DNA of 34,223 bases, from positions 1 to 34,223 of the forward strand of contig JBCDCH010000043.1 in assembly GCA_039182125.1 (NCBI GenBank). The letters are read 5' to 3'. Below, piece by piece: positions 1-34,223 of this stretch. Source of the stretch: Planctomycetota bacterium. GTDB lineage: Bacteria > Planctomycetota > Phycisphaerae > Tepidisphaerales > Tepidisphaeraceae. Under the pieces are notes generated by a model, which saw only the letters and a program-made list of their open reading frames with translations, searched no databases and was not told where the DNA came from. Both the position numbers and the translations under genes were made by a program. Position 1 is the first letter of the stretch. Each line of letters starts with the position of its first letter.

Positions 1-248
1 GATCCAGGAACAAATCACCACGTTCCAGCCCTTGATTCAGGACCGTGCTCGCACCATTATTGCAGACCTCGACCCGGCAAAGCTGTCCGGGTCGGAGCCG
101 GATCTCGTCCATCTCGTGCATCATCTTTCGACGAAGCGTTTCGAGACCCGGCTCCGACCCGGACAGCTTTGCCGGGTCGAGGTCTGCAATAATGGTGCGA
201 GCACGGTCCTGAATCAAGGGCTGGAACGTGGTGATTTGTTCCTGGATC
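1..248. repeat. Perfect 101-bp inverted repeat at the window edge (probable fold-back chimera)
   Basis: Bases 1-101 are the exact reverse complement of bases 148-248, with a 46-base spacer (102-147). The outer arm lies inside the fliL reading frame, so protein read from the inverted copy no longer resembles FliL, while the 148-248 copy gives normal FliL sequence. A perfect, mismatch-free palindrome that starts at base 1 and disrupts a conserved gene is most simply a template-switch or assembly fold-back at a contig end. A real hairpin end is possible but less likely. Confidence 0.9.
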
Positions 249-640
249 GATTCGGCTTCGGCTTTGTCGACCATCGCGTAGAACGTGACGTCGAAAATGT
301 AGTCGCGGCCCGACTTGGTGTTGTGGGCCCGCACCTCGGCGATCGAAAGCATCGTCTCGCCCGCGAAGTCACCGCCATGATCGTCGACGGGGATCGGATC
401 GCCGTGGGAGTCGTACTGAACTTCGCCGTGATCGAGTTCGGCCTGGAGCGCTGCCGCAGACTCGTCGGGACCGCCGCCGAGCATCTTAAACCCGATGAAC
501 AACGCGATGGCTTCGAGCACCATCGCCCCGCCGACGAGCACCGGCGTCTTCATCAGCAAGCCGAGGATGCCGCCCTTTTTCTTGGACGAATCTTCCCCGT
601 CTTCACTCACGTCGGGATTGTCTTGCGGTTCGTCAGCCAT
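1..640 (-). CDS. fliL: FliL, flagellar basal body-associated membrane protein (3' end corrupted)
   Basis: FliL is a single-pass inner-membrane protein that sits around the stator units next to the MS ring and supports torque. The ATG at 640 opens an acidic N-terminus (ADEPQDNPD), a KKK stop-transfer-like patch, and one membrane segment at about residues 30-54 (VLVGGAMVLEAIALF). A periplasmic domain follows with the usual pattern of a beta strand (YIFDVTFYAMV) and then helices (IQEQITTFQPLIQDRARTII, LETLRRKMMHEMDEI). Native FliL sequence ends near base 103. The remaining frame to base 1 reads the inverted copy of 148-248, so the true C-terminus, which in this family usually ends in a short beta strand, is missing. 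It lies 44 bp after flbD, at the end of the flagellar cluster. There is no clear ribosome-binding site. Confidence 0.8.
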   Translation of the reverse strand, partial: MADEPQDNPDVSEDGEDSSKKKGGILGLLMKTPVLVGGAMVLEAIALFIGFKMLGGGPDESAAALQAELDHGEVQYDSHGDPIPVDDHGGDFAGETMLSIAEVRAHNTKSGRDYIFDVTFYAMVDKAEAESIQEQITTFQPLIQDRARTIIADLDPAKLSGSEPGLETLRRKMMHEMDEIRLRPGQLCRVEVCNNGASTVLNQGLERGDLFLD

Positions 641-684
641 CAGTGGAACTTATCGGCAGGAAGCGGCGGAATGATGAACGCGGA

Positions 685-879
685 TTAGTCCGTCATCGGC
701 CGGCGTGTCATGCGTGCATAGTCGATGGACTTGCGAACCACTTCCTGCAGGCTTTCCCTGACCATGACCTTGTCGCCGCCGTCGGTGCAGATGACGGTGT
801 CCGGGGTCTGTTCGAGAAAACGAATCTTGTCCGCGTTGATCACGAACTGCTGTCCGTTGAGACGGGTGACGATGATCAT
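685..879 (-). CDS. flbD: FlbD family flagellar protein
   Basis: A 64-residue protein starting MIIVTRLNGQQFVINADKIRFLE, with a central TPDTVICTDGGDKVMV segment. This is the small FlbD family found in spirochaete, Firmicute and planctomycete flagellar operons between flgE and the motor genes. It is not the Caulobacter sigma-54 activator of the same name. Its biochemical role is poorly defined, and a Tudor-like small beta-barrel is assumed for the family. A strong Shine-Dalgarno (AGGAGA) lies about 7 bases before the ATG. It is 18 bp downstream of flgE and 44 bp upstream of fliL. In many genomes motA and motB lie between flbD and fliL, but here they do not. Confidence 0.88.
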   Translation of the reverse strand: MIIVTRLNGQQFVINADKIRFLEQTPDTVICTDGGDKVMVRESLQEVVRKSIDYARMTRRPMTD

Positions 880-897
880 GGCACTTCTCCTAAATCG

Positions 898-2622
898 TTA
901 CCGGGTGGTGTTGATCAGTTCCGTGAGCAGATCGTCGCTTGTCGAGATGACTCGGCTGGCGGCGGAGAAGCCGGTGGAACTGATGATCATGTTGATGAAC
1001 TCGCCGGAGAGATCGACGTTCGAGAGTTCGAGAGCACCGGAGCGGATCTTGCCGGCGAGGCCTTCGGTCGGGGCGAGGATCTGTGGATCGCCCGAGTTGG
1101 CGGCGGTACGGAACATATTGGCCCCTTCGTCCTGCAGGCCTTCGGGGTTGTCGAAGCCGGCGATGGCGATCTGGCCGAGGTTCTCGTTCAGGCCGTTAGA
1201 AAACGTGCCGGTGATGACGCCGTTGTCACCGATGCCGAAAGTCGTGAGCGTCCCGGCGGGGACGCCGTCTTGCTGACTGGAGATCAAGCTCTCGGTCGCA
1301 ACCGCAGACATCTGGGAGAAATCGAGCGCGATCGAAAGCGGCGTCCCCGAGCCGGTATTCACCCGCTGAACGTCGACGTTGACCGACGTTTGTCCGATGG
1401 GACGCCCCTCGGTATCGAACTGGACGGTGCCGGTGCCGATGAATCGGCCCGCATCGATGTCGCCATCGGTAAAGGTGTAACGCGTGTCGTTCTGTGACTC
1501 GACGTTGTACCGCCACGTCGTACCGCCGCCGGTGGTGGATTCGAGCGTCATCGTGACATCGACCAGCAACGCGCTACCGAGCGAGTCGTACACGGGGATG
1601 GTGGTGCGGATGCCTTCGCCGATCGCGCCGGTGGTTTCGCCGAAGGCGTCGTCTTCCGCGAACGACAGGCTCATCGCCGGGTTGGTGCTGGTGAAGCCGG
1701 AACCGCTGACGGCGATCTCGTTGGCTTCGCCCTGGTTGCCGAAGACGACAAGTCGGCCGAACGCACCGGCACCGGTGTCTTCGATCTGCGCCCCGGCGGT
1801 CTGCGCGCCCACCGACGGCAGGCCGGTCGCGATGCCCAGGCCTTGTTCGAAGAACTCGATCAAATCGCCAACCGTCGAGGCACCGGTGATCTCGTAAGTC
1901 AGATCGCCAAGTGCCGCGTCACCCTTCTGCCCGTTGAGCGTCAGGACATCACCCACGGCGAACAGCGGCGCACCACCGCCGGCCGGGACGACGGCCGTGA
2001 GCGCGTCACCGGGCGCTGGCGTCGCACCGGCGACTTCGACGTTCTGCGTCGCGAGGATCGTCGCACCGCTGGCGATCTCGCCTTCGGTATTGAGTGCGCC
2101 CTTGAGGTTGACAGTCTCGGTCGCTCTGGCCTTGGTCGCTCCGCCGAGCGGGATTTGAAGCTTGTCGAGCGCACCTCGGACGATGTTGCCGTCCTCGTCT
2201 GCCGCCCAACCCTGCACGAACGCACCGCTGCTGTTGACCAACTCGTTGTTCTGGTTGAGCTGGAACGACCCGTCACGGCTGTAGAGCTGATCGCCGCCGG
2301 CTTCGACGACGAAGAAGCCGTTGCCCTCGATGGCGAGGTCGGTGCTCTTACCGGTCGGCTCGATGGAACCGGCGGAGAAGTCCTTCTGAATCGTGGCGAT
2401 CGTGGCACCGAGGCCGCGCTGGCTCGGGTTGGTTCCGCCGAACTCCGCGCCCGGGGGCGAGCCGGACGCGTCGGTGACGTAGAACTGCGGCTTGAACAAT
2501 GCCCGGCTCGACTTGAAGCCCACCGTGTTGACGTTCGCGATGTTGTTACCGACCACGTTGAGGCGGGTCTGGTTCGTGTCGATGCCCGACAGGCCGGTGA
2601 AGAGCGTTTGTGTCAGTGCCAT
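898..2622 (-). CDS. flgE: Flagellar hook protein FlgE
   Basis: FlgE polymerises into the curved hook that joins the basal body to the filament. The N-terminus (MALTQTLFTGLSGIDTNQ, then NVVGNNIANVNTVGFKSS) is the rod/hook family signature, and residues 70-130 hold the typical TGKSTDLAIEGNGFFVV and YSRDGSFQLN motifs. The middle (about 190-420) is the variable, surface-exposed D1/D2 part, rich in Gly, Ala and Thr. The C-terminus has the conserved GALELSNVDLSGEFINMI and a coiled-coil-forming tail. At 574 residues it is longer than enteric FlgE (about 400), and the extra length is in the central domain. It follows flgD by 49 bp with only a weak SD, and precedes flbD. Confidence 0.95.
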   Translation of the reverse strand: MALTQTLFTGLSGIDTNQTRLNVVGNNIANVNTVGFKSSRALFKPQFYVTDASGSPPGAEFGGTNPSQRGLGATIATIQKDFSAGSIEPTGKSTDLAIEGNGFFVVEAGGDQLYSRDGSFQLNQNNELVNSSGAFVQGWAADEDGNIVRGALDKLQIPLGGATKARATETVNLKGALNTEGEIASGATILATQNVEVAGATPAPGDALTAVVPAGGGAPLFAVGDVLTLNGQKGDAALGDLTYEITGASTVGDLIEFFEQGLGIATGLPSVGAQTAGAQIEDTGAGAFGRLVVFGNQGEANEIAVSGSGFTSTNPAMSLSFAEDDAFGETTGAIGEGIRTTIPVYDSLGSALLVDVTMTLESTTGGGTTWRYNVESQNDTRYTFTDGDIDAGRFIGTGTVQFDTEGRPIGQTSVNVDVQRVNTGSGTPLSIALDFSQMSAVATESLISSQQDGVPAGTLTTFGIGDNGVITGTFSNGLNENLGQIAIAGFDNPEGLQDEGANMFRTAANSGDPQILAPTEGLAGKIRSGALELSNVDLSGEFINMIISSTGFSAASRVISTSDDLLTELINTTR

Positions 2623-2671
2623 GGTTGTTCTCGGTTGGGATCAGAGGTTCAAGAAGTGCGTCCGAGTTCGG

Positions 2672-3151
2672 TTAACCGCCAGCCGGTCGAATGCGATCGT
2701 CCCGGCCCGACGTAAATCCGAGTTCCGGCTCGATCGTGTCCAGGCGTGTTTCGTTGATCTCAACGACGTTCTCCATCGCGAGCTTCTCGCCGGTGTCGAG
2801 TTCGAGAACGACGCTGCCGTCCTCGACGCGAACGGAGTTGACCACGCCGGTGACCTCGCCGGTGTCACCCAGGCCCGTGACGGTCTTGCCGATGAGTTGG
2901 CCGGCGGAGCCGATCGACTGCTGGAGCACCATCGTTTCGAGCGACTCCTGCAAATCGGTCTGGCTTTGGAGCTGGCCGATCTGCGACATCTGCCCAAGCA
3001 GTTCGCTGTTCTTCTGCGGCTCGAGCGGGTCTTGATTTTGCAGCTGTGTCACCATCATCGCGATGAAGTCCTCGGCGTTGAGGCTCTTGGAGTCGCTCTG
3101 GATTTGCGTGGGGCCGGCGGATGCGCCGAGGCCGGATGCGATCGTGCTCAT
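2672..3151 (-). CDS. flgD: Hook-capping protein FlgD
   Basis: FlgD forms the temporary cap under which hook subunits assemble. The 159-residue product has the diagnostic N-terminal motif LNAEDFIAMMVTQLQNQDP at about residues 24-42, followed by a Gln-rich helical stretch (SELLGQMSQIGQLQSQTDLQ). A short beta-rich segment (LIGKTVTGLGDTGEVTGVVNSV) comes next, where longer homologues carry Ig-like and Tudor-like domains. It is therefore a compact FlgD without the full Ig-like insert. The ATG is preceded by a purine-rich AAGAAGG. It lies between fliK and flgE, the usual hook-gene order. Confidence 0.92.
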   Translation of the reverse strand: MSTIASGLGASAGPTQIQSDSKSLNAEDFIAMMVTQLQNQDPLEPQKNSELLGQMSQIGQLQSQTDLQESLETMVLQQSIGSAGQLIGKTVTGLGDTGEVTGVVNSVRVEDGSVVLELDTGEKLAMENVVEINETRLDTIEPELGFTSGRDDRIRPAGG

Positions 3152-3213
3152 GTTGCCTTCTTCGGCCCGATCCCGGGTCCGGTAACAGTTGGGGCGAGTT
3201 GGTAAAGGCCCGG

Positions 3214-3228
3214 CGGCAAAGGTTGCCG
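3214..3228 (-). other. Small perfect hairpin between fliK and flgD
   Basis: Six-base stem CGGCAA/TTGCCG with a three-base loop, in the 106-bp gap between the fliK stop and the flgD start. No run of T follows on either strand, so a classical intrinsic terminator is not supported. It may act as an RNA-processing or stability element, or be chance. Confidence 0.3.
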
Positions 3229-3257
3229 ACGCACCCGCAGGAGTTGCGCGTCAGCCG

Positions 3258-4808
3258 CTAGGCGGCCTGTTCGATTTCGTCGCCGTAGATCACGTTCCGC
3301 CAACGTCGGGCGAGTTCTTCGCGGGCGCGCTGCTGTTCGTTCTGGCGTTGGTCGCGGGCGGCGGGGTCTTCCTGACCACCTCGGGAGTCGCTGTTGGTTT
3401 GGCTCTGCGTGTCGGTCGGCTGGGCCTGTCGGACGTTGATGCGGTCGACCTGCACACCGGCAGCTTCGAGCGATTGCTTGAGCGTGTGCAACGACTGACC
3501 CAACGCCTTAGCCGCATCTCCGCTCGGCGTGACGAACGACACTTCGGCGACACCGGCGGTCATCTTCACGCGGACCGCGACGTTGCCGAGTGATGGCGGG
3601 TCGAGGCGAATTTTCATCTCGCCACCGTTGTCTTTCACCAACGCCGAAACGCTGCGAACAACATTGGGCTCGTTGGCCGCGGTGAACTGTTCGCGGGAAA
3701 CCGGCGTGGACACGTCCGCCTTGATCGTCGCAGCGGGCTTGGGCGCGGCGTCGGCCGTCGAGAGATCCGCAGCCGCCGTGGTGTCGACGGTCACGACTTG
3801 TGGCACCGATTGAGTCGGTGCGGACCGAATTTCGGTGGTCGCCTCGGCGGCGCGGACCTGCGCGCCTGTGGGTGCGATCGGTGCTTCCAGACGAGCCGCC
3901 GGCTCTGCGGCAACCAGCTGAGCCGGCGAAACCCGATCGGTTGGTTGGGTCGGTTGGGGTTCAACAGGTCCCGCCGGCTCGGCGCTTACGGTCGACGTCG
4001 TCGGAGACTTCGGCCCGGTCCGCTGATCGACGACCGTCGGGCGTTTCGGGTCGGCATCGAGTTCGCGCTTGTTGATCGTCGCAGTCGTCAACGGCGCGGC
4101 AATAGCGGTCGCCGTGGTGAGCGCGGCGCGTACTTCCGTGACCTGGGCGGTTTCGCGAACGACCTGCGTGGCCGCACGCTGAATCGCTTCCTGGGCGGCG
4201 GCGAACTCTGCGGGCGAGATCGCCGTCGCGGCGGTCAACACGTCACCAACGGGTGCATCGGAAGCTGGGACGATCGTGTCGAGCGGCACCGTCACGACAT
4301 CGGTGTAGCCGACAGGGTTGACGTCGACCGGCACGGATGACGTCGCGAGTTCGGCGGCAGGCACGTCGCTGTCGGTAACAACCTGCACGTTGATTTCAGC
4401 GGCCGAGATCACGGGCGGATCGGCAACCGGCTTCTGCTGATCGGTCGTCGGTTCCGTGAGTTGTCGGAACTCCGCGACCCATTCGGCCACGGTGCCCTCG
4501 CGCTCGGACGAGTCGGCGGCAACGGCTGTTGCGGCGTCGGGTTGATCCTCCGCGGTCTCGCGCGGTGTCTCGTCCGACGTCGGATTGGGTGCCGTTGAAG
4601 TCCCGCCCGTTGAATCGTCAGCAGGCTGTTCGGTCTTCGCCGCGGTCAGTTTCTCGGCGAACTTCTCCCCGGTCGCCGGCTCCGACTTGTCGGACCGCCC
4701 CGGCTCAATCTCGCGGCGGACCGGAAGCGCATCATCGCCGTGCCGTGATGGCTTGGGCTTGGCCGGGGCGAAGATGTCGTTCACGGGAGACGTGGTGCGC
4801 TCGATCAT
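3258..4808 (-). CDS. fliK: FliK, flagellar hook-length control protein
   Basis: FliK is secreted during hook growth, measures hook length, and switches the export gate from hook to filament substrates. The product is 516 residues. The first 360 are low-complexity, rich in Ala, Thr, Pro and Glu, as expected of the extended ruler. The C-terminal Flg_hook domain is visible at about residues 385-470, with EMKIRLDPPSLGNVAVRVKM, a predicted beta strand (VAEVSFVTP) and the helix LGQSLHTLKQSLEAAGV. A Gln/Arg-rich hydrophilic tail follows, ending EIEQAA. Its ATG overlaps the stop of the motE-like gene by four bases (ATGA), indicating translational coupling. The N-terminal part is not recognisable by sequence alone, so the call rests on the C-terminal domain and position. 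Confidence 0.88.
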   Translation of the reverse strand: MIERTTSPVNDIFAPAKPKPSRHGDDALPVRREIEPGRSDKSEPATGEKFAEKLTAAKTEQPADDSTGGTSTAPNPTSDETPRETAEDQPDAATAVAADSSEREGTVAEWVAEFRQLTEPTTDQQKPVADPPVISAAEINVQVVTDSDVPAAELATSSVPVDVNPVGYTDVVTVPLDTIVPASDAPVGDVLTAATAISPAEFAAAQEAIQRAATQVVRETAQVTEVRAALTTATAIAAPLTTATINKRELDADPKRPTVVDQRTGPKSPTTSTVSAEPAGPVEPQPTQPTDRVSPAQLVAAEPAARLEAPIAPTGAQVRAAEATTEIRSAPTQSVPQVVTVDTTAAADLSTADAAPKPAATIKADVSTPVSREQFTAANEPNVVRSVSALVKDNGGEMKIRLDPPSLGNVAVRVKMTAGVAEVSFVTPSGDAAKALGQSLHTLKQSLEAAGVQVDRINVRQAQPTDTQSQTNSDSRGGQEDPAARDQRQNEQQRAREELARRWRNVIYGDEIEQAA

Positions 4809-5503
4809 GAGCCGGTCCCTTCGGTGGTTTCGTTCAACGCGACTTCGTTTTGCCGCATCAGCTCGAGGAGTTGGCGGACACGCACGACTTCGCCGGGGGT
4901 TTTGAACTCCGCGAGAATCTTGTTCGCCGTGCGCGGGTTCATCGCCGTGAGGTATTGCACGACGGTTTCGTCGTCGAGGTCCAGGAAGACGTTCTTGACC
5001 TGCTTGGGCTTCATGCCCTGGTAGAGCTTGAGCGTGTCCTGGAAGCCGCGGTCGTTGGCGAGCTTCTCGGCCTCGGCGGCGAAGGCGGCCAGTTCGGCTT
5101 CCCTGACGGCGACCGACTCCCGATCGACCAACAGGTTCTGCTGCGCGAGACGGAGCTGAGCACGCAGGTCGCGCAGTTCGCGGCGACGGCGGTCGAGTTG
5201 TTCAAGCCGGGCGGTGAACGCTTCTTCGATCGCGTCGACCCGCTCGCTGGCCGACGCCAATGGATCAACCGCAAGTAACTCCTCGAGTTGCTCTAGCGAC
5301 GTGGGTGCGACATCGTCCTCGACGGTTTCGAGCTCGCCGGTCGGCGCTTCGTCCGGCGGGTACATGATGTCGGTAATGGCCGACATCTTCTCGCTGTCCA
5401 TGCCGGCCGAGGTCCAGAAGTACGCCGCCGCCCCGAGCGCTACGAGGAAGTTCAACGCGAGGATAAAAACAGTAGCGGTCAGGAATCGTTTGATGGTGCC
5501 CAC
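4805..5503 (-). CDS. MotE-like membrane coiled-coil protein (MgtE-N-like fold)
   Basis: A 232-residue protein with an N-terminal membrane anchor (residues 8-30, LTATVFILALNFLVALGAAAYF), an acidic linker, and a long charged coiled coil at about 85-150 (rich in Arg, Glu, Leu and Gln). A C-terminal domain at about 155-215 (LKLYQGMKPKQVKNVFLDLDD, YLTAMNPRTANKILAEF) resembles the MgtE N-terminal and FliG middle domains. This layout matches MotE-type proteins, which in other bacteria stabilise stator or FliL-associated rings. The start is a GTG with a strong AGGAGG seven bases upstream. It sits where many operons carry such a gene, between fliJ and fliK. The role is inferred from domain layout and position, and no experimental equivalence is implied. 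Confidence 0.75.
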   Translation of the reverse strand: MGTIKRFLTATVFILALNFLVALGAAAYFWTSAGMDSEKMSAITDIMYPPDEAPTGELETVEDDVAPTSLEQLEELLAVDPLASASERVDAIEEAFTARLEQLDRRRRELRDLRAQLRLAQQNLLVDRESVAVREAELAAFAAEAEKLANDRGFQDTLKLYQGMKPKQVKNVFLDLDDETVVQYLTAMNPRTANKILAEFKTPGEVVRVRQLLELMRQNEVALNETTEGTGS

Positions 5504-5533
5504 GGACAGTCCTCCTGACTATGTTCCGGGAAA

Positions 5534-5992
5534 TCAGGTCTCCGCCTCACGGTTGGCGAAGCTCATTTGCGTGGCCGTCTCGTCGTCGGCGACCTGCTGC
5601 TTGCGTTTGCGGTCGGCGAGCCATTGCTCGTGATCACGGTCGCGGAGCTTCTCGATCACCTTCAACCGCTTGGCGACCTCGGCCACTTCCAGTGCGACGG
5701 CGTCCGCCGAACGCTTGGCAATGGCGAGACGCTGGACCGACGCCCGGCCCACCGACGCCACGCTGTTAACGTATCGGCGATGCGTGGCCAGAACCTGCAG
5801 ATTTATCGGGCCTGTCATCTGATCGTCGCGCATCCAGCGGGCGGTCTCATCACTCTGGCGTTGGAGCTCACGCAGTTCGTTTTCGATCGCGGCAACCTGC
5901 GCTTGCGCATGGCCGAGACGTTCGAGCGCGGCGCGGTGCTCGGCTTCGCGCTGACGCAGGACGGCTTCGAGTCGAAAGACAAACCGGGCCAT
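5534..5992 (-). CDS. fliJ: FliJ, flagellar export chaperone/stalk
   Basis: FliJ is the central coiled-coil stalk of the export ATPase, comparable to the gamma subunit of F1. The 152-residue product is almost entirely helical and charged. It begins MARFVFRLEAVLRQREAEHRAA, matching the family N-terminus (F-x-F-R-L-x-x-V-L), and has long heptad-like stretches around residues 20-50 and 80-140. It lies nine bases after fliI, with a moderate SD (TGAGG) before the ATG, and 30 bp before the motE-like gene. FliJ sequences diverge strongly, so position and the N-terminal motif carry the call. Confidence 0.85.
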   Translation of the reverse strand: MARFVFRLEAVLRQREAEHRAALERLGHAQAQVAAIENELRELQRQSDETARWMRDDQMTGPINLQVLATHRRYVNSVASVGRASVQRLAIAKRSADAVALEVAEVAKRLKVIEKLRDRDHEQWLADRKRKQQVADDETATQMSFANREAET

Positions 5993-6001
5993 CGATCAAC
6001 C

Positions 6002-7375
6002 TCACTGTTGCGGCGGCGACTGTGCCTGACCTTGCTGGGCACGCATCTGCGCCGCGGCGTTCTCGATCTGGGCGTGGATCATGTCGAGCTTGCGTCGGGC
6101 GGCGGCGAAGTCATCGTGGTCGCCCTCGACTTGCCGCAGGAACTGCTGGATGGTGTCGTGGGCGGCGACGGCGAGGTCGTGCTCGGGATTTTGGCCCGAC
6201 GCATACGCGCCGACGCTGAGCAGGTCGGCCAGATCGCGGTGCATCGACTCGAGTTGCAGGATCCGCTCGGCCCGGCCGCGGTGTACCGGATCGGTCACGG
6301 CGGTGCGGACACGGCTCACCGACTGGAGGACGTCGATGGCCGGGTAGTGGCCGCGCTCGGCGAGCTTTCGGCTAAGCAGAAAATGTCCGTCGGCGATACC
6401 CTTCACGGCGTCGGCGATCGGTTCGTCGAAATCGTCGCCCTCGACCAGCACGGTGTAGAAGCCGGTGATGGTGCCGGTCTGCGTGGTGCCGGCGCGTTCG
6501 AGAATGGACGGGAGCAATGCGAACACGCTGGGCGGATAGCCACGCGTGGCGGGCGGCTCACCGGCGGCAAGGCCGATCTGCCGTTGGGCATGGGCCAAGC
6601 GCGTCAGCGAGTCCATGAGCATCAGCACGTTCTGCCCGGCATCGCGAAAACCCTCGGCCACGGCACACGCCAGCTTCGCCGCACGGACCTTGAGCAGCGG
6701 CGTGTCATCGCCGGTCGAAACGATCACGACGCTCCGCTTCAGACCTTCGGGGCCGAGCGTGTCATGAAGGAAGTCGGCGACCTCCCTGCCGCGCTCGCCG
6801 ATGAGCGCGATGACCGACACGTCGGCGTCGGTGTGCTTGGCAACATGGGCCATGAGCGTGGACTTGCCGACACCCGGACCTGCGAAAAGACCGACACGCT
6901 GACCCCGGCCGCAAGTCAGCAGCGCGTCGATCGCGCGAACACCCGTCGCAAGCGGCTTGCGAATCGGCACACGAATCAGGGGATTCAGCCGCGGTGGGTC
7001 GAGAGGCCTGGCGTCACCGGAGGGTAGCGAACCGAGTCCGTCGATCGGCTTGCCGAAGCCGTCGATGACCCGACCGAGCAGCCCTGAACCCGTGCGAACG
7101 CGCGGCGACATCTTCGTGTTGGAGACCCGATCACCCGCCGCGACGCCGGCTGTACCGGACAGCGGCATCAGCAACGTATGTCCGTCCCGAAAGCCGATCA
7201 CTTCCGCCTGCTGTAGGCCGCTGGTGGCTTCGATTTCGACGAGTTGGCCGATGGGGAGTGGCAGATGCTCGGCTTCAAGAGTCTGTCCTGCCGCCCGTGA
7301 CACGCGTCCGGTGATGCCGAGCGGAATCGCCGAGCCGAGCATGTCCAGTTGGGCGTCGGTGGGGAGAACGGGCAT
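6002..7375 (-). CDS. fliI: FliI, flagellum-specific export ATPase
   Basis: FliI forms a hexamer at the base of the export gate and hydrolyses ATP to help unfold and deliver substrates. The 457-residue length is normal. The Walker A motif GPGVGKST is at residues 166-173 and Walker B is VLMLMDSLTR. These are followed by the family signature AQRQIGLAAGEPPATRGYPPS (split around AGEPPATRGYPPSVF) and SILERAG. The preceding VRAIDALLTCGRGQRVGLFAG and the catalytic GERGREV are also present. The protein ends in a Gln-rich tail. It is packed between fliH (12 bp) and fliJ (9 bp). Type III secretion ATPases are related, but the flagellar neighbours settle the identity. Confidence 0.97.
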   Translation of the reverse strand: MPVLPTDAQLDMLGSAIPLGITGRVSRAAGQTLEAEHLPLPIGQLVEIEATSGLQQAEVIGFRDGHTLLMPLSGTAGVAAGDRVSNTKMSPRVRTGSGLLGRVIDGFGKPIDGLGSLPSGDARPLDPPRLNPLIRVPIRKPLATGVRAIDALLTCGRGQRVGLFAGPGVGKSTLMAHVAKHTDADVSVIALIGERGREVADFLHDTLGPEGLKRSVVIVSTGDDTPLLKVRAAKLACAVAEGFRDAGQNVLMLMDSLTRLAHAQRQIGLAAGEPPATRGYPPSVFALLPSILERAGTTQTGTITGFYTVLVEGDDFDEPIADAVKGIADGHFLLSRKLAERGHYPAIDVLQSVSRVRTAVTDPVHRGRAERILQLESMHRDLADLLSVGAYASGQNPEHDLAVAAHDTIQQFLRQVEGDHDDFAAARRKLDMIHAQIENAAAQMRAQQGQAQSPPQQ

Positions 7376-7387
7376 CGGATCGCTCCA

Positions 7388-8074
7388 CTATTCCGGCAGT
7401 AGTTCGGCAGCGAGGCGCTCGAGCTGGGTATCGAGAGTCGCATCGACTTCGCAGCCGACTGCGGTGATCTTGCAGCCGCCGGGAGCGATGGTGTCGTCCT
7501 CAACGATCTTGGCATGCTTCAGGTCGGGCCAGCGAAGTTCGAGGTCGAACGCGGTACCCGAGAGCAACTGTGCCTGTCCGGGGGCGACTGCGAGGCGAAC
7601 GTCGTGTGCACCGGTCGCACAACGGGCGGCAGCGGTGATGTTCCGTGCGAGCACTTCGGGATCGACCGAACCCTGGCGCCGGGTGATTTTCTCAGCAACC
7701 GCGACGGCCAGCCGAGCGACGTCCGCGGCGGCTTCGTCGGCCAATGCCTGGCGGTGTGTGTCGACGGATTCGAGCGCAGCGGAGAGCGTGGTGATGAGCT
7801 GTTGGAGTTGGGCTTGATGGCTGGCGAGCGCTTCGGCTTTCCCCTCCTCGTGACCGCGAACCTGGCCATCTTCGGTCCCCTGCTCCAGTCCCGTTGCGTA
7901 GCCGGCTTCTTGCGCCTCGTCGCGCATGGCCGCCGCTTCGGCGTCGGCCCGGGCGAGGATCGTCGCCGCTTTCTGTTTGGCCGCATCCACGATCGCCGAC
8001 GCTTGCTTCTGCACGTCTTCCATCTGGAACACGCGGGCGGTGGTCGGGACGTTGTCGGCCTTGAGCAACGGCAT
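7388..8074 (-). CDS. fliH: FliH, flagellar export ATPase regulator
   Basis: FliH dimers bind FliI and dock the ATPase to the C ring. The 228-residue product has an N-terminal alanine- and glutamate-rich helical region (about 20-130). Within it are glycine-containing repeats (GYATGLEQGTEDGQVRGHEEG) like the GxxxG repeats typical of FliH. A C-terminal globular part follows (VARLAVAVAEKITRR, EVLARNITAAARCA, APGGCKITAVGCEVDATLDTQ), matching the FliH/YscL/V-ATPase E family. It starts at an ATG six bases after the fliG stop and ends 12 bases before fliI. Confidence 0.92.
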   Translation of the reverse strand: MPLLKADNVPTTARVFQMEDVQKQASAIVDAAKQKAATILARADAEAAAMRDEAQEAGYATGLEQGTEDGQVRGHEEGKAEALASHQAQLQQLITTLSAALESVDTHRQALADEAAADVARLAVAVAEKITRRQGSVDPEVLARNITAAARCATGAHDVRLAVAPGQAQLLSGTAFDLELRWPDLKHAKIVEDDTIAPGGCKITAVGCEVDATLDTQLERLAAELLPE

Positions 8075-8080
8075 GTTCGG

Positions 8081-9094
8081 CTACACCACCATTTCCTTCT
8101 CGCCACCGCGGCCGGAGATGACGATCTCGCCAGTGTCTTCGAGGCGGCGAACGATGTCGACGATCTTCTGCTGGGCCGCTTCGACGTCGCTGACGCGCAC
8201 CGGGCCCATGTATTGCATGTCCTCCTGGATGAGCTTGGCGGCGCGGTCGGACATGTTCTTGAAGATCTTGTCCTTGAGCTCGTCGGAAGCTGTCTTGAGC
8301 GCGAGGCCGAGCGTTTCGTTGTCGACCTCCTTGAGGACGGACTGAATGCCCTTGTCGTTGACGAGTAGGATGTCCTCGAAGACGAACATGAGTCGCCGGA
8401 TGGACTCGACGAGGTCCGGGTCTTCTGCTTCGAGGCCTTCCATGATGCCCTTCTCCGTCGTGCGGTCGGCGAGGTTGAGCATCTCCGCGACGTTCTCGAC
8501 GCCGCCTGTTTTTTCAGAGGAATCAGAGACGATATCGGAGAGCCGGTGCTGCAGGCCGCGCTCGACTTCCTCGATGACCTCGGGGTTGGTCTGCTCCATG
8601 TTGGCCACGCGCTTGACGACCTCGACCTGCTTCTGCGGACCGAGGCCCACGAGCACTTCCGAGGCCTTGGCCGGCGGGAGGAACGCGAGGATCAGCGCGA
8701 TCGTCTGTGGGTGCTCTTCCTGAATGAACGTCAGGATGTTCGCGCTATCGGCCTTCTGCAGAAAACTGAACGGCGTCGTTTGCACCTGTTCAGTAACGGC
8801 GCGGATCATCTTGTCCGCTTCTTCCTGACTCAACGACTTGCTGAGCAGTTGCTTGGCGTAGTCGAGACCACCGCCGACCATGTTGTTCGCCAGCGCGAGT
8901 TGGTAGAACTCACCGAAAACATCGCGGCGTTCGCCAACGGGAATGTCGCCGAGGCTGGCGATCTCGCGGGAGACTTCCTCGACCGCGCCGGGCGGGAGGA
9001 TCTTGAGCACCTGAGCGGCGGCGTCCTGATTGAGCGTGAGCAACAGAATGGCGGCCTTGCGGGTACCGCTGAGTTGGGAAGTCGCTGTCGCCAT
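8081..9094 (-). CDS. fliG: FliG, flagellar motor switch protein
   Basis: FliG links the MS ring to the C ring and interacts with the stator to make torque. The 337-residue product shows the full three-domain layout. The N domain is KAAILLLTLNQDAAAQVLK. The middle domain has the EHPQT motif at residues 127-131 followed by IALILAFLPPAKASEVL. The C domain has the charged torque helix (LKTASDELKDKIFKNMSDRAAKL). A short C-terminal extension ends GGEKEMVV. It lies 16 bp after fliF and six before fliH. The SD before the ATG is weak. Confidence 0.98.
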   Translation of the reverse strand: MATATSQLSGTRKAAILLLTLNQDAAAQVLKILPPGAVEEVSREIASLGDIPVGERRDVFGEFYQLALANNMVGGGLDYAKQLLSKSLSQEEADKMIRAVTEQVQTTPFSFLQKADSANILTFIQEEHPQTIALILAFLPPAKASEVLVGLGPQKQVEVVKRVANMEQTNPEVIEEVERGLQHRLSDIVSDSSEKTGGVENVAEMLNLADRTTEKGIMEGLEAEDPDLVESIRRLMFVFEDILLVNDKGIQSVLKEVDNETLGLALKTASDELKDKIFKNMSDRAAKLIQEDMQYMGPVRVSDVEAAQQKIVDIVRRLEDTGEIVISGRGGEKEMVV

Positions 9095-9110
9095 GCTTGC
9101 TCGTGGTGAT

Positions 9111-10751
9111 TTAGTCCTGCACCCAGCGGCGAATCAGCGCCGCGGCAGCTTCGGGATTCTCGCCGACCAGGCTCTGCACCTGCTCGACCATCTGCTTCGT
9201 CTGCATCATCTCGGGGTCAATTTCCTGAGCGTCCATCAGGTTGTCGGATTCGCCGACCTCACCGACGACGGACTCGCCACGGAGTTGCGCGAGAGCCGAT
9301 TCGAGATCGGGCACCTCGGTCGTGATCGTGGGCGAAGCCTTACGAACCATCATGGACACCATGAACAACGAGACCACCGCGAGCAGGCCGATGACCGCTT
9401 CGCGGCCGTAGCTGGTCATCATCGTGCCGACCGACATGCCACCGGGCAGGGTCATGCCGGCGTTGAGCGAGGCATCATCCAATGACGGCGGAAGCTGGTC
9501 GGCGTAGGTTTCGACGCTGATGTCGTCGGCCGTGTCGAGCGCGACGACATTCATCAAGATACTCCGAATACGGGCGACTTCGTTTTCCTCATGCGTCGCG
9601 AGCATCTCGCCATCAGGCGTTTCGATGTCCGGGTTGCGGGCCATGAAGTCGCGCTTGATGTGGCTCAGTGGAACACGCACGACCGCACGGACAACCTTCG
9701 CTTCACCCGCGGCGGTCTCCTCGACGACGCGTTGTTCGCCAACCTTGACTTCGTTTTTGGTGTCGGCCGTCTCGGAGTCCGAGGAGTTGACGCCACCGCC
9801 ACCGGCGAGTTCCAAGCCAATGTTCGGCACCGCGCCCGGCTCACCCGCGCCTGCACCGTCCGAACTTGTCGTCGTCGTGGTGCTTTCGCTGGTGGGGACA
9901 ACGACCGTGCCGTCCTGGTCGTAGGTCACGGCCTGCTTGCTACGCTTGGTCGGATTCACCTCGGCGGTGACGCTTACGAGAATGTTCGGGATGTCGGCGA
10001 ACGTGTCGTAGATCTTGTCGGCGTAGTCCGCTTCGACCATCGCGCGACGCTCGAAGAGTTGATCGGGATCGATCGGCCCGTTGGACTGGGCAACGCGCTG
10101 GAGTCGGCCGTTGACGTTGACTTTCACGTCACCGGTGGCGAGCTCGTTGACGGCACCCGCGACGATGTTGGCCAGACCTTCGACCAATCCGCGGTCGGCT
10201 TTGACATTGCCGTCGCGGGTCCAGACGCTGACGGTCGCGCTGTTGCGTGAACGCTGACCGATGCGCGTGGAGCGGTTCAAATCGAAAACGACGTCGGCGT
10301 GGGTGATGTTGCGATCAACGAGAATGATCGACTCGAGCTTGCGGCGCTTGGCCTCGGCGAAGAACTCCTTGGTCTTGAACGCCGGATCCCAGGCGGACAT
10401 CTTCTCGACCATCTTGTCGAAGCTGTCGGCGGAGTTGCCGGGCATGGCGTTGGCGAAGCCCAGTGCGGATACGGCGGCTTCGAGTTGGTCGGCGGGGACC
10501 ATGATCCGCGAGCCATCCAACTTCATGTCGATCCCGGCACCGGTCAGTGCAGTGCGGGCGTCGGCCATCTCCTGTGGCGTCATCGCGCCGTCGAGCACCG
10601 GCTGAAACTCACCGGTCGCGGCGTAGCTGCTCCACCACATGATGGTGATCACCATGATGGCCACGAGAGCGCCGGTGAGCATTTTCTGACTGGCGGAAAG
10701 GCCGCTCAGTTGCCCTTGGATGCGTTCGAGTTGTTGGCGGATGGTGTCCAC
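9111..10751 (-). CDS. fliF: FliF, flagellar MS-ring protein
   Basis: FliF forms the membrane ring on which the flagellum is built. The 546-residue product has an N-terminal membrane segment (about residues 26-45, LVAIMVITIMWWSSY) and the ring-building modules that follow (FQPVLDGAMTPQEMADARTAL, KRRKLESIILVD, DLNRSTRIGQRSRNSATVSV). A Ser/Thr/Gly-rich periplasmic linker spans about 280-330. A second membrane segment (VIGLLAVVSLFMVSMMV) is followed by the FliG-binding tail ending ENPEAAAALIRRWVQD. It starts at a GTG with a strong AGGAGG ahead. A 104-bp gap separates it from fliE, the longest gap between flgB and fliK apart from the fliK-flgD gap, so a secondary promoter could lie there. Confidence 0.97.
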   Translation of the reverse strand: MDTIRQQLERIQGQLSGLSASQKMLTGALVAIMVITIMWWSSYAATGEFQPVLDGAMTPQEMADARTALTGAGIDMKLDGSRIMVPADQLEAAVSALGFANAMPGNSADSFDKMVEKMSAWDPAFKTKEFFAEAKRRKLESIILVDRNITHADVVFDLNRSTRIGQRSRNSATVSVWTRDGNVKADRGLVEGLANIVAGAVNELATGDVKVNVNGRLQRVAQSNGPIDPDQLFERRAMVEADYADKIYDTFADIPNILVSVTAEVNPTKRSKQAVTYDQDGTVVVPTSESTTTTTSSDGAGAGEPGAVPNIGLELAGGGGVNSSDSETADTKNEVKVGEQRVVEETAAGEAKVVRAVVRVPLSHIKRDFMARNPDIETPDGEMLATHEENEVARIRSILMNVVALDTADDISVETYADQLPPSLDDASLNAGMTLPGGMSVGTMMTSYGREAVIGLLAVVSLFMVSMMVRKASPTITTEVPDLESALAQLRGESVVGEVGESDNLMDAQEIDPEMMQTKQMVEQVQSLVGENPEAAAALIRRWVQD

Positions 10752-10855
10752 GGGATTAGCCCTCCTGGCTTACCGCAGCGGGTCAGGTTGCACGGGCCGT
10801 CGGTTGGCATCCTGCCGACCTCAAGCTCGCCCCACCCGGCGGTATACCAAGTGGG

Positions 10856-11161
10856 TCAGACGGGCATGTTACGAATTTCTTCAAAGGCGTCCATGAGTTT
10901 CTTCCGAACGGCAAGAAGCGTGTTGAAGGCGAGGTCTGATTTCTCGACGGCCAGCATGACGCCGGTCACATCGTCGGTCTGTCCGGAGGCAAGCCCCTCT
11001 ACCGCATGTTGTGCATCGCGCTGTAACTGCGCAACATCTCCCACCGTCTTTTGCAGGACTTCGGCGAAGCCGCCGTTCTGACCGGCGGAGCGATCCGGCC
11101 CGCCGACGGTGTTCGCGGCGCTTTGCAGGCCGTGGATAGATTGGTTGAGATTCTGGATCAT
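10856..11161 (-). CDS. fliE: FliE, flagellar hook-basal body protein
   Basis: FliE joins the MS ring to the proximal rod. The product is 101 residues, the usual size. The C-terminal half carries the family pattern: FAEVLQKTVGDVAQLQRDAQ, then GLASGQTDDVTGVMLAVEKSDLAF, then LLAVRKKLMDAFEEIRNMPV. The N-terminus is variable and polar, as in homologues. An SD (AGGAAGA) lies upstream of the ATG. It follows flgC by 32 bp in the conserved flgB-flgC-fliE order. Confidence 0.95.
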   Translation of the reverse strand: MIQNLNQSIHGLQSAANTVGGPDRSAGQNGGFAEVLQKTVGDVAQLQRDAQHAVEGLASGQTDDVTGVMLAVEKSDLAFNTLLAVRKKLMDAFEEIRNMPV

Positions 11162-11193
11162 GGGTGGGTCTTCCTGACCGTTTTCGCAGTCCG

Positions 11194-11595
11194 TTAGGCA
11201 ATCAGCCGCAAGGCGGCGTTGAGCATGGCCTTGGTGGTCTCGATCATCGTGACGTTCGCCTCGTAAGCCCGGCTCGCGTCGAGCATGTTGACCGACTCGA
11301 TCGCCAAATCAACGTTGGGCATCTGGACGAAACCGTCCGAGTTGGCGTCGGGGTGGCCGGGGTCGAACACCTTGGGGAACGGCGTGGGGTCTTGCTTGAT
11401 CGCCGCGACCCGCACACCGGGGTTGCCCGCCACGTCGCGCTGGGGCTCGAACACCACGAACCGCCGGCGGTAAGGCTCGATCGTCCCGTCGGCCTGCCGG
11501 GTCGTGTTCAGGTTCGCCAGGTTGTTCGCCACGGTGTCCATGCGGACGCGCTGGGCCGTGAGCGCGCTGGCGGCGGTGTCGAGGGTGCTGATCAT
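11194..11595 (-). CDS. flgC: FlgC, proximal rod protein
   Basis: FlgC builds part of the periplasmic rod. The 133-residue product begins MISTLDTAASALTAQRVRMD and has the family signature VANNLANLNTTR, then PYRRRFVVFEP and a proline- and aspartate-rich stretch (PFPKVFDPGHPDAN). The C-terminal motif is GFVQMPNVDLAIESVNMLDA followed by SRAYEANVTMIETTKAM. The SD AAAGGAT is well placed. It is 11 bp after flgB. Confidence 0.97.
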   Translation of the reverse strand: MISTLDTAASALTAQRVRMDTVANNLANLNTTRQADGTIEPYRRRFVVFEPQRDVAGNPGVRVAAIKQDPTPFPKVFDPGHPDANSDGFVQMPNVDLAIESVNMLDASRAYEANVTMIETTKAMLNAALRLIA

Positions 11596-11606
11596 CGGTC
11601 AATCCT

Positions 11607-12008
11607 TTACTGCGGAACCTCACGGAGCGCACTGCGGAGTTGGCTGTACTGTTTTCGCAAGAGCTCGGCCAGCGCGTTGTGCTGCAGGGCGTTCTTCGCG
11701 GACTCGGTCATCAACTGCTCCATCGAACGGTTGTTGCCGTCGTGGAAGGTGATGCCACCGGTTTCGAAGGTGAGCGACTCGTCGACGCCGGACAGATCGA
11801 GCCGACCGCCACGATCGCGTTCGTCCAGCGACTTGGCCAACGATGCACGAAACGCGTTCACGTCCATGTCGCGCTGCTTGTAGCCGGGCGTTGTCGCATT
11901 GGCGACGTTCTCGGTCAGCAACGCCTGACGCAAGCCCGCGAAACGCATCGACCGCCCCACGACCGGGGCCGGCGTGCTGTTGAGGATGGTGTCGAGGAAC
12001 TGGGCCAT
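11607..12008 (-). CDS. flgB: FlgB, proximal rod protein
   Basis: FlgB is a proximal rod subunit that assembles with FlgC, FlgF and FliE. The 133-residue product has the rod motif RQALLTENVANATTPGYKQRD at about residues 27-47, a glycine- and aspartate-rich middle, and a C-terminal helix (LMTESAKNALQHNALAELLRK) typical of FlgB. The ATG has an AAGGA about eight bases ahead. It is the first structural gene of the flagellar cluster, 72 bp downstream of the NtrC-type regulator. Confidence 0.96.
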   Translation of the reverse strand: MAQFLDTILNSTPAPVVGRSMRFAGLRQALLTENVANATTPGYKQRDMDVNAFRASLAKSLDERDRGGRLDLSGVDESLTFETGGITFHDGNNRSMEQLMTESAKNALQHNALAELLRKQYSQLRSALREVPQ

Positions 12009-12080
12009 GTGATTTTCCTTTTGATCGGACGCGGGGTTGGGGCTTCGCCAGCGCGCCGGCTGACGGGCGCAGGTCTTGCG

Positions 12081-13427
12081 CTATGCGGCAAGGGCGATCT
12101 CGCCGTCCCACTCGCCGGTTTCCTTCCACTTCTTGAGTTTCATACCGAGAGTCCGCACGCCGATTCCCAGGGCGCCGGCGGTCTTGGCGCGATGGCCGTT
12201 GAACTTGTCGAGGGCCGCGAGAATGGTGCGCTTCTCGACTTCGGCCAACGGCTCGTTGTTCCACTTCATCGCCACGGGCCGGGGGCTTCCGCCGCCGATC
12301 CAGGGCTCGAGCGTTGCCGCACGAATGACGCCCGGCTCGGTCTCCAACGCAACCGCCCGCTCGAGCATGTTCTGCAACTCACGCACGTTGCCGGGCCAAT
12401 CGTGGCGTTCGAGCATCCGAACAGCGCGAGGATTGAGGTGCCGGAACGGCGTGCCGTCGCGCTTGGAGATGCGGTGCAGGAAGTGCCGGGCCAGATCGGC
12501 AATGTCGTCAGTTCGATCGCGCAGCGGCGGGACGATGATCGGCAATACGTCGAGCCGGTAGAACAGGTCCGCCCGGAACCGCCCCGCCTTGACCTCCTCC
12601 TCGAGGTCGGCGTTGCTGGTCGCGACGATGCGGACGTCGACCCGCCGGGTGACGGTGCCGCCGACCCGCTCGAAACTGCCGTCCTGTAGAAACCGCAACA
12701 GCTTGGCCTGCACGCCGGGGCTGATCTGGCTGACCTCGTCGAGCAGAACAACGCCCGCATCGGCCCGCTCAAAACGGCCGGGCAGGTGTGCTTGCGACTC
12801 GTCGCCGAACAGCTCGGCTTCGAGATGGTCGCCGGCGAGAGCCGCGCAGTTGACGGCGATCAACGGCTTGTCAGCACGATCGCCCGCCGCGTGGATGGTG
12901 CGGGCAACCACTTCCTTGCCGACGCCGCTCTCGCCGCGGATCAGGACCGTCGCGTTGGACGTGGCGACCCGTTCGATCTGTTGCTTGAGTTGTCCGGTCG
13001 CGGCGCTCTTGCCGACCAGTTGCGTGGCGGGCTCCACCGGCTTGGGCCTGGCAATCGGCGATTCGTCCAGCGTTCGCAAGGCCCGCTCGGTCATGCGACG
13101 CAGGTCATCGCCGTCGAAAGGCTTTTGCAAATAGTCCAAGGCTCCCTGCTTGATCGCGCTCACCGCCGTCGGCACCGTCGCGAAGGCGGTCATCAGGATC
13201 ACGAGCAGCTTCGGCTTCCGTGCCTTGGCCGATCGCAGCAGTTCGATCCCGGTCATGCCAGGCATTTTCAGGTCGGTGATCAGCAGGTCGATCGCGTCGG
13301 CGTCGAGTATGTCGAGGGCTTCCTGCCCGCACGCCGCGGTACGCACTTGGTGTCCATGACGTTCGAGCGTGGCGGCCGAACCGTCACGCATCAGGGCCTC
13401 GTCATCACAGATCAAGATCGTCGCCAT
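12081..13427 (-). CDS. NtrC-type response regulator lacking the GAFTGA loop
   Basis: A 448-residue, three-domain regulator. The receiver (1-115) has the acidic pair at 8-9, the phospho-acceptor Asp52 (LLITDLKMPG), Thr80 and Lys102. The AAA+ domain has Walker A GESGVGKE (164-171), Walker B VVLLDE (225-230) and the arginine-finger region (FRADLFYRLDVLPI). A Fis-type helix-turn-helix is near 405-440 (GHRAKTAGALGIGVRTLGMKL). Between ELFG (204-207) and GRFE (216-219), where sigma-54 activators carry GAFTGA, there are only eight residues (DESQAHLP), so the sigma-54-contacting loop is absent. The frame is intact there. ATG at 13427 is preferred, and an in-frame GTG at 13436 would add three residues. 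Its position heading the flagellar genes makes it the likely cluster regulator. Comparable activators without GAFTGA in other bacteria act with sigma-70-type polymerase or as repressors. Confidence 0.9.
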   Translation of the reverse strand: MATILICDDEALMRDGSAATLERHGHQVRTAACGQEALDILDADAIDLLITDLKMPGMTGIELLRSAKARKPKLLVILMTAFATVPTAVSAIKQGALDYLQKPFDGDDLRRMTERALRTLDESPIARPKPVEPATQLVGKSAATGQLKQQIERVATSNATVLIRGESGVGKEVVARTIHAAGDRADKPLIAVNCAALAGDHLEAELFGDESQAHLPGRFERADAGVVLLDEVSQISPGVQAKLLRFLQDGSFERVGGTVTRRVDVRIVATSNADLEEEVKAGRFRADLFYRLDVLPIIVPPLRDRTDDIADLARHFLHRISKRDGTPFRHLNPRAVRMLERHDWPGNVRELQNMLERAVALETEPGVIRAATLEPWIGGGSPRPVAMKWNNEPLAEVEKRTILAALDKFNGHRAKTAGALGIGVRTLGMKLKKWKETGEWDGEIALAA

Positions 13428-13532
13428 CCTTGGCACCGCTTTCCTGGCTGGAACTTCCGTTTGCGAACCGACATGGGTGTTATCGGACGACGGCGGAAGT
13501 TGCGCCAGCGAAAGCGGCAGTTTTTGCGCGGC

Positions 13533-15011
13533 TCAATCGCTGCCGGTCATGGCGTGAAGGACCCGCGCCTGATCCTTCTCGACGAACTCACCGACCAATC
13601 GCCCCCCGCGCATCACAAGAACCCGGTCGCAAAGACCCAGCAACTCCGGGAGTTCGCTGCTGACCACGAGCACGGCCACGCCGTCGCCGACGAGGTCGGC
13701 GAGGATCTGATGGATGCCGGCTTTGGCACCGATGTCGACGCCGCGAGTCGGCTCGTCCACGATCAGCAACTTCAGACCCCCCGCCGACTCACGCAGACCG
13801 AGCCACTTGGCGAGGGCGACCTTTTGCTGGTTGCCGCCCGAGAGAGCGCCAGCCGGCAGGCCGACGTCAGCGGTGCGGATGTCGAGTTGCGTGCGTGCGG
13901 CCTCGGCCCGGCGGTGCTCGGCGGCTTGCTTCACGAAGCCCGCCGCGGCGAACTCACCGAGCGTTGCGGCATTCACGTTCGTGCGAATCGGGTGTTCCAG
14001 TTGCAGCCCCTGGAGCTTGCGATCCTCCGGGACCAACGCGACCCCGGCGGCAATCGCCTCGGCCGGGTGCCGCAGGGACAATGTGTTGCCATCGACGCAA
14101 ACGCGGCCCGTTGCCGTCGGGTCCAAGCCAAAAATGGCCTGCACCGTCTCCGAACGCCCGCTACCCACCAAGCCGGCCATCCCAACGATCTCGCCAGCGC
14201 GGACGCTGAACGAGATGTCTCGCACATCGCGTGACGACAATCCGTCCACTTCGAGAATCGCGGCCCCCGGCTCGCCCCGACTCCGCTCGAACGCCGCCAC
14301 CGATCGGCCGACCATCATGCGGACGAGCTCGTCCTCGGTGGTGTCCGCCCGGTCGATGGTGCCGACGTGTCGGCCGTCGCGCAGCACGCTGATTCGATCG
14401 GCGAGCCGCATCACCTCCGGCATGCGATGGCTCACGTACACGGCGGTCAGACCTCCGTCACGCAACCGCTCGATCAGCGTCATCAGCGACTCGGCTTCGT
14501 GGTCACCGAGGCTGCTGGTCGGCTCGTCGAACACGATCACCCGTGCCCCGCTGCCGACGGCGGTCGCGATCTGCACAAGCTGAACCTGCGCCGTCGACAG
14601 CTCACGCATCGGCCGATCGACGTCGAGCCGGATGTCGATGCCGGCGAGCAACTCGGTCGCACGGGCGCGCAGTTCGCGGCGGTCGACGATCCCGGCGCGA
14701 GCCGGCAGTTGGTGCAGCGACACGTTTTCCGCGACGCTCAGGTCCGGGCAGTACGCCAGCTCCTGATGCACGATCGCGATACCCAAGTCGGCGGCGGCGG
14801 CCGGGTCGGCGATACGCACCGGTTCGCCGTCGAGCAGGATCAGTCCGCCGTCGGGTCGATGAATGCCACCGAGCACCTTGCCGAGCGTGCTCTTGCCCGC
14901 CCCGTTCTCGCCCATGAGCACATGGACCGTGCCCCGCTCGATGGTGAGCGACACATCCGCAAGCGCCTGCACGCCGCCGAAGTGCTTAGAGATGTCACGG
15001 AACTCGATCAT
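13533..15011 (-). CDS. Sugar-type ABC transporter ATP-binding protein (RbsA/MglA/XylG-like)
   Basis: A 492-residue protein with two fused nucleotide-binding domains, the form used by ribose, galactose and xylose importers. The first domain has GENGAGKST (34-42), HQELAYCPDLSVAENV, the signature LSTAQVQLVQIA and Walker B VIVFDEPTSSL. The second has the degenerate Walker A GLVGSGRSE (no lysine, normal for this subfamily), VPEDRKLQGL, the signature LSGGNQQKV and LLIVDEPTRGVDIG. No permease or binding-protein gene is in the window, so its partners are elsewhere. It overlaps the stop of the upstream glycosidase gene by four bases (ATGA), suggesting co-translation. The substrate cannot be told from the sequence. 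Confidence 0.92.
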   Translation of the reverse strand: MIEFRDISKHFGGVQALADVSLTIERGTVHVLMGENGAGKSTLGKVLGGIHRPDGGLILLDGEPVRIADPAAAADLGIAIVHQELAYCPDLSVAENVSLHQLPARAGIVDRRELRARATELLAGIDIRLDVDRPMRELSTAQVQLVQIATAVGSGARVIVFDEPTSSLGDHEAESLMTLIERLRDGGLTAVYVSHRMPEVMRLADRISVLRDGRHVGTIDRADTTEDELVRMMVGRSVAAFERSRGEPGAAILEVDGLSSRDVRDISFSVRAGEIVGMAGLVGSGRSETVQAIFGLDPTATGRVCVDGNTLSLRHPAEAIAAGVALVPEDRKLQGLQLEHPIRTNVNAATLGEFAAAGFVKQAAEHRRAEAARTQLDIRTADVGLPAGALSGGNQQKVALAKWLGLRESAGGLKLLIVDEPTRGVDIGAKAGIHQILADLVGDGVAVLVVSSELPELLGLCDRVLVMRGGRLVGEFVEKDQARVLHAMTGSD

Positions 15012-17659
15012 GAATCCGCGAGCTTCTCCAGCATGTTGGCGACCAACGCGGTCCAGCCGGTCTGATGGGCCGCGCCGCAGCCGCGCCCGTTGTCGCCGTG
15101 GAAGAACTCGTAGAACAGCACGAGATCATCCCACTGCTCGGCGTAAGCCTTGGCGTCGCCGTGGCAGGGCCGGTTGCCGTCGGGGTCTTTCTCGAACAGC
15201 GCGACGAGCCTGCGTTCGACCTCGTGGGCGGCGGAGCGCAAGTCGAGTTGTGCGGTACCGCCAGACACCGGGCACGTGACGTCCATCTCGTCGCCATAGA
15301 AGTGGTGGTAGCGTTCGAGTGCTTCGATAAACAGGTAGTTGAGCGGGAACCAGATCGGGCCACGCCAGTTGGAGTTGCCGCCGAACATCTCCGTGTTGCT
15401 CTCGGCGGGCGTGTACTTGACGCGATACTCGTTGCAGGCCGCGTGAAAAACGTACGGGTTTTGCTCGTGGTGCTTGCTCATCGACCGCATGCCGTACGGC
15501 GAGAGGAACTCATCCTCGCTGAGCGCGTAGTGCAGTACTTTTTGCAGTTTCTCGGGACCAACGACGCTCAGGAGCAGTGCTTTCTGGCCGTTGGGCATCG
15601 TGCGTTCGGTGATGTGCTGGGCCAGGCGTGGCCGGTGCTCGCGGAACCACTTCATCCGCTTGGCAAAGCCCGGCAGCTTGTCGAGCGTCTCCTGTGTGAG
15701 GATCTCGCTGGCAAACGTCGGGATCAGTCCGACGAAGCTGCGGATGCGTAACGGATCGGACTTCTGCGCGTCGGGGTCCCAGAGCTGATCGTAGTAGAAG
15801 CCGTCGGTGTCGTCCCAGAGTCCGTCGCCGCCGATGGTGTTCATGGCATGGGTTATGGCGACGAAATGCTCGAAGAACTTGGACGCGACGTCCTCGTAGA
15901 CCGGATCTTCCGCGGCCAACTCGAGCGCGATGCTGAGCATGGTGACGCAGTAGAACGCCATCCACGCGGTGCCGTCCGCCTGCTCGAGCTGTCGGCCGTC
16001 ATGGAACTGCTCGGCGGACCGGTCGAAGAGTCCGATGTTGTCGAGCCCGAGGAAGCCGCCACCGAAGAGGTGGTTGTCGTCCTCGTCCTTGCGCGTGACC
16101 CACCATGTGAAGTTGAGCAGCAGCTTGTGAAAGCAGCGCTCGAGGAACTTGCGGTCCCGCTGGCCGCGCGGCGCGGTCATCTTGTACACGCGCCACACCG
16201 CCCAAGCGTGTACCGGCGGGTTCACGTCGGAAAAGTTGAACTCGTACGCCGGAATCTGGCCGTTGGGATGCATGTACCACTCACGCAGGAACAGCACGAG
16301 TTGGTCCTTGGCGAACTTCGGATCGACCCGACACATCGGCAGCATGTGGAACGCCAAATCCCAAGCGGCGTACCACGGATACTCCCACTTGTCGGGCATG
16401 CTGATGACGTCGCGATTGAACAGGTGATCCCGCCAATCACGGTTGCGAGCACGGGGCTTGCGTTGCTTCGGCGGCGCGGGCTGGCCGGGGTCGCCGTTGA
16501 GCCAGTGCTGGACGCTGTAGAAATAGAACTGTTTGGTCCAGAGCAGCCCGGCGTACGACTGACGCGAAATCATCTTGCGTTCATCGGAGAGCGATGTCGG
16601 GATGACGGTGTCGTAGAACGCGTCAGCCTCGGCGATTCGGTCGGCAAAGACTTGGTCGACCGGCGGCCCGCCCTTCTCGTCAGCGTCGGTCAATCGGAAT
16701 GTAAACGTCCGGCTCTCACCCGGTTCAACCTCGACCTCGTACCAGGCCGCGCACTTGGTCCCAAGCTGATCCGGGTTCACCGCGTCCTTCTCGCCATCGA
16801 TCACATGGCGGTGAAAACCGTCCTTCGGATAGCCGTTCAACTCCTGTTTCCAGAGCCGCTTGGCGTTGGTCTCGTTGTCGCAGAACAACCATGCCTTCGG
16901 CTCCTCGGTCGCGGTGAACTCGAACCCCTTGAGCGTCTCATGCTCGCAGCACACCGTCTCGCCATCGAGCGCCATCATCGGCTTCTCGAACATCCCTTCA
17001 TGTTCTGCACCCCAGCTCCAGCCGTTGCGGAACCACAACTGTGGCAGCAAGTGCAAGGTTGCGAGCTTCGGACCGTGGTTGGCGATGGTTACCCGAATGC
17101 AGATGTCGTTGGGCGAAGCCTTGGCGTACTCGGCGGTGACGTCCCAGTAGCCGTTGGCCAGTGCATCGGTGTCGAGCAGTTCGTATTCGGTCTTGAGCTT
17201 GCCGCGATCGCCATTGACATCGCGTAGTTCGTTGTAGGGAAACGCCGACTGCGGATATTTGTAAAGTCCCTTGCAGTACGAGTGGGTCGGCGTCGCGTCG
17301 AGATAGTAGTAAAGCTCTTTGACGTCCTCGCCGTGGTTGCCCTCGCTGTTGGTCAGGCCGTAGAGACGTTCCTTGAGAATTGAATCCTTACCGTTCCAAA
17401 GCGCGAGACCAAAGCACAGACGGCACTCGCGATCGGTAATCCCGAGAAGCCCGTCCTCGCCCCAGCGATAGGCGCGACTGCGTGCGTGATCATGCGGGAA
17501 GTAGTTCCAGCAATCGCCGTACGTCGAGTAATCCTCGCGCACGGTGCCCCACTGGCGTTCGGAGAGGTAGGTGCCCCAGCGTTTCCAGTTGGCCTCGCGG
17601 CGGGCGTCGGCGGCGAGGCGCTGATGTTCGGCGGTGCTGTGTTCGGCGGTGTTGGACAT
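15008..17659 (-). CDS. GH63-family glycoside hydrolase (bacterial glucosidase type)
   Basis: An 883-residue cytoplasmic protein (no signal peptide) of the bacterial GH63 type, related to processing alpha-glucosidase I. The N-terminal beta-rich half has the family motifs [18 protein letters not shown] (29-46), [12 protein letters not shown] and [21 protein letters not shown]. The C-terminal (alpha/alpha)6 domain has [15 protein letters not shown], where Asp434 is the probable general acid. It also has [13 protein letters not shown], and near the end [20 protein letters not shown] (850-869), where Glu851 is the candidate base. Residue roles are assigned by analogy. GGAAG precedes the ATG. The substrate is unknown, and glucosylglycerate-, trehalose- or maltooligosaccharide-like compounds are possible. 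It is translationally coupled to the sugar ABC ATPase. Confidence 0.88.
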
Positions 17660-17757
17660 GGCAATACTTCCGTGCAGGCCGAACGATAACGCCGTCGCTC
17701 GCGCTTGTCCCAGAAGTCGGCACTTGCTCTACCACCGCATCCCCCATTGGATAGAGC

Positions 17758-18867
17758 ATGCCCGCCACCACCGACTCGCCCACGGAGATCGCCGACCCGA
17801 TCAACGCTCGCATCCTCGCCGTCAGCGAAGACCAGTTGCAGGGCTTTCAAGCCGACCCGTTTGCCGACATCGCCCGACGTAGCGGCGTCGCGCTTGACGA
17901 AGTCCACACACGCCTGCGGGCCATGCTTGAGGCCGGGACAATCCGCCGCATCCGCCAAACATTGCTGGCCAACAAACTCGCCGAAGGTGCGTTGGTCGCG
18001 TGGAAGGTGCCCGAGGAGAAGCTCAACGCAGCGTTCGACTGGATGCATGCCAACGACCCGTTCAGCGGCCACGCGGTCATCCGCTCCACCGACGCTGAGA
18101 CGCCCGGCAGCAAGTACCGCCTTTGGACCACGCTCAAAGTGCCCCAGGGCAAGAGCATCGAACAGCACTGCGACATCCTCCAGCGCATCGTCGGTGCCGA
18201 GGCGTGGAAGGCGATGCCGGCGAAGAAGCTCTTCGCGTTGGGCGTCGGACACATTCGCCGGCGTTCACTGGAGATCGGTGCGATGGCGGACGAACCGAGC
18301 CAGCCGATCGACACCAAGGTACTCCCGATCGCGGATGAGCACTGGCCGATCCTCGAAGCGCTCAAACGCGAGTTGGCGATTGACGAAATCGGTCCTGACT
18401 TGTGGGCCAAGCGTGCGGCCGAGGCCGGCGTCTCGCTCGAAACGTTCGTCGACGTCTGCGGCCAGTTCGCCGAGCGTGGCATCCTCGGTCGCTTCTCGAC
18501 GTTCCTCGAGCACCACAAACGTCTTGCCACCGGCGAGCGCGTGACGAAGTTCAACGCCTTGTACCACTGGCGCGTCCCCGTCGGGCGCGAACTCGAAGCC
18601 GGCGGTGAGGTCGGCCGCTTCCACTGCATGACGCACGGCTACTGGCGCGAGGGCGGGCCGGAGTTCGCCAACGTCAACATCATGGGCGTCTCCCACGGCA
18701 CCGAAAAGGACCGCGTCCTCGCCCACAAAGCCGCCATCGACGAGCATCTGCAATCCTGCGGCATTGGCTTTGATTACACCAACGTGTTCTGGGGCGGTCG
18801 CAGCGAGATCAAGCCGAGCGAGATCAGCCCGGCCGTACACGACGGATGGCTGGCACAATACCAATAG
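17758..18867 (+). CDS. Two-module AsnC/Lrp-like protein resembling siroheme decarboxylase (AhbAB/NirDL)
   Basis: A 369-residue protein with two similar halves. Each has a winged-helix-like start followed by an AsnC-type ligand domain. In the first half, DPFADIARRSGVALDEVHTR, GTIRRIRQTLLANKL, LVAWKVPEEKL and KYRLWTTLKVP match the AhbA/NirD pattern (IRRI, KVPEE, YNLWFTL). In the second half, AERGILGRFSTFLEHHK, ALYHWRVPVG and MTHGYWRE match AhbB/NirL. Such proteins decarboxylate siroheme in the alternative heme or heme d1 routes, but many are labelled Lrp/AsnC regulators. No heme genes are nearby, so either a metabolic or a regulatory role remains open. It is divergent from the glycosidase gene across 98 bp. 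Its stop lies four bases from the convergent glucokinase stop. Confidence 0.6.
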   Translation: MPATTDSPTEIADPINARILAVSEDQLQGFQADPFADIARRSGVALDEVHTRLRAMLEAGTIRRIRQTLLANKLAEGALVAWKVPEEKLNAAFDWMHANDPFSGHAVIRSTDAETPGSKYRLWTTLKVPQGKSIEQHCDILQRIVGAEAWKAMPAKKLFALGVGHIRRRSLEIGAMADEPSQPIDTKVLPIADEHWPILEALKRELAIDEIGPDLWAKRAAEAGVSLETFVDVCGQFAERGILGRFSTFLEHHKRLATGERVTKFNALYHWRVPVGRELEAGGEVGRFHCMTHGYWREGGPEFANVNIMGVSHGTEKDRVLAHKAAIDEHLQSCGIGFDYTNVFWGGRSEIKPSEISPAVHDGWLAQYQ

Positions 18868-18871
18868 CGAA

Positions 18872-19903
18872 TCACATCCCCGCCGCGATCTGGGCCGCGC
18901 CGAGCAAACCGGTGTCGACCGGATCGAGCAACCGAATGGGCACCTGCTCAAGAATGCCGCGTTGCGTCCGGCCGCCGGCATCGAGGTATGTCCGGACGAA
19001 GCGATCATCGAACGCTTGCGAATCGGGGCTGCGAATCGCGTCGATAATGTTGCCTCCAAGCCAAAGACCCGCCGTGGGCAACAGCAACAGGCCGAGATTG
19101 CTTGCATACTGAGCAAGTACTTCCACGAACAACTCGACGGCGCGTCGCGCGAGGTCGGGATCGGCAACGCTCTCTTGCCCGGCCGCGGCGCACGTGATCG
19201 CCTGCCCGTCCACTCCGGCAACCAACCGTGTCGACGATGGATCGGCGAGGCAGGCGTAAAGGTTTTCAAGACCCGGCCCGCTGAGCACGGACTCGTACGT
19301 CACCCGCGTCGTCCCACGCTCGGCGGGTAGCAGCTTGCGTAGGCCGTCAACGATCTTCGACTGTTCCGCATTTCGCGGCGGGAACTCGAAATGCCCACCC
19401 TCGCTGGGCGACGGACGAAAGCCGGACGCGTGTTGAATGGCGAAGCCCACGCCGCAGCCGGTGCCGGGCATGAGAATCGCCCGCACACCCGACGGATTGT
19501 TTCGGCCCGCGTGAATCAGCGTACATGGCGCGACGCCGACCGATGCGATGTGGGCAGCCATGTCGTTGACGAGCCAGACGTTCGCACCCAACGCCGCGCC
19601 GATCTGACGATTGGTTACGTCTTCGTGGGGCCGGTTGGTCATGGCGACATGTGCGGTACCGTTAGGCTCGTTGGTGATTTTGCCCGCGATACCGAAGCAT
19701 GCCCGGTCAACGCCCTCGACCTCACTGGCAAAGTCCTTGGCGAATCGGCCGACCGCGTCGATGATCGGGCACTTGCGGTAGGTCATCGGCAAGCGCAAGT
19801 CGCCCTCATTGCCGCGGGCCGGGTGGTCGATCGGCGCACAGCCGTCATCGTTGTAAAAGTCGAGCCGAACGTTGGTCCCTCCGATGTCGCCTGCGAGAAG
19901 CAT
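18872..19903 (-). CDS. glk: Glucokinase (Glk family)
   Basis: Phosphorylates glucose to glucose 6-phosphate with ATP. The 343-residue product begins MLLAGDIGGTNVRL with the phosphate-binding GDIGGTN at residues 5-11. It continues with ACFGIAGKI, VWLVNDMAAH, MPGTGCGVGFA, the hexokinase-type SEGGHFEFPPRN and SVLSGPGLENLYACL. It ends with LPTAGLWLGGNI and DTGLLGAAQIA. These match the PF02685 glucokinases rather than the ROK family. The frame stays open upstream to about 20212, but that part is low-complexity, crosses the divergent gene, and lacks family motifs, so ATG 19903 is chosen even though no SD precedes it. Confidence 0.9.
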   Translation of the reverse strand: MLLAGDIGGTNVRLDFYNDDGCAPIDHPARGNEGDLRLPMTYRKCPIIDAVGRFAKDFASEVEGVDRACFGIAGKITNEPNGTAHVAMTNRPHEDVTNRQIGAALGANVWLVNDMAAHIASVGVAPCTLIHAGRNNPSGVRAILMPGTGCGVGFAIQHASGFRPSPSEGGHFEFPPRNAEQSKIVDGLRKLLPAERGTTRVTYESVLSGPGLENLYACLADPSSTRLVAGVDGQAITCAAAGQESVADPDLARRAVELFVEVLAQYASNLGLLLLPTAGLWLGGNIIDAIRSPDSQAFDDRFVRTYLDAGGRTQRGILEQVPIRLLDPVDTGLLGAAQIAAGM

Positions 19904-20131
19904 GCGGCGAACGTAGACGCCGACCGGGTCGTCGGCAAACTGCCAAACGTGATAGAGATTGCGTTTCTTCTCCTTCTTTCTCCCGCAACTTTGGCCTGAC
20001 CCGACGATGTCATTTTTCGGACATCGCGCGACGCCGCTGATCGCCCGGACCTTGTTGCTCGACGCAGCCCCCGCCTCCCGTCCGGCCCGGCATCGCCAAC
20101 CACACCGCGGCCGCGCCGCGGGGAAGTCGTC
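19904..20131. promoter_or_regulatory. Divergent intergenic region between glk and the membrane protein gene
   Basis: At 228 bp this is the longest gene-free stretch in the window, and it must hold the promoters of both divergent genes. On the minus strand a purine-rich tract (AAGAAGGAGAAGAAA, about 19967-19981) lies some 65 bases ahead of the glk ATG with no start codon suitably placed after it, so it may be a UTR element. GGGGAAG before 20132 is a plausible SD for the plus-strand gene. No clear -35/-10 pair or terminator could be assigned. Confidence 0.4.
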
Positions 20132-21349
20132 ATGGCCGATGAGCCCACGACCCAAACCGTTGTTGATCCGGTCCCGACCTTTCGCACCATGCGTAAGCGG
20201 TCGCCCTGGCATTGGATCATCGAGTACAACCCGTGTTACCTGCTCAGCGCCGTGTGCATGCTGACGGGCACGCTGCTGTTGACCAACACGCTCGACTGGT
20301 CGCCGACGCCGCTATCGCGGCTGTTGCCGATGCTCGGGCTGTTACAGGTGTACGAGCTGTGTTGCGTCGTGCTGGGCGTGGCGTTGTACCGGCGCATCGG
20401 GCCGCGGCGGGATGCGGTGGAACTGATCGCATTGGTCATGCTCTTCTCGGCGGATGTGTCGTTTCTGATGAGCGAGTTCGCGACGGACCACTTCGCGATC
20501 GGCACGGCTGTTTCGTTGACGTTGTTCGTCCTCGCCGTGGTAAAGTTGGCCATCATCGCGCGCGGGCTTCGACTCAATCTCGGGGCGAACACGATCGCTT
20601 TCGCGATCGCGGGCTTTGCCTTCCTCTACGGCATCCCGCCGTTGCTCAACCTCATCGACGATGGCGGCGTGATGAACGGCGGCGGCGTGATGGTCGCGCA
20701 CTTCTACGGGCTCTGGTGGATCGTCGGACTCGCCCCGCTGGCGTGGCGGCTCACGCACAAGGTCGGCGAGGTGCCGGGCTGGGTGAAGGCGGCGGCGGTC
20801 GTGCCGTGGGTGTCGTTCGCGGCCCATGTCGGCATCCTGCACTACGTCTACGACCGGCCGTTCCACGCACCGATGGCGACGCCGCTCGTCCTCGCGCTGA
20901 TGCTGATGGATCGCCAGCCGTTCGTGACGTTCCCGAAGATCTTGGGCCTCGCGGTTGCCGGCGTCTTCACGCTACCGACCACCGCACAACTGAACTTCGA
21001 CGCGGGGCCGATCACGGTCACCCCACTGCTCGTCGGACTTAGCGGCGTGTATCTCGCCCTGTTCTACACGTCGTTCGTGAAGTGGCTGCCACATGCGGCG
21101 ATCGCGGGGCTTGGCGTACTCGGGGTGCGCTTGTTCGGACCCAGCGGCGAAACGATTCTCGGCTGGTGGCGCGAGTCGTGGCAGTTCGCGTGGAGCCGAC
21201 GCCCGGCGACGCGCTTCGCCTGGGGCGTAATCGCCACCGCCGGCGCGTTCGGACTGCTCGCGATCGGGGCGCTCTTCAGCTTCCGGCCTCAGCGCGACGA
21301 CGCTTCGCGCAGCTCGCCGAACAACCTCGCAAAATCGGCCGGCTTGTAG
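20132..21349 (+). CDS. Polytopic membrane protein of unknown function
   Basis: A 405-residue protein not recognised by family. After a polar N-terminus containing RKRSPWHWIIEYNPCYLLS, it shows about ten to twelve hydrophobic segments, for example around 34-50, 62-84, 95-112, 118-140, 152-168, 190-205, 220-240, 248-262, 275-290, 300-320, 330-345 and 365-385. Conserved-looking features are the aromatic WHWIIEYNPCYLLSA near the first helix, a His in VAHFYGLWWIVG and another in HVGILHYVYDRPFHAP. No transporter or enzyme signature is visible. The ATG has GGGGAAG ahead. Its last 61 bases overlap the convergent mug gene. Similar large-membrane hypothetical proteins are common in planctomycetes. Confidence 0.75.
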   Translation: MADEPTTQTVVDPVPTFRTMRKRSPWHWIIEYNPCYLLSAVCMLTGTLLLTNTLDWSPTPLSRLLPMLGLLQVYELCCVVLGVALYRRIGPRRDAVELIALVMLFSADVSFLMSEFATDHFAIGTAVSLTLFVLAVVKLAIIARGLRLNLGANTIAFAIAGFAFLYGIPPLLNLIDDGGVMNGGGVMVAHFYGLWWIVGLAPLAWRLTHKVGEVPGWVKAAAVVPWVSFAAHVGILHYVYDRPFHAPMATPLVLALMLMDRQPFVTFPKILGLAVAGVFTLPTTAQLNFDAGPITVTPLLVGLSGVYLALFYTSFVKWLPHAAIAGLGVLGVRLFGPSGETILGWWRESWQFAWSRRPATRFAWGVIATAGAFGLLAIGALFSFRPQRDDASRSSPNNLAKSAGL

Positions 21350-21840
21350 TGGGCGTTGAGCCCGCTGGGGTTCGGCAGCACCCAAACGCGTGTGTCGCCG
21401 ATGCGGTGGTCGGGCTGGTGTCCGACCGCCGCTTTGGGCTTGGACCAGCCGGTGCGGTAAGTACCGATGCCGAGTACGGCGAGCCAAGCGGGCGCGTACT
21501 TCTTCACGCGCTTCTCCAACTCGGTTGCACCGGCCCGAACCTCGTCGGCCGTCAGGTCGGCCGCCGAGCGCGTGGCGCGTTGGACGACGTTGGTGATGCC
21601 GAGGCCGTTGGCGAGCAACACGTCCTGGTCTTGTGCCGTAATCGGTTCAGGCACGAACCCGGCGGCATGCAACGTCGGATAAAACCGATTGCTCGGCCCG
21701 GCAAAATGCCGCTTGCGGTAGGCGGTTTCGAGCCCCGGGTTGATCCCGCAGAAGAGCACACGCATGTTCGGTCCGACAAGGTCGGGCACGAGTTTGTTCT
21801 CGTACTTTTCAAGTTCTTCCTTGGGAATGCGCTTGGCCAT
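21289..21840 (-). CDS. mug: G/T(U)-mismatch-specific DNA glycosylase (Mug/TDG family)
   Basis: Removes uracil or ethenocytosine from mismatches by base excision. The protein has the catalytic-site motif FCGINPGLETAY (the Asn of GINPG is the water-positioning residue in E. coli Mug). It also has HFAGPSNRFYPTLHAAGF, GLGITNVVQRATRSA, WLAVLGIGTYR and the intercalation-loop motif WVLPNPSGLNAHY. All are in the Mug order and it is about the usual 170-183 residues. ATG 21840 (MAKRIPKEEL) is chosen over one 48 bases upstream, because the extra segment (MLRRRSAW...) has no family counterpart and comes from the repeat-bearing intergenic DNA. Confidence 0.9.
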   Translation of the reverse strand: MAKRIPKEELEKYENKLVPDLVGPNMRVLFCGINPGLETAYRKRHFAGPSNRFYPTLHAAGFVPEPITAQDQDVLLANGLGITNVVQRATRSAADLTADEVRAGATELEKRVKKYAPAWLAVLGIGTYRTGWSKPKAAVGHQPDHRIGDTRVWVLPNPSGLNAHYKPADFARLFGELREASSR

Positions 21841-21863
21841 CGCGTCGACGTTAGCCCCACCGC

Positions 21864-21954
21864 GCCATGCTGAGCGACGTCGAAGCATCCCTTCTTATCC
21901 GTGACCCGGTCTGTTGCGAACCCGGAGATATCCCTCGGCTACGCTCGGGATGAC
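21864..21954. repeat. Imperfect inverted intergenic repeat
   Basis: The left part (GCCATGCTGAGCGACGTCGA, from 21864) is an imperfect reverse complement of the right part ending CTCGGCTACGCTCGGGATGAC at 21954. Aligned by eye, about two thirds of the first 25 positions agree. The pattern of CTGAGCG plus CGAAGCATC against a CGCTCGGGATGAC end is that of a dispersed repeat seen between genes in many environmental bacteria. It lies between the pcrA 3' end and the mug start, the only gap here without a gene-related signal. Confidence 0.5.
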
Positions 21955-21969
21955 GTTGGGAGGAAACGT

Positions 21970-24213
21970 TCACCCGATCTTCTGCAGCTTCGCGAACTCG
22001 AGGAGCAGGCGCTTTTCGCCGTGGTGTTGGAATTTGACGGTGACTTTGCTGCCGATCTCGTCCATCGCGTTGACAAAGCCGGTGCCGAACTTGGGGTGTC
22101 GAACGCGGTCACCGACTTGCAGACCGCTGCTGACTTTGGGCATGAAGTCGCCGATGGAGCCGAACCCGCCGCGACCGGTGCGGTCGTCGACGTCGAGCAA
22201 GTGCTCGGGGATCTCCTTGAGGAACTGCGACGTGGTGCCGGGCCGGCGCTCGCCACGGACGGTGCGCACCGCGGCACGGCTGAGCATCAGGTGCCGCTGA
22301 GCCCGCGTGATCCCGACGAACGCGAGTCGTCGTTCTTCTTCCATCTGGTCCGGGTCCATCGCCGCTCGGCTGTGCGGCAGACAGTCCTGCTCCAGACCGA
22401 TCATCGCGACCGCGGGGAACTCCAACCCCTTGGCCGCGTGGAGCGTCATCAGCGTGACCGCCCCGCCGTCGGCCTGCAGCGCGTCGACATCGGAGAGCAG
22501 CGCGATCTGTGCGAGGTAGTCCACGAGCGTCCCGCCCTCCTCGCCCGCGTCAAACTCGGCGGCACTGCTGACGAGCTCGCTGAGGTTGGCGGCGCGGTCG
22601 CCTTCGGGATCTTCCTTGCGGACCGCTTTCTCCAAACCGCTCTCGGCGATGACGGCTTCCATGACGCGTTGCACCGGGCCGCCGTCCTCGTGGAACTCCC
22701 CGGTGAACATGTCGACCGGCTCGGCGGGTGCGGTGTCGAGCATGCCACGCCACTTGCGCATCAGCTTGGCGAACTTGCCGACTGCGGTGACGGCGCGGGC
22801 GTTGAGACCGTCGATGCTCTCCGCGTTGTGCAGCGCTTCGTAGACACTCACGCCGAGGTGGCGGGCGTGGGCGATGACGGTGTTGATCGTCGTTTGGCCG
22901 ATGCCGCGCGTCGGATAGTTGAGGATGCGCAGCAGCGAGACCTCGTCGTCGGGGTTGGCGATGACCTTCAGGTAGGCGAGCGCGTCCTTGATCTCCTTGC
23001 GGCCGAAGAACTCGGTGCCGCGCACGATCTGGTACGGGATCTGGTGTTGCCGCAATGCGCCTTCGAGCACGCGGGTCAGGCTGTTCATGCGGTAGAAGAC
23101 GGCCATGTCTTCCCAGTTGTGCCGCGGCTCGACGTCGTGGAGCTTCTGCAACCAACGGGCGACTTGGTCCGCCTCGTCGTACTCGTCCTGACAGTGAACG
23201 ACGTCGATCAACGCACCGGCACCTTGGTCGGTGAACAGCCCTTTCTCCTTGCGGCCGGTGTTGTTCTTGATCAGCTCCGTCGCGGCGTCGAGGATGTTCT
23301 GGGTGCTGCGGTAGTTGCGTTCGAGCTTGACGATCTTTGCGTCGGGGTAGTCGTCCTCGAAGCTGAGGATGTTGCTGATGTCCGCCCCGCGCCACGCGTA
23401 GATGGATTGGTCCGGGTCCCCGACGACGGCGATGTTGCGGTGCCGCATCGCGAGCATGTGGGCGAGGATGTACTGGGCATGGTTCGTGTCCTGGTACTCG
23501 TCGATCATCAGGTAGTGGAACCGGTCCTGCAGTTGGTCGAGCACGGCGCGGTTGTCGCGCAGGCCCAACGCGACCTTCATGAGCATGTCGTCGAAGTCGA
23601 GCGCGTTGCTCTCCTCCAAAGCCGACTGGTAGTGCTTGTAGATCTTCGCGAGGTTGCGCTGGAAGAAGTCGGTCGCTTGCCCGGCGAACTCGTCGGGCGT
23701 CTGCAGCTTGTTCTTCGCGTTGGAGATGTGGGAGAGAACAGAGGACGGCGTGAAGTTGGTGCTGGACACGTCGGCCGACTTGAGCGCGGCTTTGACCGCG
23801 GCTGTCTGGTCGGCGGTGTCGTAGATCGTGAACCCGGGCTTGAAACCGAGCTCCTCGCCGTGCGTGCGCAGGATGCGCAGGCACAGCGAGTGGAACGTGC
23901 AGATCGTCGGCGAGTAGTCGGCCAGCCCGAAGAAGTTGGGCAGCTTCCGCCCGGTCACTTCCTCGACGCGATGCCGCATCTCGCCGGCGGCCTTGTTCGT
24001 GAACGTGATCGCACAGATCTGCCCGCCGGGGATGCCCTGGGCGAGCAGATACCCAACTCGCCGGGTGAGGACACGCGTCTTGCCCGACCCGGCTCCCGCG
24101 AGGATCAGCAACGGGCCGTCGATGTGGCTGGCAGCTTCCCGCTGCTCAGGCGTGAGGTCGTCAAGAAACGCGTCGGACACGAAGACACCGTAGGCCGGTT
24201 GATGTTTGGGCAC
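21970..24213 (-). CDS. pcrA: UvrD/PcrA-type ATP-dependent DNA helicase
   Basis: A superfamily 1A 3'-5' helicase used in repair and replication-conflict resolution. The 747-residue product has all the motifs in order. They are the Q motif LTPEQREAA, I AGAGSGKTRVL (40-46 core), Ia ITFTNKAAGEM, II DEYQDTNHAQ, III VVGDPDQSIYAWRGAD, IV LERNYRST, V LMTLHAAKGLEF and VI VGITRAQRHLMLSRA. The C-terminus has the PcrA-type RNA-polymerase-interacting Tudor-like module (GDRVRHPKFGTGFVNAM). Start GTG 24213 is used. A second in-frame GTG at 24180 is possible, and no SD distinguishes them. It lies 18 bp after the small membrane gene. Confidence 0.95.
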   Translation of the reverse strand: MPKHQPAYGVFVSDAFLDDLTPEQREAASHIDGPLLILAGAGSGKTRVLTRRVGYLLAQGIPGGQICAITFTNKAAGEMRHRVEEVTGRKLPNFFGLADYSPTICTFHSLCLRILRTHGEELGFKPGFTIYDTADQTAAVKAALKSADVSSTNFTPSSVLSHISNAKNKLQTPDEFAGQATDFFQRNLAKIYKHYQSALEESNALDFDDMLMKVALGLRDNRAVLDQLQDRFHYLMIDEYQDTNHAQYILAHMLAMRHRNIAVVGDPDQSIYAWRGADISNILSFEDDYPDAKIVKLERNYRSTQNILDAATELIKNNTGRKEKGLFTDQGAGALIDVVHCQDEYDEADQVARWLQKLHDVEPRHNWEDMAVFYRMNSLTRVLEGALRQHQIPYQIVRGTEFFGRKEIKDALAYLKVIANPDDEVSLLRILNYPTRGIGQTTINTVIAHARHLGVSVYEALHNAESIDGLNARAVTAVGKFAKLMRKWRGMLDTAPAEPVDMFTGEFHEDGGPVQRVMEAVIAESGLEKAVRKEDPEGDRAANLSELVSSAAEFDAGEEGGTLVDYLAQIALLSDVDALQADGGAVTLMTLHAAKGLEFPAVAMIGLEQDCLPHSRAAMDPDQMEEERRLAFVGITRAQRHLMLSRAAVRTVRGERRPGTTSQFLKEIPEHLLDVDDRTGRGGFGSIGDFMPKVSSGLQVGDRVRHPKFGTGFVNAMDEIGSKVTVKFQHHGEKRLLLEFAKLQKIG

Positions 24214-24231
24214 CGTGCAGCTTCGACTCGA

Positions 24232-24516
24232 CTAGACGACGAACCAGATCACAAACAGCGCCGCGGTCGACACCAAGGCGATGACCATCGGAACGATCGT
24301 CAGCAGGCCCATGATCGATGTCACACCCAAGTCTCCAATCACGGCCAACGTGAGGTAACCGGCTATCACCGAACCGATGGCAACCGGACCAGCAAAGACC
24401 ATCACTGCAACGAACAACAGAATGCTGTCGTCATACCACTTGCTCTGAGCAACGGCACTCAAGAGCAATGTCGCGGCGAACGCGAAAATCCAGTTGATGA
24501 CCAACAGTCGCTTCAT
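24232..24516 (-). CDS. Small three-helix membrane protein of unknown function
   Basis: A 94-residue protein with three hydrophobic segments (about 5-22, 31-60 and 69-93) and almost no soluble loops. No motif is recognised. It starts four bases after the metF stop and ends 18 bases before pcrA, so all three are probably co-transcribed. GC by hand count over 24241-24480 is about 56%, lower than the neighbours, and codon use is less GC-biased. It could be a recent gene or one under relaxed constraint. The clean frame, a membrane-protein profile and tight spacing support it being real. Confidence 0.65.
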   Translation of the reverse strand: MKRLLVINWIFAFAATLLLSAVAQSKWYDDSILLFVAVMVFAGPVAIGSVIAGYLTLAVIGDLGVTSIMGLLTIVPMVIALVSTAALFVIWFVV

Positions 24517-24519
24517 GCC

Positions 24520-25413
24520 CTAAGCCGCGTTCTTGTCGCTGTTGGGCAGGTGCAGGCGTTCGACGATCTGCCGCGTCGCCGTGGACTTGTTGAGCGTGTA
24601 GAAGTGAAGGCCATCGACGCCTTGGAAGATCAGCTCTTCGCACTGGCGGACGGCGTGGTCGATGCCGGCCTTTTCGACCGCCGCTTCGTCGCCCTCGGCA
24701 TCGAGCTTCTCCAGCGCGACCAGCAGGTGCTGCGGAATCTTCGCGCCGCACATCGTGACGAACCGCTTGATCTGCGGCAGCTTCTGAATCGGCATCATGC
24801 CCGCAACGATCGGCACGTCGACGCCGGCCTTTCGGGCATTGTCGCGGAAGGTGAGGAAGTCGTAGTTGTCGAAGAACAGCTGGGTAATGATCCCGCCCGC
24901 ACCGGCGTCGACCTTGGCCTTGAGGTGCTCCATATCACGCTGTTTGTTGAGGCACTGCGGATGACCTTCGGGAAAGCCGGCGACGGTGACGAACATGCCG
25001 GGGTGCGTGTCCTTGATGAACTTTACGAGATCGCCGGCGTACTCAAAGCCGCCCTCGGTCGTCTGCCATGCCCCGCCGCCGGGCATGTCGCCGCGGAGGG
25101 CGAGGACGTTCTGCACGCCCTGCTCGGCGAGTTGGTCGAGGATCGCGGCGATCTCATCTTTCGTGTGTCCGACGCACGTCAGGTGCGCCATTGCGGTGAG
25201 CCCCGCCTCGCGCTGGATACGCCCGGTGAGCTCGACGGTCTTCTCCCGCGTGCTCCCGCCCGCCCCATAGGTCACGTCCACGAAGCTCGGCGAAAGCTCC
25301 TTGAGCTCGGCGATCGTCGTGAACAGATTGTCAAACCCCTTTTCCGTCTTGGGCGGGAAGAACTCGAAGCTCACCGTCGGCTTGGCGGTCTGGAGAAGCT
25401 GCTCGATACGCAT
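24520..25413 (-). CDS. metF: Methylenetetrahydrofolate reductase
   Basis: Reduces 5,10-methylene-THF to 5-methyl-THF for methionine synthesis, using FAD and NAD(P)H. The 297-residue product has the (beta/alpha)8 motifs in order: VSFEFFPPKTEKG (14-26), DVTYGAGGSTREKT, AHLTCVGHTKDEI, NVLALRGDMPGGG, AGFPEGHPQC, KVDAGAGGIITQLFFDN and PIVAGMMPI. It ends with HLPNSDKNAA. It is the first gene of a tight metF - small membrane gene - pcrA group. The ATG is 71 bases from the upstream phosphoesterase stop, with a hairpin in between. No methionine-responsive riboswitch was recognised ahead of it. Confidence 0.97.
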   Translation of the reverse strand: MRIEQLLQTAKPTVSFEFFPPKTEKGFDNLFTTIAELKELSPSFVDVTYGAGGSTREKTVELTGRIQREAGLTAMAHLTCVGHTKDEIAAILDQLAEQGVQNVLALRGDMPGGGAWQTTEGGFEYAGDLVKFIKDTHPGMFVTVAGFPEGHPQCLNKQRDMEHLKAKVDAGAGGIITQLFFDNYDFLTFRDNARKAGVDVPIVAGMMPIQKLPQIKRFVTMCGAKIPQHLLVALEKLDAEGDEAAVEKAGIDHAVRQCEELIFQGVDGLHFYTLNKSTATRQIVERLHLPNSDKNAA

Positions 25414-25436
25414 GGCAACAGACTATCCCACAAGCA

Positions 25437-25476
25437 TTCATCCGTCCAGCCGGATGAACGGATGAACGGATGAATG
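25437..25476. repeat. Hairpin with tandem GGATGAAC octamers upstream of metF
   Basis: TTCATCCG (25437-25444) pairs with CGGATGAA (25451-25458) around a six-base loop, and GGATGAAC recurs at 25452, 25460 and (as GGATGAAT) 25468. A longer alternative stem pairs 25435-25445 with 25466-25476. It lies in the 71-bp gap between the phosphoesterase stop and the metF start, so it may be a terminator, an attenuator-like element, or a small unstable repeat. There is no T-run on the minus strand. Confidence 0.5.
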
Positions 25477-25484
25477 ACTTTGCA

Positions 25485-27524
25485 TTACTCGGCGGTGATC
25501 ACCGCATCACCCGACAACCGGCCGAGCACCGCGCCATCCCGCCCAGTGCCCCACACTTGCTCGCCGAGCGTGCGGTCCATCTGGAACAGCAGCACCGTGT
25601 CTTCGTCGTCGGCGAGTTCGTCATCAGGCGTGAACACTGCGCCGCTGTATCGAGCAGTGTCCGACAGGCGGACGGCATCAATGGTGCCGGCGAACGAACG
25701 ATGCACGTCACCACGACGGTTCGTGTCGCCGCCGATGTACATCGGGAGCGGATTGGTCGTTCGTGAGCCTTCGGCGGCGATGGTGGCCAGAAGTTGGCCG
25801 TCGAGGTAGAGCCGGACTTCGGAACCGTCGAACACCCCCGCGAGGTGATGCCGACGACCGGCTTCGAGGACGACGGATTCGGCGCTGGGCTCGACGTATT
25901 CGCCATCGAGGTGGATCGGGAACCGCGGGACGCCGTCGCTGACGTACAGGCCAAACTCGCTGCCTTCGGTCTTGCTCACCAACGCCATCCGACGGTCGAT
26001 CTCCGCGGGGGTGAACCACGCTTCGAGCGTCATCGGCCCGTCATGCAACGCGATGTCATCGTTGTCGATCCGCAGCCCGTCGCTGTCGCCGTCAAGCACG
26101 AGCACGCCATCGTCGGCGATAGGCTCGGGCGAGAAACCGCGCGGCAGCTGGTAGTTCATGTCCGCCTCGACCGTCGGAATCGTGTATCGAGTCGCCGGGG
26201 CGAGCATCTGTGTGTCGATCGCGAGCATCGGAGCGCGGAAGCTCTCATCGAGCGAGTCGCCGACTCGACGAACGCGGAACTCAAAGTCTTTCGACTCACC
26301 CGCCTTGAGCGTCGCGTGACGGTGGTCCGGCAGGAACACCCAACGGCTGTCGCGGCTCTCGGGGGTCAGCGCGATGTCGATGGTCCGCTCCACCGGGTTC
26401 TGAATGGTGACCGTGATCGTCTGCTTGGCGCTGCCGTCAGAGGCCAGTTCGATGGGCGCGTCAACGTCGGCCTGCAACGTCGCAAGCGACTCGGCGTCGG
26501 TGGCCAACTCGCTGGTGATCTCACGTACGTCCAGCACATCGCCCACTGGTACGGCCGCATACGCCACCTGGTTGTCACGAACGGTCACGACATTGAAATG
26601 GTGGAGCATGCCGGCCTCGGGAACGGCCATGCCGTTGACGCCGCCCGTCGTCGCGAGGGTCACGTAATCGATGCCATCCTTGGGGTCGTAGCGCATGCGG
26701 TGGATGTGGCCGGCGAAGACCGCGCGGACATTACCGGCATCGACCAGCGCGTCGTGAACCTTGTCCCAGTCATCGCCGTACCGGCCACCGATCCAGCGGG
26801 GGTGGTGCATGAACAGAAACACGTTCGGTGCGTCCGCCGCCTTGGCGATCGTCTGCTTGAGCCAGTCGAGCTGCTCGTCGCTCATTCGCTGCGACTCGGG
26901 CTCGCGGATCGACTTCTCGCCGGTATCAGGGTTGCCCTCATCGGTGTAGAGCACGATGAACCAGTTGTTCTTGTGCTCGAACGCGTACCAGAGCGGGCCG
27001 AAATGCAGTTCGTAGACGTCTTCGTGTTCGCCCTCGGGCCGTTGGTCACCGCTGCGGTCGCGGTCACGCCAGTAGATGTCGTGATTGCCTGCAACGGGGA
27101 ACCACGGGCAAATGAGTTGATCCATGATGCCGCGGTACTCGCGCATCTGCTCGAGCCACTCGTCCTGCTCGTTGTACCCTTGGATGAGGTCGCCGACCGT
27201 CATCACGAAATCCGGCTCGAGCAGGTTCACGTCCCGCACCGCATCCGCGAGCACCGCCACGCCCTCATCAGGCCCACCGGTGCGGTCGCCGAAGACGACG
27301 AACGTAAATGCATCTTCCTCGGCCGCGAGATCCATCGCCTTGGCGTTCGGGCGGTTCGTCGTGAATCGCTCGGCATCGGGTGCCGCCGGATGCTTGGGAT
27401 TGTGCGGGTGCAGGTGCCGCTCGTGACCGACATTGGGCGTGGTCGGCGGGAAGGCCTCCGCAGGTTCGTCGGACGGTCGGGTCGACGGCTGCAACAACAC
27501 GGCAAGCAAGACAAGGGCGTACAT
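25485..27524 (-). CDS. Secreted calcineurin-like phosphoesterase with C-terminal LamG domain
   Basis: A 679-residue exported protein. The start at ATG 27524 gives a short hydrophobic signal (MYALVLLAVLLQPSTRPS). The metallophosphoesterase domain (about 70-300) has FVVFGDRTGG (75-84), VGDLIQG (110-116), the metal ligand GNHD (146-149), FMHHPRW (His240-His241) and AGHIHRM (271-277). A beta-rich linker follows. The LamG/concanavalin-like domain occupies about 495-670 (MTLEAWFTP, HLAGVFDGSEVRLYLDGQLL, YIGGDTN, FAGTIDAVRLS), a common carbohydrate- or surface-binding module. The frame is open upstream to 27884, but that Arg/His-rich segment overlaps the carboxypeptidase gene and is not coding. It follows that gene by 59 bp. 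The substrate is unknown. Confidence 0.88.
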   Translation of the reverse strand: MYALVLLAVLLQPSTRPSDEPAEAFPPTTPNVGHERHLHPHNPKHPAAPDAERFTTNRPNAKAMDLAAEEDAFTFVVFGDRTGGPDEGVAVLADAVRDVNLLEPDFVMTVGDLIQGYNEQDEWLEQMREYRGIMDQLICPWFPVAGNHDIYWRDRDRSGDQRPEGEHEDVYELHFGPLWYAFEHKNNWFIVLYTDEGNPDTGEKSIREPESQRMSDEQLDWLKQTIAKAADAPNVFLFMHHPRWIGGRYGDDWDKVHDALVDAGNVRAVFAGHIHRMRYDPKDGIDYVTLATTGGVNGMAVPEAGMLHHFNVVTVRDNQVAYAAVPVGDVLDVREITSELATDAESLATLQADVDAPIELASDGSAKQTITVTIQNPVERTIDIALTPESRDSRWVFLPDHRHATLKAGESKDFEFRVRRVGDSLDESFRAPMLAIDTQMLAPATRYTIPTVEADMNYQLPRGFSPEPIADDGVLVLDGDSDGLRIDNDDIALHDGPMTLEAWFTPAEIDRRMALVSKTEGSEFGLYVSDGVPRFPIHLDGEYVEPSAESVVLEAGRRHHLAGVFDGSEVRLYLDGQLLATIAAEGSRTTNPLPMYIGGDTNRRGDVHRSFAGTIDAVRLSDTARYSGAVFTPDDELADDEDTVLLFQMDRTLGEQVWGTGRDGAVLGRLSGDAVITAE

Positions 27525-27583
27525 GCCGAGTGTTGTACGGATAAACGTGAGGATTGAATGAGTACGAAACCGACGTGGCGGAT

Positions 27584-29134
27584 TTATTCGCCGGTGATGA
27601 AAGATCGAACATCGCTCCCGAGTCGCACCCGCTCCTCGGCGACGTGGTACATCATGTGCCCACCCGCGTAGTAGGTCTGCTCGACGCGCTCGCGCAGCTC
27701 TGCGGATAGGCGCATCTGGTTGATGGTGTAGTCGGCGCCATAGTACGGGGTGGCGAGGTCGTAGATGCCGCTGGCGACGAGGACGCGCAGTCCCGGAACG
27801 TCGCGCATGGCGGTGCGGAGGTCGTCGGCGACGTTGAGGTAGCCGCCGGAGTAGCTGCCGGTGGTCTCCTCCGTCGCGGCCCACGGATGCACCCGCCGGC
27901 TCAGCACCTCGTACGCCAGGTCCGACTCGAACTCGAGCTGCTCACGGATGTAGGCGTTGAACGCCCCGCTGTACGGGCCCATGTAGCCGGTGAGCGAGGG
28001 GTCGGTGTTGGGCGTGTCGTTGACCGGGTCGGTGTCGTGGCCGAGCAGGCGACCGTCCATCCGGCCGACGAGCTTGCGGTCCTCGTTGAGCAACCGCTTC
28101 ATGAACCGCGCCGGTGGGACACGCAGATCGCTCTGCAGCACGTACTCGACCGGCAGGCCGGTGAGCTGCGCGTAGCGCTCGGCGATGGCTTGGCGTCGTT
28201 CGTCGTCCAACGCCCCGCCGCGGAGCATCGCCGGCAGGTACTCGTCCAGCGCGAACGCTTCGGCCTGCTCCCGCGCGTCGTCGGCGGTTAACTCCGTCTT
28301 GCCGTGGTACGCCGCCGTTACCGCGTAGCTCGGCAGGAAGGCAACGTGCGCGATCGGGTTGTTCTCCGCGGGGATCAGCGTCGCGAAGTCGAGGACGGTG
28401 CTGATGAGGATCACGCCGTTGATGTCCATGCCGTAACGGCGGTGAAGATGGCTGGCGAGCTGGGCGGCGCGGGTGGTGCCGTAGCTCTCGCCGGCGAGGA
28501 ACTTGCGATCGTCCCATCGGCCGAACCGCGTGCAATGCAGGCGGATGAACTCGCCGACCCACTCGATGTCCTGCTTGACGCCGTAGAACTTCTTGCCGAA
28601 GTCCTCGACCTTTGCGTCGTCGTCCTGTTTGCCGTCCTTATCCTTGTCGGCTTTCTTGATCGCGGCGCGGGAGAAGCCGGTGCCGATGGGGTCGATGAAA
28701 ACCAGGTCGGTTGCGGCGAGCCAGCTGTCGGGGTTTTCAACGACGACGGTCGGCGGCGCGGGCGGCGTGCCGTCGTCGGGCATCGGCACCATGAACGGCC
28801 CGGCCGTGCCGAGGTGCAACCAGACCGACGCGGCACCGGGGCCGCCGTTGAAGACGTAGGTGATCGGGCGATCTCTCGTCTCGTGGAGCGGCTTGCCATC
28901 GTCGCCGAGCACGGCGTAGTAGGTGAAGAACATTGTCCCGCGCGTCACGCCGGCGTCGTCCTTCATCTCCAGCTCCGCCGCCGTCACGCGGAAGCGTTTG
29001 CCGTTGACGGTGTGCTCGGTCACCGCTTGCGACTTATACGCCGGCTGCTCCTGTGCTGGGTGCGGCGAATCATCGGACGGCTGCGTGGTCGGTTCAGCTT
29101 GCATGGCGAGACAAAGAAGTAGCGGGAGAAACAT
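27584..29134 (-). CDS. Secreted serine carboxypeptidase (peptidase family S10)
   Basis: A 516-residue exported peptidase that starts at ATG 29134, giving a short signal sequence (MFLPLLLCLAMQAEPTTQ). The open frame upstream crosses the palindromic repeat and is not coding. S10 hallmarks are the oxyanion motif FNGGPGAASVW (95-105), DLVFIDPIGTGFSR (143-156) and the nucleophile GESYGTT (Ser217). Asp459 (GIYDLATPYYG) and His493 (AGGHMMYHV) complete the triad, numbered by hand. A Lys/Asp-rich insert (KKADKDKDGKQDDD, about 160-173) interrupts the region after the GTGFS motif and is unlike the surrounding sequence. It is likely co-transcribed with the phosphoesterase gene downstream. Confidence 0.92.
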   Translation of the reverse strand: MFLPLLLCLAMQAEPTTQPSDDSPHPAQEQPAYKSQAVTEHTVNGKRFRVTAAELEMKDDAGVTRGTMFFTYYAVLGDDGKPLHETRDRPITYVFNGGPGAASVWLHLGTAGPFMVPMPDDGTPPAPPTVVVENPDSWLAATDLVFIDPIGTGFSRAAIKKADKDKDGKQDDDAKVEDFGKKFYGVKQDIEWVGEFIRLHCTRFGRWDDRKFLAGESYGTTRAAQLASHLHRRYGMDINGVILISTVLDFATLIPAENNPIAHVAFLPSYAVTAAYHGKTELTADDAREQAEAFALDEYLPAMLRGGALDDERRQAIAERYAQLTGLPVEYVLQSDLRVPPARFMKRLLNEDRKLVGRMDGRLLGHDTDPVNDTPNTDPSLTGYMGPYSGAFNAYIREQLEFESDLAYEVLSRRVHPWAATEETTGSYSGGYLNVADDLRTAMRDVPGLRVLVASGIYDLATPYYGADYTINQMRLSAELRERVEQTYYAGGHMMYHVAEERVRLGSDVRSFITGE

Positions 29135-29158
29135 CGGGACAAGGGTAGTTCGCTTCCG

Positions 29159-29258
29159 AACGAGCCGCGACCGTGAGGGAGCGCCCCGGCGTAGCCAGAA
29201 CTCTCTGCAAGTAGATGCGGGCTGCGCCCGCGTCGCTCCCTCACGGTCGCGGCTCGTT
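29159..29258. repeat. Palindromic repeat, copy 1 (cloverleaf-like)
   Basis: Perfect 25-base arms, 29159-29183 and 29234-29258, around a 50-base spacer. The spacer holds an inner hairpin GCGGGC-TGC-GCCCGC (29217-29231) and a weaker GGC/GCC stem on the other side, so the single strand could fold as a three-way junction. The arm contains CGACCGTGAGG, shared with copy 2 at 30554-30677. It occupies most of the space between the divergent carboxypeptidase and phytase-like genes, 11 bases ahead of the latter's ATG. Confidence 0.88.
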
Positions 29259-29269
29259 ATCATCGCAGC

Positions 29270-30535
29270 ATGCTCGCCCCCCTTTTCCTCGCCACGATCG
29301 CCACCACGCAACCCGCCCCTCGCGCCGAACTCGTCGGCTTCGCCGTGCTGCCCGCTGACACGTTCCGCGACGGGCCGACGTCGGGCCAGTTCATCGACCC
29401 CGCCAACGATCGCACACCGCCGTTTGTCGACAAGCAACCGGTGCAGGGCATTTCGTCGATGATCGCGACCGACGTGCCGGGGACGTACCTCGCCGTCTCC
29501 GACAACGGCTTCGGCGCGAAACGCAACTCGGCCGACTACGTGCTGTGCGTCTACGAGGTCACGCCGAACTTCGAGACCGGCGAAGTCACTTGGAAGCTCG
29601 CATTTGAGCTGAGCGACCCGGACGACATCCTCGATTGGCCGATCGTCGCGGAGATGGAGACGTACCCCGACAGCGACATCCCCGTCCCCGCGAAGATCAA
29701 GGAAGGCCGCAAGCTCACCGGGGCCGACTTCGACATCGAGAGCATGGTGCGTTTGCCCGACGGCACCTTCTGGATCGGCGACGAGTTCGGCCCGTTCCTG
29801 CTGCACTTTTCGGCCGACGGCAAGCTGCTGGAGCCGCCGGTGGAACTCCCCGGCGAAAGTATGCACTCACCCGATCATCCAACGAAGGACCCGGCGACCG
29901 CGAAGATCGCGCGGAGTGCGGGGTTTGAGGGGTTGGGCGCAACAATCGCCGATCTTCCGACGCAAGACGAAAGCCTCTACGTGGCGCTCTGGCCAACGCT
30001 CGAAAAACCACTTGATGGAGAGAGCGGCCTGCGAACATACATTTACCGAGCAAACTTCCCTACCAAACCAGAGAAGGAAGGATGGGGCGAGTACAAGGAT
30101 AAGTTCCCTTATGGATTGATTCAGTTGAGCGAAGGTGCGGTGGCACTAGGTGAAACGTCGGCTTCTTCCGCGAACATCCCCTATTATGTTCACATTGAAC
30201 GAGATAACAAACAGGGTGCTGAAGCGCACACCAAGTTGATCTCAGCCTCTTTTGAGAACGTTTTCCTAGACAGCCGGAATCGTTTGCAAACTACACCGGT
30301 CGCCGACCTCCTCGACCTCGCCGATCCGAACGACCTTGACGGCGACGGCTCCACCGACTTCCGCTTCCCGTTCGTGACGATCGAGAGCGTTGTCGTTGTC
30401 GATGAGCGGACAGTGTTGATTTGCAACGACAACAACTACCCGTTCAGCAACGGCCGCAGTGAGACGGAACCGGATCACACGGAGTTCATCCTCGTACATT
30501 TGCCGAAGCCACTGAGCGAGATGGGGCGGAATTGA
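29270..30535 (+). CDS. Secreted esterase-like/phytase-like protein, mosaic in base composition
   Basis: A 421-residue exported protein of the esterase-like phytase type (PF13449), expected to form a beta-propeller. It begins with a short signal (MLAPLFLATIATTQPAPRA). Typical motifs are TYLAVSDNGFGAK, then GADFDIESMVRLPDGTFWIG and DEFGPFLLHFSADGKLLEPP. It also has SLYVALWPTLEK and, near the C-terminus, VVVDERTVLICNDNNYPFS. By hand count, bases 30001-30300 are about 49% GC (42-58% per 60-base line) against 65% at 29701-29760 and 68% at 30301-30360. The frame is intact across the change, which suggests replacement of an inner segment by recombination. Function in phosphate-ester hydrolysis is inferred and not certain. 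Confidence 0.8.
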   Translation: MLAPLFLATIATTQPAPRAELVGFAVLPADTFRDGPTSGQFIDPANDRTPPFVDKQPVQGISSMIATDVPGTYLAVSDNGFGAKRNSADYVLCVYEVTPNFETGEVTWKLAFELSDPDDILDWPIVAEMETYPDSDIPVPAKIKEGRKLTGADFDIESMVRLPDGTFWIGDEFGPFLLHFSADGKLLEPPVELPGESMHSPDHPTKDPATAKIARSAGFEGLGATIADLPTQDESLYVALWPTLEKPLDGESGLRTYIYRANFPTKPEKEGWGEYKDKFPYGLIQLSEGAVALGETSASSANIPYYVHIERDNKQGAEAHTKLISASFENVFLDSRNRLQTTPVADLLDLADPNDLDGDGSTDFRFPFVTIESVVVVDERTVLICNDNNYPFSNGRSETEPDHTEFILVHLPKPLSEMGRN

Positions 30536-30553
30536 ATAGGCCGCGATCAGGCA

Positions 30554-30677
30554 CCACACGAGGCACGACCGTGAGGAAGTGCGGCGGGCGCAGCCCGCGT
30601 TTCGTTGCACTCGGGTGCGATCGCGTTGAGAAGCCGGCTGCGCCGGCCGCATTCCCTCACGGTCGTGCCTCGTGTGG
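30554..30677. repeat. Palindromic repeat, copy 2 (cloverleaf-like)
   Basis: Perfect 23-base arms (30554-30576 and 30655-30677) extend inward to 31 bases with one C/A mismatch and one possible G-U pair. The interior has two hairpins, GCGGGC-GCA-GCCCGC and GCCGGC-TGC-GCCGGC, giving a three-way fold. The arm core CACGACCGTGAGG and the inner GCGGGC hairpin match copy 1 at 29159-29258. It fills the gap between the convergent phytase-like and xylB genes, where it could serve as a bidirectional terminator. It is followed within three bases by the xylB stop. Confidence 0.88.
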
Positions 30678-30680
30678 ACG

Positions 30681-32189
30681 TCAGCCACTCAACGCGGCCA
30701 TGTCGGCGAAGCGGTCCTTCAGGTCGCCGTAGAGCTTGTCGTAGACGGCGTGGTGCTTGGCGTATTGCTTCTTCTGCTTCGCGACGGGCTTGGTCACGTC
30801 GGTTGCTTTAATCAGCGCCTTGCACGCGGCGGGGACGTCTTTGTACGCGCCGGCACCGACGGCCGCGAGAAGTGCGGCGCCGAACGCGGCTCCTTCTTCG
30901 CTGTTGGTCAACGCCAGCGGGGCCCCGTAGATGTCCGCCTGCATCTGTCGCCAGAAGGCCGACTTGCTGCCGCCGCCGGTGCCGCGGACTTGTTTGCAGG
31001 GGATGCCCATCTCGTCGCGCATGATGTTGAGCATGCTGCCCATGTTGAAGGTGACGCCTTCGAGCAGCGAGCGGATCAGTGCCGCCTCGTCAGTGCGGCG
31101 GGTCAGGCCGATCCAGCCGCCGCGGGCTTGCGGGTCGTTGTGCGGGCAACGCTCGCCGGTGAGATACGGCAGGAAGAACAACCCCTCGCACCCGGCCGGC
31201 GCGCCCTCGGCCTTCGCGGTCAACTTCGCGAAGTCGGGTTTGCCCTTGCTCATCATGTCGCCGTACCACTGGAAGCTGCCCGCCGCCGAGAGCATGCAAC
31301 CGAAGACGACGTGCCCGCCCTTGACCGCGTGGCACATCGTCGCCACGCGACCCTGCGGGTCCATGACAGCTTCGTCGGAGTGGGCCGCGACGACGCCGCC
31401 GGTGCCGAGGTTGGCGTTGACCAAACCGGCGATCACGATCCCGTTGCCGACCGCGCCGGTCATCACGTCGCCGCTGCCGCCGACCACCGGCGTCCCCGGC
31501 TTCAAGCCCAGCGCCTTCGCCCCCGCCGCGTGCAGCTCCCCGGTCACGTCCGACGACTCGAACAACGCCGGCAATAGCTCCGGATCAACATCGATCTTCC
31601 CGAGCAACTTGTGCGACCAGTCGCGCTTGGTCACGTCGAGCAGCGCCATGCCCGACGCGTCACCGACGTCGGTCGCCCAGTCGCCGGTCATCTGCCAGCG
31701 GACGTAGTCCTTGGGCAGGACGATCTTGTGAATTTTCTTGTAGTGCTTGGGCTCGTTGTCGCGGAGCCAGAGGATTTTGGGGGCGGTGTAGCCGGTGAGC
31801 GGGAGGTTGCCGGTCATGGCCATCATCGCCTTGGGCCCGCCGGCGAGCTCGGTGATGCGTTCACTCTGCGCGGCCGTGCGTTGGTCGTTCCAGAGCAGGG
31901 CCGGCCGGATGACATTGCCCTTCTTGTCGACGAAGACCGAGCCGTGCATCTGCCCGGAGAAGCCGACGGCCGCGATGTCGCCGCCCTTGCACTTGGCTTT
32001 CTTCAGCGCCGCCTTCACCGACTTGCGCGTCGCGTCCCACCACTGCTCCGGATGCTGTTCGGTCCACCCCGGTTTAGGCGTCAACAAGTCATGGCCGACG
32101 GTGTGCGTCGCGAGGACCGTGCCGTCATCGGAGAGGACGAGGGTTTTGGTGCCGGAGGTGCCGATGTCGATGCCGAGGAAATGAACCAT
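30681..32189 (-). CDS. xylB: Xylulokinase
   Basis: Phosphorylates D-xylulose to xylulose 5-phosphate, a FGGY-family sugar kinase. The 502-residue product has the N-terminal phosphate motif LGIDIGTSGTKTLVLSDDG and then TPKPGWTEQHPEQWW, FSGQMHGSVFVD and PALLWNDQRTAAQ (xylulokinase-type QMHG). It also has LPKDYVRWQMTGDWATDVGDASG, VVGGSGDVMTGAVGNGI, LPYLTGERCPHNDPQARGGWIGL and RGTGGGSKSAFWRQMQADIYG. ATG 32189 is used because a TTG three codons upstream (32198) has no better support. It is divergent from lpxD across 62 bp and convergent with the phytase-like gene. No xylose isomerase gene is nearby. Confidence 0.94.
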   Translation of the reverse strand: MVHFLGIDIGTSGTKTLVLSDDGTVLATHTVGHDLLTPKPGWTEQHPEQWWDATRKSVKAALKKAKCKGGDIAAVGFSGQMHGSVFVDKKGNVIRPALLWNDQRTAAQSERITELAGGPKAMMAMTGNLPLTGYTAPKILWLRDNEPKHYKKIHKIVLPKDYVRWQMTGDWATDVGDASGMALLDVTKRDWSHKLLGKIDVDPELLPALFESSDVTGELHAAGAKALGLKPGTPVVGGSGDVMTGAVGNGIVIAGLVNANLGTGGVVAAHSDEAVMDPQGRVATMCHAVKGGHVVFGCMLSAAGSFQWYGDMMSKGKPDFAKLTAKAEGAPAGCEGLFFLPYLTGERCPHNDPQARGGWIGLTRRTDEAALIRSLLEGVTFNMGSMLNIMRDEMGIPCKQVRGTGGGSKSAFWRQMQADIYGAPLALTNSEEGAAFGAALLAAVGAGAYKDVPAACKALIKATDVTKPVAKQKKQYAKHHAVYDKLYGDLKDRFADMAALSG

Positions 32190-32217
32190 GCCCGGCAAGG
32201 TAGCAAAGCGTACGCGT

Positions 32218-32245
32218 TTTGCATCGGCGACAGTGTGCTTACGAT
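32218..32245 (+). promoter_or_regulatory. Candidate sigma-70 promoter for a leaderless lpxD transcript
   Basis: TTTGCA (32218-32223) and TACGAT (32240-32245) are separated by 16 bases, resembling -35 and -10 boxes. The lpxD ATG begins only six bases after the -10, so transcription from here would start at or next to the ATG, giving a leaderless message. No SD precedes that ATG, which fits. This is a visual match of ordinary strength. Confidence 0.3.
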
Positions 32246-32251
32246 CTCCGC

Positions 32252-33226
32252 ATGCGGCTTGCTGAACTCGCGGAGAAAATCAACGCAACCCTCGACGGCG
32301 ACGGCGACATCGAAGTCACCGGGGTCGGACCGCTCGAGTTGGCGGGCGAGGGGGATGTAACCTTCCTCGCCAACCGCAAGTACGCCGACCAAGTCGCGAC
32401 GACCAAAGCCTCGGCCGTCATTGTCGCACCGGGCGTGTCGACCGAGGGTAAGCCGGCATTGCGGGCGGAGAATCCGTACCTAGCGTTCACGCATGCCGTC
32501 GTCGAACTTGTCGGCTTTCGCAAGCACCCGCACGAAGGCATCCACCCGCTCGCTCACGTCGATCCGACCGCGACCATCGGCGAAGGCACCACGATCTACC
32601 CGTTCGTCTACGTCGGTCCGGACGTCGAGGTCGGCAAGGATTGCGTCCTTCACCCCAACGTTTGCGTCTACGACGGCTGTGTGATCGGCGACCGCGTCGT
32701 GGTCCACGCTGGCACCGTCATCGGCCAGGACGGCTTCGGCTACGCCACCCAGTCCGGCGTGCATCACAAGATCCCCCAGGCCGGCAACGCCGTCATCGGC
32801 GACGATGTCGAGATCGGTGCGAACTGCGCCGTCGACCGGGCGACGCTCGGGTCCACCATCGTCGGGTCCGGCAGCAAGCTGTCCGACCTCGTCGCCATCG
32901 GGCATGGGGCGAAAGTCGGTGATCACGCCCTGCTCGTCGCGCAAGTCGGCATTGCCGGCTCGACCGTCATCGGCCACCACGCCACACTCGGCGGCCAGGT
33001 CGGTGTCGTCGGCCATCTGAAAATCGGCGACAACGTCACCGCCGCCGCCCAATCCGGCATCACCGAAAACATCCCCGACCAGACCACGGTGCTCGGCACC
33101 CCCGCCGTCCCCATCGGCAAGGGCCGACGCGTTGCCGTCCTAACTCGACAACTGCCCGACCTGCTCGAACGGATTAAGAAACTCGAGCAGTCCGTCGAAG
33201 AGTTGCAGACCGACGGCGAACAGTGA
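32252..33226 (+). CDS. lpxD: UDP-3-O-acylglucosamine N-acyltransferase LpxD
   Basis: Adds the N-linked acyl chain in lipid A synthesis, at the third step of the Raetz pathway. The 324-residue product has the N-terminal uridine-binding domain (1-95, with VTFLANRKYADQVATT). A left-handed beta-helix of hexapeptide repeats follows from about 100 (PTATIGEGTTIYPFVYVG, VIGDRVVVHAGTVIGQDGFG, IGANCAVDRATLGSTIVG). The catalytic histidine is in VAIGHGAKVG (His218). The C-terminus is a short coiled coil (LLERIKKLEQSVEELQTD), as in E. coli LpxD. Its presence implies an outer membrane with LPS-type lipid A. Start ATG 32252 is preferred over a TTG at 32219. Confidence 0.96.
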   Translation: MRLAELAEKINATLDGDGDIEVTGVGPLELAGEGDVTFLANRKYADQVATTKASAVIVAPGVSTEGKPALRAENPYLAFTHAVVELVGFRKHPHEGIHPLAHVDPTATIGEGTTIYPFVYVGPDVEVGKDCVLHPNVCVYDGCVIGDRVVVHAGTVIGQDGFGYATQSGVHHKIPQAGNAVIGDDVEIGANCAVDRATLGSTIVGSGSKLSDLVAIGHGAKVGDHALLVAQVGIAGSTVIGHHATLGGQVGVVGHLKIGDNVTAAAQSGITENIPDQTTVLGTPAVPIGKGRRVAVLTRQLPDLLERIKKLEQSVEELQTDGEQ

Positions 33227-33246
33227 GCCGCGCCTAACGTCGTGGC

Positions 33247-34223
33247 GTGCTGCTATCGGCGGAGAACATTCAACTTGCGTTCGGTGCGCGAAAAATCCTC
33301 GACGGCGTGTCGTTGCGACTCGATGCCGGCGAACGTGTGGGGCTAATCGGTCCCAACGGCGCGGGCAAGTCGACGCTGATCCGCGTCATCACCAAGGCAC
33401 TACAACCCGACGCCGGCAATGTCACGCTGGCCCGTGGTGCAACGATGGGCTTGCTCGAGCAGGACCCGAAGTTCACGCCTGGCGAGACGCTGATCGACGC
33501 GGCCGAGGATGCGTTCGAGGAGCTGCACCAACTCGCGCACGAGATGCGCGAGTTGGAGCACCGGATGGCCGACGCCGGCGACGACCTCGACGCGGTGTTG
33601 AAGAAGTACGAGCAGACGCAGGCGGCGTTCGATCATGCCGGAGGTCACGCGTGGCGGCACAAACTTGAGGCGGCGCTGCATGGCGTCGGGCTGCCGGACG
33701 CGGACTGGGAGAAGGACGTCGACGTCCTCAGCGGCGGTCAACGGTCGCGACTTGCGTTGGCGAAGCTGCTGGTGCAGGAGCCGGACGTGTTGCTGCTCGA
33801 CGAGCCGACCAACCACCTGGACCTACAGGCGGTTGACTGGCTTGAGGATTTCCTGAAGCGGTACACCGGCGCGGTGCTGATCATCAGCCACGACCGCGAA
33901 CTGCTCGACAAACTCGCGACGCGCATCGTCCACCTGCAAAACGGCACCGCCAAGAGCTACCCCGGCAACTACGAGGCGTACATCGAGCAACGCGCCCTCG
34001 ACGAGCTCAGCCAGCAGCGGGCCTTCGACAAACAGCAGGCGGACATCGCCAAGCAGCAGGAGTACATCCGACGGTTCAAGGCAGGCCAACGCGCCAAGGA
34101 AGCCCGCGGCCGCGAGACCCGGCTCAACCGTTTCCTCAAGTCCGACGCCGTCCTCGACACCGTCCGCAGCGACGATCAGGCCCGACTCAAACTCGCCGGT
34201 GCCGCCAAGCCGAACACCATCGC
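33247..34223 (+). CDS. ABC-F family ATPase, partial (cut by the window end)
   Basis: A soluble tandem ATPase of the ABC-F type, whose members act on ribosomes (Uup, YheS/EttA or antibiotic-resistance types), here open at the 3' end with 325 residues visible. The first nucleotide-binding domain has GPNGAGKST (35-43), the LSGGQRSRLALAKLL signature, VLLLDEPTNHLDL and SHDRELLD. The linker region (DKQQADIAKQQEYIRRFKAGQRAKEARGRE) is the charged ABC-F inter-domain extension. Start GTG 33247 lies 20 bases after the lpxD stop without a clear SD. Which ABC-F subgroup it belongs to cannot be said without the second domain. Confidence 0.9.
   Translation, partial: MLLSAENIQLAFGARKILDGVSLRLDAGERVGLIGPNGAGKSTLIRVITKALQPDAGNVTLARGATMGLLEQDPKFTPGETLIDAAEDAFEELHQLAHEMRELEHRMADAGDDLDAVLKKYEQTQAAFDHAGGHAWRHKLEAALHGVGLPDADWEKDVDVLSGGQRSRLALAKLLVQEPDVLLLDEPTNHLDLQAVDWLEDFLKRYTGAVLIISHDRELLDKLATRIVHLQNGTAKSYPGNYEAYIEQRALDELSQQRAFDKQQADIAKQQEYIRRFKAGQRAKEARGRETRLNRFLKSDAVLDTVRSDDQARLKLAGAAKPNTI

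Follow-up and report, generated by a model that had tools for sequence, protein, structure and literature searches.

An NtrC-type regulator encoded upstream of flgB has lost the GAFTGA loop, the part of the activator that touches sigma-54, and the −24/−12 promoters of flgB and flgF are missing from the same genome, in which the palindromes that probably serve as the regulator's operators are kept at both operons. On balance we consider it probable that a former sigma-54 activator has been re-wired to flagellar promoters of a sigma-70-family polymerase, a reading drawn from comparative sequence analysis in which coupling to sigma-54 would have been lost on both sides. The locus lies on a contig of 34,223 bp (C43), referred to in its entirety as the window, in a draft planctomycete (Phycisphaerae) genome of 4.13 Mb and 131 contigs.

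A shortened L1 loop in an otherwise intact regulator

The regulator gene (12081–13427 including the stop codon, minus strand, like all flagellar genes given below) encodes a 448-residue response regulator with receiver (13092–13418), AAA+ (PF00158; 12537–13019), lid and Fis-type HTH (PF02954; 12126–12248) parts. The receiver keeps the phosphorylation residues D8, D9, D52, T80 and K102. Walker A (GESGVGKE), Walker B (LLDE), the arginine-finger segment (FRxDLFYRL), the segment GNVREL and the HTH are intact as well; the linker helix that joins the receiver to the AAA+ domain has been replaced relative to relatives. In the AlphaFold2 model (mean pLDDT 86.6), the receiver, AAA+ and HTH domains are all predicted with confidence. 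Between ELFG (residues 205–208) and GRFE (217–220) stand the eight residues DESQAHLP (209–216; codons at 12780–12803, minus strand), a shortened L1 loop in place of the HEKGAFTGADRLRR of the orthologs, where ELFG-HEKGAFTGADRLRR-GRFE provides a loop of 14 residues. Six residues (18 nt, in frame) are thus gone, and most of the other eight are substituted in the ortholog alignment. A sequence-only reading of this DNA had reported the missing GAFTGA and the eight-residue DESQAHLP without a frameshift, had put the shortfall at about six residues and had described the Walker motifs, the arginine-finger segment and the Fis-type DNA-binding end as intact; ortholog comparison, domain search and alignment bear this out, its motifs being right and its residue positions one too low. 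No GAFTGA was found elsewhere in the protein, either in the full 448 residues or in the alignment, and the genome holds no intact second copy of the regulator, the nearest paralog being 37% identical.

Orthologs place the loss within one lineage

Downstream of the regulator, the window matches the gene order of relatives (regulator-flgB-flgC-fliE-fliF-fliG-fliH-fliI-fliJ). The rod/MS-ring operon opens with flgB (11607–12008; recognized by homology and synteny, with no Pfam match) and continues with flgC (11194–11595), fliE (10856–11161), fliF (9111–10751), fliG (8081–9094), fliH (7388–8074), fliI (6002–7375) and fliJ (5534–5992); fliK (3258–4808) and flgE (898–2622) lie further along. Outside the flagellar cluster, an AsnC/siroheme-decarboxylase-like protein (17758–18867, plus strand; PF17805, PF22451) is encoded beside a glucokinase-like gene.

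The regulator is the syntenic ortholog of the FleR/FlrC/FlgR-like protein found upstream of flgB throughout Phycisphaerae, where orthologs share 45–60% identity, the same gene order and the same putative operator. Phylogenetic analysis places it inside its family clade (support 100/99) on a branch of 0.95, against a median of 0.18. Every full ortholog of this family carries GAFTGA or GSFTGA, so that the loss in the window regulator is, by this comparison, derived; it is also rare, as a GAFTGA-type loop is present in all but one of 71 class-wide ortholog entries, which include a few loci listed twice. The deletion is accordingly not conserved beside flgB in relatives, a point that the sequence-only reading had raised together with the suggestion that intact relatives would speak for a sequencing error. 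Intact relatives there are, but they do not refute the loss, because the derived loop state is matched by parallel changes in the promoters, as described below.

The one class-wide exception is a GAFPGA loop in a genome of another family (G052), at a locus that has no −24/−12 element before flgB, retains the operator and still has the kinase gene adjacent. It represents an independent, and possibly an earlier, stage of the same change. In an earlier survey of defective GAFTGA motifs, Thr/Ser-to-Pro was the preferred exchange at this position (PMC3162934). GAFTGA is also missing from NtrC-type proteins seen in Sphingopyxis, Rokuibacteriota and Labilithrix, with sequences such as ELFGAESDDGSIRVGLLEQA and ELFGDERRSGGAPGRLEQA.

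RpoN and the cognate kinase are present

The genome encodes RpoN, whose presence had been put forward as a check, with region I and the RpoN box intact, as well as six other activators with intact GAFTGA loops; neither loss of RpoN nor an altered RpoN DNA-binding domain is therefore the cause. A FleS/FlgS-type histidine kinase gene lies directly upstream of the regulator in 16/16 family relatives examined, a position that is occupied in the window by an ABC-transporter ATPase (13533–15011, minus strand). The kinase ortholog resides unlinked on another contig, C62 (49% identity, next match 31%), with its catalytic boxes kept, which rules out kinase loss as the cause. On a further contig (C107:9640–9867), a 131-residue open frame contains a disrupted piece of an enhancer-binding protein that includes GAFTGA.

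The −24/−12 promoters of flgB and flgF are lost

In family relatives, a TGGCACG-N3-TTTGAT −24/−12 element is located about 24 bp before flgB; in other families its counterpart is mostly TGGCACG-N4-TTGC. At −12, the family element reads TTTGA instead of TTGC, and it lies almost against the start codon, from which a very short or leaderless flgB mRNA would be predicted. In the window, the 72-bp gap between regulator and flgB (12009–12080, minus strand) lacks the site, which answers in the negative whether −24/−12 sites precede flgB in this genome. Scored with a matrix built on the published consensus, and leaving out sites that overlap the operator (later scans accept C or A at −12), the gap contains a significant −24/−12 site at 60/63 loci with an intact loop, the remaining three being borderline (p 0.06–0.09), and at 0/2 loop-defective loci (p 0.63 in the window, 0.59 in G052). 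The association between promoter and loop state gives a Fisher p of 0.005, a value made non-strict by the kinship of the loci and resting on two defective ones.

The same holds for the second flagellar operon: a strong −24/−12 element precedes flgF in 12/13 relatives, and none was found upstream of flgF in the window genome. A loose CGGCATG-N5-TTGA on the reverse strand of the flgF operon (index 1539), with a spacer one base too long, is possibly the remnant of a dead −24/−12 promoter. A strict genome-wide −24/−12 pattern occurs twice here and 8–27 times in relatives; as control counts are equally high here and in several relatives, we kept this count out of the evidence. No recognizable replacement promoter, conventional sigma-70 promoters included, was found before flgB or around the regulator, so that flgB may simply be transcribed by read-through from upstream. 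No motA-type sigma-28-like promoter was detected in the window.

A conserved palindrome persists at the same operons

In relatives, the stop codon of the regulator is followed directly by at least one GCGCA-N5-TGCGC palindrome, and in many cases by pairs of them about 20 bp apart. With at most one mismatch, the palindrome is present in 41 of 63 intact-loop flgB gaps and in both loop-defective ones (window and G052). In the window it reads GCGCAAGACCTGCGC (12067–12081, no strand assigned), 58 bp from the flgB start. Exact copies number 10 in the 4.13-Mb genome, which puts the chance of finding one in the 72-bp gap at about 2e-4, and three of them are placed in front of flagellar genes, namely at flgB, at the flgF-flgG operon, where a pair 21 bp apart is located about 370 bp upstream of flgF, and at motA. 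At both flgB and flgF, therefore, the palindrome is retained where the −24/−12 element has been lost. From its position, conservation, pairing and NtrC-like geometry, we infer that the palindrome is the probable operator or enhancer of this regulator, which probably still binds it.

The motA copy offers the one positive hint that the regulator may use a sigma-70-type polymerase or act as a repressor. A sigma-28-like element, TCAY-N17-RCCGAWR, precedes motA in 10 of 15 genomes, this one included (0.006 expected by shuffling), FliA is encoded in the genome, and the exact operator ends 15 bp upstream of this conserved promoter. No exact palindrome was found at motA in relatives, one of which has a copy with one mismatch. 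The CCGATAA sequences that precede the regulator, flgF and motA were considered as FliA −10 boxes, and a matching −35 was found only at motA. Additional elements were observed in these regions, namely a perfect inverted repeat GTTATCGG-N5-CCGATAAC some 250–270 bp upstream of flgF, a single CCGATAAC upstream of the regulator (13479–13486, minus strand) and CCGGTAAT upstream of motA, which are perhaps the site of another flagellar regulator.

A model of promoter switching and its alternatives

We propose that the ancestral regulator, as in present-day relatives, would bind GCGCA-N5-TGCGC enhancers and open the flgB and flgF sigma-54 promoters through GAFTGA. In the window lineage, the L1 loop would then have been shortened by six residues and rewritten and the −24/−12 promoters of both operons lost. 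The operators, the DNA-binding domain and the residues for phosphorylation and ATPase activity were kept, and an operator stands beside the sigma-28-like motA promoter. The regulator, presumably still under its kinase, would now act on promoters of a sigma-70-family polymerase, with either sigma-70 or FliA. This is the most likely role because the GAFTGA-less proteins known so far work at sigma-70 promoters, activation being more likely than repression. The earlier proposal of control through a sigma-70-type polymerase or by repression is upheld as to uncoupling from sigma-54 at the flagellar genes, where both −24/−12 elements are gone; its choice of polymerase and of repression stays conditional. 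Whether an entire two-component flagellar regulon was switched from sigma-54 to another sigma, with G052 as a further example that arose independently and is perhaps at an earlier stage, is a broader proposition to which we give slightly less than an even chance.

Repression or anti-activation, by which the regulator would occupy the same operators and block or tune the flgB, flgF and motA promoters while transcription came from another source, is unlikely. Caulobacter NtrC, which lacks GAFTGA, both represses and activates (PMC10274813), the distances of the operators to the flgB start (58 bp) and to the motA promoter (15 bp) would suit repression too, and the search for a replacement promoter near the flgB operator came up empty. 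The motA operator, however, does not cover the promoter but lies upstream of the −35, the operator pair at flgF is some 370 bp upstream of that gene, and the kept ATPase motifs are easier to explain for an activator.

The pattern of sequence change bears on a second alternative, in which the pathway has been by-passed, the flagellar genes are constitutive or served by other promoters, and the regulator is heading for loss. Among columns otherwise invariant in 16 relatives, the window regulator is altered at 15/52 in the receiver and trailing linker (6 of the 15 being linker-helix gaps) and at 27/97 in the AAA+ domain, but at only two columns each of the lid (2/32) and the C-terminal HTH part (2/25), an uneven spread across domains (Fisher p = 0.008). 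Altered positions amount to 18.5% in the regulator and 14.8% in the kinase versus 7–9% in FliG, FliI and RpoN, so that relaxed constraint would fit these values and the long branch as well, in line with the many changes at conserved positions in both proteins, the unlinking of the kinase gene and the disappearance of two −24/−12 promoters. Outright degeneration is nevertheless quite improbable given the conservation of the Walker motifs, the arginine finger, the phospho-acceptor and above all the HTH, the retention of operators at two operons with a further exact one at motA, the confidently predicted domains and the preserved catalytic boxes of the kinase.

Continued service at sigma-54 promoters, for instance in mixed hexamers with one intact activator, could draw on the RpoN and six intact activators of this genome, but there are no −24/−12 sites at flgB and flgF for it to serve, the loose, overlong-spaced sequence being all that remains at flgF, and we hold it to be very improbable. 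Finally, an assembly or sequencing artefact, conceivable in a draft of 131 contigs, is a negligible prospect, as the in-frame loss of exactly six residues together with substitution of most of the remaining eight makes a slip unlikely, and the matching changes at flgB and flgF lie on different contigs.

Comparison with known GAFTGA-less and flagellar regulators

Enhancer-binding proteins without GAFTGA are known, but the route by which a strictly sigma-54-tied activator leaves that system with its targets kept is not. Here one and the same locus is available in its ancestral state (about 60 loci), in the derived state and as a point mutant, with loop, promoter and operator all readable, and the switch is testable by swapping a loop of few residues and a 16-nt promoter. 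Our search of open-access literature yielded no report of a GAFTGA-less flagellar case.

The window regulator shares with FleR, FlrC and FlgR, which work with the kinases FleS, FlrB and FlgS in Pseudomonas, Vibrio and Campylobacter, the character of an NtrC-type receiver-AAA+ regulator of rod genes with a cognate kinase, and the rod operon is indeed a target of those proteins (PMC7064773). They activate sigma-54 rod and hook promoters, however, whereas here the loop and the −24/−12 elements are gone and the kinase is unlinked; the intact Phycisphaerae orthologs likewise differ in keeping both GAFTGA and the −24/−12 site before flgB. In Caulobacter and R. capsulatus NtrC, the GAFTGA loop is deleted, the Walker motifs are functional, and the proteins are phosphorylated and act at sigma-70 promoters (PMC10274813); the window regulator resembles them in its L1 deletion within an otherwise intact AAA+ domain. 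Those proteins, however, serve nitrogen control and their loss is genus- or order-wide, whereas the loss described here concerns a flagellar regulator in one lineage among intact orthologs, where the changes in the promoters can be seen as well. TyrR, DhaR and HupR also lack GAFTGA and act at sigma-70 promoters (PMC3162934). Together with Brucella NtrX (PDB 5m7n) and VpsR (7v2b), which are without the motif too, they belong to other pathways and have different L1 sequences; the best full-length PDB match of the window regulator is the NtrX-like 5m7n. By descent, then, the regulator is of the FleR/FlrC/FlgR type, stripped of the loop and promoters that tie that type to sigma-54, and it would work in the manner of a GAFTGA-less NtrC.
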